NCBI RefSeq assembly: GCF_000473365.1
Contig: NZ_KI421517.1
Coordinates: 765,363 to 829,362, forward strand
Direction: 5' to 3'
From: Adhaeribacter aquaticus DSM 16391
GTDB taxonomy: Bacteria > Bacteroidota > Bacteroidia > Cytophagales > Hymenobacteraceae
DNA: 64,000 nt
A model generated the notes under the pieces. That model was not told the origin of the DNA, did not search any database, and worked only from the letters and a program-made list of their open reading frames with translations. A program made the position numbers and the translations under genes. Below, piece by piece: positions 1-64,000 of this stretch (positions within the stretch are counted from its first letter, which is position 1; each line of letters opens with the position of its first letter).

Positions 1-502
1 TAAAAGAACGGCGTTGGCTTCCCATTTGCACCATCCGCTTGTATTTACGGGCAGCAGCTACCGCCATTTCGCCTTCATAAGGATTGTGACTGCAGGGCTT
101 TTCCACATACACATGCTTACCCGCCTGGCAAGCCATAATAGTAGCAGGAGCATGCCAATGATCAGGAGCCGCAATAACCAAAGCATCCATATCTTTCATT
201 TCCAGCAACTTCCGCACATCAGCTATCCCTTTCGGCTTTTTACCGGTAATACCTGCTACGGCCGCTATAGTTTTATCTACTACTTTGCTATCCGGATCAC
301 AGATATAACCCACTTCTACATTGGGCATAGTGGCAAAATTTCTGGCTAAAAACAGACCCCGGCTATTGGAACCCATAATACCCAGAACCACTTTTTTATT
401 AGGCGAACCTTTAAAATAGCTCATAGCAGAAAGTTCTGAACCTACCATAAAAGTAGTACTGGCCAGAGCCGCAGTACGAATAAATTTGCGACGATTTAAC
501 AT
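1..502 (-). CDS. Gfo/Idh/MocA family oxidoreductase, Tat-exported, partial (C-terminus beyond window)
   Basis: Reading the minus strand from an ATG at 502 gives an open frame that runs off the left edge of the window, about 167 codons. It begins MLNRRKFIRTAALA, a twin-arginine leader, followed by a Rossmann-type segment with a G-x-x-G-S-x-S-R-G pattern, then a VEKPCSHN stretch, the EKP motif that binds nicotinamide in this family. NAD(P)-dependent oxidation of a sugar or sugar derivative is the usual role; the Tat leader implies a folded, cofactor-loaded enzyme in the periplasm. The substrate-binding C-terminal domain is not visible. It faces away from the gene at 668. Family assignment is secure; substrate is unknown. 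Confidence 0.85.
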   Translation of the reverse strand, partial: MLNRRKFIRTAALASTTFMVGSELSAMSYFKGSPNKKVVLGIMGSNSRGLFLARNFATMPNVEVGYICDPDSKVVDKTIAAVAGITGKKPKGIADVRKLLEMKDMDALVIAAPDHWHAPATIMACQAGKHVYVEKPCSHNPYEGEMAVAAARKYKRMVQMGSQRRSF

Positions 503-667
503 GGTGTGGGTGGATTAAAAGTACGTGATTAGAAATATAACTATTAAATTTTACATCTTACCACAATTACCGAAACTGTTTTTATTTTTAATCAGCCAGC
601 TATTTCATCACTTTCGATTTCAAGGTAAATTCTGTTTATTTATTGCTGATTTCCTCTTATATTTATT

Positions 668-1285
668 ATGGCCACTACTGATCCACGCGTTGATACTATC
701 ATTCAGAATTCAGCAGATTTTGCGAAACCAATTTTAAACCACCTTCGGCAGCTAATACATCAAGTCTGTCCGGATGCTACCGAAACCATTAAGTGGGGCT
801 TTCCGCATTTTGAGCACAATGGTTTACTGTGTAGCATGGCGGCCTTTAAACAGCATTGTGCTTTTACTTTCTGGAAAGCAAATCTTTTATCTGACCCGCA
901 TCAGTTATTTTCTAAAGACAGCAAAACTTCTATGGGTCAATTGGGCCAGTTAAAAAGTTTAACTGATTTACCAGCGGATATTGTTCTAGTAGGATATATA
1001 CAGGAGGCGGTAAAACTTAATTTACAAGGAGTAAAAGGACCTGCAAAATTTAAACCTGCTATTGCAGCCAAAGCATTAGAAATACCAGAATACCTGGCAC
1101 AAGCTTTAAAGGAAAACGAAGCTGCCTCCAATACCTTTTCAGGCTTTAGCAACAGTAATAAGAAAGAGTATATTACGTGGCTAGCAGAAGCTAAAACAGA
1201 AGCTACCCGCCAGAAGCGCCTGTTAACGGCTATTGAATGGATAGCCGAGGGGAAACCCCGAAACTGGAAGTATATAAAAAAGTAG
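668..1285 (+). CDS. YdeI/OmpD-associated family protein with DUF1801 domain
   Basis: The 205-residue product starts with a DUF1801-like region (ATETIKWGFPHFEHNG, roughly residues 37-52) and ends with the OmpdA/YdeI-type tail, in which KKEYITWLAEAKTEATRQ is followed by a lysine/arginine-rich end. Full-length Bacteroidota members are about 200 residues, so this copy looks intact. No signal peptide or membrane segment is seen, so it is probably cytoplasmic. The biochemical function of this family is not established; the iron-transport-like fold suggested for DUF1801 says little about the substrate. It is a single-gene unit followed by a hairpin at 1407. Confidence 0.85.
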   Translation: MATTDPRVDTIIQNSADFAKPILNHLRQLIHQVCPDATETIKWGFPHFEHNGLLCSMAAFKQHCAFTFWKANLLSDPHQLFSKDSKTSMGQLGQLKSLTDLPADIVLVGYIQEAVKLNLQGVKGPAKFKPAIAAKALEIPEYLAQALKENEAASNTFSGFSNSNKKEYITWLAEAKTEATRQKRLLTAIEWIAEGKPRNWKYIKK

Positions 1286-1406
1286 ACCTTATTTTTATTC
1301 TACATAGTCATTTACGCCACCTATTTATTAACGTCTCAGATTAGCAGTTCTAAAATTTTTGAAATTCACTACCAGCCCTCACTTTTCCGCCTGGAACATA
1401 AGTAAA

Positions 1407-1433
1407 AAAGGCTACAGCAAAACTATAGCCTTT
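1407..1433 (+). terminator. Hairpin downstream of the YdeI-like gene
   Basis: AAAGGCTA (1407-1414) pairs with TAGCCTTT (1426-1433) over an 11-nt spacer. It is preceded by an A-run and followed by TTT then AAAC, so it could work in either direction but the T-tail is short. Confidence 0.5.
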
Positions 1434-1974
1434 AAACAAACTTAACAGATGTTGGAATAAATTATAAAAAATGGGGGCCCTTCTCGAATGGTTTATGAAA
1501 GTTACTGCGCTTGCATAAAATTAAAATGCAAGACGCAGCGACTTTTTCCACCTACTATAATTATATGAATAAGCAATAACACCATTGCCCTATTCCAATA
1601 AAATTAATCTTCCTCAACGATTTGGTAAAAGCACAAGTATTCTATGTAAAAATACATTACATTTTTACTCATTCTACCTCTTTCCTACAGAATCATTAAA
1701 TCAGAAACAAAACATCAAATTGGTATCAGAATTCTATTCTAATCTACTTCAGATAATAGATTCGTACTGCAAATCCACTTCAAACTAATTTAAAAAACCT
1801 TATTACCAATATATTAACAACTCAAAAAAAAGAAATAAGCGCCTGAATAAGCAACTTTTTCTCCAGTCCTTATTGATCTTATAATTAGAATCACAAGTTC
1901 TTTTTGGGTTATTTACTACACAAAAGTAGGAGCCTATTAGCATATTTTTATTGTAAAAACTCATTATTAATTAG
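1434..1974. other. Intergenic stretch with no supported gene
   Basis: About 540 bases of AT-rich DNA between the hairpin at 1407-1433 and the AraC-type promoter. The only open frame (67 codons from a TTG at 1585) has no recognisable motif and an implausible composition. I see no tRNA, repeat or other structured element. Confidence 0.5.
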
Positions 1975-1982
1975 TAGATTTG
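1951..1982 (+). promoter_or_regulatory. Candidate Bacteroidota promoter of the AraC gene (near-leaderless)
   Basis: TAGATTTG at 1975-1982 matches the Bacteroidota -7 consensus TAnnTTTG, with TTG at 1951-1953 as a -33 element 21 bp upstream. The predicted transcription start falls at or next to the ATG at 1988, which would give an mRNA with almost no leader. It supports the 1988 start over the in-frame upstream codon at 1904. This is pattern matching only. Confidence 0.35.
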
Positions 1983-1987
1983 GCAGC

Positions 1988-2854
1988 ATGAAACGCTATA
2001 TCCAATACGATCCTTTTAATATTTATCAATTTGAGGTAGCTGAATGGCCCCACCCGGTACATAACCATACCTATTTTGAGATAATATTTATCCGGAGCGG
2101 CACCGGCAAGCATTTCATCAACGAAAATATTTTTCATTATGCCCCGGGCGATGTGTTTTTACTAGGTCCGGAAGATTATCATTATTTTGAAATAGATACC
2201 CTTACTCAGTTTTGCTATATCCGTTTTACTGAAATGTTCATAAAAGACCATGCTTCTCAAAAACACGAAAGCTGGGAACGAACCATTGAGTTTCTTTTAC
2301 ATACTCCTTATCAATCTTGTGGCAGTATTGTAAAAGACGAAATGGAGAAGGAACTGCTGAATCACCTGCTCGCAGTATTGGTTCATGAAGAGGCTAACCG
2401 TCAGGAAGCAACTCATGAGGTAATAATGGACAGCCTGATGAAATCTATTTTAAGTATACTGGCTCGTAACATTATAAAACAAGGATTTGCCGAAGGCAGC
2501 AACCGCAAGAACTCCAGCTCTATTGAGGCATTAATGGTATACATCCGGCAACATATTTATAAACCGGAAAATCTTCGGATCGAACATCTGGCTACAGAAT
2601 TTAACTTTTCCCAAAGTTATTTAAGCATCTTTTTCAAACGCCATACCGGCGAATCGTTGCAGCAGTATATTTTAAAATACAAGCTAAAATTAATAGAAAA
2701 CCGGTTACGCTATAGCAACCTGAGCATTTCGCAGATTGCCCATGAATTTGGGTTTACCGACGAAAGTCATTTGTATAAAATGTTTCGGAAATATTACGGT
2801 GTAACCCCTAAACACTTCCGCAACACTGCCCAACAAGAAGAAACACCCGGATAA
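1988..2854 (+). CDS. AraC family transcriptional regulator with N-terminal cupin sensor
   Basis: The 288-residue protein has a cupin-like sensing half (HPVHNHTYFEIIFI and APGDVFLLGPEDYHYFE, about residues 20-75) and a C-terminal pair of helix-turn-helix motifs (IEHLATEFNFSQSYLSIFFK, then ISQIAHEFGFTDESHLYKMF, about residues 205-275) ending in the typical GVTPKHFRN. Such proteins bind a small sugar-like ligand and activate neighbouring catabolic genes. An in-frame codon at 1904 would add 28 residues, but the ATG at 1988 follows a promoter-like TAGATTTG and begins the conserved region, so I prefer it. It lies 216 bp upstream of eboE in the same direction and may regulate eboE-eboF, which is an inference. 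Confidence 0.9.
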   Translation: MKRYIQYDPFNIYQFEVAEWPHPVHNHTYFEIIFIRSGTGKHFINENIFHYAPGDVFLLGPEDYHYFEIDTLTQFCYIRFTEMFIKDHASQKHESWERTIEFLLHTPYQSCGSIVKDEMEKELLNHLLAVLVHEEANRQEATHEVIMDSLMKSILSILARNIIKQGFAEGSNRKNSSSIEALMVYIRQHIYKPENLRIEHLATEFNFSQSYLSIFFKRHTGESLQQYILKYKLKLIENRLRYSNLSISQIAHEFGFTDESHLYKMFRKYYGVTPKHFRNTAQQEETPG

Positions 2855-3070
2855 GCTATAGTTTACCGAGATTATTTATTATTACCTGCCTTTAGCTTAT
2901 AAGCTAACTAAACGAGTCGGCAATTCTTTGTTCAAGCTCCAAGAGCCAATAACTACATGCTTTGTCCTTTTAGCATAAAAAACTTTACCTGTAAGTAAAA
3001 AAACTAATACCATCATTTCTGTTCCTTCTTTTCCTAATTCCCGTTAACTTTCCGATTAAATAGAAGCAAC

Positions 3071-4294
3071 ATGAACATCGGCAAAGACTATCACCTCTCC
3101 TACTGCACCAATATTCATCCTGGCGAAACCTGGGCAGCCGTTTTTGAAACGCTACAGAAATATATTTTGCCCATAAAAGCTAACCTTTCGCCAGACAAGC
3201 CTTTTGGTATTGGATTGCGTTTATCCGATTTAGCCAGCAAAGAACTGGAACAGGAAAACCATTTGCCGCAGTTTAAAAACTGGCTGCAAGAACACGATTT
3301 GTATGTCTTTACCATGAATGGCTTTCCATTTGGCGGATTTCATCAGCAAGTAGTAAAAGATGAGGTGCACCAGCCCGACTGGACCACAACCGCCCGCCCG
3401 GCATATACCATTCGTCTAGCCCGAATTTTAGCTTATTTATTACCCGACGGATTAGAAGGAAGCATTTCTACTTCACCTTTATCGTACAAACTTTGGTTTA
3501 AGGATGATGCTGAAAAAACAGATCAGGTATTTGAACAAGCTACCCGGCATCTGGCTATGGTTGTAGAAAACTTAATTAAGATTAAAGAACAAACCGGCAA
3601 ACTTATTCACATAGATATTGAACCTGAACCGGATGGATTATTAGAGACATCAAAAGAGTTCATGCACTATTATGAGGAATGGCTTTTACCAAAAGCGGGA
3701 CTTTATTTAGAGAACCAATTAGGTTTAGATCAGCAAGGTGCCCAAAGTGCTATTCGGGAACACATACAACTATGCTACGATGTTTGCCACTTTGCCCTGG
3801 CTTACGAAGAACCAACCGATGTAATACAAGCACTTTCCCAAAAAGGAATAAAGATAGGCAAGGTACAAATAAGTGCCGCCCTGAAAGCTGATCTTCCAAC
3901 CAATATAGAAGCTAGAGAAGAATTAGCACAGGAATTTGCCGCCTTTAACGAACCTACGTATTTACACCAGGTGATTGTACGCAATACGAATAATACTTTT
4001 ACCCAATACAACGATTTACCGGTAGCATTAGAACACATAAAAAATCCGGAGGCAGTGGAATGGCGGTCGCATTTTCATGTTCCGGTATTTCTGGATAGGT
4101 ACCACAAATTACAATCAACCCAGGTTGAAATAGTAAAGGTATTTAAATTATTAGCTGAGCAAGCCTTTACGAATCACCTGGAAGTAGAAACCTATACATG
4201 GGGCGTATTGCCCGAGGAAATTAAACAGGATTTGGGAGCATCTATCCAGCGTGAACTAGAGTGGGTGTTGCAGAATATTAAAGTTGCAGATTAA
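3071..4294 (+). CDS. eboE: EboE, metabolite traffic protein (TIM-barrel, xylose isomerase-like)
   Basis: The 407-residue product matches the EboE family by its opening (YHLSYCTNIHPGETWAAVFE), the LYVFTMNGFPFGGFHQ stretch and the acidic IDIEPEPDGLLE segment that sits where TIM-barrel isomerases bind metal. LCYDVCHFALAYEEP is a second conserved block. In the ebo (EDB) clusters of cyanobacteria, Bacteroidota and some algae, EboE works with EboA-D and EboF in an uncharacterised export or biosynthesis process; in cyanobacteria the cluster is linked to movement of scytonemin precursor to the periplasm. Here only eboF follows (72 bp downstream). No signal peptide is evident. The exact chemistry is unknown. 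Confidence 0.88.
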   Translation: MNIGKDYHLSYCTNIHPGETWAAVFETLQKYILPIKANLSPDKPFGIGLRLSDLASKELEQENHLPQFKNWLQEHDLYVFTMNGFPFGGFHQQVVKDEVHQPDWTTTARPAYTIRLARILAYLLPDGLEGSISTSPLSYKLWFKDDAEKTDQVFEQATRHLAMVVENLIKIKEQTGKLIHIDIEPEPDGLLETSKEFMHYYEEWLLPKAGLYLENQLGLDQQGAQSAIREHIQLCYDVCHFALAYEEPTDVIQALSQKGIKIGKVQISAALKADLPTNIEAREELAQEFAAFNEPTYLHQVIVRNTNNTFTQYNDLPVALEHIKNPEAVEWRSHFHVPVFLDRYHKLQSTQVEIVKVFKLLAEQAFTNHLEVETYTWGVLPEEIKQDLGASIQRELEWVLQNIKVAD

Positions 4295-4366
4295 TATGCC
4301 GTTTAAAACGTTTTAGTAAAGGATTCTGCAGTGCCTTAATCACCGGAAGGTTTAGAACTGATAAAA

Positions 4367-5755
4367 ATGCAAAAAACAATAGTTATAGATGTAGTAGGGC
4401 TTACCCAAAATTTAATTGGGGAAAATACGCCATTTCTTAAAAATTGGTCAGCGCAAGCCAAGCTGGCTCATGTGGGCCATGTACTGCCTGCTGTTACGTG
4501 TTCGGTGCAAGCCACTTACATGACAGGCAAATGGCCTACAGAACATGGCATTGTGGCTAATGGCTGGTATTTCAGGGATGTTTGTGAAGTACGCAACTGG
4601 CATCAGTCAAATAAATTAGTACAGGCCCCTAAGTTTTGGGAAGTGGCCAAAGCTCAGAACCCTTCTTTCACGGTTGCCAATATTTGCTGGTGGTTTGCCA
4701 TGAATTCTACCGCTGATTACACCGTTACGCCGCGTCCGCAGTACCTGGCTGATGGCCGTAAAATGCCCGATTGCTATACTTACCCAATGGAGTTACGCGA
4801 CCACCTGAACGAAAAATTAGGCACGTTCCCTTTATTTGATTACTGGGGACCTAAAACCAACATCCGTTCGAGCCGCTACATTGCCAATGCCGCCATTGAA
4901 GTAGATAAACTGCACGACCCGACTCTTACGCTGGTTTATTTACCGCACCTGGATTACAACGCCCAACGCCATGGCCCAACAGATGCCAGTGTTGCACAGG
5001 ACCTGAGAGAAATTGACGAAGTTCTGAAAAACCTGATTACTTACTTTGAAAGTAAAAATGCCCAAGTAATTATTTTATCTGAATACGGCATCCAACCTGT
5101 CAATCAACCAATACACATCAACCGTGCTTTACGGGAAAAAGGGTATATTTCGGTACGGGAAGAACGCGGTACCGAATTATTAGACCCAGGAACTTGTAAA
5201 GCTTTTGCGGTAGCTGATCATCAGGTAGCTCATGTTTACGTAAACGATTTATCAAAGCTGGAGGAAGTACGAAAATTACTTCAACAGCTGCCAGGTGTAG
5301 AAAAAGTAATTGGTCCGGAAGAAAAAGCAGCTTATCATATTGATCACGAACGAGCCGGCGAGCTGATTGCGGTGGCAGATAAAAATTCCTGGTTTACCTA
5401 TTACTATTGGCTCGATGATAATCGGGCACCCGATTTTGCCCGTGTCATCGATATTCATAAAAAGCCGGGGTTTGACCCAGTGGAAATGTTTACTGATCCG
5501 AATATTAAGTTCTTGATTCCGAAGGTAGGTTTTAAAGTAATTAAGAAGAAACTTGGTTTCCGGATGCTGATGGATATTATTCCGTTGGATGCTACGCTGG
5601 TAAAAGGTTCGCACGGCCGCAAACCCGATAACCCGACCGAGGGCCCGCTCATTATGAGTAAAAACAAAGCTTTAATTCCGGCTGAATCTGTAGAAGCAAC
5701 GGATGTATTTCATATTATTCTGAATCATATAAAAGGAAAGAAAAACTTCCATTAA
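4367..5755 (+). CDS. eboF: EboF-like alkaline phosphatase superfamily protein (type I phosphodiesterase/nucleotide pyrophosphatase)
   Basis: The 462-residue protein has the metalloenzyme layout of type I phosphodiesterases: an early metal Asp in VIDVVGL (D8), the likely nucleophile Thr44 in PAVTCSVQATYMTG, the EHGI motif, YLPHLDYNAQRHGP carrying Asp and His ligands, and KGSHGRKP near the C-terminus. The usual SDHG motif is SEYG here, a variation that may matter for metal binding. It is predicted to hydrolyse a phosphodiester or pyrophosphate. The placement directly after eboE matches the eboE-eboF order of ebo clusters. There is no obvious signal peptide. The family call is firm; the Ebo assignment rests on neighbourhood. 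Confidence 0.82.
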   Translation: MQKTIVIDVVGLTQNLIGENTPFLKNWSAQAKLAHVGHVLPAVTCSVQATYMTGKWPTEHGIVANGWYFRDVCEVRNWHQSNKLVQAPKFWEVAKAQNPSFTVANICWWFAMNSTADYTVTPRPQYLADGRKMPDCYTYPMELRDHLNEKLGTFPLFDYWGPKTNIRSSRYIANAAIEVDKLHDPTLTLVYLPHLDYNAQRHGPTDASVAQDLREIDEVLKNLITYFESKNAQVIILSEYGIQPVNQPIHINRALREKGYISVREERGTELLDPGTCKAFAVADHQVAHVYVNDLSKLEEVRKLLQQLPGVEKVIGPEEKAAYHIDHERAGELIAVADKNSWFTYYYWLDDNRAPDFARVIDIHKKPGFDPVEMFTDPNIKFLIPKVGFKVIKKKLGFRMLMDIIPLDATLVKGSHGRKPDNPTEGPLIMSKNKALIPAESVEATDVFHIILNHIKGKKNFH

Positions 5756-5763
5756 CAATAAAC

Positions 5764-5800
5764 AGAAAGCTCCTTTACCAAGAAAGTATAGGAGCTTTCT
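5764..5800 (+). terminator. Terminator after eboF
   Basis: AGAAAGCTCCT (5764-5774) pairs exactly with AGGAGCTTTCT (5790-5800), followed by ATTTTTC. It ends eboF transcription; on the other strand it could also close the interrupted transporter gene. Confidence 0.75.
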
Positions 5801-5828
5801 ATTTTTCTAATAACTCAATAAGTAAGTA

Positions 5829-6488
5829 CTAGCGCGGTAATCTCCAGGTAACACCACCTCCGGCAAAAAAGTCGTTAGCGGCATCTGTTAACCCTGTGCC
5901 GGCAATGGCGTCTAATTGCAAATTAGGCAAAACTTTATACTGCAAAGCTGTGTCCAGCAAATTTCTGGCTGAAGCTTCTTTTGGTTTCCTCCCCACAAAT
6001 TCCACACTGTATTTAAGTTTTTCTGAAAGTTTTAGTATAGCAGATGCGCTATAAAAAGCTTCACCAAAATACTTCTCCTCTTCTTTTCGCTTACGATAGC
6101 CGGCATTGTATTGTATTTCTACCTTTTCCGATATTTTATTATTAAAAACAAAGCGTCCTTCGGGAGCAGCATGAGGTGGCCGGAATTCTTCATTGCCTAC
6201 CGGTAAGGTAATGTTGCCTATGAAGCCTATTTTGGGCAGCCCCCCTTTCCCCTTAAATAAGCTTATTTTGGTTCCTATCCGCACATTATTAAAGCCTTTT
6301 TCCTCTGCAAACGGAAGGTTGGAGCCAAGGCCATCTGATTCATTGCGTTGTCGTCTATAATCTGCATTCACCCGTAACTCCGCCTGCTTGAGCACCCCGA
6401 TCCTAATTAAAGTAGTTGGGTATAAGAATTCTTTTTTCCATACCTGGTCCGCAAAATCCTTATCATACTGTAATCCGGTTTCTATTTG
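5829..6488 (-). pseudogene. C-terminal part of an outer-membrane transporter-like protein, cut by an IS element
   Basis: This is the larger piece of a gene interrupted at 6489 by an IS3-family element. It encodes beta-strand-rich sequence (GFIGNITLPVGNEEFRPP, VEIQYNAGYRKR, LQLDAIAGTGLTDAANDFFAGGGVTWRL) typical of the MetA-pathway/transporter family of small outer-membrane barrels. Reading from its upstream edge, QIETGLQYDKDF continues the frame of the N-terminal fragment at 7698-7845. Joining the two and removing one TTTG copy gives 804 nt, exactly 268 codons including the stop. The GTG-initiated frame from 6395 should not be taken as a separate gene. The native role is probably transport or sensing of small hydrophobic compounds, which is uncertain. 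Confidence 0.85.
6485..6488. repeat. Left target-site duplication TTTG of the IS element
   Basis: TTTG at 6485-6488 abuts the left end of the element and matches TTTG at 7698-7701 on the right. A 4-bp duplication fits IS407-type IS3 elements. Confidence 0.88.
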
Positions 6489-6552
6489 TGTAAGCTTCCC
6501 CGAAAATAGAACTGTTTCTAAATAGAAAAAAACTTAATTTAGAACAGTAGAT

Positions 6553-6819
6553 ATGAAAAGGAAGACTTTTACACCCCAACAGATTGCCAAAATTCTCAAG
6601 GAGTTTGAGGACGGCAAAAGTGCCGCAGAAATTAGCCGGGACCATGGCGTTAGCCAGGCGGCCTTTTACAAGTGGCGGCAACGCTATAATGGCATGGATG
6701 CCACTGAGCTGAAGCGGCTCAAGGAACTAGAAGAAGAAAACCGGCGGCTGAAGTCTATGTATGCAGAGCTGGCTTTGGACCTAAAACTAGCCAAAGAGAT
6801 TATTGAAAAAAAGCTCTGA
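6553..6819 (+). CDS. IS3-family transposase OrfA (helix-turn-helix protein)
   Basis: An 88-residue protein with an N-terminal helix-turn-helix ([39 protein letters not shown], residues about 6-45) and a leucine/glutamate-rich coiled-coil ([20 protein letters not shown]) that mediates dimerisation. OrfA binds the IS ends. Its 3' end contains the heptamer A AAA AAG at 6807-6813, a classic -1 slippage site in the correct phase, allowing an OrfAB fusion transposase. The start ATG at 6553 follows the left inverted repeat closely. Confidence 0.92.
6807..6813 (+). promoter_or_regulatory. Programmed -1 frameshift site between orfA and orfB
   Basis: A AAA AAG lies in the orfA frame as GAA AAA AAG near the end of the gene. 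A -1 shift moves ribosomes into the orfB frame, which is open from just after a stop at 6804. IS3 elements typically make the active OrfAB transposase this way. Confidence 0.75.
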
Positions 6820-6842
6820 AGCCCTGCCAAAAGCGGCAAATA

Positions 6843-7652
6843 GTGCTTGAGGTTTACCAGCAGTCTCAAGCCGGCATTAGCAGGGCGTGCCGGGTGGTGA
6901 ATTTGAGCAAATCAGTTTACTACTATCAGTCGCACAAAGATGATGTTGTAGTAGAAGAAGCATTACGGCAAAAAGCGGAGCAGCACCCCAGAGAAGGATT
7001 CTGGAAAGCCTATGGGCGGTTGCGAAAAGAAGGCCAGGAATGGAATCATAAGCGGGTATACCGGGTATATAAAGCCATCAACTTAAACATCCGGCGCAAA
7101 GCCAAAAAGCGTTTACCCGCCCGCGTGCAACAGCCTTTACAAGTTCCCCAGGCATTAAATCACACCTGGTCAATCGACTTTATGAGTGATGCGTTAGAAA
7201 ACGGAAGAAAATTCCGTTCCTTCCATGTGCTGGATGATTATAACCGCGAAGCTTTGCATATTGAAGTAGATTATTCCTTAAAGAGCAACCGGGTAGTATG
7301 GGTGCTTAATCATTTGTTAAAGCGAAGGGAAAAACCAAAGCGCATCCGAATGGATAACGGACCGGAGTTTATTGCCACGCTTATGGCCGAATGGAGCCAG
7401 ATGCATGAAGTAGAGTTCATCTATATCCAGCCAGGTAAGCCCACGCAGAATGCCTATGTAGAACGTTTCAACGGGACTTTTCGCCGACATGTACTAAATG
7501 CTTACCTATTCGAAAACCTGGAAGAAGTAAGGGATATTACAACCAGCTGGCTAGAAGATTACAACTACAACAGGCCGCATGATGCACTTGGAGGGTTAGC
7601 ACCAATAGAATTTGCAAAGAAAAAACAACACCAACAATTAGTGTCAATTTAA
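6843..7652 (+). CDS. IS3-family transposase OrfB (DDE integrase core)
   Basis: The 269-residue protein from a GTG at 6843 carries an HTH_21-like N-terminal region and the retroviral-type integrase core. The catalytic triad is visible: Asp112 in WSIDF, Asp171 in RMDNGPEF and Glu207 in NAYVERFNG, giving D(58)D(35)E spacing as expected of IS3. [10 protein letters not shown] near the C-terminus is also conserved. The frame extends upstream to the slippage site at 6807, so the functional product is probably the fusion spanning 6553-7652 rather than OrfB alone. No inactivating change is seen. Confidence 0.93.
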
Positions 7653-7697
7653 ACAAATTTTATACTTTTAATCAGTTCTAATTAGGGGAAGCTTACA

Positions 7698-7701
7698 TTT
7701 G
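7698..7701. repeat. Right target-site duplication TTTG of the IS element
   Basis: TTTG directly follows the right inverted repeat and duplicates 6485-6488. It lies within the codons that join the two halves of the interrupted gene. Confidence 0.88.
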
Positions 7702-7845
7702 CACCCGACCTTGTGGCACCACCTTTGGACTTTGTGTAATAGAAGGTCTGTCGGAATCTAATTCGGGTTCCTTCTCCTCACTTTGGGCCATTGCCAAAAA
7801 CGGCAACAACAACATTACCATACAACACTGGATAGATTTCTTCAT
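7698..7845 (-). pseudogene. N-terminal part of the IS-interrupted transporter-like protein
   Basis: From an ATG at 7845 the minus strand encodes a signal peptide (MKKSIQCCMVMLLLPFLAMA, cleavage before or near QSEEKE), then ELDSDRPSITQSPKVVPQGRVQ, where the IS interrupts it. The DxDRP...TQSP motif soon after the signal peptide is a hallmark of transporter/MetA-pathway outer-membrane proteins. The IS reads into a stop almost at once, so a truncated peptide of about 50 residues would be made. Joined with 5829-6484, the intact protein would have 267 residues. Confidence 0.85.
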
Positions 7846-7907
7846 GACATTATTAATAAGAAACCAATCGTACGGTTTATTTAATTCTAAGATGTATTCT
7901 GGCTAAA

Positions 7908-7946
7908 ATAAAAGGGCAGAAACATTAACTGCTTCTGCCCTTTTAT
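7908..7946 (-). terminator. Terminator downstream of the TMEM220-like gene
   Basis: ATAAAAGGGCAGAA (7908-7921) pairs exactly with TTCTGCCCTTTTAT (7933-7946). It lies just beyond the stop of the minus-strand gene at 7966; A/T-rich flanks on both sides make it potentially bidirectional. Confidence 0.75.
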
Positions 7947-7965
7947 TTTAAATTAACCTCTACCT

Positions 7966-8316
7966 CTACTGGGCCACTTTCCTGAGCGGCATTCCTAATA
8001 ATAAATAAATAACCAATGTTACAAAACACATACTAAGGCCCAAGGACTCCCGGCCTTGTTCAATAAATATAGTTTTCATACCATTTTTTAAGGCTACCCC
8101 CTCCCATTGCTCGGGCCACATAAATATGGCCCCCACCAGAAACGATAAAGCTGATATCATAAATAAAGGCTTAATTATTTTTCCTTTAAATGCCAGGTAA
8201 GACAAAGCCGCCACATATAAATAAATAGGAATCCAAATGTAGGGATCCGGATCATTGTACTGCAATGCCGCAAAACTTACAAATACGAAAGCCATTATTA
8301 AGGCAAATATTTTCAT
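7966..8316 (-). CDS. TMEM220-family small membrane protein
   Basis: A 116-residue protein with about four hydrophobic segments (residues about 2-18, 28-45, 48-66 and 92-110) and the signature YNDPDPYIWIPIYLYVA after the first helix, which identifies the transmembrane protein 220 family. Members occur in Bacteroidota and animals; their function is not known. Located in the inner membrane. It is a single gene with its own terminator, and its promoter would lie in the 8317-8628 gap shared with the divergent gene at 8629. Confidence 0.88.
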   Translation of the reverse strand: MKIFALIMAFVFVSFAALQYNDPDPYIWIPIYLYVAALSYLAFKGKIIKPLFMISALSFLVGAIFMWPEQWEGVALKNGMKTIFIEQGRESLGLSMCFVTLVIYLLLGMPLRKVAQ

Positions 8317-8628
8317 AACTAAAGTTGCTTAAGCTGGAATAGTAAGAGACTGTTCTCTACCCAATATTACGAAATCCTAAGCTTTTCACTATAATTTTTT
8401 CAGATTTCAGCACCATTTAACCCTGCTATTTACCATATATCCAGGCATGCAACCTCGCTGTTTGTATAAAAGTAAAACTAATCAAGCTTTTGCCTGTTTA
8501 ATCCTATAGAATTGTGAAGGTTATCAGCAGTTTAAATTACTCATAGACGTTTGCGCTGCTGCCTGCTTACCTACAATTCTGGGTACGTACCGGGTCTTTT
8601 TTCCAGAAGAGGCTAAAAACTAAAAACT
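8317..8628. other. Divergent intergenic region
   Basis: About 310 bp between the minus-strand TMEM220-like gene and the plus-strand dehydrogenase gene. It must hold both promoters, but I find no convincing TAnnTTTG element, repeat or RNA. Confidence 0.5.
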
Positions 8629-10104
8629 ATGAAAAAAAATTATCTAAAAGCTTACACCTGTTTAGTTTTGCTTGCAGGCAGCTTACTATTGAGTAGCTGC
8701 TGGAAGCTTCGCGGGCACTATGGCGGTCCAAAATCTTTTGAACCGGTGCCCCGCTCCATTCAACCTGCCGATATCGCTTTACCTGCCGGATACAAAATTG
8801 AAGCCATAGCCCAAGGTCTCAATTACCCCACTGCCATTACCTTTGATGACAGCGGCAATATTTATGTAACGGAAGCTGGTTATGCCTACGGTGAAATCTG
8901 GACTCAGGCCCGTCTCTTGCGTATAGAACCAGATGGAAAAACCACTCAGGTCGCCGAAGGAGGTAAAAATGGTCCCTGGTCGGGCTTATCCTTTTATCAG
9001 GGAAATTTTTATGTATCAGAAGGAGGCACGTTAGAAAAAGGCCGCATTCTACGCATAACACCTAATGGTGCTATTACGCCTGTTATTCAGGATTTACCAA
9101 CGGGTGGTGACCATTTTACCACCGGCCCTGTTATTGGCCCTGATGGAAATATATATTTTGGTTTAGGAACCTATACCAACTCCGGGGTAGTGGGCCTAGA
9201 TAATTACCGCTACGGCTGGTTGAAACGAAACCCGCAGCTACACGATATCCCGTGCCGGGACATTACGTTAGCCGGGCAAAATTTTATAACGGACAACCCT
9301 TTAACTCCTGACCCTAAAGATAAAGCCACTACCGGTGCTTATGTTCCGTTTGGCACACCCACCACCTCTGGTCAGGTTATAAAGGGCAGTTTACCTTGTT
9401 CCGGCGCTATCTTAAGAATGCCGGTAACGGGCGGAAATCTGGAATTAGTTGCCTGGGGGTTGCGTAATCCGTTTGGACTGGCTTTCGCGCCTAATAATAC
9501 TTTATATGTAACCGATAATGCTTACGATGTGCGTGGCAGCCGGCCTATCTACGGAGCGGGTGATGTACTATGGGCAATCAATCAGGGACCTACCTGGTAT
9601 GGTTGGCCCGATTACTCGGAAGGCAAACCCCTAAATACTTCAGATTACGAAACAAATAAACAGGACCCTCGGTTTGTTTTGGCAAACCACCCGAATAAAC
9701 CTCCTAAACCAGCAGCCATTCTGGGTGTACATTCTTCGGCAAACAGTTTAGACTTTTCCAGAAATACAGCTTTCGGCCATGTAGGTGAAGCTTTTATTGC
9801 TGAGTTTGGTGATCAGGCACCAGAAGTTGGGCGAATTTATGGCCCGGTTGGTTATAAAGTAGTTCGGGTAAATACCAGTAATGGCGTGGTAGAGGATTTT
9901 GCAGTTAATAAAGGTCGCACCAACGGACCGGCTTCGATGCACAAAAGTGGCGGTTTGGAACGTCCTATTGCAGCGCGTTTTGATCCCAAAGGCGAAGCGC
10001 TTTATGTAGTGGATTTTGGGGTAATGCCCATTACCGAACAAGGCGAAGCTCCTAAACAAAAAACTGGTGTTGTATGGAAAATCACAAAGGAGGCTACCCG
10101 ATGA
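8629..10104 (+). CDS. PQQ-type sugar dehydrogenase-like beta-propeller lipoprotein
   Basis: The 491-residue protein begins with a lipoprotein signal (lipobox LSSC, Cys24). The rest is a six-bladed glucose/sorbosone dehydrogenase-type propeller, seen in LNYPTAITFDDSGNIYVTEAG, GPWSGLSFYQGNFYVSEGG, GLRNPFGLAFAPNNTLYVTDN and ERPIAARFDPKGEALYVVDFG. Such proteins oxidise sugars or alcohols using PQQ or simply act as binding propellers. Its TGA overlaps the ATG of the downstream cytochrome c lipoprotein (ATGA), so the two are translationally coupled and the cytochrome is the natural electron acceptor. I cannot confirm PQQ ligands from sequence alone. Confidence 0.85.
   Translation: MKKNYLKAYTCLVLLAGSLLLSSCWKLRGHYGGPKSFEPVPRSIQPADIALPAGYKIEAIAQGLNYPTAITFDDSGNIYVTEAGYAYGEIWTQARLLRIEPDGKTTQVAEGGKNGPWSGLSFYQGNFYVSEGGTLEKGRILRITPNGAITPVIQDLPTGGDHFTTGPVIGPDGNIYFGLGTYTNSGVVGLDNYRYGWLKRNPQLHDIPCRDITLAGQNFITDNPLTPDPKDKATTGAYVPFGTPTTSGQVIKGSLPCSGAILRMPVTGGNLELVAWGLRNPFGLAFAPNNTLYVTDNAYDVRGSRPIYGAGDVLWAINQGPTWYGWPDYSEGKPLNTSDYETNKQDPRFVLANHPNKPPKPAAILGVHSSANSLDFSRNTAFGHVGEAFIAEFGDQAPEVGRIYGPVGYKVVRVNTSNGVVEDFAVNKGRTNGPASMHKSGGLERPIAARFDPKGEALYVVDFGVMPITEQGEAPKQKTGVVWKITKEATR
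10086..10093 (+). promoter_or_regulatory. Strong Shine-Dalgarno sequence of the coupled cytochrome gene
   Basis: AAAGGAGG lies 7 nt before the ATG at 10101, inside the end of the upstream coding frame. Bacteroidota genes rarely carry such strong sites, and it decides the 10101 start over an in-frame ATG at 10074. Confidence 0.7.
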
Positions 10105-10490
10105 AAAAAACAGTATTTAATTTAGCTAATGGTTTATTATTGGGCAGCTTAATTCTATTAACTAATTGTGGTTCAGCCCGCAGAAGCGAACCTTTACATG
10201 GTCCGCTTACCATGAATGAGCAAGTAAAAAGAGGCCAGGTAGTGTTTATGGAAAACTGCCATAAATGTCACCCGGGTGGCGAAGCCGGTGCCGGCCCCTC
10301 CATTAACAATGTGCCTCTAACCAGTTGGATGCTAAAAGCAAGGGTAAGGAGCCGGGCCTTTTTCTTTGGAATAGGCCGCATGCCTTCTTTCAAGAAACAC
10401 GAAATATCAAGGGAAGAGCTAAATGATTTGGTGCGGTATATTAAAGTCCTGAAAAAACACGATGAGGATGCCGCTACTGCTGCCCGGTAA
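10101..10490 (+). CDS. Cytochrome c lipoprotein, class I type
   Basis: This 129-residue protein has a lipoprotein leader with lipobox LTNC (Cys23) and one haem-c site, CHKCH at residues 53-57, with Met94 in GRMPSF as the probable distal ligand. The conserved layout (GQVVFMENCHKCHPGG, then GIGRMPSF, then LNDLVRYIKVL) is that of small monohaem cytochromes. It is anchored in the periplasm-facing membrane and probably accepts electrons from the overlapping dehydrogenase. The upstream in-frame ATG at 10074 would add nine residues before the signal peptide and lacks a ribosome site, so it is not used here. Confidence 0.92.
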   Translation: MKKTVFNLANGLLLGSLILLTNCGSARRSEPLHGPLTMNEQVKRGQVVFMENCHKCHPGGEAGAGPSINNVPLTSWMLKARVRSRAFFFGIGRMPSFKKHEISREELNDLVRYIKVLKKHDEDAATAAR

Positions 10491-10542
10491 TTTGTTATAT
10501 TAATCCTAAATCCAATTTAGCTTCTTGTTTCAACTAAAAATA

Positions 10543-10570
10543 AAGAGGCTGCTAGAAATAGCAGCCTCTT
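10543..10570. terminator. Perfect 12-bp hairpin with GAAA loop downstream of the cytochrome gene
   Basis: AAGAGGCTGCTA (10543-10554) and TAGCAGCCTCTT (10559-10570) pair perfectly around a GAAA tetraloop. On the plus strand no T-run follows; the T-rich tail (TTATTTTTAG) exists only on the minus strand. It most likely ends or protects the cytochrome mRNA 3' end. Confidence 0.65.
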
Positions 10571-11037
10571 ATGATGGTGTGGTGGATATTAAATTCTACG
10601 TTGAAAAATTACTAACTATTAAGGAGATTTCAAAAGTTATTTTAGATTAATTTTATCTAAAAATATAAATATTTAAAATATTTATTATTATCCACCAATT
10701 GTTGGAAAATTATCAACATTATAACTTTTTCCTTAACAACTTCTGAACAGCAAAATTATTACATTAGGCACTAGTAAAATATTAAGTATGCGCCTCATAG
10801 ATGCATTCATTTTCTCAGCTTTGCGATTCCGCAAATAAAATAATTGGTATACCTAGTAATACAACCAGATAGCTCAAAGTTATTGCCCCAGCATTAATTC
10901 CACCACCAGCAATTGTTTACTAATTCGTCATGGTTTTACTACCCACTGCTATAGTCTGGATTACTGAACCCATATCCTGTCAATTGAGTTTTTTAACTTT
11001 CCTTATTAGATTGTGCTTATTAACTAACTGGTATAAA
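10571..11037. other. AT-rich intergenic stretch
   Basis: About 470 bp between the 3' ends of the cytochrome gene (plus) and the MFS gene (minus). I find no open frame with recognisable content, no tRNA and no repeat. Its length is unusual for a region between convergent genes, so a small RNA or decayed gene cannot be excluded. Confidence 0.5.
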
Positions 11038-11040
11038 CAA

Positions 11041-11071
11041 AAAAGGCCGCCAATTATTAGCAGCCTTTCTG
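11041..11071 (-). terminator. Terminator of the MFS transporter gene
   Basis: AAAGGCCGC and GCAGCCTTT form a 9-bp stem with one mismatch around an AT loop, with a T-run (TTTTTTG) on the minus strand. Confidence 0.6.
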
Positions 11072-11132
11072 TATTAGAATATGTAGATTAATATTTATAA
11101 CTGAATCTATTGAATCTGGATAATTAGAAATA

Positions 11133-12368
11133 TTAATGAGCGGAAGAGGGCACGCCAGCCGTATTCTTTGAATTCCTTTGCCAGAAAAACAGAATAATAA
11201 ATAGTACTATTAAGATAGCTGGGAAAGCTATCATTTTTTGTAAGGTTTCCTGTCCTGTAGCTAGTTCTAGTGCATTGCCAGTAAGCCCCTGCGCCGTGTT
11301 TTCTGAACGGGAATTATCGATCCAGCTCCCAATAATTGGCTGAAAAATAGAAGAAGAAAACATACCGACTGCACCAATAATGGACATACCTAAAGCACTA
11401 CTCAAAGGCACCCGCTGTGCAACAGATCCTACCATTACCGGCCAGAAATAACCATAGCCAAGGGCAAAAATGATGGCGGCCACATAGGCAGTAGAACCAG
11501 TTACAGTACTAAACAAATAAATGCCAATTGCTGAAAGAATTGCACCTCCTAACAAAACTCCCGTTTGTCCAAGACTCGCCACAACAGGGCCGGCAAAGAA
11601 CCTTGCTACAGCCACTAACCCGGCAGTAAGTGCTAAAATCAGCATTGGATCTGCTCCGCTGCTACTCAAAATAATACCAACCCATTGCCCAGGACCAAAT
11701 TCAGTAATAGCAGTAAGAGCCATACATACAATCAGGAATATGTATAATGGACTTAACATCGCTTTTAAATTTTGACCAATTGAGGTTGCCCCTTCCACTT
11801 GTGGTTTTGGGAAAGCTTTGCCAAAAAACAAAAAGGCATAGGCAAGCGCTGGCACCAGGATAACCCACATCTGGGCTTGCCAGGAAAATCCTAAATCAGT
11901 CATAAATTTAGAGATAAGAGAACCTATTAAGATTCCTCCGGGAAACCACATGTGAAACCTATTTAGCATTTTATTTAGGGTAGTACCAGAATACATATCT
12001 GCAATCATAGGATTACAGGCAGCTTCTGTACAGCCATTAGCAATACCAATTAAAAGGGTCGAAATAAGCAATCCGGTGTATCCACCTGCATATATGGTTA
12101 ATAAAATCCCTAAAACGTGGGCTAAAAATGCAACGGTCATAATAATTTTAGGACCTACAGTATGATAAACTAATCCGCCAATTACCATGGAAATAGGGAA
12201 GCCTAAAAACCACATGGAATTAATAAATCCTAATTGCTCGGCCGAAAGGCCAAATTCATTGCCCAACTGGGGCAAAATACCTGCTCTGATAGAAAAAGTA
12301 AAACCTGTTGTGATTAGGGCAAAGCAACTCCCATAAAACAGAGCACTTTTATTAATGTTCTCGTTCAT
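11133..12368 (-). CDS. Major facilitator superfamily transporter
   Basis: The 411-residue protein has about twelve hydrophobic helices and the MFS-typical layout: short cytoplasmic N-terminus, first helix ALFYGSCFALITTGFTFSIRAG, loop GLVYHTVGPKIIMT between helices 2 and 3, a longer middle loop (FGKAFPKPQVEGATSIGQNLK, about residues 188-205), and GYGYFWPVMVGSVAQRVP in the second half. Its place beside sugar-oxidising genes suggests uptake of a sugar or sugar acid, but substrate cannot be read from the sequence. It lies 190 bp from the DUF1080 gene, which is on the same strand and upstream of it; a hairpin at 12501-12530 separates them. Confidence 0.87.
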   Translation of the reverse strand: MNENINKSALFYGSCFALITTGFTFSIRAGILPQLGNEFGLSAEQLGFINSMWFLGFPISMVIGGLVYHTVGPKIIMTVAFLAHVLGILLTIYAGGYTGLLISTLLIGIANGCTEAACNPMIADMYSGTTLNKMLNRFHMWFPGGILIGSLISKFMTDLGFSWQAQMWVILVPALAYAFLFFGKAFPKPQVEGATSIGQNLKAMLSPLYIFLIVCMALTAITEFGPGQWVGIILSSSGADPMLILALTAGLVAVARFFAGPVVASLGQTGVLLGGAILSAIGIYLFSTVTGSTAYVAAIIFALGYGYFWPVMVGSVAQRVPLSSALGMSIIGAVGMFSSSIFQPIIGSWIDNSRSENTAQGLTGNALELATGQETLQKMIAFPAILIVLFIILFFWQRNSKNTAGVPSSAH

Positions 12369-12500
12369 TAAGTTTAGTTATGTAAAGGTTTAGATGAATA
12401 ATGCTAGCTTATATTGGGTTCAAATAAATAAAAAATGGCCATTGCTCAAAATACTTGATTTATTTTTTGGCTACCAACTAATATTAAGCTCGGTTTAAAT

Positions 12501-12530
12501 AAAAGCAGGTTAGGTTCTTAATCTGCTTTT
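12501..12530 (-). terminator. Hairpin between the DUF1080 and MFS genes
   Basis: AAAAGCAGGTTA (12501-12512) pairs with TAATCTGCTTTT (12519-12530), with one G-T pair. On the minus strand it is followed by TTTTATTT, so it would end the DUF1080 transcript. Confidence 0.65.
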
Positions 12531-12560
12531 TATGTGGTAAATATTTATGTGGTAAATATT
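12531..12560. repeat. Two tandem 15-bp repeats after the DUF1080 stop codon
   Basis: TATGTGGTAAATATT occurs twice without a gap (12531-12545 and 12546-12560). The second copy overlaps the stop codon of the minus-strand gene (TAA at 12561-12559). A simple slippage duplication is the likeliest explanation. Confidence 0.85.
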
Positions 12561-13299
12561 AAAGAGGGCGGATTTTTATATTTTTAAACCAGACTTTATC
12601 CCCATGGTCTTGCAAAGCAATGTGTCCGGTTTTCATGCGGCCATAACCCGGCATAGCTGCAAATTTGCTTTCTTTTACCAACTGCTCCCACTCTGGGCTG
12701 CCCAATTGGTACTCCACTACTTTTTTCCCGTTTAGCCAATGTTCAACATGCCCGTTTTGTACCTTTAACCGGAAATTATTAAACTGACCTACTGGTTTTA
12801 CAGCCGGCTTAGATAGTGGAATTAAATCATAATTAGAACCTGCCTGCCGGTTACCATTTTTCCCCATTTTGGCATCCGGGTGCCGGTCGTTATCTAAAAC
12901 CTGTATTTCCGGTCCTGTTTCATAGGTATTTTTATATTTCGGGTCTTCCGAAACGTGAAACATAATACCACTGTTACCCCCTTCAGAAATTTTCCAGTCC
13001 AATACCAACTCAAAATTTTCGAATTGATTTTTAGTAATAATGTCGCCACCTCCTTTGCCTACGAGCGTGATGGCATCATCTTTTATTTGCCAGGCGTCAG
13101 CAACAACTTCCTTTCTAAACCCACGCCACTGGTCCATCGATTTCCCATCAAACAATAAAACCCATCCTACTTTTTGCTCACCAGGTGTTAACCTGTTATC
13201 GCTTGGGTTCTTTTGATTACCCGGTTTTCCCGTAATTTCGTATACTCCAGCAAAAGCTAAAACCAAAGCTATCAGAAGTTTTACTTTTTTAAGATTCAT
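12559..13299 (-). CDS. DUF1080 family protein (3-keto-disaccharide hydrolase-like)
   Basis: The 246-residue protein has an N-terminal hydrophobic segment (KVKLLIALVLAFAGVYEI) and then a jelly-roll domain of the DUF1080 type: GWVLLFDGKSMDQWRGF, DWKISEGGNSGIMFHVSE, ETGPEIQVLDNDRHPD and HIALQDHGDKVWFKNIKIRPL. Some members hydrolyse 3-keto-glycosides made by oxidoreductases, and Bacteroidota often group them with Gfo/Idh/MocA and TIM-barrel genes, as in this window. The protein is probably periplasmic. Substrate and activity here are inferred from family and context only. Confidence 0.9.
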   Translation of the reverse strand: MNLKKVKLLIALVLAFAGVYEITGKPGNQKNPSDNRLTPGEQKVGWVLLFDGKSMDQWRGFRKEVVADAWQIKDDAITLVGKGGGDIITKNQFENFELVLDWKISEGGNSGIMFHVSEDPKYKNTYETGPEIQVLDNDRHPDAKMGKNGNRQAGSNYDLIPLSKPAVKPVGQFNNFRLKVQNGHVEHWLNGKKVVEYQLGSPEWEQLVKESKFAAMPGYGRMKTGHIALQDHGDKVWFKNIKIRPL

Positions 13300-13685
13300 C
13301 TACCTGAACTTTTAAGGTTGATTTTTATAAAATGGGGTTGAAAATTGTCTAAAAATAATAATTTAAACTTAATTGCTACCAAAAGTTTTATTTTCCTTTA
13401 TTGAATTTTATCAACTTTCTACTTTTTTCAAACATTTGATTAAATAGCTAAATACTTTTAAACAGATAATCACATTGATTGATTAAATACTAAATTTTGA
13501 AGAATTTTTTAAATTTAAACCTGATTAAATATGCTTTAAAAAGGTAATTTATACCTTATTGTTGGCAAGAAAGGCTGTTGCAGAGGCGGTCTTATTTCGT
13601 AATTATTTTCTTATGCTTTACATTTATATCCTGAATTATAACGTTATATTATTAACCCACCAATAGCTAATTTTAAATAATACCA
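13300..13685. other. Divergent intergenic region between DUF1080 and the ThuA fusion gene
   Basis: About 385 bp, very AT-rich, between two divergently transcribed genes. It should hold both promoters. No clear TAnnTTTG, palindrome or RNA was found. Confidence 0.5.
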
Positions 13686-16600
13686 ATGAAAATAACTCGA
13701 TCTTCAAGGTTACTCGCCGGAAGTATTTTCACCTTGCTGGTACTAGCCTTGTTTAGTTTCAGCAAGATTCTGGAAAGACCAAAAATTCTTATCTTCAGCA
13801 AAACCAGCGGCTACCACCATGCCTCTATTGCTCAGGGTAACATTGCCCTATTGAAGTTGGCATCTGACAACGGCATGGATGCCGACACGACCACCAACTC
13901 CAATGCATTTACAGATGAAAATCTTAAAAAATATGCGGCTGTTTTGTTCCTTAGCACTACCGGCGATGTATTAAACAATTATCAGGAAGCTGCTTTTGAA
14001 CGTTACATCCAAGCCGGTGGGGGTTTTGTGGGTATCCACGCGGCTACCGATACCGAATACAACTGGGGTTGGTATGGCCGTTTGGTTGGTGCTTATTTTT
14101 TAAGCCATCCAAAAACGCAGCCTGCTACCTTACAGGTAATTGACCGAAAAAATATTGCCACCAAACATTTACCAAAAAAATGGACCCGCACCGACGAGTG
14201 GTACAACTTCAAAAATCTAAGTAATAAAACGAAAGTTATTATGAAAATAGATGAGAAGAGCTACGAAGGTGGTAAAAACGGTGATAACCATCCTATGTCG
14301 TGGTACCAGGAATTTGATGGTGGCCGGGCTTTCTATACAGCTTTGGGTCATACACCAGAATCTTTTACGGAGGCTAACTTCTTACAACATGTACTGGGTG
14401 GCATTAAATATGCGGTAGGCAAAAATGCTCCTTTAGATTACAGCAAAGCTAAGACGCAGCCTGTACCGGAAGCAGATCGTTTCATTAAAACTTCTTTAGC
14501 CGTAGGTGTATTTAACGAACCAACCGAAATGGCTATTTTACCTAACCTGGATGTTCTGATTGCCCAACGTCGCGGCGAACTGATGTTTTATGATTCTAAG
14601 AATCAATCGGTAAAACAGGTAGGATCTTTAAACGTTTATAATAAGACCAATACTCCTGGTGTAAACTCTGAAGAAGGTATCCTGGGTTTAGCGGCCGATC
14701 CTAACTTTAAAGAGAACAATTACATTTATGTTTTCTACAGCCCGCAGGACACCTCGGTCAACCGTTTATCCCGGTTTACCTTTAAAAACAACACCTTTGA
14801 TAAAAGCTCCGAAAAAATTATGCTGCAGTTTTATTCGCAACGCGAAATTTGCTGCCATACCGGAGGTTCCATCGCCTTTGGGCCAGAAGGTTACTTATAT
14901 TTATCTACCGGCGATAACTCTACCCCATTTGATGAACCTAACCAACGGTACGTATCTAATGGGTATGCTCCTTTAGATGATCGCCCGGGCCACTTACAAT
15001 ACGATGTGCGCCGCTCGTCTGGAAACACGAATGATTTAAGAGGAAAAATTCTACGTCTTAAAATAAACCCAGATGGCTCTTATTCAATCCCGGAAGGAAA
15101 CTTATTCCCGAAAGGCCTGGCCAAAACACGCCCGGAAATCTATACCATGGGTCACCGTAACCCTTACCGGATTACAGTAGACCAGAAAAATGGTTGGTTA
15201 TACTGGGGAGAAGTAGGACCAGATGCCCGTAATGATAGTATGACCACTCGTGGCCCACGGGGTTACGATGAAGTAAACCAGGCTAAAAAAGCAGGCCATT
15301 TTGGCTGGCCATATTTTATTGGCGATAACTATCCGTACCGCGAATTTGACTATGCAACCGGTAAACCGGGAGCTGCTTTTGATCCTAAAAAACCAATTAA
15401 TAACTCCCGTAACAACACTGGCTTAAGAGAATTACCACCAGTGGAGCCTGCTCTTATTTGGTATCCTTATGCGGAGTCCAGAGAATTTCCGGAAGTAGGT
15501 ACCGGTGGACGTAATGCTATGGCTGGGCCGGTTTATTATACCGACCTGTATCCGAAAGAAACTCGTTATCCAGACTATTATAACGGCAAGTTCTTTATTT
15601 ATGAATGGATTCGCGACTGGATTAAAGTAGTTAGTCTAACTCCGGAAGGCAACTATGATAAAATGGAGCCATTCTTACAGGAAGGCAATTTAGCCTCTCC
15701 AATTGATATGGAAGTTGGACCTGATGGCAGATTATATGTACTGGAATATGGTAAAGGCTGGTTTGCTAAAAACCCGGATGCTGCACTTTCCCGCATTGAT
15801 TACTTACCAGGTAACCGTCCGCCAAAAGTAGCTGATTTTAAAGTAGACAAGTTAAACGGCAATCTACCATTAACCATAAACGCCAGCGTTAAAGCAACTG
15901 ATCCGGAAAAAGATAACTTATCCTATATCTGGAACATTGGTGATACGAAGGTTGAAACCAAAGAACCCAATCTGAAACATACAATTTCTAAAGCCGGCAG
16001 CTACAAAGTAAGCGTGCAGGTACAGGATACGGAAAAAGCTTGGGCCAGAAGTACAGTAGTGGAGGTTTATGCTGGTAATGCACAGCCAGTAGTAAACATT
16101 AATGTACAAGGTAACCGAAGCTTCTTCTTCCCAGGCAAACCGGTAAACTACCAGGTAAAAGTTACCGACGAAGGTGCTAAAGTAGATATGAAGAACTTAT
16201 ATGTATCTACTGACTATATACAGGGCAGAGACATGGCCGCCGCTTCACAGGGGCACCAGGTTATTTCAGAGTCCATCCTGGGTAAAAATCTAATGATGGC
16301 ATCTGACTGCAAGGCTTGCCACAGTATCACTGAAAAGTCAATAGGTCCATCTTTTACTGCCGTAGCTAAAAAGTACCAGAAAGATACCCGTGCTCATGAA
16401 TATTTAGCTTCTAAAATTATTAATGGTGGTAGCGGGGTTTGGGGCGAGCACGTAATGCCAGCTCACTTAACCATGGACGAAGGTGATGCACGCTTGATTG
16501 TAACTTACGTATTGTCTTTAGCCAATGCTGAAAGCAACAAACCATCTTTACCAGCTAGTGGTAAAATTCAGCCGGTAATAAGCGAGCAGAAAAAAGAAAA

Positions 16601-17084
16601 TAATGTTTTCCGTTTACTGGCCACTTACACCGACAACGGTGGTGCCGGCATTAGTCCGCTGGCTGGTTCAAGCGCCGTTTACCTAAGAAGCAATGTAATG
16701 GATGTAAGCGACCTGAGAGAAGTTACCGGCTTTGCCCGTAAAGATTCATTAGGTGCCCGTTATTTAATTATGCCAACAGCTCCGGCTACTATTAAAGGTA
16801 CACAGTTAGATTTAACTGGCGTAAAAAGCATCGAATTAACCGGATTTGGTGCGTACCGTCCAGGATCTTACCAAGTAGAAGTACGTGCCGGCAAACCTGA
16901 TGGACCGGTAATAGGTAATGGCACTTTAAACTTTGCTGCTAACCGTGAAAAAGTAACTGCTAGTATTCCGTTACAGAAAACGACTGAAACCGGAAGTGCT
17001 CCGTTACAAGATGTATTTATACTAGTAAGGCCACAACAACCAGGTAGAGCCTTCCTCAAAACCATTACTTTTAATCCGGAATAG
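13686..17084 (+). CDS. Multidomain ThuA / sugar dehydrogenase / PKD / cytochrome c protein
   Basis: A 1,132-residue exported protein with five parts. After a signal segment (LLAGSIFTLLVLALFSF) come a ThuA domain (about 33-243: KILIFSKTSGYHHASI, GIHAATDTEYNWGWYGRLVG), a glucose/sorbosone dehydrogenase-type propeller (about 268-705: GILGLAADPNFKENNYIYVFY, GHRNPYRITVDQKNGWLYWGE), a PKD-type domain (about 710-795), a monohaem cytochrome c (CKACH at 875-879, probable Met924 ligand in VMPAH), and a CBM6-like C-terminal module (about 971-1132). The layout suggests oxidation of a bound sugar with intramolecular electron transfer to haem. ThuA enzymes act on 3-keto-trehalose-type compounds in other bacteria. 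The ATG at 13686 precedes the signal peptide. Confidence 0.9.
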   Translation: MKITRSSRLLAGSIFTLLVLALFSFSKILERPKILIFSKTSGYHHASIAQGNIALLKLASDNGMDADTTTNSNAFTDENLKKYAAVLFLSTTGDVLNNYQEAAFERYIQAGGGFVGIHAATDTEYNWGWYGRLVGAYFLSHPKTQPATLQVIDRKNIATKHLPKKWTRTDEWYNFKNLSNKTKVIMKIDEKSYEGGKNGDNHPMSWYQEFDGGRAFYTALGHTPESFTEANFLQHVLGGIKYAVGKNAPLDYSKAKTQPVPEADRFIKTSLAVGVFNEPTEMAILPNLDVLIAQRRGELMFYDSKNQSVKQVGSLNVYNKTNTPGVNSEEGILGLAADPNFKENNYIYVFYSPQDTSVNRLSRFTFKNNTFDKSSEKIMLQFYSQREICCHTGGSIAFGPEGYLYLSTGDNSTPFDEPNQRYVSNGYAPLDDRPGHLQYDVRRSSGNTNDLRGKILRLKINPDGSYSIPEGNLFPKGLAKTRPEIYTMGHRNPYRITVDQKNGWLYWGEVGPDARNDSMTTRGPRGYDEVNQAKKAGHFGWPYFIGDNYPYREFDYATGKPGAAFDPKKPINNSRNNTGLRELPPVEPALIWYPYAESREFPEVGTGGRNAMAGPVYYTDLYPKETRYPDYYNGKFFIYEWIRDWIKVVSLTPEGNYDKMEPFLQEGNLASPIDMEVGPDGRLYVLEYGKGWFAKNPDAALSRIDYLPGNRPPKVADFKVDKLNGNLPLTINASVKATDPEKDNLSYIWNIGDTKVETKEPNLKHTISKAGSYKVSVQVQDTEKAWARSTVVEVYAGNAQPVVNINVQGNRSFFFPGKPVNYQVKVTDEGAKVDMKNLYVSTDYIQGRDMAAASQGHQVISESILGKNLMMASDCKACHSITEKSIGPSFTAVAKKYQKDTRAHEYLASKIINGGSGVWGEHVMPAHLTMDEGDARLIVTYVLSLANAESNKPSLPASGKIQPVISEQKKENNVFRLLATYTDNGGAGISPLAGSSAVYLRSNVMDVSDLREVTGFARKDSLGARYLIMPTAPATIKGTQLDLTGVKSIELTGFGAYRPGSYQVEVRAGKPDGPVIGNGTLNFAANREKVTASIPLQKTTETGSAPLQDVFILVRPQQPGRAFLKTITFNPE

Positions 17085-17106
17085 AAAATCGGAAAATAAT
17101 AAAAAA

Positions 17107-17133
17107 AGCCGCTTTAGAAATCCTAAAGCGGCT
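17107..17133 (+). terminator. Strong terminator of the ThuA fusion gene
   Basis: AGCCGCTTTAG (17107-17117) pairs with CTAAAGCGGCT (17123-17133) around a 5-nt loop, flanked by A-run and T-run (TTTTTTT). It may work in both directions. Confidence 0.88.
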
Positions 17134-17280
17134 TTTTTTATTAAGCAAATTATCTTATTTATAATTCAAAGTTTTAAAATCAGCAGTTGCCCCTCTAATA
17201 CACCAGTAAAACCTTAATTTACTTTCCTCGGGAGAGGAATAATATCAAGGTAACCAACTTTAAGCTCCTCATTCCTGCCT

Positions 17281-17733
17281 TTAAGCAATTAACTTTTCAA
17301 AACATACACTGCTGAGCACGTTTTCATACTGCCCATAGTTAGGTATTACCTTGTAGGCATTTTTCTTATATAGTTGCACCGCTTCTGGTTGTTTTTCACC
17401 CGTTTCCAAAATACATTTACTATAAGAAAGCTCCCTTGCCCACTTTTCCAGTTCCTTCAAAATTTGGGTGGCTATGCCATTCTCACGGTTTTCAGGTGCC
17501 ACATACATTCTTTTCACCTCTATTACCCCAGGTTCATATTCTTTTATGGCACCACAACCCACAGCTTTCTCATTCAAAAAAGCCAGAACTACATATTTAA
17601 TTTTATCAATTTTATTGAACTGAGCAAAGAAGCCATGGTCCTCCCCGTCTCTAACTCTTAAATCAGCATCTAAATATTTAACTAACTCTACAAAATCAGG
17701 ATTGGCTGAATCAGTTCTCAATAATTTTAGCAT
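17281..17733 (-). CDS. GNAT family N-acetyltransferase
   Basis: The 150-residue protein has a GNAT fold: VVLAFLNEKAVGCGAIKEYEPGVIEVKRMYVAPENRENGIATQILKELEKWA includes the acetyl-CoA loop (R-x-x-G-I-A). It transfers an acetyl group from acetyl-CoA to an amine of unknown identity in the cytoplasm. I chose the ATG at 17733, which follows an AGAGG-like ribosome site (complement at 17741-17745), rather than a TTG six codons upstream at 17751. It stands alone between the convergent ThuA gene and a terminator at 17841. Confidence 0.88.
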   Translation of the reverse strand: MLKLLRTDSANPDFVELVKYLDADLRVRDGEDHGFFAQFNKIDKIKYVVLAFLNEKAVGCGAIKEYEPGVIEVKRMYVAPENRENGIATQILKELEKWARELSYSKCILETGEKQPEAVQLYKKNAYKVIPNYGQYENVLSSVCFEKLIA

Positions 17734-17840
17734 TTTATTTCCTCTAGACAAAGTAAAAAGCGATGTACCGCCAATAAGAAAAGCAGTATAATAAAGCTAG
17801 TACTTTTTATTATTAAAAGTTAACAACTTGAATGAACACG

Positions 17841-17872
17841 AAAAAGCCTGCTCTTTATGAAGCAGGCTTTTT
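17841..17872 (-). terminator. Terminator of the TIM-barrel gene
   Basis: AAAAAGCCTGCT (17841-17852) and AGCAGGCTTTTT (17861-17872) pair exactly. It lies just beyond the stop of the minus-strand gene at 17893 and has T-runs in both directions. Confidence 0.85.
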
Positions 17873-17892
17873 ATTTGCAAGATTCTTTAAGA

Positions 17893-18939
17893 TTAATCTA
17901 AACCTAATACTTTGCGGTTGTAGGCTTCATCTGAACCCGTTCCAGCAAAATCATCAAAAGCTCTTTCAGTACGGCGAATCATGTGCGATTGGATAAAGGG
18001 AGCACCTTCGCGGGCACCATCTTCCGGATGTTTCAGGGCGCACTCCCACTCTAATACTGCCCAACCTTCGTAGTTATATTGGGATAGCTTGCTGAAAATA
18101 GATTTGAAATCTACCTGGCCATCGCCTAAAGAACGGAAACGCCCCGGACGATCTACCCAATCCTGGTAGCCACCATATACACCAGAACGACCAGTTGGAT
18201 TAAACTCGGCATCCTTCACATGGAACATTTTAATATGCTGGTGATAGATATCAATATACTGTAGGTAATCTAACTGCTGTAGAACAAAGTGACTTGGGTC
18301 GTATAATAAATTAACCCGTTTGTGGTTACCAGTAGCCGCTAAGAAACGTTCAAAGGTAACGCCATCGTGTAAATCTTCACCCGGGTGAATTTCGTAGCAA
18401 ACATCTACCCCCGCTTCGTCGAATGCATTCAGAATTGGCATCCAGCGTTCCGCTAATTCTTTAAAACCAGTTTCTACTAAACCAGCCGGGCGTTGCGGCC
18501 AAGGGTATACGGTATGCCACAGTAAAGCTCCTGAGAAAGTAGCATGGGCATTTAAGCCTAAATTTTGGCTCGCTTTAGCGGCATACTTCAATTGCTGCAC
18601 GGCCCACTCGGTACGGGCTTTCGGGTTATTGCGGTATTCTGCGGGTGCAAAGCCATCGAACATGCTGTCGTAAGCCGGGTGCACGGCTACTAACTGGCCT
18701 TGTAAGTGCGTAGAAAGTTCGGTAATCTCAACGCCATTAGATTGCGCAATACCTTTAAATTCATCTACATAGTCCTTGCTTTCGGCCAGCTTTTGTAAAT
18801 CTACTAACTGGGTAGCCCAGGTTGGAATCTGAACTCCTTTGTAACCTAAATCAGCCGCCCATTTACACATACTCGCTAAAGAGTTAAAAGGGGCTTCGTT
18901 GCCCACAAACTGGGCTAAAAATATGGCGGGTCCTTTCAT
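17893..18939 (-). CDS. Sugar phosphate isomerase/epimerase family TIM-barrel protein
   Basis: The 348-residue cytoplasmic protein has the xylose isomerase-like TIM-barrel layout: GYKGVQIPTWA, GVEITELSTHLQGQLVAVHP, VDVCYEIHPGEDLHDG (metal Glu/His), LLYDPSHFVLQQLDY (metal Asp/His), MFHVKDAEFNP and GWAVLEWECALKHPEDGAREGAPFI at the end. These residues form the divalent-metal site used for sugar isomerisation or epimerisation. It is the last gene of a minus-strand run after two Gfo/Idh/MocA oxidoreductases, so it probably handles their sugar product. Substrate not known. Confidence 0.9.
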   Translation of the reverse strand: MKGPAIFLAQFVGNEAPFNSLASMCKWAADLGYKGVQIPTWATQLVDLQKLAESKDYVDEFKGIAQSNGVEITELSTHLQGQLVAVHPAYDSMFDGFAPAEYRNNPKARTEWAVQQLKYAAKASQNLGLNAHATFSGALLWHTVYPWPQRPAGLVETGFKELAERWMPILNAFDEAGVDVCYEIHPGEDLHDGVTFERFLAATGNHKRVNLLYDPSHFVLQQLDYLQYIDIYHQHIKMFHVKDAEFNPTGRSGVYGGYQDWVDRPGRFRSLGDGQVDFKSIFSKLSQYNYEGWAVLEWECALKHPEDGAREGAPFIQSHMIRRTERAFDDFAGTGSDEAYNRKVLGLD

Positions 18940-18985
18940 TTGTTTTATTTTTAGTTTTAGTAATTACAATATAAAGGCATTAATA

Positions 18986-19031
18986 AAAATGGGCTTTTTA
19001 TAAATTTATTCCTTTATAAGAAGCCCATTTT
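18986..19031 (-). terminator. Hairpin between the Gfo/Idh/MocA gene and the TIM-barrel gene
   Basis: AAAATGGGCTT (18986-18996) pairs with AAGCCCATTTT (19021-19031), extended by a TTTATAA inner stem. The minus strand has a T-tail. It lies inside an apparent operon and could lower expression of the downstream TIM-barrel gene. Confidence 0.7.
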
Positions 19032-19052
19032 TTGATCACTGATAGATCAGGT

Positions 19053-20198
19053 TTACACGTTAACCCACGCTTGCTTGCGGTTCGATTCTAAAATCCGCTC
19101 ACAAATTAATAACTCCCGGTAACCATCAGCAAAAGTTGGAAACGGTGCGTTTTCGGGTTGCTTACCCGCTTCTACTGCCGCATAAACTTCCTTAAATAAT
19201 TGTTTTGATGTATCACCAAAACCTTCGTTATGGCCACCTGGATAAGTAATAGTAGAACGCACTTCCGGATGCACCAACGATGGATCGCGCATTAACACCT
19301 GGTTAGCACCATCGCGGTTACCAATCCACATTTCGTTTGGAGCTTCTGAGTTCCAGGCAAAGGTGGTTTTGGAACCGGAAATCTCTAACTTCAGTTGGTT
19401 TTTACGCCCTGCTGATACCTGCGATACGGTAATAACACCGCGATTACCATTGTCGAATTTTAACAATACGTTGGCATGGTCTTCGGTAGTAATTTCCACA
19501 TCCGCATAATCTTCTGGTTGCAACATTTTACCAGAGTAAGTTTCTAACGGCTTCAGTGGTTTTTTACGGGTTTTATGTACCGTATTAAAATCGGCCATAA
19601 CGGCTACCGTTTTTAAGCCGGTTATGTACTCTAAATTATCAATTAAGTGTGAACCAATATCAGCAATAGCGCGAGAATCGCCGGATTTATCTGGTTCTAA
19701 ACGCCAGTTATAATCCGTGTTATAAAATAACCAGTCCTGCAGGTAAGAGCCAATAATAGAATAAACTTCGCCCAGCTCACCTTTTTCACGCATTACTTTC
19801 ATCTGGCGCACCAAAGGATAATACCGTAAGTTAAAGTGTACGGCATTTACTAATCCGGTTTCTTTGGCTAAGGCCACTAATTCTTCGGCTTCGTGTAAAT
19901 CTTTGGCTAATGGTTTTTCGCAAACTACGTGCTTGCCGGCTAATAAAGCTGCTTTAGATTGTGAGTAGTGCAGGAAGTTAGGCGTACAAATATGCACACT
20001 GGTTATATCATCCTGCTTCAATAGATCGTCGAAAGTATAATAACGCTCGATGCCTAAGGCTTCTGCTTTTTGTTTGGCTAATTCTTCGGTTACTTCACAA
20101 AGAGCGGCTACTTCCACGTTAGGCAATCTCCGCAGTGCTTCAATATGAGCCGGACCGATAAAGCCTGTCCCTACTACACCAACTTTAATTTTGTTCAT
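19053..20198 (-). CDS. Gfo/Idh/MocA family oxidoreductase (cytosolic)
   Basis: A 381-residue NAD(P)-dependent dehydrogenase without a signal peptide. The Rossmann glycines are GTGFIG (residues 10-15), the EKP motif is at 94-96, and the catalytic-type pair sits in DIGSHLID (Asp180, His184). The C-terminal half is the usual sheet domain. It lies 57 bp downstream of a second oxidoreductase (20256-21413) and upstream of the TIM-barrel gene. Together they look like a sugar oxidation-isomerisation set. The polyol or sugar substrate cannot be named. Confidence 0.92.
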   Translation of the reverse strand: MNKIKVGVVGTGFIGPAHIEALRRLPNVEVAALCEVTEELAKQKAEALGIERYYTFDDLLKQDDITSVHICTPNFLHYSQSKAALLAGKHVVCEKPLAKDLHEAEELVALAKETGLVNAVHFNLRYYPLVRQMKVMREKGELGEVYSIIGSYLQDWLFYNTDYNWRLEPDKSGDSRAIADIGSHLIDNLEYITGLKTVAVMADFNTVHKTRKKPLKPLETYSGKMLQPEDYADVEITTEDHANVLLKFDNGNRGVITVSQVSAGRKNQLKLEISGSKTTFAWNSEAPNEMWIGNRDGANQVLMRDPSLVHPEVRSTITYPGGHNEGFGDTSKQLFKEVYAAVEAGKQPENAPFPTFADGYRELLICERILESNRKQAWVNV

Positions 20199-20255
20199 TT
20201 CTAATTTTAATTCGTGTGGATTTTAAAAATTTTTTAAAGGTAATAAGTTATGCTT

Positions 20256-21413
20256 TTAACTTACAAATTTAGTCCACTTCTCATTAGAGTTGTTAGAGGC
20301 AATACAGGTATCAATAAACGCTAATCCCCGGATACCTTCCTCAATACCAGGAAAATCCTGGTAAATTGGGTTTGGCTCTTCCCCATTTAAGCGGCTGCGT
20401 AAAGTAAAGGCAAAGTTGCGGTAAAGGTTAGCAAAGGCCTCCAGGAAAGCCTCCGGGTGACCAGCAGGAATACGAATATGGGCTTTGGTATGCTCAGACA
20501 AATTACCTACTCCAGTACGGATCCGACGGGTGCCTTCTTCGTTGGTTTTGTAAAGCAGTGTATTCGGCTCCATCTGGAACCATTGTATACCTCCTAACTC
20601 GCCGTAAACCCGGATGTTTAAATCGTTTTCTTCGCCGTTGCAAATCTGGCTGGCATGTAAAACACCTTTTGCTCCGTTATCAAAGCGTAACAACACGTTG
20701 CCATCGTCTTCTAATTTGCGGCCTTCTACAAACGTAGTTAAGTCAGCACACAGCTCCGTAATTTTTAAGCCAGTAATGTATTCAGCTAAATTCTCAGCGT
20801 GGGTTCCAATATCGCCCATACAGCCGGCGGCACCAGAACGGGCTGGGTCGGTCCGCCAATCAGCTTGCTTATTACCGCTTGCTTCTAACAACTGGGCTAA
20901 CCAACCCTGCGGATATTCTACAATTACCTTCCGGATTTTACCCAGTTTACCGCTCTTAATCATTTCGCGGGCTTCTTTTACCATTGGGTAACCGGTATAA
21001 TTATGCGTCAGGCAGAACAACATGCCAGTACGATCAATTACTTCTTTTAAAGCTTTAGCTTCTTCTAGATTTAAGGTAACCGGCTTATCGCACACCACAT
21101 GAAAGCCATTTTCCATCGCCATTTTAGCCGGGCCAAAGTGCATGTGGTTAGGCGTTACAATCGAAATAAAATCCATGCGCTGGCCTTCCGGTAACTCCTT
21201 TTCCTTCTGAATCATTTCTTCAAAATTGGCATACACCCGATCAGCCGGTAATCCCAGGGCCTCACCAGATTTTTTAGACCGTTCGGCCGTGCTGCTAAAA
21301 GCACCACATACCAATTCAATCTGACCATCCAACGCCGCTGCCATCCGGTGCACTGATCCAATAAAGGCATCAATACCTCCACCAACCATGCCCATTCTTA
21401 ATTTTCTATTCAT
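20256..21413 (-). CDS. Gfo/Idh/MocA family oxidoreductase (cytosolic, DKP variant)
   Basis: The 385-residue protein opens MNRKLRMGMVGGGIDAFIG, a Rossmann loop with VGGG instead of the usual G-x-G-x-x-G, and carries DKP (CDKPVTLNL) where most relatives have EKP. GDIGTHAENLAEYITGL gives the catalytic Asp and His. No signal peptide. I use the ATG at 21413; an upstream in-frame codon at 21479 would add 22 residues of non-conserved sequence. It is the first gene of the run ending with the TIM-barrel gene at 17893. Likely oxidises a sugar or inositol-like polyol. Confidence 0.9.
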   Translation of the reverse strand: MNRKLRMGMVGGGIDAFIGSVHRMAAALDGQIELVCGAFSSTAERSKKSGEALGLPADRVYANFEEMIQKEKELPEGQRMDFISIVTPNHMHFGPAKMAMENGFHVVCDKPVTLNLEEAKALKEVIDRTGMLFCLTHNYTGYPMVKEAREMIKSGKLGKIRKVIVEYPQGWLAQLLEASGNKQADWRTDPARSGAAGCMGDIGTHAENLAEYITGLKITELCADLTTFVEGRKLEDDGNVLLRFDNGAKGVLHASQICNGEENDLNIRVYGELGGIQWFQMEPNTLLYKTNEEGTRRIRTGVGNLSEHTKAHIRIPAGHPEAFLEAFANLYRNFAFTLRSRLNGEEPNPIYQDFPGIEEGIRGLAFIDTCIASNNSNEKWTKFVS

Positions 21414-21815
21414 AGCTTTTATGTTTAGTTTGAATGTTGTTTTATGTATTTGTTTGTGCCCAGAAGCATCTTCCGACAACCCGCAAAGCTAAATTCAGGC
21501 GTTTAAAACTACTACTAAATATCTTAAAAGCGGAAATATCGGCCTGTATTTTTTGCACCTTTTTATCCGGAGGAAACTATATACTGCCCCGCTGGAAATA
21601 TCAGAAATATCCGGCAGACATTCCGATTATAAATTATCAAAAAAAGTTCTTAAAAGCTTTAAATTTTCAAAACATTCAACCCAATTACCTGCTTAAATAT
21701 AAATCTTTATTTAAACCTTTAAGCAAGACAATTTTATCCATTCAGAATTCTTAAATTAGGTTTAGATTTCCTGAACCCTAAACTAATTACCGATTCCTAA
21801 CTTCTCTCTTCGTTT
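21414..21815. other. Divergent promoter region between the oxidoreductase run and the TIM-barrel/cytochrome operon
   Basis: About 400 bp between divergent genes, AT-rich toward the right. A 106-codon open frame here (21434-21754) looks non-coding. The region must hold promoters for both directions, perhaps with shared control, but no clear operator is seen. Confidence 0.55.
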
Positions 21816-22763
21816 ATGAACAGACGCGATTTTATGCATAAATCTTTAGCCGTAGGCTCAGCGGGTTTGGCGCTTAGCAATAGTGCTTTGGCGGCTACTT
21901 CGGTTTTAATTCCTGACGCGCACGGCAACGCCAAAGCAGCTCCAAAGCATAAGTTTAAACTAAAGTATGCCCCGCATTTTGGCATGTTTAAAAACCTGGC
22001 CGGTGACGATGTAATTAGCCAGCTTCGGTTTATGGCCGACCAGGGCTTTACAGCGGTAGAAGACAACGGCATGATGGGCCGCCCGGTAGCCGAACAGGAA
22101 AAGATAGGAAACGAATTAGCTAAATTGGGGATGACGATGGGTGTATTTGTGTTGGATAAAGGTGGCAATGGGGCCAATTCTCTGGCTGCCGGCAAACAAG
22201 AACACCTTGATATTTTCCTGAATGGTTGCCGGAAAGCAGTGGAAGTAGCCAAACGCGTAAATACCAAATGGACCACGGTAGTTCCCGGGGATTTCGTCCG
22301 CAATTTACCCATCGGCATCCAAACGGGTCATGTAATTGAAGCTCTCCGCCGGGGCACCGAAATATTGGAGCCGGCCGGATTGGTAATGGTATTGGAACCA
22401 CTTAGCGATACGCCTAACCTTTTCCTGCGCAACTCCGACCAAACGTACATGATCTGCAAAGCCGTAAACAGCCCTTCCTGCAAAATACTTTTCGACTTTT
22501 ACCACATGCAGAAAAACGAAGGCCGTCTAATCTACAACATGGATTTATGCTGGGACGAAATCGGCTATTTGCAGGTAGGCGACGAACCGGGAAGGAAGGA
22601 ACCGGGAACCGGAGAAATTAACTACCGATATCTTTTTAAGCACGTGTACGAGAAAGGCTACAAAGGCTTATTGGGCATGGAACACGGTAATTCGCAACCC
22701 GATAAAAAAGGCGAACAGGCGGTAATTGACGCTTATGCTTTGGCAGATGGTTTCGTGGTATAA
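21816..22763 (+). CDS. Tat-exported hydroxypyruvate isomerase-like TIM-barrel protein
   Basis: The 315-residue protein starts MNRRDFMHKSLAVGSAGLAL, a twin-arginine leader, so it is exported folded. The mature part has an isomerase-type TIM barrel: HFGMFKNLAGDDVISQLRFMADQGFTAVEDNGMMGR, VMVLEPLSDTPNLFL (metal Glu), ILFDFYHMQKNEG (metal Asp/His) and GLLGMEHGNSQPDKKGEQ. Its closest named relatives are hydroxypyruvate isomerase-like proteins. It lies 44 bp upstream of a PVC-type cytochrome gene on the same strand and likely forms an operon with it. A periplasmic sugar isomerase is plausible. Confidence 0.88.
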   Translation: MNRRDFMHKSLAVGSAGLALSNSALAATSVLIPDAHGNAKAAPKHKFKLKYAPHFGMFKNLAGDDVISQLRFMADQGFTAVEDNGMMGRPVAEQEKIGNELAKLGMTMGVFVLDKGGNGANSLAAGKQEHLDIFLNGCRKAVEVAKRVNTKWTTVVPGDFVRNLPIGIQTGHVIEALRRGTEILEPAGLVMVLEPLSDTPNLFLRNSDQTYMICKAVNSPSCKILFDFYHMQKNEGRLIYNMDLCWDEIGYLQVGDEPGRKEPGTGEINYRYLFKHVYEKGYKGLLGMEHGNSQPDKKGEQAVIDAYALADGFVV

Positions 22764-22807
22764 CCCATCCTGCCCTCACTTTATCTATACATCATATTGA
22801 CCGAAAT

Positions 22808-25800
22808 ATGAATAATAAAAATACTCTTAAAAATCTACTTTATAACCTTAAACCTATAAAGCGCCACCATTTTTTTAAAGCTGGTACTGGTTTAACGTTA
22901 GTCTCGCTTTTGGCTTTGAGTTTTGCTTTTAACCAGAACAAGGCCCGCTTACCTTTTGCAGATCCGGAAAACGATGGATTGGAAACAGCCTCTGGCCTCG
23001 AAACCAAACTCTTTGCCAATGCCCCCATGACGTTAAACCTGACCAACATGGACATTGATGCCAAAGGCCGGGTGTGGGTAACAGAAGCTGTTAATTACCG
23101 GTTGCAGCATAACCCGCAAAACGAAGAGCGGAAAGAAGGCGACCGGATTTTGATACTGGAAGATGTGGATGGCGACGGCCGGGCCGATAAGCAAAAAGTA
23201 TTTTACCAGGGCAAAGATGTAGATGCCGCTTTAGGTATTGCGGTATTAGGCAATAAAGTAATTGTATCAGCCTCGCCGAATGTATTTGTATTTACCGATA
23301 CCGATGGTGATGATAAAGCCGATAAAAAAGAATTGCTGTTTACCGGCATTGGCGGCGTGCAGCACGACCACGGCATGCATACCTTTACCTTTGGACCCGA
23401 CGGTAAATTGTATTTTAATTTTGGAAACGAGGGCCAGCAGATAAAAGACAAAAACGGCAATCCTATTAAAGACCAGGCCGGCAATATAGTTGCCAACAAT
23501 GGCAAGCCTTACCGCCAGGGTATGGTTTTCCGGTGCAACCCCGATGGCGGCGAGTTTGAAGTATTAGCCCACAACTTCCGGAATAACTACGAAGTAGCGG
23601 TAGATTCTTACGGTACGCTTTGGCAATCGGATAACGATGATGACGGAAACCGCGGAGTACGCATTAATTATGTATTGCCTTATGGTAACTATGGGTATCA
23701 GGACGAGAAAACCGGGGCTGGCTGGAGTGCTTATCGCACCGGCATGGAAAGTGAAATTCCAATTCGTCACTGGCACCTGAACGACCCGGGCGTAGTACCT
23801 AACTTATTGCAAACCGGGGCCGGTTCACCAACGGGTATCCTGATTTACGAAGGCAAATTACTTTCCGCTCCTTTCCGCAACCAGATGATTCACTCGGATG
23901 CCGGACCAAACGTAGTACGGGCTTATCCGGTAACGCCGGACGGGGCTGGTTATAAAGCCAAAATCGTAAATGTGGTAAAAGGCGTTAAAGACCAATGGTT
24001 CCGCCCTTCAGATGTAACAGTAGCACCGGATGGCTCCTTGTTTATTTCGGATTGGTATGATCCGGGCGTAGGTGGCCACCAGCAAGGCGAAGCCCAGAAA
24101 GGACGCGTCTTCCGGGTAGCTCCACCGAATACACCTTATACAGTTCCAAAACTGGATTTAACTACCACTTCTGGAGCTGTACAAGCCTTGCAAAGCCCTA
24201 ACCTGGCTACCCGGTATTTAGCGTGGCAAAAATTACATAGCGAAGGCAAAAAAGCTGAAAAAGAATTAGCTAAACTTTGGAAAACTGGCGAGTCGCGGAT
24301 GCGTGCCCGGGCACTTTGGTTATTAAGTAAAATAGAAGGCTCCGGTAATAAATACTTGGAGCAAGCTTACAAAGATGCTGACCCGAATATCCGGATTACC
24401 GGTTTACGTGCCGCGCAGGAATTGAAATTAAACGTAGTTCCGGTTCTGAAAGCTTGGGCCAAAGATCCTAACCCGCATATTAGAAGAGAAGTTGCCATTG
24501 CTTTACGGTACAATAAATCGCCGGAAGCTCCTGCAATTTGGACCGACCTGATTAGCCAATACGATGGTCAAGACCGCTGGTACCTGGAAGCCTTAGGTAT
24601 TGCTTCTGATCTACAAGCCGATTCTTTTTATAAAGGCTGGGTAAGTAAAGGAGGCGGCGATATTAGCAAAACAGCAGATCGGGAAATTATCCGGCGGATA
24701 CGTACTGCTGAAGCCTTGCCAAAACTAGCTCAACTCATCAACAACAGTAAAACGCCAACCGAGCTCAATTACTACTTCCGGTCTTTCGATTTTCACGAAA
24801 ACTCACCTACTAAGCAACAAGTTTTAATTGGTTTATTGGAAGGGAATAATCCTTTGCAAAAGCAAATTACTACCCTGGCGTTACAGCACAGCGACAGCAA
24901 ATCTGTAGAAGGTAATCCGAAGTTCCAAACCGCCCTCCGGAAAACAGTAGATAGTGCCAAGGGAACCAACAAGTTTGTGATGTTACTGAATCAATACAGC
25001 TTACCGGAATACAATCCGGAATTAGCTAAATTAGCTTTAGCAAAACCTGATAGCGCTATTGGTTGGGATGCGGCCCGGGCACTGGTGCGGAATAACGGCA
25101 CTGATCTGATTCAGAAAACCCTTAACAGCTCCGATCCGATAACCGTTACAGCCATGATTACGGCCCTGAGCAACAATGAAAATAAACAGGTAAAAGATTT
25201 ACTAGCTGGCATCTTGCAGGACAGCAAACGGCCTATAGTAATTCGTAAGTTAGCTTTGCAAAAATATGGGCAAGGCGGCAGTGGCGAAAACCTGTTAGTA
25301 GAAATGGTAAAAAACCGCCAACTACCCACCGACCTGGAAGAAACTGCCGCTACCATATTACTGCGGGCCTGGCGACCAGAAATTAAAGAAGCAGCAGCTC
25401 TTTACTTTAAAAAGCCGTCCCGGGCAGGCAAACCATTGGCTCCCATAGCGCAATTAACGGCCATGACCGGCGATGCCGTAAATGGGAAAGCTGTTTTTGA
25501 ACAATCCTGCGCCATGTGCCACAAGGTAAATGAAACCGGAGCCTGGTTTGGTCCGGAGTTATCCGAGATCGGTAGCAAATTACCTAAACTGGCAATCTAC
25601 AACGCTATTCTGCACCCGGATGCGGGTATCAGCTTTGGTTACGAGGGGTATATTATCAAGGTGAAAGATGGCACCCAAACGGCCGGTATTATCTCCAGCC
25701 AAACCGAAGATAAACTGGACTTGCGCTTACCGGGCGGTACTGTAGTGAGTTACCCTATGAAAGACGTTACCTCTAAACAAAAAATGGAAAACTCCATGAT

Positions 25801-25891
25801 GCCAGCTAATTTACAACAAGGCATGACCGAAAAAGAATTGGTTAACCTGGTAGAATATTTAGCTTCCCTGAAAAAAATTGCCGCGAAATAA
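22808..25891 (+). CDS. PVC-type haem-binding CxxCH protein: beta-propeller, HEAT repeats, cytochrome c
   Basis: The 1,027-residue protein has an N-terminal signal/anchor (FKAGTGLTLVSLLALSFAF), a DUF7133/membrane-bound dehydrogenase-type propeller (LTNMDIDAKGRVWVTEAVNYR, ILEDVDGDGRADKQKVFYQG, FTFGPDGKLYFNFGNEG; about 50-430), a HEAT-repeat-like middle (about 445-830), and a C-terminal cytochrome c with CAMCH at 901-905 and a likely Met ligand in SMMPANL near 998. Proteins of this type are abundant in Planctomycetes and also occur in Bacteroidota. It probably takes electrons from an oxidised carbohydrate in the periplasm. The HEAT segment suggests a docking partner. Confidence 0.88.
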   Translation: MNNKNTLKNLLYNLKPIKRHHFFKAGTGLTLVSLLALSFAFNQNKARLPFADPENDGLETASGLETKLFANAPMTLNLTNMDIDAKGRVWVTEAVNYRLQHNPQNEERKEGDRILILEDVDGDGRADKQKVFYQGKDVDAALGIAVLGNKVIVSASPNVFVFTDTDGDDKADKKELLFTGIGGVQHDHGMHTFTFGPDGKLYFNFGNEGQQIKDKNGNPIKDQAGNIVANNGKPYRQGMVFRCNPDGGEFEVLAHNFRNNYEVAVDSYGTLWQSDNDDDGNRGVRINYVLPYGNYGYQDEKTGAGWSAYRTGMESEIPIRHWHLNDPGVVPNLLQTGAGSPTGILIYEGKLLSAPFRNQMIHSDAGPNVVRAYPVTPDGAGYKAKIVNVVKGVKDQWFRPSDVTVAPDGSLFISDWYDPGVGGHQQGEAQKGRVFRVAPPNTPYTVPKLDLTTTSGAVQALQSPNLATRYLAWQKLHSEGKKAEKELAKLWKTGESRMRARALWLLSKIEGSGNKYLEQAYKDADPNIRITGLRAAQELKLNVVPVLKAWAKDPNPHIRREVAIALRYNKSPEAPAIWTDLISQYDGQDRWYLEALGIASDLQADSFYKGWVSKGGGDISKTADREIIRRIRTAEALPKLAQLINNSKTPTELNYYFRSFDFHENSPTKQQVLIGLLEGNNPLQKQITTLALQHSDSKSVEGNPKFQTALRKTVDSAKGTNKFVMLLNQYSLPEYNPELAKLALAKPDSAIGWDAARALVRNNGTDLIQKTLNSSDPITVTAMITALSNNENKQVKDLLAGILQDSKRPIVIRKLALQKYGQGGSGENLLVEMVKNRQLPTDLEETAATILLRAWRPEIKEAAALYFKKPSRAGKPLAPIAQLTAMTGDAVNGKAVFEQSCAMCHKVNETGAWFGPELSEIGSKLPKLAIYNAILHPDAGISFGYEGYIIKVKDGTQTAGIISSQTEDKLDLRLPGGTVVSYPMKDVTSKQKMENSMMPANLQQGMTEKELVNLVEYLASLKKIAAK

Positions 25892-25917
25892 CTTTTACCA
25901 AACCTATCTCATCTAAG

Positions 25918-25938
25918 AGCCTTGATTAAGTCAAGGCT
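25918..25938 (+). terminator. Terminator after the PVC-type cytochrome gene
   Basis: AGCCTTGA (25918-25925) pairs with TCAAGGCT (25931-25938) around TTAAG, followed by a T-run. Confidence 0.85.
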
Positions 25939-25973
25939 TTTTTATTATTTATCCTACTTCTGCAGATTTTTGT

Positions 25974-27053
25974 ATGTCAGGTACCGCGCACGATTATAAC
26001 TTCAATAAAAAGCTTATAATCTGTTTGTTTCTATTTTTATGGGTAGTTGCTATTCCGGGAATTGCTCAAAATAAAGTACCGCATCGCTTTGCATTTAGTC
26101 AGCCGCACATGGGTACCCTCTTCCGGATAGTACTTTATGCAACTGATTCGGTAAAAGCTCAGCGGGCGGCAGAAGCAGGATTTAAGCGAGTAGCCCAATT
26201 AAATAAAATATTGAGTGATTACAATCCGGAGAGTGAAGTTAATAAGCTATGCCGTACTGCCGGCTCCGGTAAATGGGTACCAGTTAGCCAAGACCTATGG
26301 TTTATCTTAAATAAGTCTGCTGTAATATCGAGAAAAACGCAAGGAGCTTTTGATATAACAGTTGGGCCTTACGTGCAACTGTGGCGTCGCACTCGGCGTA
26401 CCGGCATACTACCTTCCCCGGAGGATGCTTTAGCACAAGCTAAAAATTTGGTTGGGCCTGAGAAAATCAAATTAGATAAAAATAACAAATCGGTCCTGTT
26501 AACTACTTCCGGCATGCAGCTGGACTTAGGTGCTATTGGCAAAGGATATGCGGTAGACGAAGCTATGAAAACGCTAAAGGCTTATGGTATCAAATCGGCG
26601 TTGGTTGATGGCGGTGGCAATATTGCAGTTAGTAAGGCTCCACCCCAAAGTAAAGGCTGGTTAGTAAGTTTTCTTTTACCTCAGCCAACCGATTCTGCCA
26701 ATCAAGTTCCCTTATTTCTAGAAGATAAAGGTTTGGCTACTTCCGGTGACTTGTACCAGTACATTCATATTGATGGCACCCGCTATTCGCATATTCTGAA
26801 CCCGACTACCGGTTTAGGACTTACCGACCAAAGTTTAGTTACCGTTATAACCCGGAATGGAATAGAAGCAGATTGGTTATCTACTGCCGTTAGTGTTTTG
26901 GGGCCAGAGAAAGGTATACGATTAGCCAATCAGGAACCTAAAACTGCCGCTATATTTACTTACCTTAATAGTGAGGCCAATATAGTGCAGGTCTATTCGA
27001 AATCCTGGAAAAGGTACCAGCAAAAGTACCTAAAGAAAAAGGATGCAAAGTAA
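25974..27053 (+). CDS. apbE: FAD:protein FMN transferase (ApbE)
   Basis: The 359-residue protein has a signal/anchor (LIICLFLFLWVVAIPGIAQ) and the ApbE fold: QPHMGTLFRIVLYA near the start, GAFDITVGPYVQLWR, LDLGAIGKGYAVDEAMKTL, ALVDGGGNIAVS and HILNPTTGLGL. It attaches FMN covalently to threonines of target flavoproteins (NqrB/NqrC and RnfG types) in the periplasm. A partner target is not obvious in this window. The start ATG at 25974 lies just downstream of the terminator at 25918, so it is transcribed separately. Confidence 0.93.
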   Translation: MSGTAHDYNFNKKLIICLFLFLWVVAIPGIAQNKVPHRFAFSQPHMGTLFRIVLYATDSVKAQRAAEAGFKRVAQLNKILSDYNPESEVNKLCRTAGSGKWVPVSQDLWFILNKSAVISRKTQGAFDITVGPYVQLWRRTRRTGILPSPEDALAQAKNLVGPEKIKLDKNNKSVLLTTSGMQLDLGAIGKGYAVDEAMKTLKAYGIKSALVDGGGNIAVSKAPPQSKGWLVSFLLPQPTDSANQVPLFLEDKGLATSGDLYQYIHIDGTRYSHILNPTTGLGLTDQSLVTVITRNGIEADWLSTAVSVLGPEKGIRLANQEPKTAAIFTYLNSEANIVQVYSKSWKRYQQKYLKKKDAK

Positions 27054-27114
27054 AATATCTGCCTTAAAGAAGCAGGTGCTAAACCTTTATCATACTAAAA
27101 CAATTAATCTAGCA

Positions 27115-27199
27115 GGTCATCCTGAGCCTGTCGAAGGATCTAATTTTTACCGTGATGTTCGCGGTATTAATTAGTTTCCTCGGCAAGCTCGGAATGATC
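27115..27199. repeat. Dispersed-type inverted repeat (CCTGAGCCTGTCGAAGG element)
   Basis: Left arm 27115-27140 (containing TCATCCTGAGCCTGTCGAAGG) and right arm about 27176-27199 (CCTCGGCAAGCTCGGAATGA) are imperfect reverse complements, differing mostly by C/T or G/A transitions, so part pairs through G-U. Between them TACCGTGA (27149-27156) pairs with TCGCGGTA (27160-27167) around TGT. The whole folds as one long hairpin. CTGAGCCTGTCGAAGG-type intergenic repeats are known in many bacteria. It sits between the convergent ends of apbE and the oxidoreductase. Confidence 0.75.
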
Positions 27200-27222
27200 T
27201 TATTAAAAATGCAGGTATAAAC

Positions 27223-28569
27223 TTAAATAACTTTAGTAATACCTGGGGTTGGAATCGGATACCGGCCGGTTGCATCTGGCTTGGTTGGCGTTTCGGCATC
27301 CCAGGCAAATATTTTCGGCATCAGGCTTACTTCCGAATTTAAAGCTTCTTCCCATTTGATTACCTGACCTGAATACGTGGCCATCCGGCCCATTAAAGCG
27401 GTTAAGGTACTTTTTGCTCCGTATTCAGCATTGTTAATAGGCGTGTTGTTGCGAATGGCGGCAAAGAATACATCGTGCTCGGCCTGGTACGGATCTGGAT
27501 CATTTTTGGCGCGGTGGTTATAAAGAACTGTTCCTTTCAAATCTGTGATAATTCCTTTGCCATCGCCGGAGAGCACAACCCTACCCTTGGTACCCGTAAA
27601 AGTTTCCTCTACCCGGTTCATGGTATTGGGCATATGCCGACATTGACTGTTTAGCATAGTACCGTCGGCATAGGTATATTCCACAAAGTGGTGATCATAA
27701 ATCTCACCGTGATCAATGCCATTGCGCACCTGCCGGCCACCCATACCCTGCGCACTTACCGGGTACCCGTTTTTCACCCAATTCGCTACATCCAGGTTAT
27801 GGATATGTTGCTCATTGATATGGTCGCCGCAGAGCCAGTTAAAATAATACCAGTTCCGCATCTGGTATTCCATTTCAGTTTGTCCTGCCTGGCGCGGACG
27901 TACCCACACCCCGGCATTGTTCCAGTAAGCCTGTGCGCTTACCACATCGCCAATAGCACCATCGTTTATGCGTTTAATAGTTTCCAGGTAAGCATTCTGG
28001 TAACGGCGTTGTAAGCCCACGACCACTTTCAGGTTTTTCTTTTTAGCTTCTTCGGCGGCTGCCAATACGCGGCGAATACCCGGCGCATCCGTTGCTACCG
28101 GTTTTTCCATGAAAATATGCTTACCAGCTTTCACTGCTTCTTCAAAATGAATCGGCCGGAAACCCGGCGGCGTGGCGAGAATTACCACGTCGGCTAAAGC
28201 AATGGCATTTTTGTAGCCATCAAACCCGGCAAACTTATTCTTCTCCGGTACATCCAACAGCTTTTTATCGCCATTGAATTTAGTGGAGATGTTTTTATAG
28301 GAGTCGTCCAACCGGTCGCGGAAAGCATCAGCCATGGCAACCAATTTAACGTTGCCTTTGGCACTGAGTGCCTGAATAGCCGCACCAGTTCCCCTCCCTC
28401 CACAACCAATCAAAGCTAATTTCAGCGTATCGCTGCCAGCTGCATAAGCCCCCACAAAAGGAAGCTGGCTCACCAGAGTTGCGCCAAGTACGGCAGCCGA
28501 TCCTTTTACAAAGTCACGTCGGCTACACCCTGCCGCAGGAAGAATATAAGATTCGTTATTGTCAATCAT
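27223..28569 (-). CDS. Tat-exported Gfo/Idh/MocA family oxidoreductase
   Basis: The 448-residue protein opens with a short tail and a twin-arginine leader (CSRRDFVKGSAAVLGATLV), followed by the Rossmann loop GCGGRGTG, MEKP and the substrate-domain segment LCGDHINEQHIHNLDVANWV. Members are exported with the nicotinamide cofactor already bound, as shown for the glucose-fructose oxidoreductase of Zymomonas. It lies 59 bp downstream of the AGE epimerase gene and may share its transcript. It probably oxidises or reduces a sugar in the periplasm. Confidence 0.9.
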   Translation of the reverse strand: MIDNNESYILPAAGCSRRDFVKGSAAVLGATLVSQLPFVGAYAAGSDTLKLALIGCGGRGTGAAIQALSAKGNVKLVAMADAFRDRLDDSYKNISTKFNGDKKLLDVPEKNKFAGFDGYKNAIALADVVILATPPGFRPIHFEEAVKAGKHIFMEKPVATDAPGIRRVLAAAEEAKKKNLKVVVGLQRRYQNAYLETIKRINDGAIGDVVSAQAYWNNAGVWVRPRQAGQTEMEYQMRNWYYFNWLCGDHINEQHIHNLDVANWVKNGYPVSAQGMGGRQVRNGIDHGEIYDHHFVEYTYADGTMLNSQCRHMPNTMNRVEETFTGTKGRVVLSGDGKGIITDLKGTVLYNHRAKNDPDPYQAEHDVFFAAIRNNTPINNAEYGAKSTLTALMGRMATYSGQVIKWEEALNSEVSLMPKIFAWDAETPTKPDATGRYPIPTPGITKVI

Positions 28570-28628
28570 GGGGAAAAGATTATAGATGAAACAATATATA
28601 AAGTGGTGAATAATTAAATGTTAAAGTT

Positions 28629-29933
28629 CTATTTAGTATCCGCGGCTATTTTAGCACGTGTATTTGATAAACTATCGGCGGCCAAAATCTCCCGGCACAT
28701 ATTTACCACGTGGTAATCTAATTTATACATACTGCCTTTAATCAGCGATTCCGTTCCCCCTAAACCAGGAGGATTTTCGTACCATCCGCCATAAACAGCA
28801 TCCATATAATGCTGCCGAACAAAATCTATACTGCGTTTCAATGGTTCTATTATTTCCTTGCTATTATGGCGGGTTACATACCGCTGCATGGTTCGGATTG
28901 CCTCACATTGCTCCCACCAACCCTTTCGGGTATCCTTTAGAAGATTACCCTCTAAATCAACCCGGGAAAAAATTCCACCAGCTTTGGAGTCGTAGCCGTG
29001 TTGCATCCCATAGGCTAAAAATTCACGCGCTGGTTCCATAAGATTGCTTTCCAGATTCAGGGCCTGAGCTTCAGATAGCAGGAATGCCCACTCAAAAGCA
29101 TGTCCCACTTCAATAATGGCTTTATCTCCAGTCCGCACGGGTTGCCAACTGGTGTCGTACCATTCTGGTAAGCAACCGGGGCTGGGCATTCGGGCACGAA
29201 TAAAGTGCCAAATACCCGTTGCATCTTTTCGTACTGTTCCGGTAGTATCCAGCGGTGCCAAAGCCAATAATGCCTCAAAAACATGCATCATCGGGTTCTG
29301 TGATTTAAAAGTATCTAATACCCGTCCATCCCGGTTAACTTTCCAAACTAACCCACCTTGCTTATCCCGGAAACGCTGTTGCATATACTGCCAGGTTAGC
29401 AAGGCCATATCACGATAATGATCGTTTTTAAATACCGCTGCTGCGGTGGAAAACACAAGAATCACAAAGGCCTGCCCATAAGCATCAGAGGTATCATCTA
29501 ATAAGCGGCCATCGGGATGACAAGACCAATGCCACCCTTTATTATCTCCGGCCCAAAAATAGGTAGTTAATGCATCGAGTCCCCTGAGAGCTAATTGAGC
29601 ATAGGCTTGGTCGCCGGTCCGCTCAAAAGCGCGCATAAAATTATAGGTAATCCGGGTCTGAGTAACCAGCGTGCGGGGTCCATCCTTGTAGCGCTGCCAT
29701 TGGCGGTCAAAATAAGGATGAAATAAGGCATTGGGGGTGTCAGCATTTTTTCGCCAGGAGAGCAGTACTTTATCCAGAAAAAGACTTATTGGTTCATTAT
29801 CTGAGGCAAAAGCATGTAACAATGGCCATGGGCCGGCCAAAGCTCCTCCCAACAAAACAGCTGATCCCTTAACAAATTCACGCCGGGTATAACCGGAAGC
29901 AGGTCCGGTACTGGGTTCTGTTTTTTCATCCAT
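28629..29933 (-). CDS. Tat-exported AGE family epimerase/isomerase
   Basis: A 434-residue (alpha/alpha)6-barrel protein of the N-acylglucosamine 2-epimerase family: WHWSCHPDGRLLDDTSDAYGQAFVILVF, MHVFEALLAL, EVGHAFEWAFLLSEA with a catalytic-type His, and KGWWEQCEAIRTM. Unlike most members it carries a Tat leader, YTRREFVKGSAVLLGGAL, so the reaction would be periplasmic. The leader closely resembles that of the next gene (RRxFVKGSAxxLG). It is the middle gene of an FGE-AGE-oxidoreductase run. Its substrate could be an aldose, ketose or disaccharide end. Confidence 0.87.
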   Translation of the reverse strand: MDEKTEPSTGPASGYTRREFVKGSAVLLGGALAGPWPLLHAFASDNEPISLFLDKVLLSWRKNADTPNALFHPYFDRQWQRYKDGPRTLVTQTRITYNFMRAFERTGDQAYAQLALRGLDALTTYFWAGDNKGWHWSCHPDGRLLDDTSDAYGQAFVILVFSTAAAVFKNDHYRDMALLTWQYMQQRFRDKQGGLVWKVNRDGRVLDTFKSQNPMMHVFEALLALAPLDTTGTVRKDATGIWHFIRARMPSPGCLPEWYDTSWQPVRTGDKAIIEVGHAFEWAFLLSEAQALNLESNLMEPAREFLAYGMQHGYDSKAGGIFSRVDLEGNLLKDTRKGWWEQCEAIRTMQRYVTRHNSKEIIEPLKRSIDFVRQHYMDAVYGGWYENPPGLGGTESLIKGSMYKLDYHVVNMCREILAADSLSNTRAKIAADTK

Positions 29934-29977
29934 GAGCAGTTAGTATAATGTGAAACAATCATTGTGGTGGTGAATAT

Positions 29978-31018
29978 TTAATTTCCAAAATCTTTGATCG
30001 GCTCCGACCAGTATTTTTCTATTTCGGCCGGGGAGGGTTGTTTTAATGGCCGCACTACCCGGAAGCCAACAAATGGGGCATCGGTAAACCACCATTGGCT
30101 TTTAGGTATTTGCGGATCGCGTTGCTTCCAAACCGGTTTAGAATATTGCCGGGCCGCACTCCGTAAAGCATCCGGCTCATCGTCCCAGGAGCCGCCCCGT
30201 AACACATGTGGATATAACTTAGTAGGTTTTAGCCAGGGATTTGTTGCGGTACCTTTCGTAAACTGTGCGTAATAATCAGGACTGTATTGATCCAGCGTCC
30301 ATTCGGCTACATTGCCATGCATGTCGTACAGGCCCCAGGCATTTGGCTTTTTAGAGCCTACCTTTTTAGTACCGGCGTTGCTGTTGTTATATTGCCAGCC
30401 ATATTCATCCAGTTTACTTACTTCTTCGCCAAAACTATAAGCCGTTGCAGAACCTGCCCGGCACGCGTATTCCCATTCTGCTTCGGTAGGTAATCGGTAA
30501 AAGTGCCCTGTTTTAGCTGTAAGCCATTTACAATAAGTTAAGGCGGCGTATTGCGTCATGTTGATGGCCGGAAAGCCGCTTTTCCCCATGCCAAAGGTCA
30601 TGTCCAGATAGGGTGGCGACGGACGGGACACGGCATCAGCAGTTGAGGTTTTTGCCATAGACGACGCATTCATGGACTGTTTTTCTATTTCGCGGTAAAC
30701 AAATATTTGAAATTCGTCCCAGGTTACTTCGTGCTGTCCCATCCAGAAAGGCTCAATTTTAACTTTGTGCTGAGGCCCTTCGTCTGGCTTCCGCTTAGCT
30801 TCCGTAGCTGGGCTGCCCATTACAAATTCACCTCCCGCTATAGGTACTAAGTCAAACTTTACTTCGGAACCCGGAATGGTTTCGGTATACTTTTCAAAAC
30901 CGGGTATATCAGCAACAATAGTTTTTTTTCCCCGAGCACTTAACAGGATAAAAAAGCAAAAGGCTATACAAATCGGCTTTAGCCAATAAATTTTATTTAC
31001 CAGATTCAGTCTGAACAT
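29978..31018 (-). CDS. Formylglycine-generating enzyme family protein (SUMF1 domain)
   Basis: The 346-residue protein has a hydrophobic N-terminus (PICIAFCFFILLSA) and the SUMF1/FGE-sulfatase domain: FDLVPIAGGEFVMGSPATEAKRKPDEGPQHKV, FWMGQHEVTWDEF, YRLPTEAEWEYACRAG, YDMHGNVAEWTLDQY, VLRGGSWDDEPDALRSAARQ and GFRVVR. No sulfatase is encoded in this window, so true formylglycine formation is doubtful; many such domains bind ligands or do other oxidations. Its stop lies 44 bp before the AGE gene start, so these are probably co-transcribed. Confidence 0.88.
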   Translation of the reverse strand: MFRLNLVNKIYWLKPICIAFCFFILLSARGKKTIVADIPGFEKYTETIPGSEVKFDLVPIAGGEFVMGSPATEAKRKPDEGPQHKVKIEPFWMGQHEVTWDEFQIFVYREIEKQSMNASSMAKTSTADAVSRPSPPYLDMTFGMGKSGFPAINMTQYAALTYCKWLTAKTGHFYRLPTEAEWEYACRAGSATAYSFGEEVSKLDEYGWQYNNSNAGTKKVGSKKPNAWGLYDMHGNVAEWTLDQYSPDYYAQFTKGTATNPWLKPTKLYPHVLRGGSWDDEPDALRSAARQYSKPVWKQRDPQIPKSQWWFTDAPFVGFRVVRPLKQPSPAEIEKYWSEPIKDFGN

Positions 31019-31446
31019 GTTATACGTTTTTCTTTATTGACCATCCAAAAATTCAGGTTCTATTTTTAAACCAATTTTTACATTATAAGAAATGCAAAAG
31101 CTTTCCTTTTCTGAAAATTTGCCAGTTATTTAAATTTACAATTATTTTTTATTTAAACGATTAAACAAGCGACAAACAAATTGTATCATAAAATTTATTT
31201 TTGATACAAAGCAACCAAATTCAGTACCAATCACTCCTATAGATAGCTCCTCACCACATTTATCTATTTTAAAATTTAATTCATTGATAAACAATCGTTT
31301 ACTATTAATACAGTTATAAAAAGTTGTTTTAAGTACAAAATTTTCCTCTTAAAATTAAAATTGGTAAAGTTTTTGGTAATATCTATTTACCTATATATAG
31401 AAACCCCACTTTAAGAACTATGCTTTAATCCTTTACTCCTTATTTT
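31019..31446. other. AT-rich divergent intergenic region
   Basis: About 430 bp between the divergent FGE-type and TonB-receptor genes. It is strongly AT-rich and contains no visible gene, repeat or clear TAnnTTTG element, although both promoters must lie here. Confidence 0.5.
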
Positions 31447-33801
31447 ATGCGTTATTGTTTTACTTTAATTTTACTTTGTTTTCACCTACTTACATTTGCC
31501 CAATCCAAACACACTATCAGCGGTTACATCCGGGAAAAAGGCAGTAAAGAATCGCTAATTGGTGTAAATATCTACCAGCCCGGAGCCAGTGTGGGTACTA
31601 CCACCAATACCTACGGTTTCTACTCATTAACCCTACCCGCTACCGATTCCGTTAAGCTTGCCTTCTCTTATGTAGGTTATAAACCGGAGATCAGAACCAT
31701 CCGGCTACGGCAGAATATAGAATTAAACATCGAACTTCAGTCGGAAGCTACTTTACAGGAGGTAGAAATTGTGGGTACCCGCCAACGGGAAAGAATAACG
31801 GAAACACCACAAATGAGCAACATCGAAATTCCGGTTAGCCAAATTAAGAATGTACCGATGCTGCTCGGCGAGAAAGATGTAATGAAAGTATTACAACTTA
31901 TGCCAGGGGTGCAGAAAGGCAGCGAAGGCAACAGCGGTATTTATGTACGGGGCGGTGGCCCTGATCAGAACCTGATTATTCTGGACGATGCAACGGTTTA
32001 CAATGCTTCGCACTTATTTGGCTTCTTTTCTTTGTTTAACGGGGATGCACTGAAAAGCGTGGAACTAACCAAAGGTGGTTTTCCGGCCCGGTATGGTGGT
32101 CGTTTATCTTCGGTAATTGAAATGAACATGAAAGAAGGCAATAAGGAAAAATTACACGGCGAAGGCGGCATTGGTTTATTATCGTCTCGTTTGGTATTGG
32201 AAGGGCCTCTAAAGAAAGGTGTATCTTCTTTTCTTGTATCTGGCCGCCGGACGTATGCGGATGTTTTGGCGCAGCCTTTTTTACCTAAAGATGAAAAAGG
32301 CGGCTATTATTTTTACGACTTAAACACCAAAGTAAATTACGACTTTGGCCGCACCAATAAATTATACCTAAGTGGCTATTTTGGACAAGATCGCTTTTAT
32401 GCCCGGGAAAAACTGGAACAAGGTGATTATTCAAAAGCAGGTATAAACTGGGGAAATGCTACCGGTACGCTCCGTTGGAACCATTTATTTAATAACCAAC
32501 TGTTCTCTAATACCTCTTTTATATTTAGCAATTATAATTTTAATATCTATACCGAAGATAAAAAGGAGAAAGAGAAATATACACTGGATTATTCTTCCGG
32601 AATACGTGACATAGGCATTAAATATGATATGGATTACCTCCCTAATCCTCAGCATGCCATCAGGGCTGGTATATTAAGCACCTACCACCGGTTTACCCCT
32701 AGTGCCCTGGTAGTAAAAGATACCGAGATCGACAAAGTCGATCGGAACATTAAGAACATTGATGTATTGGAAACCGGTATTTATGCCGAAGATACGTACC
32801 ACCCTATTCCACGCCTGCGCATTAATGGAGGTTTACGGTTAAGTTATTTTGTAGCCGAGAAAAAGAATTATTTCCGGCCGGAACCCCGGTTATCAGCCAG
32901 CTATAATTTACGTGATGATTTAGCTTTGAAAGCTTCTTATGCCAGCATGAACCAGTATGTGCACCTGTTAAGTAACACCGGCATTGGCTTACCTACTGAT
33001 TTATGGGTCCCTTCTACCAACCGTATTGCGCCGCAGCAATCTAAACAAGTGGCCATGGGAATAGCCAAAGACTTACCTAAACACGATTTAACTTTAACTG
33101 TGGAAGGCTATTACAAAAAGTCGGATAATATTATCGGGTACAAAGAAGGCGCCAGCTTTTTAATTGTAGATGATCCGGAATCGGCGGAAACAGTAAATTG
33201 GCAAGATAATATGACTGCCGGACAAGCTTGGTCTTATGGTGCCGAATTCCTGCTGCAGCGCAAGTTTGGTAAATTCTCTGGCTGGGTAGGTTATACCCTT
33301 TCCTGGACACAACTGCAGTTCGACTCCCTAAACTTTGGCAAGAAATATTATGCCCGCTACGACCGTCGCCATGACATTTCGGTAGTTGGTATTTATACGC
33401 CTAATGCCCGCATAACCCTTTCTGGCACTTGGGTGTACGGTACTGGCAATGCCATTACTTTACCACAAGCCTCTTACGATGCGCCCACTAATACGCCATC
33501 GCAATACCGGCCAGAATACAGTCCAAATTATGGCTATGGCAATGTTACCCATTATGGGCAGAGAAATGCTTTCCGGATGGCTCCCTATCACCGGTTCGAT
33601 ATTGGCATCCAATTTCACAAGAAAAAGCGATGGGGTGAACGCACCTGGGAAATCAGCGCCTACAATGCCTATAACCGCAAAAATCCCTTCTTCTATTATT
33701 TAGACACGAAGTATCAAAACGATGGCACAAGTGAGACCAAACTGAAGCAGATTTCCTTATTTACCATTTTACCTTCTGTCAGCTACAGCTTTAAATTTTA
33801 A
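31447..33801 (+). CDS. TonB-dependent receptor with carboxypeptidase-like regulatory domain
   Basis: The 784-residue outer-membrane protein has a signal peptide (MRYCFTLILLCFHLLTFAQ), a CarboxypepD_reg-like domain (HTISGYIREKGSKESLIGVNIYQPGASVGTTTNTYGFYSL), a plug domain (DVMKVLQLMPGVQKGSEGNSGIYVRGGGPDQNLIILDDATVYN) and a beta-barrel ending in VSYSFKF with terminal Phe. It takes up a ligand with TonB energy. The next gene encodes a DUF4249 lipoprotein 22 bp downstream, a recurrent Bacteroidota pairing distinct from SusC/SusD. The ligand (siderophore, cofactor or peptide) is unknown. Confidence 0.93.
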   Translation: MRYCFTLILLCFHLLTFAQSKHTISGYIREKGSKESLIGVNIYQPGASVGTTTNTYGFYSLTLPATDSVKLAFSYVGYKPEIRTIRLRQNIELNIELQSEATLQEVEIVGTRQRERITETPQMSNIEIPVSQIKNVPMLLGEKDVMKVLQLMPGVQKGSEGNSGIYVRGGGPDQNLIILDDATVYNASHLFGFFSLFNGDALKSVELTKGGFPARYGGRLSSVIEMNMKEGNKEKLHGEGGIGLLSSRLVLEGPLKKGVSSFLVSGRRTYADVLAQPFLPKDEKGGYYFYDLNTKVNYDFGRTNKLYLSGYFGQDRFYAREKLEQGDYSKAGINWGNATGTLRWNHLFNNQLFSNTSFIFSNYNFNIYTEDKKEKEKYTLDYSSGIRDIGIKYDMDYLPNPQHAIRAGILSTYHRFTPSALVVKDTEIDKVDRNIKNIDVLETGIYAEDTYHPIPRLRINGGLRLSYFVAEKKNYFRPEPRLSASYNLRDDLALKASYASMNQYVHLLSNTGIGLPTDLWVPSTNRIAPQQSKQVAMGIAKDLPKHDLTLTVEGYYKKSDNIIGYKEGASFLIVDDPESAETVNWQDNMTAGQAWSYGAEFLLQRKFGKFSGWVGYTLSWTQLQFDSLNFGKKYYARYDRRHDISVVGIYTPNARITLSGTWVYGTGNAITLPQASYDAPTNTPSQYRPEYSPNYGYGNVTHYGQRNAFRMAPYHRFDIGIQFHKKKRWGERTWEISAYNAYNRKNPFFYYLDTKYQNDGTSETKLKQISLFTILPSVSYSFKF

Positions 33802-33823
33802 TTAGCTTTTATCCCTGATACAA

Positions 33824-34714
33824 ATGAAATTACATACATATAAATTATTACTTCTATTATTCGTGGGCTTATTATCCAGCTGCGAAGAAGATATTACTGA
33901 TAAAGTTAACATTGATTCGACCCGCCAATTGGTAATTACTTCTTTTATATCGCCGCAGGACACCGCCCTAATTGTTAGAGTAAACAAAACGCAACCAGCT
34001 ATTGGTAAAACAGAAACAGCCGAAAGTCTATTAATAAGCAACGCTACTGTTAATTTATCTAATGGTTCGCAAACAATTAAGCTGACATACGACCCCATTC
34101 GCAAGCTTTATAGAGCACGGGCAACTCAGCTCCCTATTATTTCCGGAAGAACCTATACCTTAACGGCAACTACCCCCGATGGCTTTAGTACTTCGGGCAC
34201 CTGCACGGTTCCGGCCTTAAACGGGATACTTATTCAGGACCTCTCCCATTCGGTAGAACAGATTACTTATGATGCCGGGCCAGATAAATACGTTTACAAC
34301 CGCCATACATTTACTTTCAAATGGCAGGATGCTCCCGGCAGAGGGAATTATTACCACGCACTTACGTTACGAGAGTTTAAAGAGAATTTTAACAATAAGA
34401 CCTACCGCATGCCCTTAGATGCCTATGAGGTGGAAAAATATTTTTCGGATGAAAACCAGGATGGGGGTACTTTTTCTACTTCTGGCCAGTATACCACCTC
34501 TACCAATGAAAATGAACCTTCCCCCAACATCCTGCGGGCACACTTATCGGTTACTGACCGGCACTATTACCTGTACCACAAAACCATAGAACAACAAAGG
34601 GAGACAAATGCCAATCCCTTTGCCGAGCCAACTTTTATTTACACGAATATAAAAGGGGGATTAGGTGTTTTTGCCGCTTACAACCAAATGCAAAGAAGCA
34701 TAGTAGTCCCGTAG
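33824..34714 (+). CDS. DUF4249 family lipoprotein
   Basis: A 296-residue lipoprotein (lipobox LSSC, Cys20) beginning CEEDITDKVNID, with the DUF4249 layout: RQLVITSFISPQDTALIVRVNKTQP, LLISNATVNLSNG, GRTYTLTATTPDGFSTSGTCTVP and FTFKWQDAPGRGNYYH. It probably sits on the outer membrane with the TonB receptor encoded directly upstream, perhaps as a ligand-binding accessory. The function of the family is not established. The gene ends before a 25-bp hairpin. Confidence 0.9.
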   Translation: MKLHTYKLLLLLFVGLLSSCEEDITDKVNIDSTRQLVITSFISPQDTALIVRVNKTQPAIGKTETAESLLISNATVNLSNGSQTIKLTYDPIRKLYRARATQLPIISGRTYTLTATTPDGFSTSGTCTVPALNGILIQDLSHSVEQITYDAGPDKYVYNRHTFTFKWQDAPGRGNYYHALTLREFKENFNNKTYRMPLDAYEVEKYFSDENQDGGTFSTSGQYTTSTNENEPSPNILRAHLSVTDRHYYLYHKTIEQQRETNANPFAEPTFIYTNIKGGLGVFAAYNQMQRSIVVP

Positions 34715-34726
34715 TAACCACTATAA

Positions 34727-34780
34727 GTATAAAATGGAGAGCTGTTGTATCGGATGATACAACGGCTCTCCATTTTATAC
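34727..34780. terminator. Long bidirectional terminator hairpin
   Basis: A 25-bp stem (34727-34751 with 34756-34780, one T-G pair) closes around GGAT. ATAAAATGG ends one arm and CCATTTTAT the other. It lies between convergent genes and can end both transcripts. Confidence 0.85.
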
Positions 34781-34789
34781 CCATACTTA

Positions 34790-35764
34790 CTAATCTATGG
34801 TTAAAATAATTTTGCCGATATGTTCACTGCTCTCCATAAGTGCATGCGCCTGTGCCGCATCTGTCAGTGGAAATAATTTATAAATAATAGGTTTAAAATT
34901 TACGGTTTGTAGCAATGGCCAAACTTTATCTTTTATTTCATCCGCAAGGTTAGCCTTGAAGGCAGCATCACGTGGCCGTAAAGTACTTCCCGTAATGGTT
35001 AGCCGTTTCTGCATTAGTTGCAAGGCATTTATTTCAGCTTTTGCTCCTTGCATGGCATTTATAAACACTAAACGTCCGTCAGCATGTAGCAGGTTAAGGT
35101 TTTTAGCTGTATAATCGCCGCCAACCATGTCCAGTACTACATCCACTCTTTCGCCCTTTAAAGCTTCGGCAAAATCTGTGGTCTTATAATTAATGCATTT
35201 ATCGGCTCCCAGTTCCAGACAGGCTTTACATTTTGCTTCACTTCCAGCAGTAGTAAATACCATAGCGCCGAAGGCTTTTGCCAATTGAATGGCGGTAATG
35301 CCAAAGCCACTGCTTCCGCCGTGCACCAACAATCCCTCTCCTGCTTTTAATTGCCCCCGCTGGAACACATTATGCCATACTGTAAAAACGGTTTCAGGCA
35401 GTGAAGCTGCTTCCGGAAACGACCAACCTTTAGGGACAGGTAAACAATGCCGGGCATCTACTACCGCGTACTCTGCGTACCCCCCGCCTGCCAATAAAGC
35501 ACAAACGGCTTCCCCGGTTTTCCACTGGCTAACATCTGCCCCGCATTGTTCTATGGTGCCCGCTATTTCCAGTCCGGGTATATCGGCCGGAACCCCATTG
35601 GGAGCCGCATAATTACCCTTCCGCTGAAAAACATCCGGACGATTTATACCTGCTGCTTTTACTTTTACCAGCACCTGGTGCGGCAGCGGAACAGGCACAG
35701 GTCTTTCCTGCACTTGTAAAACTTCCGGTCCACCGGGCTTGGTAATAACAATAGCTCGCATCAT
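34790..35764 (-). CDS. NAD(P)H-quinone oxidoreductase of the zinc-independent MDR family
   Basis: A 324-residue quinone reductase: GGPEVLQVQERPVPVPLPHQVLVKVKAAGINRPD at the start, DIPGLEIAG, and the cofactor motif HGGSSGFGITAIQLAKAFGA. It lacks the zinc-binding cysteines of alcohol dehydrogenases and resembles the TP53I3/PIG3-like branch, which reduces quinones with NADPH. It is probably cytoplasmic. It follows the DUF3817 gene by 26 bp on the same strand. The role is likely detoxification of quinones. Confidence 0.92.
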   Translation of the reverse strand: MMRAIVITKPGGPEVLQVQERPVPVPLPHQVLVKVKAAGINRPDVFQRKGNYAAPNGVPADIPGLEIAGTIEQCGADVSQWKTGEAVCALLAGGGYAEYAVVDARHCLPVPKGWSFPEAASLPETVFTVWHNVFQRGQLKAGEGLLVHGGSSGFGITAIQLAKAFGAMVFTTAGSEAKCKACLELGADKCINYKTTDFAEALKGERVDVVLDMVGGDYTAKNLNLLHADGRLVFINAMQGAKAEINALQLMQKRLTITGSTLRPRDAAFKANLADEIKDKVWPLLQTVNFKPIIYKLFPLTDAAQAHALMESSEHIGKIILTID

Positions 35765-35790
35765 CTATAAAGGCTTTCCAGTTTTAAAGT

Positions 35791-36102
35791 TTAAAGTGTT
35801 TGCTCTTCTTTCCGGAGGCGTTTGTCTAATATAAAAGTCCCGAAAGGTAATAAGGACGCCACAAAAGCGCCGACCACCTTTAAAAAAGACCATTTCCGTA
35901 AAACCCAAACCTGCAATAAGGCCAGGCAAAATAAAACAAACAATACCCCATGTACCCAACCTACATATTTTACCGGTTCCGGTATTTGCGCCAGGTATTT
36001 AAGCGGCATGGCAATAAAAAGTAAGATCAGGTAAGAAATGCCCTCCAGAATACCAATGTGGCGAAACCGGCGCAGAGCAGGCAAAGAACTAGTATGATTC
36101 AT
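35791..36102 (-). CDS. DUF3817 family membrane protein
   Basis: A 103-residue protein with about three hydrophobic helices and the family pattern LRRFRHIGILEGISYLILLFIAMPLKYL followed by VKYVGWVHGVLFVLFCLALLQVW and GAFVASLLPFGTFILDKRLRKE. DUF3817 proteins are small inner-membrane proteins of unknown function, often N-terminal in longer proteins elsewhere. Here it is a stand-alone gene 26 bp upstream of the quinone oxidoreductase gene and likely in the same transcript. Confidence 0.9.
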   Translation of the reverse strand: MNHTSSLPALRRFRHIGILEGISYLILLFIAMPLKYLAQIPEPVKYVGWVHGVLFVLFCLALLQVWVLRKWSFLKVVGAFVASLLPFGTFILDKRLRKEEQTL

Positions 36103-36198
36103 TATGAAATTTTATGCAGTTTAAGAGTAAGCTTTCTTCTCTTAAACTGCTTTTAACTATTTATATTTTACCCGAAGGTTTATAACAAATTGAAAACC

Positions 36199-37185
36199 TT
36201 ACCAGGTATAGTGCACCAATGGCTTAATTTTAGATTCGTAAATTTCTTTTACGCCGGCTAATTGTTCTGGCGTTAAAGCTGGCACCTGTTCTGTTTGCAA
36301 ATTAGAAGTAAGCTGGCTTAGTTTAGAAGCTCCTGGTATAATACAGCTAACCGCATCAAACATTAAAATCCAACGCAAAGCTACTGGCGCTAAGTTTTCC
36401 TGACCCGGAAATAATTTTTTCAGTTCTTCCACAGCCTCTAACCCAACATTATAATCAATACCTGAGAAAGTTTCACCTTTATCAAATGCCTCGCCGTTCC
36501 GGTTAAAGTTCCGGTGATCATTTTGCGTAAAGGAGGTTTCGCGGCTGAATTTACCTGTTAGTAAACCACTGGCCAGCGGCACCCGCACAATTACACCAAT
36601 ATCCCGCCGCTTTGCTTCCTGAAAAAATAACTCCGCCGGGCGCATCCGGAACATATTAAAAATAATTTGAACGGTGGTGACATTCGGAAACTCAATAGCT
36701 TTTAAAGCTTCTTCTACTTTCTCCACGCTCACGCCCATATTCAATATTTTACCTTCTTCTTTCAGCCGGTCGAATACTTCAAATATTTCAGGACGATAAA
36801 ACACCTCAGTTGGCGGGCAATGCAACTGAATTAGATCCAGCGTTTCTAAGCCCATATTTTGTAAGCTATCTTCTACAAACTTCCGGATGGCGGCCGGTTG
36901 GTAAGCTTCATTCACGTGCGGCTGCAAACGCCGGCCACACTTGGTAGCTACAAATACCCTTTCGGACCTTGATCTTACTACGCGACCTACAGCTTTTTCA
37001 CTTTCGCCATCACCATACACGTCGGCAGTATCAATAAAATTAACGCCAGCATCTATCGCGGCATTTAATATCTCATCGGCATTTTCGTGGCTGAATGGAT
37101 CGCCCCATTTGCCGCCTACCTGCCAAGTTCCCAAACTTATTTCTGAAACTTCAAATCCTGTTTTACCAAGCTTCCTGTATTGCAT
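36199..37185 (-). CDS. Aldo/keto reductase
   Basis: The 328-residue (beta/alpha)8-barrel enzyme shows the catalytic tetrad: Asp and Tyr in FIDTADVYGDGESEKAVG, Lys in VFVATKCGRR and His in DLIQLHCPP. It reduces an aldehyde or ketone with NADPH in the cytoplasm. It is the second of two aldo/keto reductases in the window (see 61314) and lies on its own between the DUF3817 and GH20 genes. Substrate unknown. Confidence 0.94.
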   Translation of the reverse strand: MQYRKLGKTGFEVSEISLGTWQVGGKWGDPFSHENADEILNAAIDAGVNFIDTADVYGDGESEKAVGRVVRSRSERVFVATKCGRRLQPHVNEAYQPAAIRKFVEDSLQNMGLETLDLIQLHCPPTEVFYRPEIFEVFDRLKEEGKILNMGVSVEKVEEALKAIEFPNVTTVQIIFNMFRMRPAELFFQEAKRRDIGVIVRVPLASGLLTGKFSRETSFTQNDHRNFNRNGEAFDKGETFSGIDYNVGLEAVEELKKLFPGQENLAPVALRWILMFDAVSCIIPGASKLSQLTSNLQTEQVPALTPEQLAGVKEIYESKIKPLVHYTW

Positions 37186-37267
37186 ATGTTTCTGTGTTAG
37201 TTCTTAGTTTGGTTTGCAAGTTAAGGCACGTTGCTTAAATATGGCAGAAAGAATCTCTAAAAAAAGA

Positions 37268-37285
37268 AGCCCCTGCAATGGGGCT
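37268..37285 (-). terminator. Terminator of the GH20 gene
   Basis: AGCCCC (37268-37273) pairs with GGGGCT (37280-37285); the minus strand then runs into T-rich DNA (complement of AAAAAAAGA). Confidence 0.7.
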
Positions 37286-37317
37286 CCTGATCAAACTTAT
37301 TTTTATTAACTTCTTTT

Positions 37318-39369
37318 TTATTTACCCGCAGCTTTTTTAATTAAGGCTTCTATTCCGGGCAATACCACCAATTCAGTTTTACCCCGTTGTTTTTTAGCCG
37401 CCTGCATTGTAGCTATACTGCTGTTATACCACTCTTCCGACAAGTTTGCCTTGTTTGCTTTTAATGCATTTACTGCCTCTAACCCAATCTGACTTACTTT
37501 AGCTAAATCAGCCGAAAGGGTTTCTATTTCTTTTAAAGCTGGCGCTTGCCGGATAATAGCTTGCAGACCGGCATGGTTATTTTGCCATAAGTTTAGCCAA
37601 TAAGTAATTTCGTTAGTTACCTTCGGAGTAGGATTTGTTACAAACTCCTTTGCCAGGTTTCGGAAATTGCGCGCTACTTTCGCATCCGGGCGGGCTGCAT
37701 CAGCAATCAAAGTGTAAGGCGAATAAGCGTAATAAGTGGTTCCCTGTTGATGCCGGGTATATTCTTTTATGGGTTCTATCACATCCGTAAAAGTTTTAAG
37801 CGCCGTAATGTCCTGCCCGTTCGCTAACCGGCGCAGCATCATGGGGTAATTCTTCTCGTGGGTTAGCCCAACGTATTCCAACTCCAGGCTTACCCGATCT
37901 AACCGGCGGTACATATCTGCAACATCTTTAACCGATCCCGGTGACCATAAGCGCTCAGCAATAGCCGCGGTGCGTGGCCACACCCGGGAGTCAACAGTTT
38001 CGGGCGTTACCAGCTCCGACCACATGGTAGCTTCGCCGCCCAAAATAAGTTTTTGCTGCTCCGGCGTTAGTTGTTTTTGATTTTCTTCCGGCAATGGATC
38101 ATTTAAATAATGTTGTTCCGTGTTCTGGACCAGATCTATGTAATACCCATTGGAAAGCATAGCCTGGTAACCTTTAGAAACGGCTTCGTATAAATACTTT
38201 TTGCCCCGCCACGACTGAATAACAATACTTTTGGTAATACCAGGCTGTAATATTTCGTCCCAGCCCACCATTTTCTTGCCGTATTTGGTCAATATTTTCA
38301 GGATACGTTCATTAAACATGGCATGTAATTCTTCCTGATTTTTAATATTATTGGTTTTCATGTAAGCCTGAATCTGGGCATTAGCCTTCCACTGTTTTCC
38401 ATTATTTTCGTCGCCACCAATATGAAAATAAGCATCTGGGAACAAGGCTGTCATTTCTTTCAAGAAAGCATCTAGAAACTTATAGGTTGTTTCTTTAGTC
38501 GGATCCATAACCGGATCCATAATACCCCAGCGGCGCTCAATGGTATAGGGTCCGGGAGCACTGGCTAACTCCGGATGCCCCACAAACCAGGCGGTAGCAT
38601 GGCCCGGCATATCAAATTCCGGCACCACTCTTATGCCCCGGTCATCGGCATATTTAATAATAGCTTTAATTTCTTCCTGCGTAAAATAATTGCCGTTAGA
38701 ACCTAACTGATGCAGTTTAGGAAAAACTTTACTTTCTATCGGAAATCCCTGGTCTTCGGAAAGGTGCAAGTGCAACACATTCATTTTCACAGCAGCCATG
38801 CCATCCAGATTGCGCTTGATTACCTCCATAGGCATAAAGTGGCGGCCTACATCCATTAGCAATCCCCGCCACGGGAACCGGGGTTTATCTGTAATATGAA
38901 TAGCGGGCATATAATAGCCGGTTTCATCTGCTTCTACTAATTGTAGTAAAGTTTCTAATCCGTGCAAGGCTCCCAAATCTGTTTCGGCAGTAAGATTTAC
39001 TTTCTGAGGAGAAACCGTTAGGGTGTAGCTTTCATCCTCATGCAACATGACCTTACCCGGCCGTTTTACATTTATTACAAGGGGAGCATTGGCATCGTTA
39101 TCAGCACTAGTTATTTGATTTTGGGTTAAGAAGGAACCAGTTTTATCATCCAAACGACGCAGAAACCGAGTAGCCCCTTTAAAAAGCCGCTGATGTGGTT
39201 GTCCAGTGACGGCCAGTTTAAAACTATCAGCAATTCTAAACTTACCGTCCTGCATCGTAAGCTGACCAGGAACAGGCATTAGATTCAGGGTAGGACCAGT
39301 GGTAGTTGACTGGGCACAACCGGTAAACAGGTATAAAGAAAATAAAATAAGTAACAAGAACTTTCTCAT
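37318..39369 (-). CDS. Beta-N-acetylhexosaminidase, glycoside hydrolase family 20, lipoprotein
   Basis: The protein (683 residues from the ATG at 39369) has a lipobox FTGC (Cys18), an N-terminal GH20b-type domain and the catalytic barrel, with HIGGDENNGKQW bearing the paired Asp320-Glu321 for substrate-assisted cleavage. PRFPWRGLLMDVGRHFMP and VVPEFDMPGHATAWF are also diagnostic. It releases terminal GlcNAc or GalNAc from chitin-like or glycan chains and is anchored outside the cytoplasm. An upstream in-frame ATG at 39393 adds eight non-signal residues, so the 39369 start fits better. Confidence 0.93.
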   Translation of the reverse strand: MRKFLLLILFSLYLFTGCAQSTTTGPTLNLMPVPGQLTMQDGKFRIADSFKLAVTGQPHQRLFKGATRFLRRLDDKTGSFLTQNQITSADNDANAPLVINVKRPGKVMLHEDESYTLTVSPQKVNLTAETDLGALHGLETLLQLVEADETGYYMPAIHITDKPRFPWRGLLMDVGRHFMPMEVIKRNLDGMAAVKMNVLHLHLSEDQGFPIESKVFPKLHQLGSNGNYFTQEEIKAIIKYADDRGIRVVPEFDMPGHATAWFVGHPELASAPGPYTIERRWGIMDPVMDPTKETTYKFLDAFLKEMTALFPDAYFHIGGDENNGKQWKANAQIQAYMKTNNIKNQEELHAMFNERILKILTKYGKKMVGWDEILQPGITKSIVIQSWRGKKYLYEAVSKGYQAMLSNGYYIDLVQNTEQHYLNDPLPEENQKQLTPEQQKLILGGEATMWSELVTPETVDSRVWPRTAAIAERLWSPGSVKDVADMYRRLDRVSLELEYVGLTHEKNYPMMLRRLANGQDITALKTFTDVIEPIKEYTRHQQGTTYYAYSPYTLIADAARPDAKVARNFRNLAKEFVTNPTPKVTNEITYWLNLWQNNHAGLQAIIRQAPALKEIETLSADLAKVSQIGLEAVNALKANKANLSEEWYNSSIATMQAAKKQRGKTELVVLPGIEALIKKAAGK

Positions 39370-39428
39370 CTGGTCTGGGTCAATATTGTTCAATTTCTAA
39401 ATATACCATCCTCCTACATAAAACAAAA

Positions 39429-39457
39429 TCCCTGACCAGTTTTTAACCAATCAGGGA
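39429..39457 (-). terminator. Terminator of the haloperoxidase-like gene
   Basis: TCCCTGA (39429-39435) pairs with TCAGGGA (39451-39457), followed on the minus strand by TTTTGTTTT. Confidence 0.7.
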
Positions 39458-39495
39458 CCAAACAAAAACAACTTAATATTATGAGATAATTCTTT

Positions 39496-40845
39496 CTACA
39501 ACTTTGCGGTTAAGCTAGTTTTACGGGTTTTAAGTTTTGTCGCAATTAAGCTTCCTACATCTTTTCCTTGTTTGGCGCCTAATTCATTAGCTGGCCGGAA
39601 GTGAATCCCCCCGTACATCCGACTTATACCGGCCTCATCCGAAGCCTCGTAAAAAGATTTAAACTTACGCACCGGCAATCCTAAAACAAGCTGGGTAGAA
39701 TCAGCAAAGGCATAGTTCTCGCCAAACAAATGCGTAAGCGCAGTTGCGGCCGCCGCCGAAATGACACTGTGGCCACTCGGAAACTCCGGAAATGGAGGCG
39801 TCTGAATAAGCGGATTCCAATCTTTATCAATATATTCTTTAATATATGTATCGGGCCGTATATGCACATGCTTGTACTTGGCATCCCAGCAACTAATAAA
39901 TCCATCGGCCAGTGAAGTAGTAACATACACGTACGTTTCAGCCGCCTGCATTATATTAAGTTTCTTATTCTTAATTACACCCGAAGCTATTGACACCCAA
40001 TGTCCACCCGGAGTTAGTTTTTGCTTAAAGTAAGTAGCATGTCCAACCGTTTCCGAAACATTGGGATTATCATCCCAGTAACGGGCAATCAGTTGTTTTT
40101 CATCATCGGAGTTTTTACCTAATAAATAAACTTCTTTGGCTTCTTTGTAAAATTTAGAATTAGCTAAAGTATCAAAAACGGTTGGCAACATGGGCTTGCA
40201 TTGAGCTGCAGAATCTAATACAAACGGACGCATCTTGTTCCAATGTGGTTCTACAGCAGGCATATAATCGGGCGGAGTTGGCTGCCAGGTATTTGTTTTA
40301 TTGGAGAGCACATGCCGGGTTAGCGCTCTTGTTTCCAAATAATTATCTTTAGCAGCCCAGGCTATTACGTGCTCCCCTACTTGCTGGCCGTACGCCAGGG
40401 AGTTTTCCAAAACTTCTTCTTTTATACCAATCTTTTTAATCTGGTCTAAATATTCTTTTTCAAAGCGTTCGGTATTTTCAGGTACTAAGGTTAGCTTCTT
40501 AGTTACCGTAGCAAAAGCTTTTATACTAGCCAGCGGGAAGTAATACTCTTTAGTAGTATCGGGTTTAGGTACTTGTGGCAAACCATTCAACTGTCCGGCC
40601 AAGCTTTGGTATTCCGGGTAACCAGGCACCAACGCTTCATAGGCAGCAATGTTGGTATAGGCATAAATCCGACTGGCTACCGGCGGGGAAAAAATGTCCC
40701 GCACAATTATTTTACTTAAATTATTATTCCATTGCTCTAACTGCATGTTAGAGAACGCATCTAATTTAGCTACATCTTGTTTTTCCTGGCAAGAACTTAT
40801 AAACAAGGTAAAAAGGCAAAAGAAAACTAAAAAGGGTGACCTCAT
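39496..40845 (-). CDS. Vanadium-dependent haloperoxidase-like / PAP2-type lipoprotein
   Basis: A 449-residue lipoprotein (lipobox ISSC, Cys19) with the PAP2/vanadium-haloperoxidase core: KYKHVHIRP fits K-X6-RP, FPEFPSGHSVIS fits PSGH, and SRMYGGIHFRPAN fits S-R-X5-H-X3-D except that the final Asp is Ala here. The family either oxidises halides with vanadate or removes phosphate. The missing Asp, which normally tunes the catalytic His, leaves the activity uncertain. The gene is on its own, upstream of GH20 on the same strand with 100 bp and a terminator between. Confidence 0.88.
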   Translation of the reverse strand: MRSPFLVFFCLFTLFISSCQEKQDVAKLDAFSNMQLEQWNNNLSKIIVRDIFSPPVASRIYAYTNIAAYEALVPGYPEYQSLAGQLNGLPQVPKPDTTKEYYFPLASIKAFATVTKKLTLVPENTERFEKEYLDQIKKIGIKEEVLENSLAYGQQVGEHVIAWAAKDNYLETRALTRHVLSNKTNTWQPTPPDYMPAVEPHWNKMRPFVLDSAAQCKPMLPTVFDTLANSKFYKEAKEVYLLGKNSDDEKQLIARYWDDNPNVSETVGHATYFKQKLTPGGHWVSIASGVIKNKKLNIMQAAETYVYVTTSLADGFISCWDAKYKHVHIRPDTYIKEYIDKDWNPLIQTPPFPEFPSGHSVISAAAATALTHLFGENYAFADSTQLVLGLPVRKFKSFYEASDEAGISRMYGGIHFRPANELGAKQGKDVGSLIATKLKTRKTSLTAKL

Positions 40846-41184
40846 AAAAATGGCAATATTTTTATAAAGTAAAAATACTTAAAATTTAGTTCCCTTTCCA
40901 ACCCCATATGTTGCTTCTTATGCCAATGCCTTCAACTATTATCTGAATATTTCTTTCTGCTACACGAAATAATTATTAGCTTGGCCAATTGCCAGAATCA
41001 TTTAATTACGCGGTCATCCGCTAAAATTGTTGAGTTTTTACAAAGAATTAAAATAATATACCAACATTTTATAAGAATTTATTAGTTCTTATTTATATTT
41101 GGGCTATATGCGGTCTGTTATCCTTACCAAAACTTTATGGTGGGCTAACGGTTGGTAATTCAGGAAGGGAATAAATAGAATTTT
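40846..41184. other. Intergenic region containing the LytTR gene promoter
   Basis: About 340 bp, AT-rich, divergent between the haloperoxidase-like gene and the response regulator. TATATTTG at 41094-41101 matches TAnnTTTG but has no clear -33 partner; an AGGAAGGGA ribosome-site-like run lies at 41162-41170. Otherwise nothing is recognisable. Confidence 0.4.
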
Positions 41185-41898
41185 ATGTCGGTTTCAGCAA
41201 ACGAAGGTGTAAGTTTTAAAACTGTTATAGTTGATGATGATCCTTTTTCTGCGAAGGTATTAGAAAAATTTGTTCAGAATATTGAGTTTCTAGAGCTGAA
41301 AAATGTTTGTCATAGTAGCCTGGAGGCTTCTAAGCTGCTGCGCTCAGAGCCAGTAGATTTATTAATTCTGGACGTTGAAATGCCCGAAATGTCGGGCTTG
41401 GATTTGATCTCTACTTTAAACCGTGAAGCAATGGTTATTATGGTAAGTGCCAGCCGGGACTATGCTGTAGAAGCCTTTGAACAAAACGTGGTTGATTATT
41501 TAGTAAAGCCTGTTACTTATCCTCGTTTTCTTATTGCTGCCAATAAAGCTTTAGAAAAAGTAAAATCGCAACAAACCCAAGCTTCCTCAGAATTTACTTT
41601 TGTCAAGGTAGAGCAAAAGTTAGTTAAAATTATTTTTACTGAAGTCCTTTATATTGAAGCTCTTGGTGATTATGTACACATTATTTCTAACAATAAGAAA
41701 ACCATCGTGTACTCTACTATGAAATCCATCGAGAACAAATTTCCGGGCAATAAATTTATCCGGGTTCACCGATCTTTTATAGTAAACATTGATAAGATTG
41801 GTGCTATTGAAGATAATAACATCCTGATTGGAGATAAGTATATTCCAATTGGCGCTACTTATTTAAAAGGAGTTATACAGGTTTTAAACCGGTTCTAA
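41185..41898 (+). CDS. LytTR-family response regulator
   Basis: A 237-residue regulator with a receiver domain (VDDDP at 16-20; phosphoacceptor Asp63 in LLILDVEMPEMSG; Lys in LVKPVTYP) and a C-terminal LytTR DNA-binding domain (FTEVLYIEALGDYVHIIS, KSIENKFPGNKFIRVHRSFIVNIDKI). The receiver is normally phosphorylated by a histidine kinase; none is encoded beside it, so it is an orphan in this window. It stands alone, with an A+T-rich upstream region. Targets are unknown. Confidence 0.93.
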   Translation: MSVSANEGVSFKTVIVDDDPFSAKVLEKFVQNIEFLELKNVCHSSLEASKLLRSEPVDLLILDVEMPEMSGLDLISTLNREAMVIMVSASRDYAVEAFEQNVVDYLVKPVTYPRFLIAANKALEKVKSQQTQASSEFTFVKVEQKLVKIIFTEVLYIEALGDYVHIISNNKKTIVYSTMKSIENKFPGNKFIRVHRSFIVNIDKIGAIEDNNILIGDKYIPIGATYLKGVIQVLNRF

Positions 41899-42270
41899 CA
41901 CCTTCCGCTACCTAAAATTGATTTTGTCTTTCTTTTTTATATCCCTAAATTCTTTTTTAAAGGATTTTATGGGCGTGTAGCGTTTGCAAATCGTAGCAAA
42001 ATAGCTGACAAACTTTTTAAGGTGCTAGTTTTAGTTAGCCCCTCCCCCGCCATTTTATAGAGCAATAGCCCTAAGTGTTGGTCCATTTTGCTATCTTTCC
42101 TAAGTAGCTTTTTAGATTTAGCACTAATAAATAAAACCATTATTTCCTTTCTACTTCCTTTCCGGGTTATTTCACATAACATCTTCTGGCTTTCAGATAA
42201 TTATCAGCAACTATTTTAAAAATTTAGTAAATTCGCTATTGCATCGAGTTTGCTTCTTGAATTTTTTGTA
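41899..42270. other. Intergenic region upstream of the first FG-GAP gene
   Basis: About 370 bp. A 71-codon minus-strand open frame (41967-42182) has no recognisable content. No repeat or RNA is evident. Confidence 0.5.
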
Positions 42271-45200
42271 ATGAAAATCAAATATCTATTCTTCTTTTCT
42301 CCCCTTCTTTTTTTATTTACCCAGTGTAATTTAATAAAACAGAAAGAGCCTCTTTTTACATTGCTTAGCCCGGGCGATACCGGTGTAAAATTTAACAACA
42401 CTATTACTGAAACCGATACTTTTAATGTCCTGACCTTCGGGTACATTTATAATGGTGGCGGTGTAGCAGTAGGCGATGTAAATAATGATGGATTACAAGA
42501 CCTTTACTTTTCAGGTAATATGGTTTCCAGCAAACTATACCTTAATAAAGGCAACTTTAAATTTGAAGATATTACACTTTCTTCGGGTACCGGAACAAAA
42601 ACCTGGATTAACGGTGTAACCATGGCCGATGTAAACCAAGACGGTCTTTTAGATATTTATGCCAGCACTGTAAATCCTATTGCGGGTCAGCCGCAAACAC
42701 CTAATCTGCTTTTTATTAACCAGGGACTAAATAAAGAAGGCAAACCTACCTTTAAGGAAGAAGCGAAAAGCTATGGTTTAACCGATGCCGGTTCCAGCAC
42801 CCAGGCAACTTTTTTTGATTTCGATCAGGACGGCGACCTCGACATGTACTTGTTACGCAATGCGCCAGATGGCACCATGAATCCCAATATTTACCGCCCT
42901 AAAGTAGCCAATGGTCAATCGCCAAGTAACGACCGGCTTTACCGGAACAACGGGGACAATACGTTTACCAATATTTCAAAAGAAGCCGGCATTCAGATGG
43001 AAGGACGGGGCTTAGGAATGGCCATTAGTGATATTAACCAGGATGGTTGGCCAGATATATATGCGGCAAATGATTTTTTAACGAACGACCTGCTTTGGAT
43101 AAATAATAAGAACGGGACTTTTACTAACCAGGCTGCCCAGTACCTGAAGCATTCCAGCTACAATGGCATGGGCACCGACATTGCCGATTATAATAATGAC
43201 GGCTTACCAGACATTATTGAAATGGACATGCTGCCGGAAGATAATAAACGGCAGAAAACTACCATGGACGGGCCAAATTATGACCGTTTTCAATTAAACA
43301 AGCGTCTTGGTTACGAAAATCAATATGTGCGCAATACTTTACAGTTAAACAATGGCAACGGTACGTTCAGCGAGATAGGTCAGCTGGCCGGCGTATATGC
43401 TACCGACTGGAGTTGGAGTCCGCTCTTTGCTGATTATGACAATGATGGTTTGCGCGACTTGTTTATTACCAATGGTTACCTAAAGGACATGACTGATCTG
43501 GATTATATGCATTATCGCTCCGAAGAATCCATGTTTGGGTCAGCCGAAGCCATAGAAGCCAAACTGAAAACTGAATTTAACAAATTAAAAAGTGTTGTTA
43601 TCCCGAACTATATTTATCAGAACCGGGGCGACCTGACGTTTGCCGACAAGACGAAGGATTGGGGACTGGAGGAGCCATCCAATTCCAATGGAGCCGCTTA
43701 TGCAGACTTAGACAATGACGGTGATCTGGACCTGGTGGTCAACAACCTCAACAGCGAAGCCTTCATCTACCAGAACAACGCCCAGCAGCTAAACCAGAAC
43801 CACTACCTGAACCTGCGTCTGCAGGGAGCAGCTCCCAACCGGGAAGGTATCGGTGCCACTATCCGGATCAAATACAAAGGCCAACAGCAGTTCTATGAAC
43901 ACTACCCTACCCGCGGCTACCAATCCTCGGTAGACCCGACAGTACACTTTGGTTTAGGTAAAACAGCTGTTGTTGATTCTTTAGAAGTTATCTGGCCGGG
44001 TGGCAGGTACCAGCTACTTCGCAACGTTAAGCCCAACCAGATCCTGGTTTTAGATATCCGCCAGGCTACGGGCACCAAACCTGCCCCTAAACCAGCACCA
44101 GCACCTTTGTTCACAGAAGCATCTTCTTCTTTTGGCATTGCTTACAAACACGAAGAAGATGATTTTATTGACTTCAAGAACCAGCCCTTAATGCCCCACA
44201 AGCTCTCGCAGGGAGGACCCGGTTTAGCCGTAGGTGATGTCAACGGAGATGGCCTGGATGACTTTTTTGTGGGCGGCAGCGCCCGCCGCAGCGGCACCAT
44301 CTTTTACCAGAACCACCAGGGCAAGTTTACTTCCCGGCCTTTAACTTCAGTGCCCAACACCGAAGATGACATGGGTGCTTTGTTTTTTGATGCCGATAAC
44401 GATAAAGACTTAGACTTGTATGTAGCCACTGGTGGCAATGAATACCTGAACATGCCCCAGAACTATCTGCATCGCTTATACAAGAATGATGGCAAAGGCA
44501 ACTTTACCTTAGATGAAAATGCTTTGCCACGCATTACCAGCAGCGGCTCTTGTGTAACGGCCGCTGATTATGATCAGGACGGGGATCTGGATTTGTTTGT
44601 AGGTGGCCGCAATAATCCGCGGCAGTACCCGATGCCGGGGCAGAGCTGTTTGCTCAGAAACAATGGCGGCACCTTTACCAACCAGACCGCCAGCTTGTGT
44701 AAAGAGCTGGAGACGATTGGTATGGTGACGACCGCTTTGTGGACAGACTTTGACCAGGACGGGCAGGTAGACTTACTGGTAGCCGGCGAGTGGATGCCGC
44801 TGACTTTCTTTAAGAACAACAAAGGCAAATTTACCAATGTAACCGCCAGTACAGGTTTAACCCATACCGAAGGCTGGTGGAACAGTTTACTGGCCGCAGA
44901 CTTTGATAATGATGGAGACATGGATTATGTAGGTGGTAACTTAGGGCTGAACTCCCGCTATAAAGCTTCGCCGGAGCAGCCGGTAACCATTGTGGCCAAA
45001 GACTTTGACAAGAGCGGTAACGTGGATCCGGTAATGGGCTATTATATCCAGGGGCAGAATTACCCGGCACCCGCCCGGGATGCGCTTACCGATCAGATGG
45101 TGATGATGCGCAAGCGTTTCCCCCGGTATGCGGATTATGCCGAGACTACTTTTGAAAAGCTGTTTACAAAAGAAGAACTGGAAGGCGCTTATACGGCCAG

Positions 45201-45804
45201 GAGTTATACCTTTCAGAGCAGCTACATCGAGAACGTAGGCAATGGCAAGTTCCAGATCAAAGCGTTACCCATGCCGGCGCAGGTAGCCCCGGTGTTCGGC
45301 ATGGTGGCTTCGGATTACAACCAGGACGGCAACCTGGACTTGCTGCTGGCGGGTAACTCCTATGCTCCGGAAACGGCAGTAGGTTATTACGATGCCGCTT
45401 ATGGTACTTTACTAACGGGTAATGGTAAAGGAGGCTTTGCCGCAGTAGCGCCCAAGCAAACAGGTTTTGCCGTGAAAGGAGATGCTAAAGCGATGGTGCA
45501 GTTGTTAACCAGGGATAAAGAGCCATTAGTACTGGTGAGTCAGAACAGTGACAGCCTGAAAGTATTCCGCAGCAAAGCAAAAGCAGAGTACCAGGTAGTG
45601 CCCCTGCAGGCTACCGATGCTTATGCTGAGCTGGAGTTCAACAACGGTAAGAAACGCAGAGAAGAATTCTGCTATGGAACCACTTACCTCTCCCAATCTT
45701 GTAGAACTTTGGTAGGTAAAGACTTAGCTTCTGTGTACATAACTAATTCTCAGGGCAAACGCCGGCAGATAAATTTAGATCCGAAAGTAATTGCTCTTAA
45801 ATAG
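42271..45804 (+). CDS. FG-GAP/VCBS-repeat lipoprotein with ASPIC/UnbV domain, copy A
   Basis: The 1,177-residue lipoprotein (lipobox FTQC, Cys19) contains several FG-GAP repeats with calcium-binding D-x-N/D-x-DG loops (GDVNNDGLQDLYF, DYDQDGDLDLFV) forming probable beta-propellers, and an ASPIC/UnbV segment (LNLRLQGAAPNREGIGATIRIKYKG, VDPTVHFGLGKTAVVDSLEVIWPGG). Such proteins are exposed and thought to bind carbohydrate or mediate adhesion. Residues about 454-1147 are encoded by a 2,084-bp tract repeated inverted in the gene at 47223-50747. The N-terminal third is similar but diverged. I use the ATG at 42271, which starts the signal peptide, rather than the frame's earlier start at 42250. Confidence 0.88.
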   Translation: MKIKYLFFFSPLLFLFTQCNLIKQKEPLFTLLSPGDTGVKFNNTITETDTFNVLTFGYIYNGGGVAVGDVNNDGLQDLYFSGNMVSSKLYLNKGNFKFEDITLSSGTGTKTWINGVTMADVNQDGLLDIYASTVNPIAGQPQTPNLLFINQGLNKEGKPTFKEEAKSYGLTDAGSSTQATFFDFDQDGDLDMYLLRNAPDGTMNPNIYRPKVANGQSPSNDRLYRNNGDNTFTNISKEAGIQMEGRGLGMAISDINQDGWPDIYAANDFLTNDLLWINNKNGTFTNQAAQYLKHSSYNGMGTDIADYNNDGLPDIIEMDMLPEDNKRQKTTMDGPNYDRFQLNKRLGYENQYVRNTLQLNNGNGTFSEIGQLAGVYATDWSWSPLFADYDNDGLRDLFITNGYLKDMTDLDYMHYRSEESMFGSAEAIEAKLKTEFNKLKSVVIPNYIYQNRGDLTFADKTKDWGLEEPSNSNGAAYADLDNDGDLDLVVNNLNSEAFIYQNNAQQLNQNHYLNLRLQGAAPNREGIGATIRIKYKGQQQFYEHYPTRGYQSSVDPTVHFGLGKTAVVDSLEVIWPGGRYQLLRNVKPNQILVLDIRQATGTKPAPKPAPAPLFTEASSSFGIAYKHEEDDFIDFKNQPLMPHKLSQGGPGLAVGDVNGDGLDDFFVGGSARRSGTIFYQNHQGKFTSRPLTSVPNTEDDMGALFFDADNDKDLDLYVATGGNEYLNMPQNYLHRLYKNDGKGNFTLDENALPRITSSGSCVTAADYDQDGDLDLFVGGRNNPRQYPMPGQSCLLRNNGGTFTNQTASLCKELETIGMVTTALWTDFDQDGQVDLLVAGEWMPLTFFKNNKGKFTNVTASTGLTHTEGWWNSLLAADFDNDGDMDYVGGNLGLNSRYKASPEQPVTIVAKDFDKSGNVDPVMGYYIQGQNYPAPARDALTDQMVMMRKRFPRYADYAETTFEKLFTKEELEGAYTARSYTFQSSYIENVGNGKFQIKALPMPAQVAPVFGMVASDYNQDGNLDLLLAGNSYAPETAVGYYDAAYGTLLTGNGKGGFAAVAPKQTGFAVKGDAKAMVQLLTRDKEPLVLVSQNSDSLKVFRSKAKAEYQVVPLQATDAYAELEFNNGKKRREEFCYGTTYLSQSCRTLVGKDLASVYITNSQGKRRQINLDPKVIALK
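43630..45713. repeat. Inverted repeat copy A, 2,084 bp
   Basis: This tract is nearly identical in reverse orientation to 47314-49397; both are 2,084 bp with no indel, and encode the same residues. The only difference I noted is at 45699 (T versus C). Identity falls off at codons just outside both ends. Confidence 0.9.
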
Positions 45805-45836
45805 AAGGAAATTAGATTCAGTTAAATCAATAGTAA

Positions 45837-45870
45837 AAACAAAGGCGGCCAAGATTGACCGCCTTTGTTT
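45837..45870. terminator. Bidirectional terminator between FG-GAP copy A and GH27
   Basis: AAACAAAGGCGG (45837-45848) pairs exactly with CCGCCTTTGTTT (45859-45870), with A- and T-runs. It lies between the convergent ends of copy A and the GH27 gene. Confidence 0.85.
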
Positions 45871-45884
45871 TTAAACCTACAAAA

Positions 45885-47123
45885 TCATTTTGTTAGCAAT
45901 AACATGGTTACATCATGCTTGGGTATAACGGTTTTAAAATCTTTCTTGGTCGTGCCTACATCTTTCTTAGTCCAAAGATTACGCACTTTATAAGTCACTT
46001 TATTTGTATTCAACTCCATTTTAGATAGATCATCGGTAATGGGGTTATCTTTCCATTTAAACTCTACCGTTTGCGGTTGTTCAGAACGATTAAGAAAACA
46101 AATGGCCCAATTCCCATTACTTAATGGCTTTAACCACGTTTCGATTCCGTCTTTAGAAGAATGCCGAAATCCCTGAATTCCTAACTTATCCTGATTTACT
46201 GCAATTACTTCCTTGTTTGTCAGGACTTGAACCGTTTCCTTGCTCATCTTGCGCAAATCATTACCGGCAATTAAAGGTGCAGCTAACATGGTCCAGATAG
46301 AAAAATGAGCCCGATCTTCATTAACAACCATACCATTTCCTACTTCCAGCATGTCCGGGTCGTTCCAATGGCCGGGACCAGCGTATTGCCGTAGCCCCTC
46401 TTGCTTATCAGCTATTTTCATTACGCCCCAGGATTTCCAGGTGCCATGGTCTTCCACACAATCAAAACAGTTAAAGATATCACCAGTAGTCCGCCACAAG
46501 TGCCCTACCGATTGGCCCCAGGTCCAGGGTTTATCAGTACCCCACTCACAGATACTTAAAACCATAGGTCGGCCAGCCTGGCGTATTGCTGCCGTAAAAG
46601 TTTTATAAGCACCCTCCGCCTTTAAGCCTTCGGTGTTGCACCAATCATATTTTACATAGTCTACGTCCCAGCTGGCATAGGTTTTTGCATCCTGAAATTC
46701 GTAGCCGCGGCTACCCGGACGCCCCCCACAGGTTTGTGAACCCGCATCCGAATAAATACCAAACTTTAAGCCCTTCGCATGAATATAATCTGCCAAAGCT
46801 TTCATGCCCGATGGAAAACGTTTTGGGTCTTCATGAATAAAACCTAAACTATCGCGGTCCCCGTGCCAGCAATCATCAATATTGATGTACGTATAACCGG
46901 CATCTTTCATTCCGGTGGCCACCATGGCATCAGCTATTTCCCGGATCATTTTTTCATCGACGTTACAGGCAAATTTGTTCCAGCTGTTCCACCCCATAGG
47001 AGGCGTTAATGCCAATCCTTCAAATTTCTTGTAGTTCTGTACGTAGTTGTTTCCCTGACTAATGGCTGAAACTGACAGCGTTAAACTAAATACAAGGAGC
47101 AGTATTGTTTTAAAATGACACAT
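45885..47123 (-). CDS. Alpha-galactosidase, glycoside hydrolase family 27
   Basis: A 412-residue exported enzyme (signal MCHFKTILLLVFSLTLSVSA) with the GH27 fold: LTPPMGWNSWNKFACNV, YVKYDWCN with nucleophile Asp160, and TTGDIFNCF with acid/base Asp215. ICEWGTDKPWTWG and GHWNDPDMLEVGNG are also conserved. It removes terminal alpha-galactose, as from melibiose, raffinose or galactomannan; some relatives act on alpha-GalNAc. The gene is enclosed by the two inverted 2,084-bp tracts, so recombination between them could reverse its orientation. It is transcribed toward copy A. Confidence 0.94.
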   Translation of the reverse strand: MCHFKTILLLVFSLTLSVSAISQGNNYVQNYKKFEGLALTPPMGWNSWNKFACNVDEKMIREIADAMVATGMKDAGYTYINIDDCWHGDRDSLGFIHEDPKRFPSGMKALADYIHAKGLKFGIYSDAGSQTCGGRPGSRGYEFQDAKTYASWDVDYVKYDWCNTEGLKAEGAYKTFTAAIRQAGRPMVLSICEWGTDKPWTWGQSVGHLWRTTGDIFNCFDCVEDHGTWKSWGVMKIADKQEGLRQYAGPGHWNDPDMLEVGNGMVVNEDRAHFSIWTMLAAPLIAGNDLRKMSKETVQVLTNKEVIAVNQDKLGIQGFRHSSKDGIETWLKPLSNGNWAICFLNRSEQPQTVEFKWKDNPITDDLSKMELNTNKVTYKVRNLWTKKDVGTTKKDFKTVIPKHDVTMLLLTK

Positions 47124-47191
47124 AAACTTTGTTTAAGTTAGACGTTTGTTTTTTAAGTGAATAGAATTAAAGCTTTTTGTTGAGTACAATC

Positions 47192-47214
47192 AAAAGAAGA
47201 TGTTACCTTCTTTT
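47192..47214 (-). terminator. Hairpin after FG-GAP copy B
   Basis: AAAAGAAG (47192-47199) pairs with CTTCTTTT (47207-47214). It lies just after the copy B stop codon on the minus strand, with a modest T-tail. Confidence 0.5.
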
Positions 47215-47222
47215 TTGTTGGG

Positions 47223-50200
47223 TTAAATACCAGCAACAGATCTCCCAGCCAGATCGATGGCTCGCTTATTTCCTTTAAAATCAGTAATAGTAACTTTGGA
47301 TGCATTTTGCACCACCAAAGTTCTACAGGATTGGGAGAGGTAAGTGGTTCCATAGCAGAATTCTTCTCTGCGTTTCTTACCGTTGTTGAACTCCAGCTCA
47401 GCATAAGCATCGGTAGCCTGCAGGGGCACTACCTGGTACTCTGCTTTTGCTTTGCTGCGGAATACTTTCAGGCTGTCACTGTTCTGACTCACCAGTACTA
47501 ATGGCTCTTTATCCCTGGTTAACAACTGCACCATCGCTTTAGCATCTCCTTTCACGGCAAAACCTGTTTGCTTGGGCGCTACTGCGGCAAAGCCTCCTTT
47601 ACCATTACCCGTTAGTAAAGTACCATAAGCGGCATCGTAATAACCTACTGCCGTTTCCGGAGCATAGGAGTTACCCGCCAGCAGCAAGTCCAGGTTGCCG
47701 TCCTGGTTGTAATCCGAAGCCACCATGCCGAACACCGGGGCTACCTGCGCCGGCATGGGTAACGCTTTGATCTGGAACTTGCCATTGCCTACGTTCTCGA
47801 TGTAGCTGCTCTGAAAGGTATAACTCCTGGCCGTATAAGCGCCTTCCAGTTCTTCTTTTGTAAACAGCTTTTCAAAAGTAGTCTCGGCATAATCCGCATA
47901 CCGGGGGAAACGCTTGCGCATCATCACCATCTGATCGGTAAGCGCATCCCGGGCGGGTGCCGGGTAATTCTGCCCCTGGATATAATAGCCCATTACCGGA
48001 TCCACGTTACCGCTCTTGTCAAAGTCTTTGGCCACAATGGTTACCGGCTGCTCCGGCGAAGCTTTATAGCGGGAGTTCAGCCCTAAGTTACCACCTACAT
48101 AATCCATGTCTCCATCATTATCAAAGTCTGCGGCCAGTAAACTGTTCCACCAGCCTTCGGTATGGGTTAAACCTGTACTGGCGGTTACATTGGTAAATTT
48201 GCCTTTGTTGTTCTTAAAGAAAGTCAGCGGCATCCACTCGCCGGCTACCAGTAAGTCTACCTGCCCGTCCTGGTCAAAGTCTGTCCACAAAGCGGTCGTC
48301 ACCATACCAATCGTCTCCAGCTCTTTACACAAGCTGGCGGTCTGGTTGGTAAAGGTGCCGCCATTGTTTCTGAGCAAACAGCTCTGCCCCGGCATCGGGT
48401 ACTGCCGCGGATTATTGCGGCCACCTACAAACAAATCCAGATCCCCGTCCTGATCATAATCAGCGGCCGTTACACAAGAGCCGCTGCTGGTAATGCGTGG
48501 CAAAGCATTTTCATCTAAGGTAAAGTTGCCTTTGCCATCATTCTTGTATAAGCGATGCAGATAGTTCTGGGGCATGTTCAGGTATTCATTGCCACCAGTG
48601 GCTACATACAAGTCTAAGTCTTTATCGTTATCGGCATCAAAAAACAAAGCACCCATGTCATCTTCGGTGTTGGGCACTGAAGTTAAAGGCCGGGAAGTAA
48701 ACTTGCCCTGGTGGTTCTGGTAAAAGATGGTGCCGCTGCGGCGGGCGCTGCCGCCCACAAAAAAGTCATCCAGGCCATCTCCGTTGACATCACCTACGGC
48801 TAAACCGGGTCCTCCCTGCGAGAGCTTGTGGGGCATTAAGGGCTGGTTCTTGAAGTCAATAAAATCATCTTCTTCGTGTTTGTAAGCAATGCCAAAAGAA
48901 GAAGATGCTTCTGTGAACAAAGGTGCTGGTGCTGGTTTAGGGGCAGGTTTGGTGCCCGTAGCCTGGCGGATATCTAAAACCAGGATCTGGTTGGGCTTAA
49001 CGTTGCGAAGTAGCTGGTACCTGCCACCCGGCCAGATAACTTCTAAAGAATCAACAACAGCTGTTTTACCTAAACCAAAGTGTACTGTCGGGTCTACCGA
49101 GGATTGGTAGCCGCGGGTAGGGTAGTGTTCATAGAACTGCTGTTGGCCTTTGTATTTGATCCGGATAGTGGCACCGATACCTTCCCGGTTGGGAGCTGCT
49201 CCCTGCAGACGCAGGTTCAGGTAGTGGTTCTGGTTTAGCTGCTGGGCGTTGTTCTGGTAGATGAAGGCTTCGCTGTTGAGGTTGTTGACCACCAGGTCCA
49301 GATCACCGTCATTGTCTAAGTCTGCATAAGCGGCTCCATTGGAATTGGATGGCTCCTCCAGTCCCCAATCCTTCGTCTTGTCGGCAAACGTCAGGTCACC
49401 CCTGTTCTGATAAATATAATTCGGGATTTTTACTTTAGGCGCACCCGCTAACTCTTTCTCTCTTTCCTTCACCGAAGAGGCATCTCCAAAACTAATAGCA
49501 TCCTGCTGGTAATGCACATAATCTAAATCGGTAATATCCCGAACATACCCATTGGTAATAAATAAGTCGCGCAAACCATCGTTGTCATAATCAGCAAAGA
49601 GCGGACTCCAACTCCAGTCGGTAGCATATACCCCGGCCAGTTGACCTATCTCGCTGAACGTGCCGTTGCCATTGTTTAACTGCAGGCTGTTCCGGATATA
49701 CTGTATTTCGTAGCCCATTTTTTTATTCAACTCAAAGCGGTCGTAGTTGGGCCCATCCATGGTGGTTTTCTGCCGTTTATTATCTTCCGGCAGCATGTCC
49801 AGCACCATTATATCTACTAATCCATCGTTGTTAAAGTCTGTAATATCAGTACCCATAGCATTGTAGCTGGTGTGCTTCAGGTATTGGGCGGCTTTATTGG
49901 AGAAGGTGCCATTTTTATTATTTATCCAAAGTAAATCATTACTTATAAAATCATTAGCCGCATAAATATCCGGCCAGCCATCCTGGTTAATATCACTAAT
50001 TCCTACCCCTAGCCCCCAGCCTTCCGTCTGAATTCCGGCTTCTTTGGAGACATCCGTAAATGTGTTATTGCCATTATTCCGGTAAAGCCGATCGGTATTA
50101 TTGTTTTGGCCCCGGGTAAGCTTATAATTAGGGTTATTTCGATTAGTTCTATCGGAGGCATTGGTGAGCAAGTACATGTCCAGGTCACCGTCCTGATCGT

Positions 50201-50747
50201 AATCAAGAAAAGCAGCTTGCGTACTATAACCTTTATCAGCTAAGCCATAAGCCTGCGCCTCCTCCTTAAAGCTTAGGTTTCCTGTTTTATCAATTCCCTT
50301 ATTTATAAACAGGAGATTAGGCGCGCCTTCTATGCTATTGGGTTTGATGGTGCATACATAAATATCTAAAAGGCCATCCTGGTTAATATCAACCATGGTT
50401 ACGCCAGTTACCCAAAGGTTAGTATTTACTCCAGCCGGAGCACTAATATCCTCAAATTTTAATTTGCCTTTATTTAAATATAACTTACTAGAAACCAGGT
50501 TGCCTCCAAAAAATAAATCGGTTAATCCATCATTATTTACATCACCGGCGGCTACGCCTGCGCCGTTATAGATATAAATAAAATTTAAAATGTTCAGGGA
50601 ATCGTTTTCCGAAATGGTGTTACTAAAATTTATACCTGTATCTGTTGATTTTAGTAAGGTATACAACGGCTTCTCCCTTTTAAAGAAGTGGCATTGCGGC
50701 AGAAGCGCAAGAGAAAAAAATAAAAGTAGAAGGGATTTAAAATTCAT
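47223..50747 (-). CDS. FG-GAP/VCBS-repeat lipoprotein with ASPIC/UnbV domain, copy B
   Basis: The 1,174-residue lipoprotein (lipobox LPQC, Cys19) is a full paralogue of copy A in the opposite orientation. Residues about 451-1145 match copy A in sequence, while the N-terminal region (SENDSLNILNFIYIYNGAGVAAGDVNNDGLTDLFF) is similar but diverged, and the C-terminal tail (VQNASKVTITDFKGNKRAIDLAGRSVAGI, given in parts) differs from copy A's tail. This pattern suggests recent gene conversion or recombination limited to the middle. It ends 100 bp after the GH27 gene's start codon and may share control with it. Confidence 0.88.
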   Translation of the reverse strand: MNFKSLLLLFFSLALLPQCHFFKREKPLYTLLKSTDTGINFSNTISENDSLNILNFIYIYNGAGVAAGDVNNDGLTDLFFGGNLVSSKLYLNKGKLKFEDISAPAGVNTNLWVTGVTMVDINQDGLLDIYVCTIKPNSIEGAPNLLFINKGIDKTGNLSFKEEAQAYGLADKGYSTQAAFLDYDQDGDLDMYLLTNASDRTNRNNPNYKLTRGQNNNTDRLYRNNGNNTFTDVSKEAGIQTEGWGLGVGISDINQDGWPDIYAANDFISNDLLWINNKNGTFSNKAAQYLKHTSYNAMGTDITDFNNDGLVDIMVLDMLPEDNKRQKTTMDGPNYDRFELNKKMGYEIQYIRNSLQLNNGNGTFSEIGQLAGVYATDWSWSPLFADYDNDGLRDLFITNGYVRDITDLDYVHYQQDAISFGDASSVKEREKELAGAPKVKIPNYIYQNRGDLTFADKTKDWGLEEPSNSNGAAYADLDNDGDLDLVVNNLNSEAFIYQNNAQQLNQNHYLNLRLQGAAPNREGIGATIRIKYKGQQQFYEHYPTRGYQSSVDPTVHFGLGKTAVVDSLEVIWPGGRYQLLRNVKPNQILVLDIRQATGTKPAPKPAPAPLFTEASSSFGIAYKHEEDDFIDFKNQPLMPHKLSQGGPGLAVGDVNGDGLDDFFVGGSARRSGTIFYQNHQGKFTSRPLTSVPNTEDDMGALFFDADNDKDLDLYVATGGNEYLNMPQNYLHRLYKNDGKGNFTLDENALPRITSSGSCVTAADYDQDGDLDLFVGGRNNPRQYPMPGQSCLLRNNGGTFTNQTASLCKELETIGMVTTALWTDFDQDGQVDLLVAGEWMPLTFFKNNKGKFTNVTASTGLTHTEGWWNSLLAADFDNDGDMDYVGGNLGLNSRYKASPEQPVTIVAKDFDKSGNVDPVMGYYIQGQNYPAPARDALTDQMVMMRKRFPRYADYAETTFEKLFTKEELEGAYTARSYTFQSSYIENVGNGKFQIKALPMPAQVAPVFGMVASDYNQDGNLDLLLAGNSYAPETAVGYYDAAYGTLLTGNGKGGFAAVAPKQTGFAVKGDAKAMVQLLTRDKEPLVLVSQNSDSLKVFRSKAKAEYQVVPLQATDAYAELEFNNGKKRREEFCYGTTYLSQSCRTLVVQNASKVTITDFKGNKRAIDLAGRSVAGI
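47314..49397. repeat. Inverted repeat copy B, 2,084 bp
   Basis: Reverse complement of 43630-45713. Just outside, at 49398, copy B has T where copy A has C, and beyond that the match becomes patchy, so these coordinates mark the near-identical core. Confidence 0.9.
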
Positions 50748-50918
50748 TGAAAGCAGCTATTGAAGAAATAAAATGCAAGAGAGGAAGTTATCTATCAGAT
50801 TAAAAGTTCACCTTCACCAAAGGCAGTTGCCAAGGTTTGGAGCAGAAACAGGTTCTGAATGTTGACAGGTAGTAACATATATAACAACTACTTCATTCTG
50901 GTCTTTATCATAAGCAGC

Positions 50919-50947
50919 AAAGGCCTTGTAATTTTTACAAGGCCTTT
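50919..50947 (-). terminator. Terminator of the SusD-like gene
   Basis: AAAGGCCTTGTAA (50919-50931) pairs exactly with TTACAAGGCCTTT (50935-50947) around TTT. It is 54 bp past the stop of the minus-strand SusD-like gene. Confidence 0.75.
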
Positions 50948-51000
50948 TACTACAAATTAACCTACCACAAATTTGATTTTACAAATTCAGGTGTTAAGAA

Positions 51001-52533
51001 TTAATAACCAGAATTTTGTTTCAATTCTGAATTGCTAAGAATAGCTTGTTGCGGAATTGGCAGGATATCTTTTCCACTAGGAATAGTAATACCAAATTCG
51101 TCTCTTACATAATTCTTATGCTCACCTGATCTTCTTAATAAGAACCATAACGACATCTCACCAGATAACTCGTGACGGTATTCTTCTATGATGATATCTT
51201 TAAACGCTTTGTTAGCCGGAGCCGGAGCTAAACCAGCTCTTTTCCGTATGGTGTTATTGATTAATTCGCGCGCGGCAGCTTCCTGTCCGCTTCTCCATAA
51301 AGCTTCGGCCTTACTTACATAAACTTCACCTAAACGCATCATGATAACATTCTGACCATTGAAAATAGTCTGTGGGTTACCAGTACTGCCTCTTACGTTC
51401 GGATCTCTCCAGGTTTTTACACTGTAGTAACCTGAACGAAGACCATCAGAACCTTTCCAAGGCTTTTCTTTCGTGCCAAGAGTATTGATACCACCAAATA
51501 GTTCTTTCACTTTAGGATAAGCGCTAATTTGAATAGCCGGGCTAGGGTGTGTATCGCCTGGGCCAATTACAGTAGGCATCTTTCTTTTATCGTCCTGCTC
51601 AAAAGAAGTATACAATTTCGGATCGGCGTAGCCATAACCAAAGTTGGTAATTTCTTCCGGCATGTGGAAAGATGTAAACCAGATGGTTTCATCAGCGTGT
51701 CCCCAAGATTGATCAGCACCTTCTAAGAACTGTACTTCGAAAAGCGACTCATCATTATTCTGATTCGCATACTCGTGGATGTTAAGGAAATTTTCCTCTA
51801 ACTTATAACCACCCGCATCAATCATATCAAAGGTTTTAACTGCATCCGCATATTTCTTCTGCCACATTTCAGCAGAACCTTTATAAGCTAAAGCAGCACC
51901 TTTAGTAGCACGACCTAAGTTTGACCGGTCATTTTTATAGTTCCATGGTAACAGGTTAGCTGCCGTTTCCATGTCTTTAGCTACTTGCGCAAAAACTTCA
52001 TCCTGGGTGTTACGTGGGTGACGGCCTTCATCTGTTACAGTTTGTAATTCTAAAGGAACACCACCAAACATAGAAGCTAAATAATAATAGAATGTGCCTC
52101 TCAGAAAGTAAGCTTCCCCGTTTAACCGATTTGCTAAATCTTCGGTTATTACACCATCCGCTTTCATTTTAGCAACAATCGGGAATACAGAGTTAGCTCT
52201 GGCGATACCTTCGTAAGACTTAACCCAAGCAATGTTTAATGGGTCAAAGTTTGTTGGAACTTCATATGTTTCGAAGAAAACGTCAGCACCGTAATTGTGG
52301 AAATCCTGTGATAAGAAGTTAGCTCCATACCACAAAGATTTGTTCATAAAATCTGAATCGTGGAAGGTATCATAGATTGCGTTTACTAATCTAACACCAT
52401 CTTCAGGCTTCTTAAACAAAGATGCTTCGGAGATATTTCTAGTATCTGCCTCATCTAAAAAGTCCTTACAGCTTAGGGGCAGTAATGTAGCCACCCCCAA
52501 GGTAAGTATATATATACTTTTATTTAATTTCAT
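51001..52533 (-). CDS. SusD/RagB-family nutrient-binding outer-membrane lipoprotein
   Basis: A 510-residue surface lipoprotein (lipobox PLSC, Cys22, followed by KDFLDEADTRN). It has the SusD fold of TPR-like helices: NRLNGEAYFLRGTFYYYLASMFGGVPL, YKGSAEMWQKKYADAVKTFDMI and a C-terminal NTIRKRAGLAPAP/EYRHELSGEMSLWFLLRR stretch typical of the family. It captures a glycan and passes it to the SusC-like receptor encoded upstream (52564-55788), with 30 bp between them. The glycan is unknown. Confidence 0.94.
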   Translation of the reverse strand: MKLNKSIYILTLGVATLLPLSCKDFLDEADTRNISEASLFKKPEDGVRLVNAIYDTFHDSDFMNKSLWYGANFLSQDFHNYGADVFFETYEVPTNFDPLNIAWVKSYEGIARANSVFPIVAKMKADGVITEDLANRLNGEAYFLRGTFYYYLASMFGGVPLELQTVTDEGRHPRNTQDEVFAQVAKDMETAANLLPWNYKNDRSNLGRATKGAALAYKGSAEMWQKKYADAVKTFDMIDAGGYKLEENFLNIHEYANQNNDESLFEVQFLEGADQSWGHADETIWFTSFHMPEEITNFGYGYADPKLYTSFEQDDKRKMPTVIGPGDTHPSPAIQISAYPKVKELFGGINTLGTKEKPWKGSDGLRSGYYSVKTWRDPNVRGSTGNPQTIFNGQNVIMMRLGEVYVSKAEALWRSGQEAAARELINNTIRKRAGLAPAPANKAFKDIIIEEYRHELSGEMSLWFLLRRSGEHKNYVRDEFGITIPSGKDILPIPQQAILSNSELKQNSGY

Positions 52534-52563
52534 AAATTGATTAATGATATCTGTTACTTCTAA

Positions 52564-55500
52564 TTAAAACGTTACATTCAAGCCAAGGCCAAAGAATTTA
52601 GATAAAGGATAAGTTCCTACATCAATACCTGCCATGGTTACGTTTCTATTCCCAGTATTTGGATCAGCTACCTGACCAATTTCAGGGTCTAAACCAGAAT
52701 ATTTAGTGAAGGTTATTAAGTTCTGAGCGCTTACAAATACTCTGATCTTGTTGATATTAGCTCTCTGTGCAAAAGTACCTGGAATAGTATAACCAATTTG
52801 TAAATTTCTTAATCTTAAATAGCTACCATCTTCTACATAAGCATCAGACGGACGCGTGTTACCATTAAGATCAGGACGAGTTACTCTTGGATAAATATCC
52901 GACGGACGATCTGCTCTCCAGTAGTTGTTGTAGTAATCTAAACCAACGTTCTGTAAACCAATACCACCTTGCGTAGCACCAAAATTCTGAAGAACTCTGC
53001 TGGTGTAGTTGAAGATGTCGTTACCTACAGATGCATACCAGAACATGTTCATGTCGAAGTTCTTAAAAGTTGCATCTAAGTTAAGACCACCAAAGAATTT
53101 AGGTAGTGGACTTCCAATAATAGTACGGTCTTCTGTTGTAATACGGCCATCACCATTTAAGTCAACAAACTTACGGTCGCCGGGAACAGTAGTAGAAGCC
53201 TGATAGAACGTGTTTTCACCGTTTTTCTCAACAGCTGCTGTATTTAAAGCATCAATCTCAGCTTGGGTCTGGAAAATACCTGCGCTCTTATAACCGTAGA
53301 AAGCACCTACCGGGCCACCTACTTCAGAACGGCTAAACTCAACCCAGGTATTACCACCTACATTCGGGAAACCTAAACCACCAATGTTACCAATAGCATT
53401 TAAACCATCATACAAGCTTAAAATTCTATTTTTAACGGTAGTAATGTTTGCTCCAATACCATATTGGAAAGCTTTTTGAGATTCACGGTATTCAACGCCT
53501 AATTCAATACCACTATTACGGATACTACCTACGTTACGGGTTGCTACCGAGAAACCAGTTTGTGATGGAACCGGAATATCTAACAAGAAATCACGGGATT
53601 CTTTAATGTAATAATCTGCCGTGAAGGTTAGTTTATTATTCAGGAATGAAGCATCCAAACCTAAATCGCTCTGAACAGAAGTTTCCCATTTTAGGTTAGG
53701 ATTTGGTAAACCTTGTAAAGCAAAGCCTTCCTGATAAACCTTATTAAACGGATAACCTAAGTTGTTAATTGACAAATAGTTACCACCAGTATAATATTGA
53801 CCTAAATATCTAAATGGACCTATACCAGCCTGGTTACCAACACGGCCATAGCTAGCCCTTACTTTTAAGTCAGATAATACATTTACATCAGCAAGGAAAG
53901 CTTCGTTTTTAACTCTCCAGGCAATAGACGCAGATGGGAATACACCATAACGGTTATGTGCTGGGAATTTAGAAGAACCATCCCGTCTTACGGTTGCAGT
54001 TAATAAATATTTATCTGCGAAGTTGTAACTAACTCTACCGAATTGAGAAGCTAAAGAAGTGGCAACCTCATCTCCAAAAATGTTAGTGATAGTTTGTACG
54101 TTTCCTAAATTACGTAACCGGTCGCTAATTAGCCCCAGACCACTACCACCAATCCGGCGGAAGTTATTTTGCTGAAAAGAAAAACCACCTACGAAGTCAA
54201 TATTGTGCTGACCAAAAGCTTTGGTATAAGCAACAGTATTTTCCCACAAATAATCTACCGTATTATTAGCGCTCTGAGAATAATTAGCTAAAACAGGTGC
54301 CTGTAACCGCTCATGTGAAGGCGTAAAATAATAGCCAGAATAATCAGCGATATTAGTACCAAAGTTTGTTTTTAACCGAAGACCTTTCGCTAGTGTTGCC
54401 TCTAAATAACCAGAAGCTAATAAGTAGTTGTTTTCGTTTTTCTGATCCTGCGTCTGAATCAAAGCAACTGGGTTATCTAGGTAATTTACAGCTGTATTAT
54501 TTTTTGTAAAATAACCGTATTCACCATTTGGCCCTATTACCTGATCAGTAGCCGGGTTACCAGTCATGCTTGGAATTAACTTGGTTAAAGTACCAATACC
54601 AACTCCGGCATTCTGACCACCTGTACCTAAAGCAGTTCTGCTATTGCTACGGGTATATTTAATGCTGGAAGAAGCTTTTAACCACTTGGTAGCATTATAA
54701 TCTACGTTTACACTCGCGTTATAACGTCTGTAATTAGATCCTTCAACAATCCCTTTTTGATCTAAAAAGCCTAAAGAGAAAGCAGACTGTAACTTATCGC
54801 TACCGCCACGGATACCAACATTATAGTTTTGGCGAAGACCTGGACGATATAACTCTTCCTGCCAATCAATGTTACGTAAAGCAGCCGGATTACCCCACTC
54901 AGGTAGAGGTTGGAAATTATCTTCAGCCGCTCTTTCATTAGCTAATGTAGCAAATTGCTGAGCATTGGCTAATTTATACATTTTAGGTTTAGTTTGGATA
55001 GAGCTTAAAGCATCTAATGAAATTTGCATTTCACCGGCTTTACCCCGTTTAGTAGTTATAATAACAACCCCATTAGCCGCCCGGTTACCGTAAATTGCGG
55101 TAGCAGATGCGTCTTTTAATATTTCCATGGAGGCAATATCAGAAGGGTTGATTGTATTAATACCACCAGTGATTGGATAGCCATCTACTACGTAAAGAGG
55201 ATCGTTATTACCGAAACCACCTACACCCCGGATCTGTACATTTATACCAGCTCCCGGAGAAGCATCATTGTTAGTTACCTGAACCCCGGCAGAACGACCT
55301 TGTAAAGCCTGATCTAAAGTTGTAACCGGCGTTTTCTCAATTTGAGCAGCTGTTATAGAGCTGATAGCACCTGTTACATCTTCCCGTCTCTGTGTTCCAT
55401 AGCCTACCACAACCAACTCTTGTAAAGCTTTAGCATCATCAGATAACACAACATTGAAAGTAGCCGGACCTGTGTAAGCTTTCTCTTGTGAGGTATAACC

Positions 55501-55788
55501 AATATAAGAAAAAACTAAAGTTCCTGCCTTCTCAGGCACATCCAAGGTAAAGGATCCGTCCGGAGCAGTAGTAGTACCAGTTGTAGTACCTTTTACAATT
55601 ACTGTAACGCCTGGTAAACCTTCGCCGTCGCTAGAGGTAACTTTACCTTTTACCGGCCAGGCAATTGGTTTAACCGCCGCTTTTACAGAAGCAACTGCTG
55701 CTTTGGAGGTTACGCCTCCTCCTAATGCGAGCAGTAATAATAAACAGCAACTTTTGCGCTGCCAAGAATGGGTATTCTTTTTCTTCAT
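52564..55788 (-). CDS. SusC/RagA-family TonB-linked outer-membrane receptor
   Basis: A 1,074-residue receptor with signal, a CarboxypepD_reg-like domain (VKGKVTSSDGEGLPGVTVIVKGTT), TonB-box region (LQELVVVGYGTQRREDVTGAISS), plug and a long beta-barrel. The SusC-specific plug motif GRSAGVQVTNNDASPGAGINVQIRG is present. It imports a glycan fragment using TonB energy and forms a complex with the SusD-like lipoprotein encoded downstream. The gene starts a glycan-utilisation unit, with the AGE epimerase and symporter farther upstream on the same strand. Candidate -7 element TAAATTTG (complement, 55961-55968) lies in the AT-rich leader. Confidence 0.95.
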   Translation of the reverse strand: MKKKNTHSWQRKSCCLLLLLALGGGVTSKAAVASVKAAVKPIAWPVKGKVTSSDGEGLPGVTVIVKGTTTGTTTAPDGSFTLDVPEKAGTLVFSYIGYTSQEKAYTGPATFNVVLSDDAKALQELVVVGYGTQRREDVTGAISSITAAQIEKTPVTTLDQALQGRSAGVQVTNNDASPGAGINVQIRGVGGFGNNDPLYVVDGYPITGGINTINPSDIASMEILKDASATAIYGNRAANGVVIITTKRGKAGEMQISLDALSSIQTKPKMYKLANAQQFATLANERAAEDNFQPLPEWGNPAALRNIDWQEELYRPGLRQNYNVGIRGGSDKLQSAFSLGFLDQKGIVEGSNYRRYNASVNVDYNATKWLKASSSIKYTRSNSRTALGTGGQNAGVGIGTLTKLIPSMTGNPATDQVIGPNGEYGYFTKNNTAVNYLDNPVALIQTQDQKNENNYLLASGYLEATLAKGLRLKTNFGTNIADYSGYYFTPSHERLQAPVLANYSQSANNTVDYLWENTVAYTKAFGQHNIDFVGGFSFQQNNFRRIGGSGLGLISDRLRNLGNVQTITNIFGDEVATSLASQFGRVSYNFADKYLLTATVRRDGSSKFPAHNRYGVFPSASIAWRVKNEAFLADVNVLSDLKVRASYGRVGNQAGIGPFRYLGQYYTGGNYLSINNLGYPFNKVYQEGFALQGLPNPNLKWETSVQSDLGLDASFLNNKLTFTADYYIKESRDFLLDIPVPSQTGFSVATRNVGSIRNSGIELGVEYRESQKAFQYGIGANITTVKNRILSLYDGLNAIGNIGGLGFPNVGGNTWVEFSRSEVGGPVGAFYGYKSAGIFQTQAEIDALNTAAVEKNGENTFYQASTTVPGDRKFVDLNGDGRITTEDRTIIGSPLPKFFGGLNLDATFKNFDMNMFWYASVGNDIFNYTSRVLQNFGATQGGIGLQNVGLDYYNNYWRADRPSDIYPRVTRPDLNGNTRPSDAYVEDGSYLRLRNLQIGYTIPGTFAQRANINKIRVFVSAQNLITFTKYSGLDPEIGQVADPNTGNRNVTMAGIDVGTYPLSKFFGLGLNVTF

Positions 55789-56574
55789 AGAAATTTATAT
55801 AAATAATTGTGTTGGTTCTACCATCAGGCTTATGCACTCCATTTCTTCAATAAAAATATGATATTCTTAATATTACCTGGATTTACCGAAAAGAATAAGA
55901 GGAGTTACTTAAGGTATATTTAGGATTCAACTAAATTCAAGCCGTTATATTTTCTGGCCTCAAATTTAAGGGCTTTAACTAAGGTAAAAGTAATACTTTT
56001 TTATCCTTTCCTTCGCTTATATTTTCAAAAGTGCTATTTTTTGGGAGAAAAATACATGGATACTATACTAAAAGCACTTTACATAAAAGAAAACACAAAT
56101 CCACTTTTATGCATAATTTTTTATGAAAAATTTAAAAAATAAAGAATTTATATACCTGGCATTTTATTTTATCTAATACTATTATTTACACGATTACCAT
56201 ATTAACTAAAAATTTTATAATACTTTTTTAACATAGTTAAATAATTTTTATAAAAACTAATTGATTGTTAAAAAATACATAAAAACAAAGAATTAGAAAG
56301 GAAATTTTAACAATTTCCCAATAAATGACTTATTGTTGCTATTACACAAAGTAATATTATTATACCCTTTTAACTCCTGTAACTTATTATTTACGTAAAT
56401 TCCAACCTATGTAACTACATAATAATTAAGCACTAATCCTTAATTATTATTGTATAAAAATTATATAAACTAGCAACCACCTTTTAGTATTCATATAATT
56501 TTTCTAATATTATAGAATTAGTAAAATTTAAATATGCAGATTAAAGAAGATCAAACAGCATGGAGCTTTAGGAT
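55789..56574. other. Long AT-rich leader upstream of the SusC-like gene
   Basis: About 785 bp, among the most AT-rich stretches of the window, between the AGE epimerase stop and the SusC-like start. It contains many A/T runs and one TAAATTTG on the minus strand (55961-55968) without a clear -33 partner. No open frame or structured RNA is evident. A long leader region is a likely place for regulation of the SusC/SusD unit. Confidence 0.5.
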
Positions 56575-57804
56575 TTATACTTCCAAAAGAGATGTACAGC
56601 GGGAAAAAATATTTAAACAAGCGCGGGTATTGTGGTAAGGACCTTTCCAGAACCCTATCTTATCTTCTTTAAGCATAGTTGAATAATCATCGTACACGCC
56701 CCAGAACCATTCTCCCTTTTCATAATCCAGCAAGTGCTTTTGTATAAAGCTCCAACTATTCCAAGCTTTTTCAAAAAAAACTATTTCTTTAGTAATGTTA
56801 TAGGCATTCATAAAGCCAATCATTGCTTCGGCGCTAACCCACCATTCCCGGTGCTTGTCATAATGATTTAGATTAGCATTGAATTCATGATACAAACTAC
56901 CATCCGGCTGAACCTGCAAGGCAGTAGCGGCAGCTAACTTTGCAGCAACCACCTTAACTTCCATTAGCAAAGCAGTATTACCTAAGGATTCTGCTGCTTC
57001 CACCAATAGCCAGGATGCTTCTATATCATGACCAAAAGAAATTAAATCAGCGGTTGATACCCAATCAGAGGTAAAAAACAATTTAAGATGACCTTGGTCT
57101 CCATCGATAATAGTGTGCAGAAATACCCGAATTAAATTGGTTAATTGCTTGGCTAGTTTACTATCTGGCCAAACCCGATATAAATTAGTGTATGCCTCCA
57201 ATACATGCAGGTGCGTATTTGTGGTTTTTAACGCATTACGGTCTTTAGGACTTAAGCGTAAATCTTCCAACAGATCCCCTTCCTGGCTAAAAGCCTCCAG
57301 ATAGCCACCCTGCACCGGATCATAGCTATACTTCTCTATCCATTCAAACAGGTTCTGGCAGTACAGCAAGGCGTTATTGTTTTTGGTAGCTTTATAGAAT
57401 TCACTTAAACCATAAATAGCAAAAGCAAGACTATAGATTTGTTTCCTGGTATTTTCAGGATTTCCTTCAGCACTTACCGACCAGAACACGCCCCCATACT
57501 CTTTATCCAAAAAATAATCTTCAAAATAAGTAAAGGCTCTTTGTGCCAGGCATAAATCTTCCGGATTCTTAGTATGTTGATACCCCGCAGAAAATCCCCA
57601 AAGAATTCGGGCATTTAAAATACTTCCTTTTGCTGCACTTTTATCAACCTGGTTATTATTATCAAGTCTGCCAACAAACCCTCCGTTTACCTCATCTACA
57701 GCATACTTCCGCCAAAACAAAAGAATCCTATTCAACTCTTCTTCTGCTTCCTGCCGAAATTGTTTTATGTCATCCAAAAACTCAGTATTTAAAGAGTTAT
57801 TCAT
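56575..57804 (-). CDS. AGE family epimerase/isomerase, cytosolic (cellobiose 2-epimerase-like)
   Basis: A 409-residue (alpha/alpha)6-barrel protein without a signal peptide: NARILWGFSAGYQHTKNPEDLCLAQRAFTYFEDYFLDKEYGGVFWS, THLHVLEAYTNLYRVWPDSKLAKQL, SFGHDIEASWLLVEAAE and KEDKIGFWKGPYHNTRACL. The His residues in THLHVLEA and GHDIEASWLL are in the expected catalytic positions. It inverts C2 of a sugar or the reducing end of a disaccharide such as cellobiose or mannobiose. It lies upstream of the SusC/SusD unit and downstream of a symporter gene. Substrate assignment is tentative. Confidence 0.9.
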   Translation of the reverse strand: MNNSLNTEFLDDIKQFRQEAEEELNRILLFWRKYAVDEVNGGFVGRLDNNNQVDKSAAKGSILNARILWGFSAGYQHTKNPEDLCLAQRAFTYFEDYFLDKEYGGVFWSVSAEGNPENTRKQIYSLAFAIYGLSEFYKATKNNNALLYCQNLFEWIEKYSYDPVQGGYLEAFSQEGDLLEDLRLSPKDRNALKTTNTHLHVLEAYTNLYRVWPDSKLAKQLTNLIRVFLHTIIDGDQGHLKLFFTSDWVSTADLISFGHDIEASWLLVEAAESLGNTALLMEVKVVAAKLAAATALQVQPDGSLYHEFNANLNHYDKHREWWVSAEAMIGFMNAYNITKEIVFFEKAWNSWSFIQKHLLDYEKGEWFWGVYDDYSTMLKEDKIGFWKGPYHNTRACLNIFSRCTSLLEV

Positions 57805-57995
57805 CTTCTGTTGTTAGAACCTGATATTTAAACTTCCTGATATTTATTTAACTCAACGCTATAAAGAAGAAGTTTTTCCGCCTACTTAAAAGAAGTAAGT
57901 CATTTATTTTTATTGATTTTCTACAGGAAAGCAGATGCTTCTGAAACTTATCTTACAGAAGAATGGCAAAGAAGGATGCTATTTTAAAGAAGGAA

Positions 57996-59867
57996 CTAGT
58001 TATAGACAAAGGCTTCTTCTTTTAGAACCTGATTAGCAGGAGTATCTTTGGGCAATTTGTCCCACCAGGTCTTTTTTAAAATATAAGAAGTTACCAAAAC
58101 TACTCCGCCCACAACGCTTAGTTCCATATACATTTTCAGCACCAGGTAAATCGGCAGTAAGGTCAAGCCTATTTGCCAAAATATTCCAATGCTCACATTA
58201 AACATGTCTAACCAAAAGTCTTCATTTTTACGAAAATCAGGATTATCTGCCACCACTAAATTATGAACAGGTTTCCAAAATCCCCAGGGACGGATTGTAC
58301 AATAGAATAGTTTTAAAGTAGGCAAATCGGTTTCAGGACGCGAATAGGTTCCAACTATACAACCCAAAAAAGAAAGTGTTAGTAGTAAAGGGAAGTAATT
58401 TAAAGGATTGCCGGCAAAGATGTAGGGGAAAACCAAAGCCGGAATTATACCCGACAGCATTCCCCAGAAAAAGCCACTCCCGTTAAACCGCCACCAATAC
58501 CATTTTAATAGGTTGGCCGCAATATACCCTCCATACAAGCCAGCCACAATCCAATGCAGAATACTATTAACATCTTTGGTAAAGTAACCTATGATAATAC
58601 TAACCAGAACTACCCCAATACCGCTTAAGTAGTTCATGCGGCTTATGTTTTTATTACAAGCTTCGGGATTAACATACTTTAAGTAAATATCATTAACTAT
58701 ATATGCCTGTGCGGCATTTAATGTACCCGCAAAGGTTCCAATGAAAGCCGCTAGCAAACCTGCCAGCAATAAACCCAATACCCCGGGAGGAGCAAAATTT
58801 AAAATGGCAGAGGGAAGTATTTTTTCAAAATCAATACCCTGATCTCCTGCTATATTTAACTGCTTGAAATTTATGATTGCCAAAACCGCAAAACCAATAA
58901 CCATTAGGTAGCGCGCCGGAATTAGCACCAACGATACAATCCCACTCATTTTAGCTGCATCTTGTGGACTGCGCGCAGATAAAATTCTTTGCATGTCATA
59001 ACTAGGGGCCGGGCCGGCTAAACTGGCCAGAACACCTTTAAAAAGCACCATCGAAAAAAACAGGCTAAATAAGGAATAACCGTCCGAATTGATTTTTTCC
59101 TGTACTTCCTGATTAATGTGCGACCAATTTAAATCGCTTAGGGTGGCGCCAAAAAATGGGGTAGCCCAACCCTCCGGAACCTGCAAAACGGCTTTATCCA
59201 GGTTATTCATTGCCAAAACTGCTATAATTATGGCTGCCAACGTCATGATGATATATTGCAACACATCTGCCCATACTACACTTGCCATACCACCAATGAT
59301 AGCATAAAACACGGCAAAAAAAGTAAACAGCAATCCATAAAAATGAGGAACAAATGGAGGGGAAATAGAAAAAGGAATATGAGGTTGTACAAGCTTCCAG
59401 GGAATGAAAATTTCAATAAATTTCCCCAGCCCAATAAATCCATAAGCCAAAAAACCAAGGCAGCTTAATAAAGCAAAAATAACTACTATGGCGTGCGCTT
59501 TATCCGCATCCTTTCCTCTTCCAAACCGGGTTAACATCCACTCGGCACCTGTAGTAACATTAGACCTCCTTAACCACACTCCCATAAACATCATCAGAAA
59601 AACCTGATTAAAGGAAGGCCAGAGCCAGGGTATCCAAATACTTTTTAGCCCATACACAAAAGCCAGCATCACCATCCACATGGTACCCGAAATATCAAAC
59701 ATACCTGATGCATTTGATAAGCCCAAGGCATACCAGGGCAATGTTTTACCTCCTAATAAATAAGCATCTTTGCTTGTTTTTGCTTTTTGCCGCATTACCA
59801 ACCCAATAAAGATTACCGCAGACAGGTAAAGTCCAATAATAGCTATATCAAGCGCCGATAATTTCAA
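57996..59867 (-). CDS. Sodium:solute symporter family protein
   Basis: A 623-residue inner-membrane protein with roughly thirteen to fourteen hydrophobic segments and SSS-family hallmarks: DIAIIGLYLSAVIFIGLVMRQKAKTSKDAYLLGGKTLPWYALG, YAIIGGMASVVWADVLQYIIM and GTFAGTLNAAQAYIVNDIYLKYV. It uses the sodium gradient to import a solute; the nearby AGE epimerase suggests a sugar, amino sugar or disaccharide. It is 191 bp upstream of the epimerase gene on the same strand, so the two may be co-regulated. The divergent AraC gene at 60398 is a candidate regulator. Confidence 0.92.
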   Translation of the reverse strand: MKLSALDIAIIGLYLSAVIFIGLVMRQKAKTSKDAYLLGGKTLPWYALGLSNASGMFDISGTMWMVMLAFVYGLKSIWIPWLWPSFNQVFLMMFMGVWLRRSNVTTGAEWMLTRFGRGKDADKAHAIVVIFALLSCLGFLAYGFIGLGKFIEIFIPWKLVQPHIPFSISPPFVPHFYGLLFTFFAVFYAIIGGMASVVWADVLQYIIMTLAAIIIAVLAMNNLDKAVLQVPEGWATPFFGATLSDLNWSHINQEVQEKINSDGYSLFSLFFSMVLFKGVLASLAGPAPSYDMQRILSARSPQDAAKMSGIVSLVLIPARYLMVIGFAVLAIINFKQLNIAGDQGIDFEKILPSAILNFAPPGVLGLLLAGLLAAFIGTFAGTLNAAQAYIVNDIYLKYVNPEACNKNISRMNYLSGIGVVLVSIIIGYFTKDVNSILHWIVAGLYGGYIAANLLKWYWWRFNGSGFFWGMLSGIIPALVFPYIFAGNPLNYFPLLLTLSFLGCIVGTYSRPETDLPTLKLFYCTIRPWGFWKPVHNLVVADNPDFRKNEDFWLDMFNVSIGIFWQIGLTLLPIYLVLKMYMELSVVGGVVLVTSYILKKTWWDKLPKDTPANQVLKEEAFVYN

Positions 59868-60397
59868 GATGTTGGATAAAAATTAAGTGAGAAATTGTAG
59901 CATTTAAATTTGCAACCAGGCTAATAGATAAACCTCTTTGATAGTTAATCAAGAACATTTCTTCTCATCAATCCTCCTGACTTAAAACTGAAATTTAGGT
60001 TCTTGCTATTAAGTTACTTTTCTAATTTATAATAAAGCCACAGGAAACTTCTTAACCAGAATCAGTGGAGTAATCTCCTGGTATATTATTATCATTTTTT
60101 AATAATATTTTACCTGATTATAAAGTTACTTAACGTGTAAAGTAATAATTTTACTTTTACAACTAACTATAATTTGGTTTAAACGAAATACATTTAAATA
60201 AATTATAACTCAATGAAATAACTGGTAAAGGTAAAAATTTAGCATAAAATAGTTTAATCCGTTTCCATTGAAGTATTTTAAAGAAAGGTTACTTAAGCTC
60301 AACACCTAAGAAAATTACATACTAAGCCTTATTAACAATTTTAGCACAAAAAGTAACCCTGCCTTTAAAAGACTTTAATTCTTAAGATACTTTTTAC
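59868..60397. other. Divergent promoter region between symporter and AraC gene
   Basis: About 530 bp, AT-rich, between divergent genes. It probably holds both promoters and AraC binding sites, but no repeated operator is evident. TACTTTTT at 60387-60394, just before the AraC ATG, is a poor match to TAnnTTTG. Confidence 0.45.
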
Positions 60398-61270
60398 ATG
60401 AATACTATTTACCGGGAAATCACTCCACTTACTGAAAATGATTGTTTTACTTTTTTTTCAAGAGTAAAACAAGAGTTTGATTTCCCTTTACATTATCACG
60501 AAGAATTTGAGTTAAATTTTATTGCCAATGGTGCCGGGGTAAAACGGATTGTTGGAGACCATATAGAAGTGATTGATGATTTAGAATTGGTTTTGGTTGG
60601 CAGCAATTTACCGCATGGCTGGTTTACGCACCAATGCCAAAACAAGGAAATTTTTGAAATCACTATCCAGTTTCATCGCGACTTATTTGATCAGAAATTT
60701 TTACAACGTAACCAATTAAGTTTTATAAAAACCTTGTTGGAGCGGGCAAGCCGGGGCATTAGTTTTTCACGGGAAGTTATTGAGGCGTTCAGGCCCCGGT
60801 TAGAAATTCTTACCCAAAAAAGTGGATTTGAATCCGTACTGGAGTTATTTTCTATTTTACATGGCTTATCTCTTTCCCACAACATGCGCTTGCTGGCAAA
60901 CAGCACATTTTCTACCGAAAAAATTAATTACCATAGCCGACGGATAGAAAAAGCCTTTAACTACATGCAGGCCAATTTTGATAAAGAAGTAACCCTGGCC
61001 GATGTAGCCAAAGAGGTAAACATGCCTGAAGTATCGTTTAGCCGCTTTATCAAAAAAAGAACCGGAAAAACCTTTGTTGAAAGCCTAAATGAAATTCGTT
61101 TAGGGCACGCTTCCCGGCTACTTATTGACACAACAGAAACCATTGCGGAAATATCTTATAAATGTGGTTTTAATAATTTATCTTATTTCAACCGCATTTT
61201 CAGGAAAAAGAACGGCTGTACCCCCAAGGAATTCCGGCAAAACTACTCGGGCAGCAGAATATACATTTAG
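60398..61270 (+). CDS. AraC family transcriptional regulator
   Basis: A 290-residue regulator with an N-terminal cupin-like domain (FPLHYHEEFELNFIANGAGVKRIVGDHIEVIDDLELVLVGSNLPHGW) and two C-terminal helix-turn-helix motifs (LADVAKEVNMPEVSFSRFIKKRTG and IAEISYKCGFNNLSYFNRIFRKKNGCTPKEFR). It senses a sugar-type ligand and is placed divergently from the sodium:solute symporter and AGE epimerase genes, so it probably controls that unit. The ATG at 60398 is the only sensible start, because the cupin follows within about 25 residues. Confidence 0.93.
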   Translation: MNTIYREITPLTENDCFTFFSRVKQEFDFPLHYHEEFELNFIANGAGVKRIVGDHIEVIDDLELVLVGSNLPHGWFTHQCQNKEIFEITIQFHRDLFDQKFLQRNQLSFIKTLLERASRGISFSREVIEAFRPRLEILTQKSGFESVLELFSILHGLSLSHNMRLLANSTFSTEKINYHSRRIEKAFNYMQANFDKEVTLADVAKEVNMPEVSFSRFIKKRTGKTFVESLNEIRLGHASRLLIDTTETIAEISYKCGFNNLSYFNRIFRKKNGCTPKEFRQNYSGSRIYI

Positions 61271-61313
61271 ATATTCCTACTTATAGTCCAGTACCTATAA
61301 ATTAAAAGGGCAC

Positions 61314-62219
61314 CTACCTGTGTTGCTCATAGGTATTTGGTTGGTTACTCTCTTTCAAGCTGGCTAGTTCTTTTTCAGGCAATGAGGCCGCTCCTGCTAC
61401 CTGAATAGCATCCTGCAACTGCGCTTCGGTTCTTATGCCTAATACAGCTGAAGTAACAGCCGGATGGGACAACACAAACCGGGTGGCTACTTCGGCTGCT
61501 TTTGTTTTATTGCCAGCTACTTCTTCTATGGCCCAGGCTGCTTTCTCAACTTCTTCCGCAGTATAATTCAGGTATAATTTCGAACTTTTTCCTGCCAATA
61601 GTCCCTGTGCCAAACTTCCCCTGGTTAATACCCCAATAGTATTCTCCTGCAATAAATCTAAACAGGTTTCTTCCGGACGCCTATCCAACAAACTGTATTG
61701 CATCATTATGCTTACCATAGCAGATCGCTTAACATATTCCCGGATTACATTTGGCCGAATAGAAGAAATGCCGTAGTACCGGATTTTCCCCTCCTGCTTC
61801 AGTTGCTCAAAGGCTGCAATGGTTTCGTCTATCGGATCATCCAGCGTGCCGCCGTGTAACTGGTATAAATCTATGTAATCTATTTGCAAGCGTGTTAAGC
61901 TTTTATTTACTGCTTCCAGTATATATTCTTTTCTGGGGTTCCAATCCCAGCCGCTTCCATCGGGGCGCCATTGGTTGCCTACCTTGGTAGCAATTATTAC
62001 TTTGTCGCGCATACCTTTGAATGCTTTACCAACAGTAATTTCATTTTCGCCCATAGCGTATAAATCAGCCGTATCAAAAAAATTAATCCCGGCATCTACT
62101 GCCTGGTGCAGGAGTTTAGCATTGTCCGCATGGTTATTACCCAACGACATACACCCAAAACTTACCTGACTAATGATTAAATCTGATTTACCTAATTTTT
62201 TATATTTTACTTCACGCAT
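61314..62219 (-). CDS. Aldo/keto reductase
   Basis: A 301-residue enzyme with the catalytic tetrad visible: FFDTADLYAMGENEITVG (Asp, Tyr), IIATKVGNQW (Lys) and DLYQLHGG (His). It uses NADPH to reduce a carbonyl in the cytoplasm. Its start overlaps the 3' end of the GNAT gene by 13 bp, and both lie in a three-gene minus-strand run with a creatininase-family gene. The second aldo/keto reductase of the window, not identical to the one at 36199. Confidence 0.93.
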   Translation of the reverse strand: MREVKYKKLGKSDLIISQVSFGCMSLGNNHADNAKLLHQAVDAGINFFDTADLYAMGENEITVGKAFKGMRDKVIIATKVGNQWRPDGSGWDWNPRKEYILEAVNKSLTRLQIDYIDLYQLHGGTLDDPIDETIAAFEQLKQEGKIRYYGISSIRPNVIREYVKRSAMVSIMMQYSLLDRRPEETCLDLLQENTIGVLTRGSLAQGLLAGKSSKLYLNYTAEEVEKAAWAIEEVAGNKTKAAEVATRFVLSHPAVTSAVLGIRTEAQLQDAIQVAGAASLPEKELASLKESNQPNTYEQHR

Positions 62220-62806
62220 GATTCTTTATTTAGCAAGGCCCAAATATCAATGCTTATGAACGCATCATGTTTTATTTCCCAATCCACCAAAGTACCCTCT
62301 ACTTGAAATTTAAATTTCTTAAGTAAATTTTCAGAAGCTTTATTTGCTGTTTCCGTAAATGCCTCAATCCGGTGCAGGCTCATTTCCCGGAAACCATAGG
62401 TAAGCACCACCGGTAGCACCTCTTGCATAATTCCCTGCTTCCAATAAGCTGGCAAAAGCCAATAGCCCATTTCGGCCTTCCGATGTGCCTGCTGCCAATT
62501 ATTAAACCCACAGGCACCAATTAATTTTTCATCTTCTTTCCGGGCTATGCCCCACCAAATACCTGTTTTAGTAGCATAAATAGTATTGTACCATTGCATT
62601 TGCTCCCCGGTTGCCTCATAGGTATGGTATTCTACTCCGTAATATTTAATCACCCGCTCGTCCGATAAACCTTCAAAAATTGTTGGTTGATCATGGGCTA
62701 TAATTTGCCGAAGCGTAAGATTTTCTGTTTGCAGGACCGGAAAATCCGGAAAGCCACCTGGTTCTCCTCTTGCTGGCTGCAGGAACGAGCGTAGTTTATT
62801 TAGCAT
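62207..62806 (-). CDS. GNAT family N-acetyltransferase, RimJ/RimL type
   Basis: A 199-residue acetyltransferase: LRQIIAHDQPTIFEGLSDERVIKYYGVEYHTYEAT, then GIARKEDEKLIGACGFNNWQQAHRKAEMGYWLLPAYWKQGIMQEVLPVVLTYGFREMSLHRIEAFT, the RimJ/RimL-like GNAT core with acetyl-CoA loop (WKQGIMQE). It acetylates a protein N-terminus, amino acid or other amine in the cytoplasm. The gene overlaps the aldo/keto reductase by 13 bp and starts 48 bp after the creatininase-family gene, so the three likely form one transcript. Confidence 0.9.
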   Translation of the reverse strand: MLNKLRSFLQPARGEPGGFPDFPVLQTENLTLRQIIAHDQPTIFEGLSDERVIKYYGVEYHTYEATGEQMQWYNTIYATKTGIWWGIARKEDEKLIGACGFNNWQQAHRKAEMGYWLLPAYWKQGIMQEVLPVVLTYGFREMSLHRIEAFTETANKASENLLKKFKFQVEGTLVDWEIKHDAFISIDIWALLNKESCVK

Positions 62807-62854
62807 GTTCTAATAAATCAGGAGTAAAAGTATCTTCCGCAGCATAAAAGGTTA

Positions 62855-63628
62855 TTAATTGTGTTCGTATAAATTGGCTGTATCAGTCTGTGCTACATCC
62901 GTTAAAAAGCTGGCTATTTTAGTGATAGTATCTCCCAGATGCTTGGCTCCTTTTTCAGCAGTGGCTTTATATGGGTTACCGGCTCCCGTATCGTTTGTGG
63001 CTTTGGTCCATTGGCGGGGTGTCCAGGCCCATCCTTCCTGAATGGCTTTAAGCTTATTTTTATTGGTGCTTCCATCTCCCGCTTCCGATAACGGTAAAAC
63101 TAAATGGGGAGCGATATGCAACATGGCACTGGTTTCCATTTCGTCGGCATGATCGCCGGGAGCATCAAAATAGTTAGCCCGTGTTACTACTTTAAACCAA
63201 TTAATTTCAGCTATAAACATATCAGGAAAAAACCCTTGCAGCTCCCGAATCATTTGCCTGAAGTCATTACCTCCGTGCCCATTTAGCAATACCAGTTTTC
63301 GAATTCCTTGCACCAGTAGCGAATGCACCAGATCTTTCAATATTAGTAGCTGGGTGCTAGGGTTTATATTCAGGCAAAAAGGAATATCCAGCTGCCCGGT
63401 TTGCACCCCAAAAGGAATGGTGGGCATAATCATTACCTTGGCTCCGGTTTCCCAGGCAATCCGCCCAGCTTCGCTGGCGATAAAATCACATTGAATTACA
63501 TCGGTACAATAAGGCAAATGATAGTTATGGGCTTCAGTGGCTCCCCAAGGCAGTACCGCTACTTCGTATTTAACTTCTTTTATTGTTTTCCAGTTTGCTT
63601 CCGCAAGGATGTATGGTCTGGGGCTCAT
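62855..63628 (-). CDS. Creatininase family protein
   Basis: A 257-residue metal-dependent amidohydrolase of the creatininase fold: VAVLPWGATEAHNYHLPYCTDVIQCD (Glu, His and Asp ligands), LNGHGGNDFRQMIRELQG and DHADEMETSAMLHIAPHLV (His, Glu). Members hydrolyse creatinine, formamides or related amides; some are involved in flavin or folate pathways. It is the first gene of the minus-strand run with the GNAT and the aldo/keto reductase. Substrate unknown. The metal-binding residues appear complete. Confidence 0.92.
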   Translation of the reverse strand: MSPRPYILAEANWKTIKEVKYEVAVLPWGATEAHNYHLPYCTDVIQCDFIASEAGRIAWETGAKVMIMPTIPFGVQTGQLDIPFCLNINPSTQLLILKDLVHSLLVQGIRKLVLLNGHGGNDFRQMIRELQGFFPDMFIAEINWFKVVTRANYFDAPGDHADEMETSAMLHIAPHLVLPLSEAGDGSTNKNKLKAIQEGWAWTPRQWTKATNDTGAGNPYKATAEKGAKHLGDTITKIASFLTDVAQTDTANLYEHN

Positions 63629-64000
63629 AAGTTTCTGAATAAGAATTTTGGATAATATTACTTTCTGAACAATTATTTATACACTAAATATATTCTATTT
63701 AAGACAAATGCAGTTCTAAAGTTACCAGAGTAAAAAGAATCTCAATAACTTATACGACTCCAATATACAGGTTTCATGTTTTTCTACTAATCTTGTTATC
63801 CCATCCGTGGGCTGCCACTATAAGCTACATTTTCAACTGTTTTCAAAAAAAGATTTATAAGTAACTCAGCGTAAAAGTTTCATACAGGAATAGCTATAAA
63901 TTGTCGAACTTTAGACACTTCCAATAAAATACTTACTTACAACCGATTGCATAACTTTAATTGCTTAAATGCCTTTAGATAAACTTGGCAGATATAAAAG
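63629..64000. other. Right-edge intergenic DNA
   Basis: About 370 bp of AT-rich DNA upstream of the creatininase-family gene. It must contain that gene's promoter, but no open frame, repeat or RNA is recognisable, and the next gene is beyond the window. Confidence 0.45.

Follow-up and report, generated by a model that had tools for sequence, protein, structure and literature searches.

Within the phylum to which Adhaeribacter aquaticus belongs, DNA near SusC/SusD-type genes is inverted by a dedicated site-specific invertase. A locus of A. aquaticus DSM 16391, contained in a 64,000-nt stretch of contig NZ_KI421517.1 (referred to here as the window), resembles this system in having SusC/SusD-type genes near a possibly invertible segment, but departs from it in that its arms are long coding repeats and in that the window contains no match to Phage_integrase or Resolvase, the two recombinase families searched (11 and 5 matches, respectively, in the genome as a whole). 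The nearest Phage_integrase match lies ~71 kb to the left of the window start, and no recombinase of these two families is linked to the repeat, as one would be in a site-specific invertible switch.

Paralogous outer-surface genes offer another comparison. In the passages of the work on Helicobacter pylori homA/homB that concern this question (where babA/babB are also cited), the 5′ segment groups by gene and the 3′ segment by strain, a pattern attributed to gene conversion by way of intragenomic recombination (PMC2795765). The A. aquaticus locus is similar, with one end of its genes grouping by gene and the other by genome. The homA/homB paralogs, as presented in those passages, are ~90% alike and the evidence comes from strains of one species (PMC2795765), whereas the genes described here are ~67 to 70% alike outside the shared tract, belong to the FG-GAP/ASPIC family, and form an inverted, close pair whose tract has an edge at either end. 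Among prokaryotes, concerted evolution that recurs over long periods is described for tuf and psbA/psbD (PMC6053082), which are likewise old paralogs with their own neighborhoods that are repeatedly equalized within genomes (compare the tandem pairs below); the genes named in its relevant passages, however, are core-pathway genes treated whole, and these passages do not mention FG-GAP/ASPIC proteins. Among the matches listed in literature searches (in one case, the best 15 of 373), none dealt with lipoproteins of this FG-GAP/UnbV kind.

Extent and identity of the inverted repeat

Gene A (42271 to 45804, forward strand; the list of open reading frames uses a TTG at 42250, and the first ATG is at 42271) and gene B (47223 to 50747, reverse strand) face each other and are old paralogs of one FG-GAP/ASPIC-UnbV family of putative lipoproteins, the lipoprotein signal having been read by eye. 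Both proteins match Pfam FG-GAP_3 (287.3 bits for A and 282.2 bits for B) and UnbV_ASPIC (89.5 bits each; residues 523 to 589 in protein B) above the curated cut-offs. A scan with NCBIfam yielded one below-cut-off match for gene A and none for gene B. An AlphaFold model of protein B, built from five sequences, has a mean pLDDT of 53.9 and a pTM of 0.40.

An earlier note on this DNA had drawn attention to a repeat at 43630 to 45713 and 47314 to 49397, with copies of the same length, the same encoded residues, and very few differing bases. Compared with the reverse complement of the second, the first of these 2,084-base intervals shows no indels and one, synonymous, mismatch (at 45699), such that the repeat is real; its arms, however, are slightly longer than proposed. 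Base-by-base alignment extends it by 30 bases on the 5′ side of gene A, with three added mismatches (43608, 43624, and 43629), giving two arms of 2,114 bp (arm A, 43600 to 45713, forward; arm B, 47314 to 49427, reverse) that differ at four positions, with a longest exact run of 2,069 bp (43630 to 45698). All four differing codons are synonymous: 2108/2112 nt (99.8%) and 704/704 residues of the tract are equal between A and B. The match ends abruptly just outside both arms. Apart from these two copies, the genome contains only a weak match of 243 bp at 66% identity, and the one other repeat of at least 100 bp in the window (588 bp at 80%) corresponds to the outer parts of genes A and B.

Outside the arms, the genes are diverged at both ends, as the earlier note had held. 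The N-terminal parts (43599 is the last position in gene A, from 42271, forward; 49428 to 50747 in gene B, reverse) are equal at 912/1314 nt (about 69.4 to 69.6%), and the tails of about 29 residues (45714 to 45804 in A, forward; 47223 to 47313 in B, reverse) are equal at only 43/90 nt and 9/30 residues. Four-fold degenerate sites agree at 317/319 in the tract, against 42/100 in the N-terminal part and 2/6 in the tail. Near-identity at synonymous sites is thus restricted to one segment of diverged paralogs, as expected of segmental gene conversion. One short stretch of the N-terminal part of gene A (43345 to 43434, forward) is unusually close to B (87/90 nt equal, around an exact run of 43393 to 43442 against 49631 to 49582) and is perhaps an older conversion.

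Relatives of the two genes and recurrence in tandem pairs

In the N-terminal tree, gene A groups with A-type genes (support 100/100) and gene B with B-type genes (99/97), whereas in the tract tree the two are identical and lie together beside the B-type genes, on a branch (94/97) that is not starred and gives moderate support for the donor. Constraining the A/B tract to the A-type genes gives a p-AU of 0.026 or 0.040, for groups that were named only after the tract tree had been seen. At the protein level, the tract is 72 to 73% identical to two whole B-type genes and 64 to 68% identical to six whole A-type genes. Because the N-terminal part of A belongs with the A-type genes and its tract lies beside the B-type genes, these comparisons suggest that B was probably the donor and A the recipient. 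Flanks that follow orthology and a segment that follows the genome are in conflict both here, with moderate support on the donor side, and in the tandem pairs described below.

In all three same-genus genomes with both types, A- and B-type genes lie 0.4 to 2.7 Mb apart, and the facing arrangement was not found in the related species compared. In the two of these whose tract regions we compared (G006 and G004, one with a distance of 0.4 Mb and one with 2.7 Mb), 1411/2109 and 1400/2109 nt are equal between types (66 to 67%), as are 82/191 and 72/189 four-fold sites. The homogenization of A and B is seen in one species only. Equal synonymous sites, abrupt edges, conflicting trees, and no homogenization where the genes are apart together give good support to the proposal of gene conversion, or of a homogenized pair of paralogs, made in the earlier note.

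A second, tandem pair of the same protein family occurs in four genomes from two families, and here too the N-terminal parts group by gene and the C-terminal parts by genome. Its homogenized tracts are equal at 1775/1776 nt in G005, 1755/1776 nt in G229, and 1586/1752 nt in G040, with exact runs of 1,771, 1,568, and 224 bp, respectively. Across the four pairs mapped, which represent both kinds of pair, the right edge of the tract falls within five residues (B residues 1143 to 1147). Proximity is not sufficient for homogenization, since 48 of the 53 close pairs compared are not homogenized on such a scale.

The middle segment and competing explanations

Between the arms lies a 1,600-bp middle (45714 to 47313) containing a GH27-type alpha-galactosidase gene (45885 to 47123, reverse; Melibiase_2, 258.8 bits), relatives of which, 78 to 79% identical, occur in 2/7 other same-genus genomes. 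This gene begins 99 bp past the stop of gene B on the same strand. By eye, an A-T-rich hairpin-like stretch follows the gene B stop, which makes cotranscription of the two uncertain. Consensus scans found a terminator-like hairpin of 18 pairs (45834 to 45873) between the 3′ ends of gene A and the GH27 gene, and 11 promoter sites, versus 16.0 in shuffles. Upstream of gene B are an adjoining SusD-like gene (51001 to 52533, reverse; SusD-like_3 and SusD_RagB matches) and a gene (52564 to 55788, reverse) that we take to be SusC-like from its position rather than from a family scan. The latter is 75 to 77% identical to counterparts in G004 and G006 that precede SusD and a B-type gene; in both of these genomes, SusC/SusD adjoin the B-type genes as well. 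Upstream of gene A is a LytTR response regulator (41185 to 41898, forward; Response_reg and LytTR), a homologue of which adjoins a gene in G002 that shares the neighbors of gene A but falls in neither the A- nor the B-type clade. The SusC, SusD, and GH27 neighbors make a glycan-binding role for proteins A and B plausible.

Crossing over between the arms would, as the earlier note pointed out, reverse the middle segment and give each gene the tail of the other, which follows from the geometry. That note also considered a switch. On such a reading, a selected, reversible inversion would swap the 29-residue tails and move the GH27 gene from behind B (in the order SusC-SusD-B) to behind A, and one population would contain cells with different tails and different control of GH27. 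Near-identical 2.1-kb inverted arms only 1.6 kb apart, reading frames that stay open in either arrangement because the arms lie within both genes, and a GH27 gene placed close behind B with a terminator-like hairpin 3′ of it would all suit such a switch. We nevertheless regard it as very unlikely, and found no positive evidence for it: the window lacks Phage_integrase and Resolvase matches, the two gene types are far apart in each of the three other genomes of the genus that carry both, tandem pairs are likewise homogenized without an inverted layout, and the hairpin-like stretch past gene B leaves GH27 cotranscription in doubt. The tail of A is closer than that of B to 6/7 A-type rows and the tail of B closer than that of A to only 1/3 B-type rows, although ~29 residues are too few to decide on an earlier swap. 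Given the long inverted repeat, one should not simply rely on the direction in which an assembly places the GH27 segment.

Purifying selection at the protein level alone, keeping the tract alike without any exchange of DNA, would account for the 704 identical residues but has next to no probability, being rejected on synonymous sites (317/319 four-fold sites equal, versus the 82/191 and 72/189 of G006 and G004). Recent duplication of the whole gene was rejected in view of the diverged N-terminal parts, each with its own relatives. That one arm was copied or collapsed into the other during assembly is highly improbable. The genome is in four contigs with a single 16S gene, versus two or three in four same-genus genomes of two to three contigs, so some repeats may be collapsed; however, the arms differ at four positions, their unlike, open flanks match two sets of orthologs, the two types are ~67% identical elsewhere and hence too unlike for an assembler to merge, the 4.83-Mb contig is continuous through the repeat, and a 1,121-bp insertion sequence is retained as two identical copies on two contigs. 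As to direction, conversion from A into B, or a tract brought into both genes from a third source, would fit the moderate B-side support (94/97 and the p-AU values above) but is unlikely, the tract protein being nearer to the B-type than to the A-type genes; a third copy as donor was rejected, because the genome holds only the weak 243-bp match besides the arms.

Segmental homogenization and its meaning

We conclude that ~2.1 kb, roughly two thirds of each gene, was very probably homogenized recently by gene conversion between close, facing, long-diverged paralogs, most likely from B into A, and this event is segmental concerted evolution, a known kind of event. Old paralogs A and B would have come to lie close together, face to face, in the present species, and homologous recombination between them, presumably of the RecA type, would have been resolved as gene conversion, copying ~2.1 kb that covers the ASPIC domain as well as the second FG-GAP region. 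Conversion would have stopped where similarity between the genes becomes too low, past the N-terminal part of ~440 residues and short of the final 29. Their closeness may have been a cause, and the inverted layout would allow exchange without loss of a gene by deletion.

The homogenization of tandem pairs in the same C-terminal part, with gene-specific ends, suggests that this part is interchangeable and that identity may be carried by the N terminus and tail. A more far-reaching reading, quite unlikely as a whole, combines a C-terminal module (ASPIC plus the second FG-GAP region) that the genes share and that is equalized again and again up to a fixed right edge, an N-terminal part and a tail that stay matched as specificity parts, and, in the inverted pair of this species, ordinary recombination that would also turn the GH27 gene from one transcription unit to the other. 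The locus is a clean natural case of segment-limited conversion that comes with a before-and-after comparison, namely ~67% identity throughout when the genes are apart (in two relatives) and 99.8% in the tract here, and its recurrence in a second pair and in two families points to an interchangeable and an identity-carrying part in a little-studied protein family.

The inverted repeat and its setting

Genes A (42271-45804, + strand) and B (47223-50747, - strand) are convergent and encode FG-GAP_3/UnbV_ASPIC proteins, both putative lipoproteins judged by eye from a hydrophobic N-terminus and a cysteine. Among their sequence relatives at E 0.01 or better, the only solved structure found is that of cartilage acidic protein 1 (entry 9etn). 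Between A and B lies a Melibiase_2 (GH27-type) gene on the strand of B, and a terminator-like hairpin of 18 pairs (45834-45873) separates the 3' ends of A and GH27. Upstream of B is a SusD gene, preceded by a gene that, from its position, we take to be SusC and that is 75 to 77% identical to the gene before SusD and the B-type gene (relative of B) in genomes G004 and G006.

The inverted repeat reported by the earlier note is real: base-by-base alignment of its 2,084 bp yields a single mismatch (45699), and the arms continue for 30 additional bp with three more (43608, 43624, and 43629). As delimited here, the arms (43600-45713 and 47314-49427) measure 2,114 bp each, contain no indels, share an exact run of up to 2,069 bp, and are spaced 1,600 bp apart; all four differences are synonymous, and identity drops immediately beyond the arms on both sides. 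A search of the window for repeats of at least 100 bp turned up one other, an 80% match of 588 bp between A and B further out, and the genome holds two copies of the near-identical tract plus one weak match (243 bp, 66%). Both arms contain the same antisense reading frame of 115 residues (44574-44921, - strand; 48106-48453, + strand), most likely a mere shadow of the duplicated coding sequence. Outside the tract, A and B match at 87 of 90 positions in 43345-43434, which may reflect an older, shorter conversion event, and share a 50-bp exact run (49582-49631 on the B side).

Homogenization of old paralogues

In related genomes, relatives of the two genes occupy separate places. B-type genes lie behind SusC-SusD in G004 and G006, as do broken B-type remains in G005, where the A-type gene, too, is in pieces, divided over two frames (L045 11044-13031 and L051 7277-10788). 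A-type genes have a LytTR or PAP2 homologue nearby in G002, G003, G005, and G006, but none was found in the 20 kb covered for G004, G009, and G018; PAP2 alone is a nonspecific neighbor, since it also adjoins other family members (L057 and L058). Where a genome was found to carry both types, they are separated by 414 kb in G006, 570 kb in G005, and 2.69 Mb in G004. In G006 and G004, A-type and B-type genes are about as similar over the tract region (66.9% and 66.4%) as over their N parts (69.4% and 67.3%), whereas A and B in the window share 99.8% of the tract (2108/2112) versus 69.6% of the N part (910/1308). A and B are old paralogues whose tract was recently homogenized.

The trees conflict by region: N-terminal sequences place A with six A-type genes (100/100) and B with two B-type genes (99/97), whereas tract sequences, identical in the two, put A as well as B next to the B-type genes (94/97). 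The G002 gene, deemed A-type by its neighbors, lies outside both clades. Constraining A/B to the A-type genes gives a p-AU of 0.026 or 0.040, depending on which of two sets, chosen after the tree had been seen, is used. The tract tree and these values point to B as the probable donor.

Similar homogenization of C-terminal parts was found in 5 of 53 distinct close pairs of the family (53 minus one duplicate, as L141 repeats L076, plus the G508 pair), a sample drawn from relatives with matches rather than at random, in which several pairs are orthologous and each three-gene cluster counts three times. Besides A/B, these are tandem T1/T2 pairs in G005 (L076 281-7379), G229 (L131 267-7371), G040 (L102 239-7484), and G004 (L069 321-7421), the last being partial, with its second gene broken. 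Nothing on a comparable scale was found in the remaining 48, some of which have short exact runs of up to 70 bp (L130) or 100-residue bins of up to 79% (L120); the G508 pair has a best match of 65% over 444 bp. L120 (G217) and L130 (G009) are three-gene clusters with convergent members, and their higher-identity patches (exact runs, 44-45 bp in L120 and 70 bp in L130) are perhaps small conversions. Across two families, N parts of the T pairs cluster according to gene (T1 100/99, T2 100/100), and C-terminal parts according to genome. G006 has a lone T2-like gene (L145 6256-9894), with no T1 partner seen in the surrounding 16 kb.

In B residue numbering, the tract spans 441-1144 in A/B, 556-1147 in the G005 T pair (1775/1776 nt; longest exact run, 1,771 bp), 556-1145 in G229 (1755/1776 nt; 1,568 bp), and 565-1143 in G040 (1586/1752 nt; 224 bp); the longest run in G004 is 104 bp. 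Across the four mapped pairs, the right edge thus varies by no more than five residues. On the left, the A/B edge differs from those of the T pairs, which lie inside the ASPIC domain (residues 523-589). The tails track gene identity only weakly: they average 43% identity among T1 genes (6 comparisons) and 37% among T2 genes (10), versus 25 to 38% between T1 and T2 within a genome (4 comparisons) and 23% between T1 and T2 of different genomes.

Conversion, inversion, and the assembly

The earlier note offered both gene conversion and a switch. The contrast between tract and N part and the conflicting trees uphold the former. A selected switch, in which crossover between the arms inverts 1.6 kb, swaps the tails, and places GH27 behind A, has no positive evidence: the window contains no Phage_integrase or Resolvase match, and the inverted-pair arrangement is absent from G004, G005, and G006, in which both types were found. 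As with any long inverted repeats, arm-to-arm inversions probably do occur at some low rate, and the hairpin at 45834-45873 would then remain 3' of GH27. The repeat is spanned by a 4.83-Mb contig, and the orientation of the middle is as assembled. Partial collapse of repeats in this assembly is possible, because one 16S gene is seen here versus two or three in the four same-genus genomes of 2-3 contigs (the draft genomes G001, G002, and G007 show 0, 1, and 0). The assembly did keep two copies of a 1,121-bp insertion sequence, presumably IS3-type, with two transposase-like frames at 6540-7660 and an identical copy on contig C4.

The best account remains homologous recombination between A and B, resolved as gene conversion, which would extend until the partners become too unlike and would presumably depend on RecA. 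Proximity may contribute, because A/B are homogenized where adjacent (one genome) but not where far apart (two genomes); it is insufficient alone, given the 48 of 53 close pairs that are not homogenized. In the inverted layout, crossing over would cause inversion without deletion.

Known parallels

Among the literature matches listed, there was no report of gene conversion in the FG-GAP/ASPIC family or with SusD. In Helicobacter pylori homA/homB, as described in PMC2795765, the 5' segments are divergent and the 3' segments evolve in concert; that paper cites babA/babB for the same segmental pattern, and A/B and the T pairs combine the same two features. Recurrent, long-lasting concerted evolution in prokaryotes is likewise on record (PMC6053082). 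The homogenization of A and B is a real, explained case of an already known kind of event.
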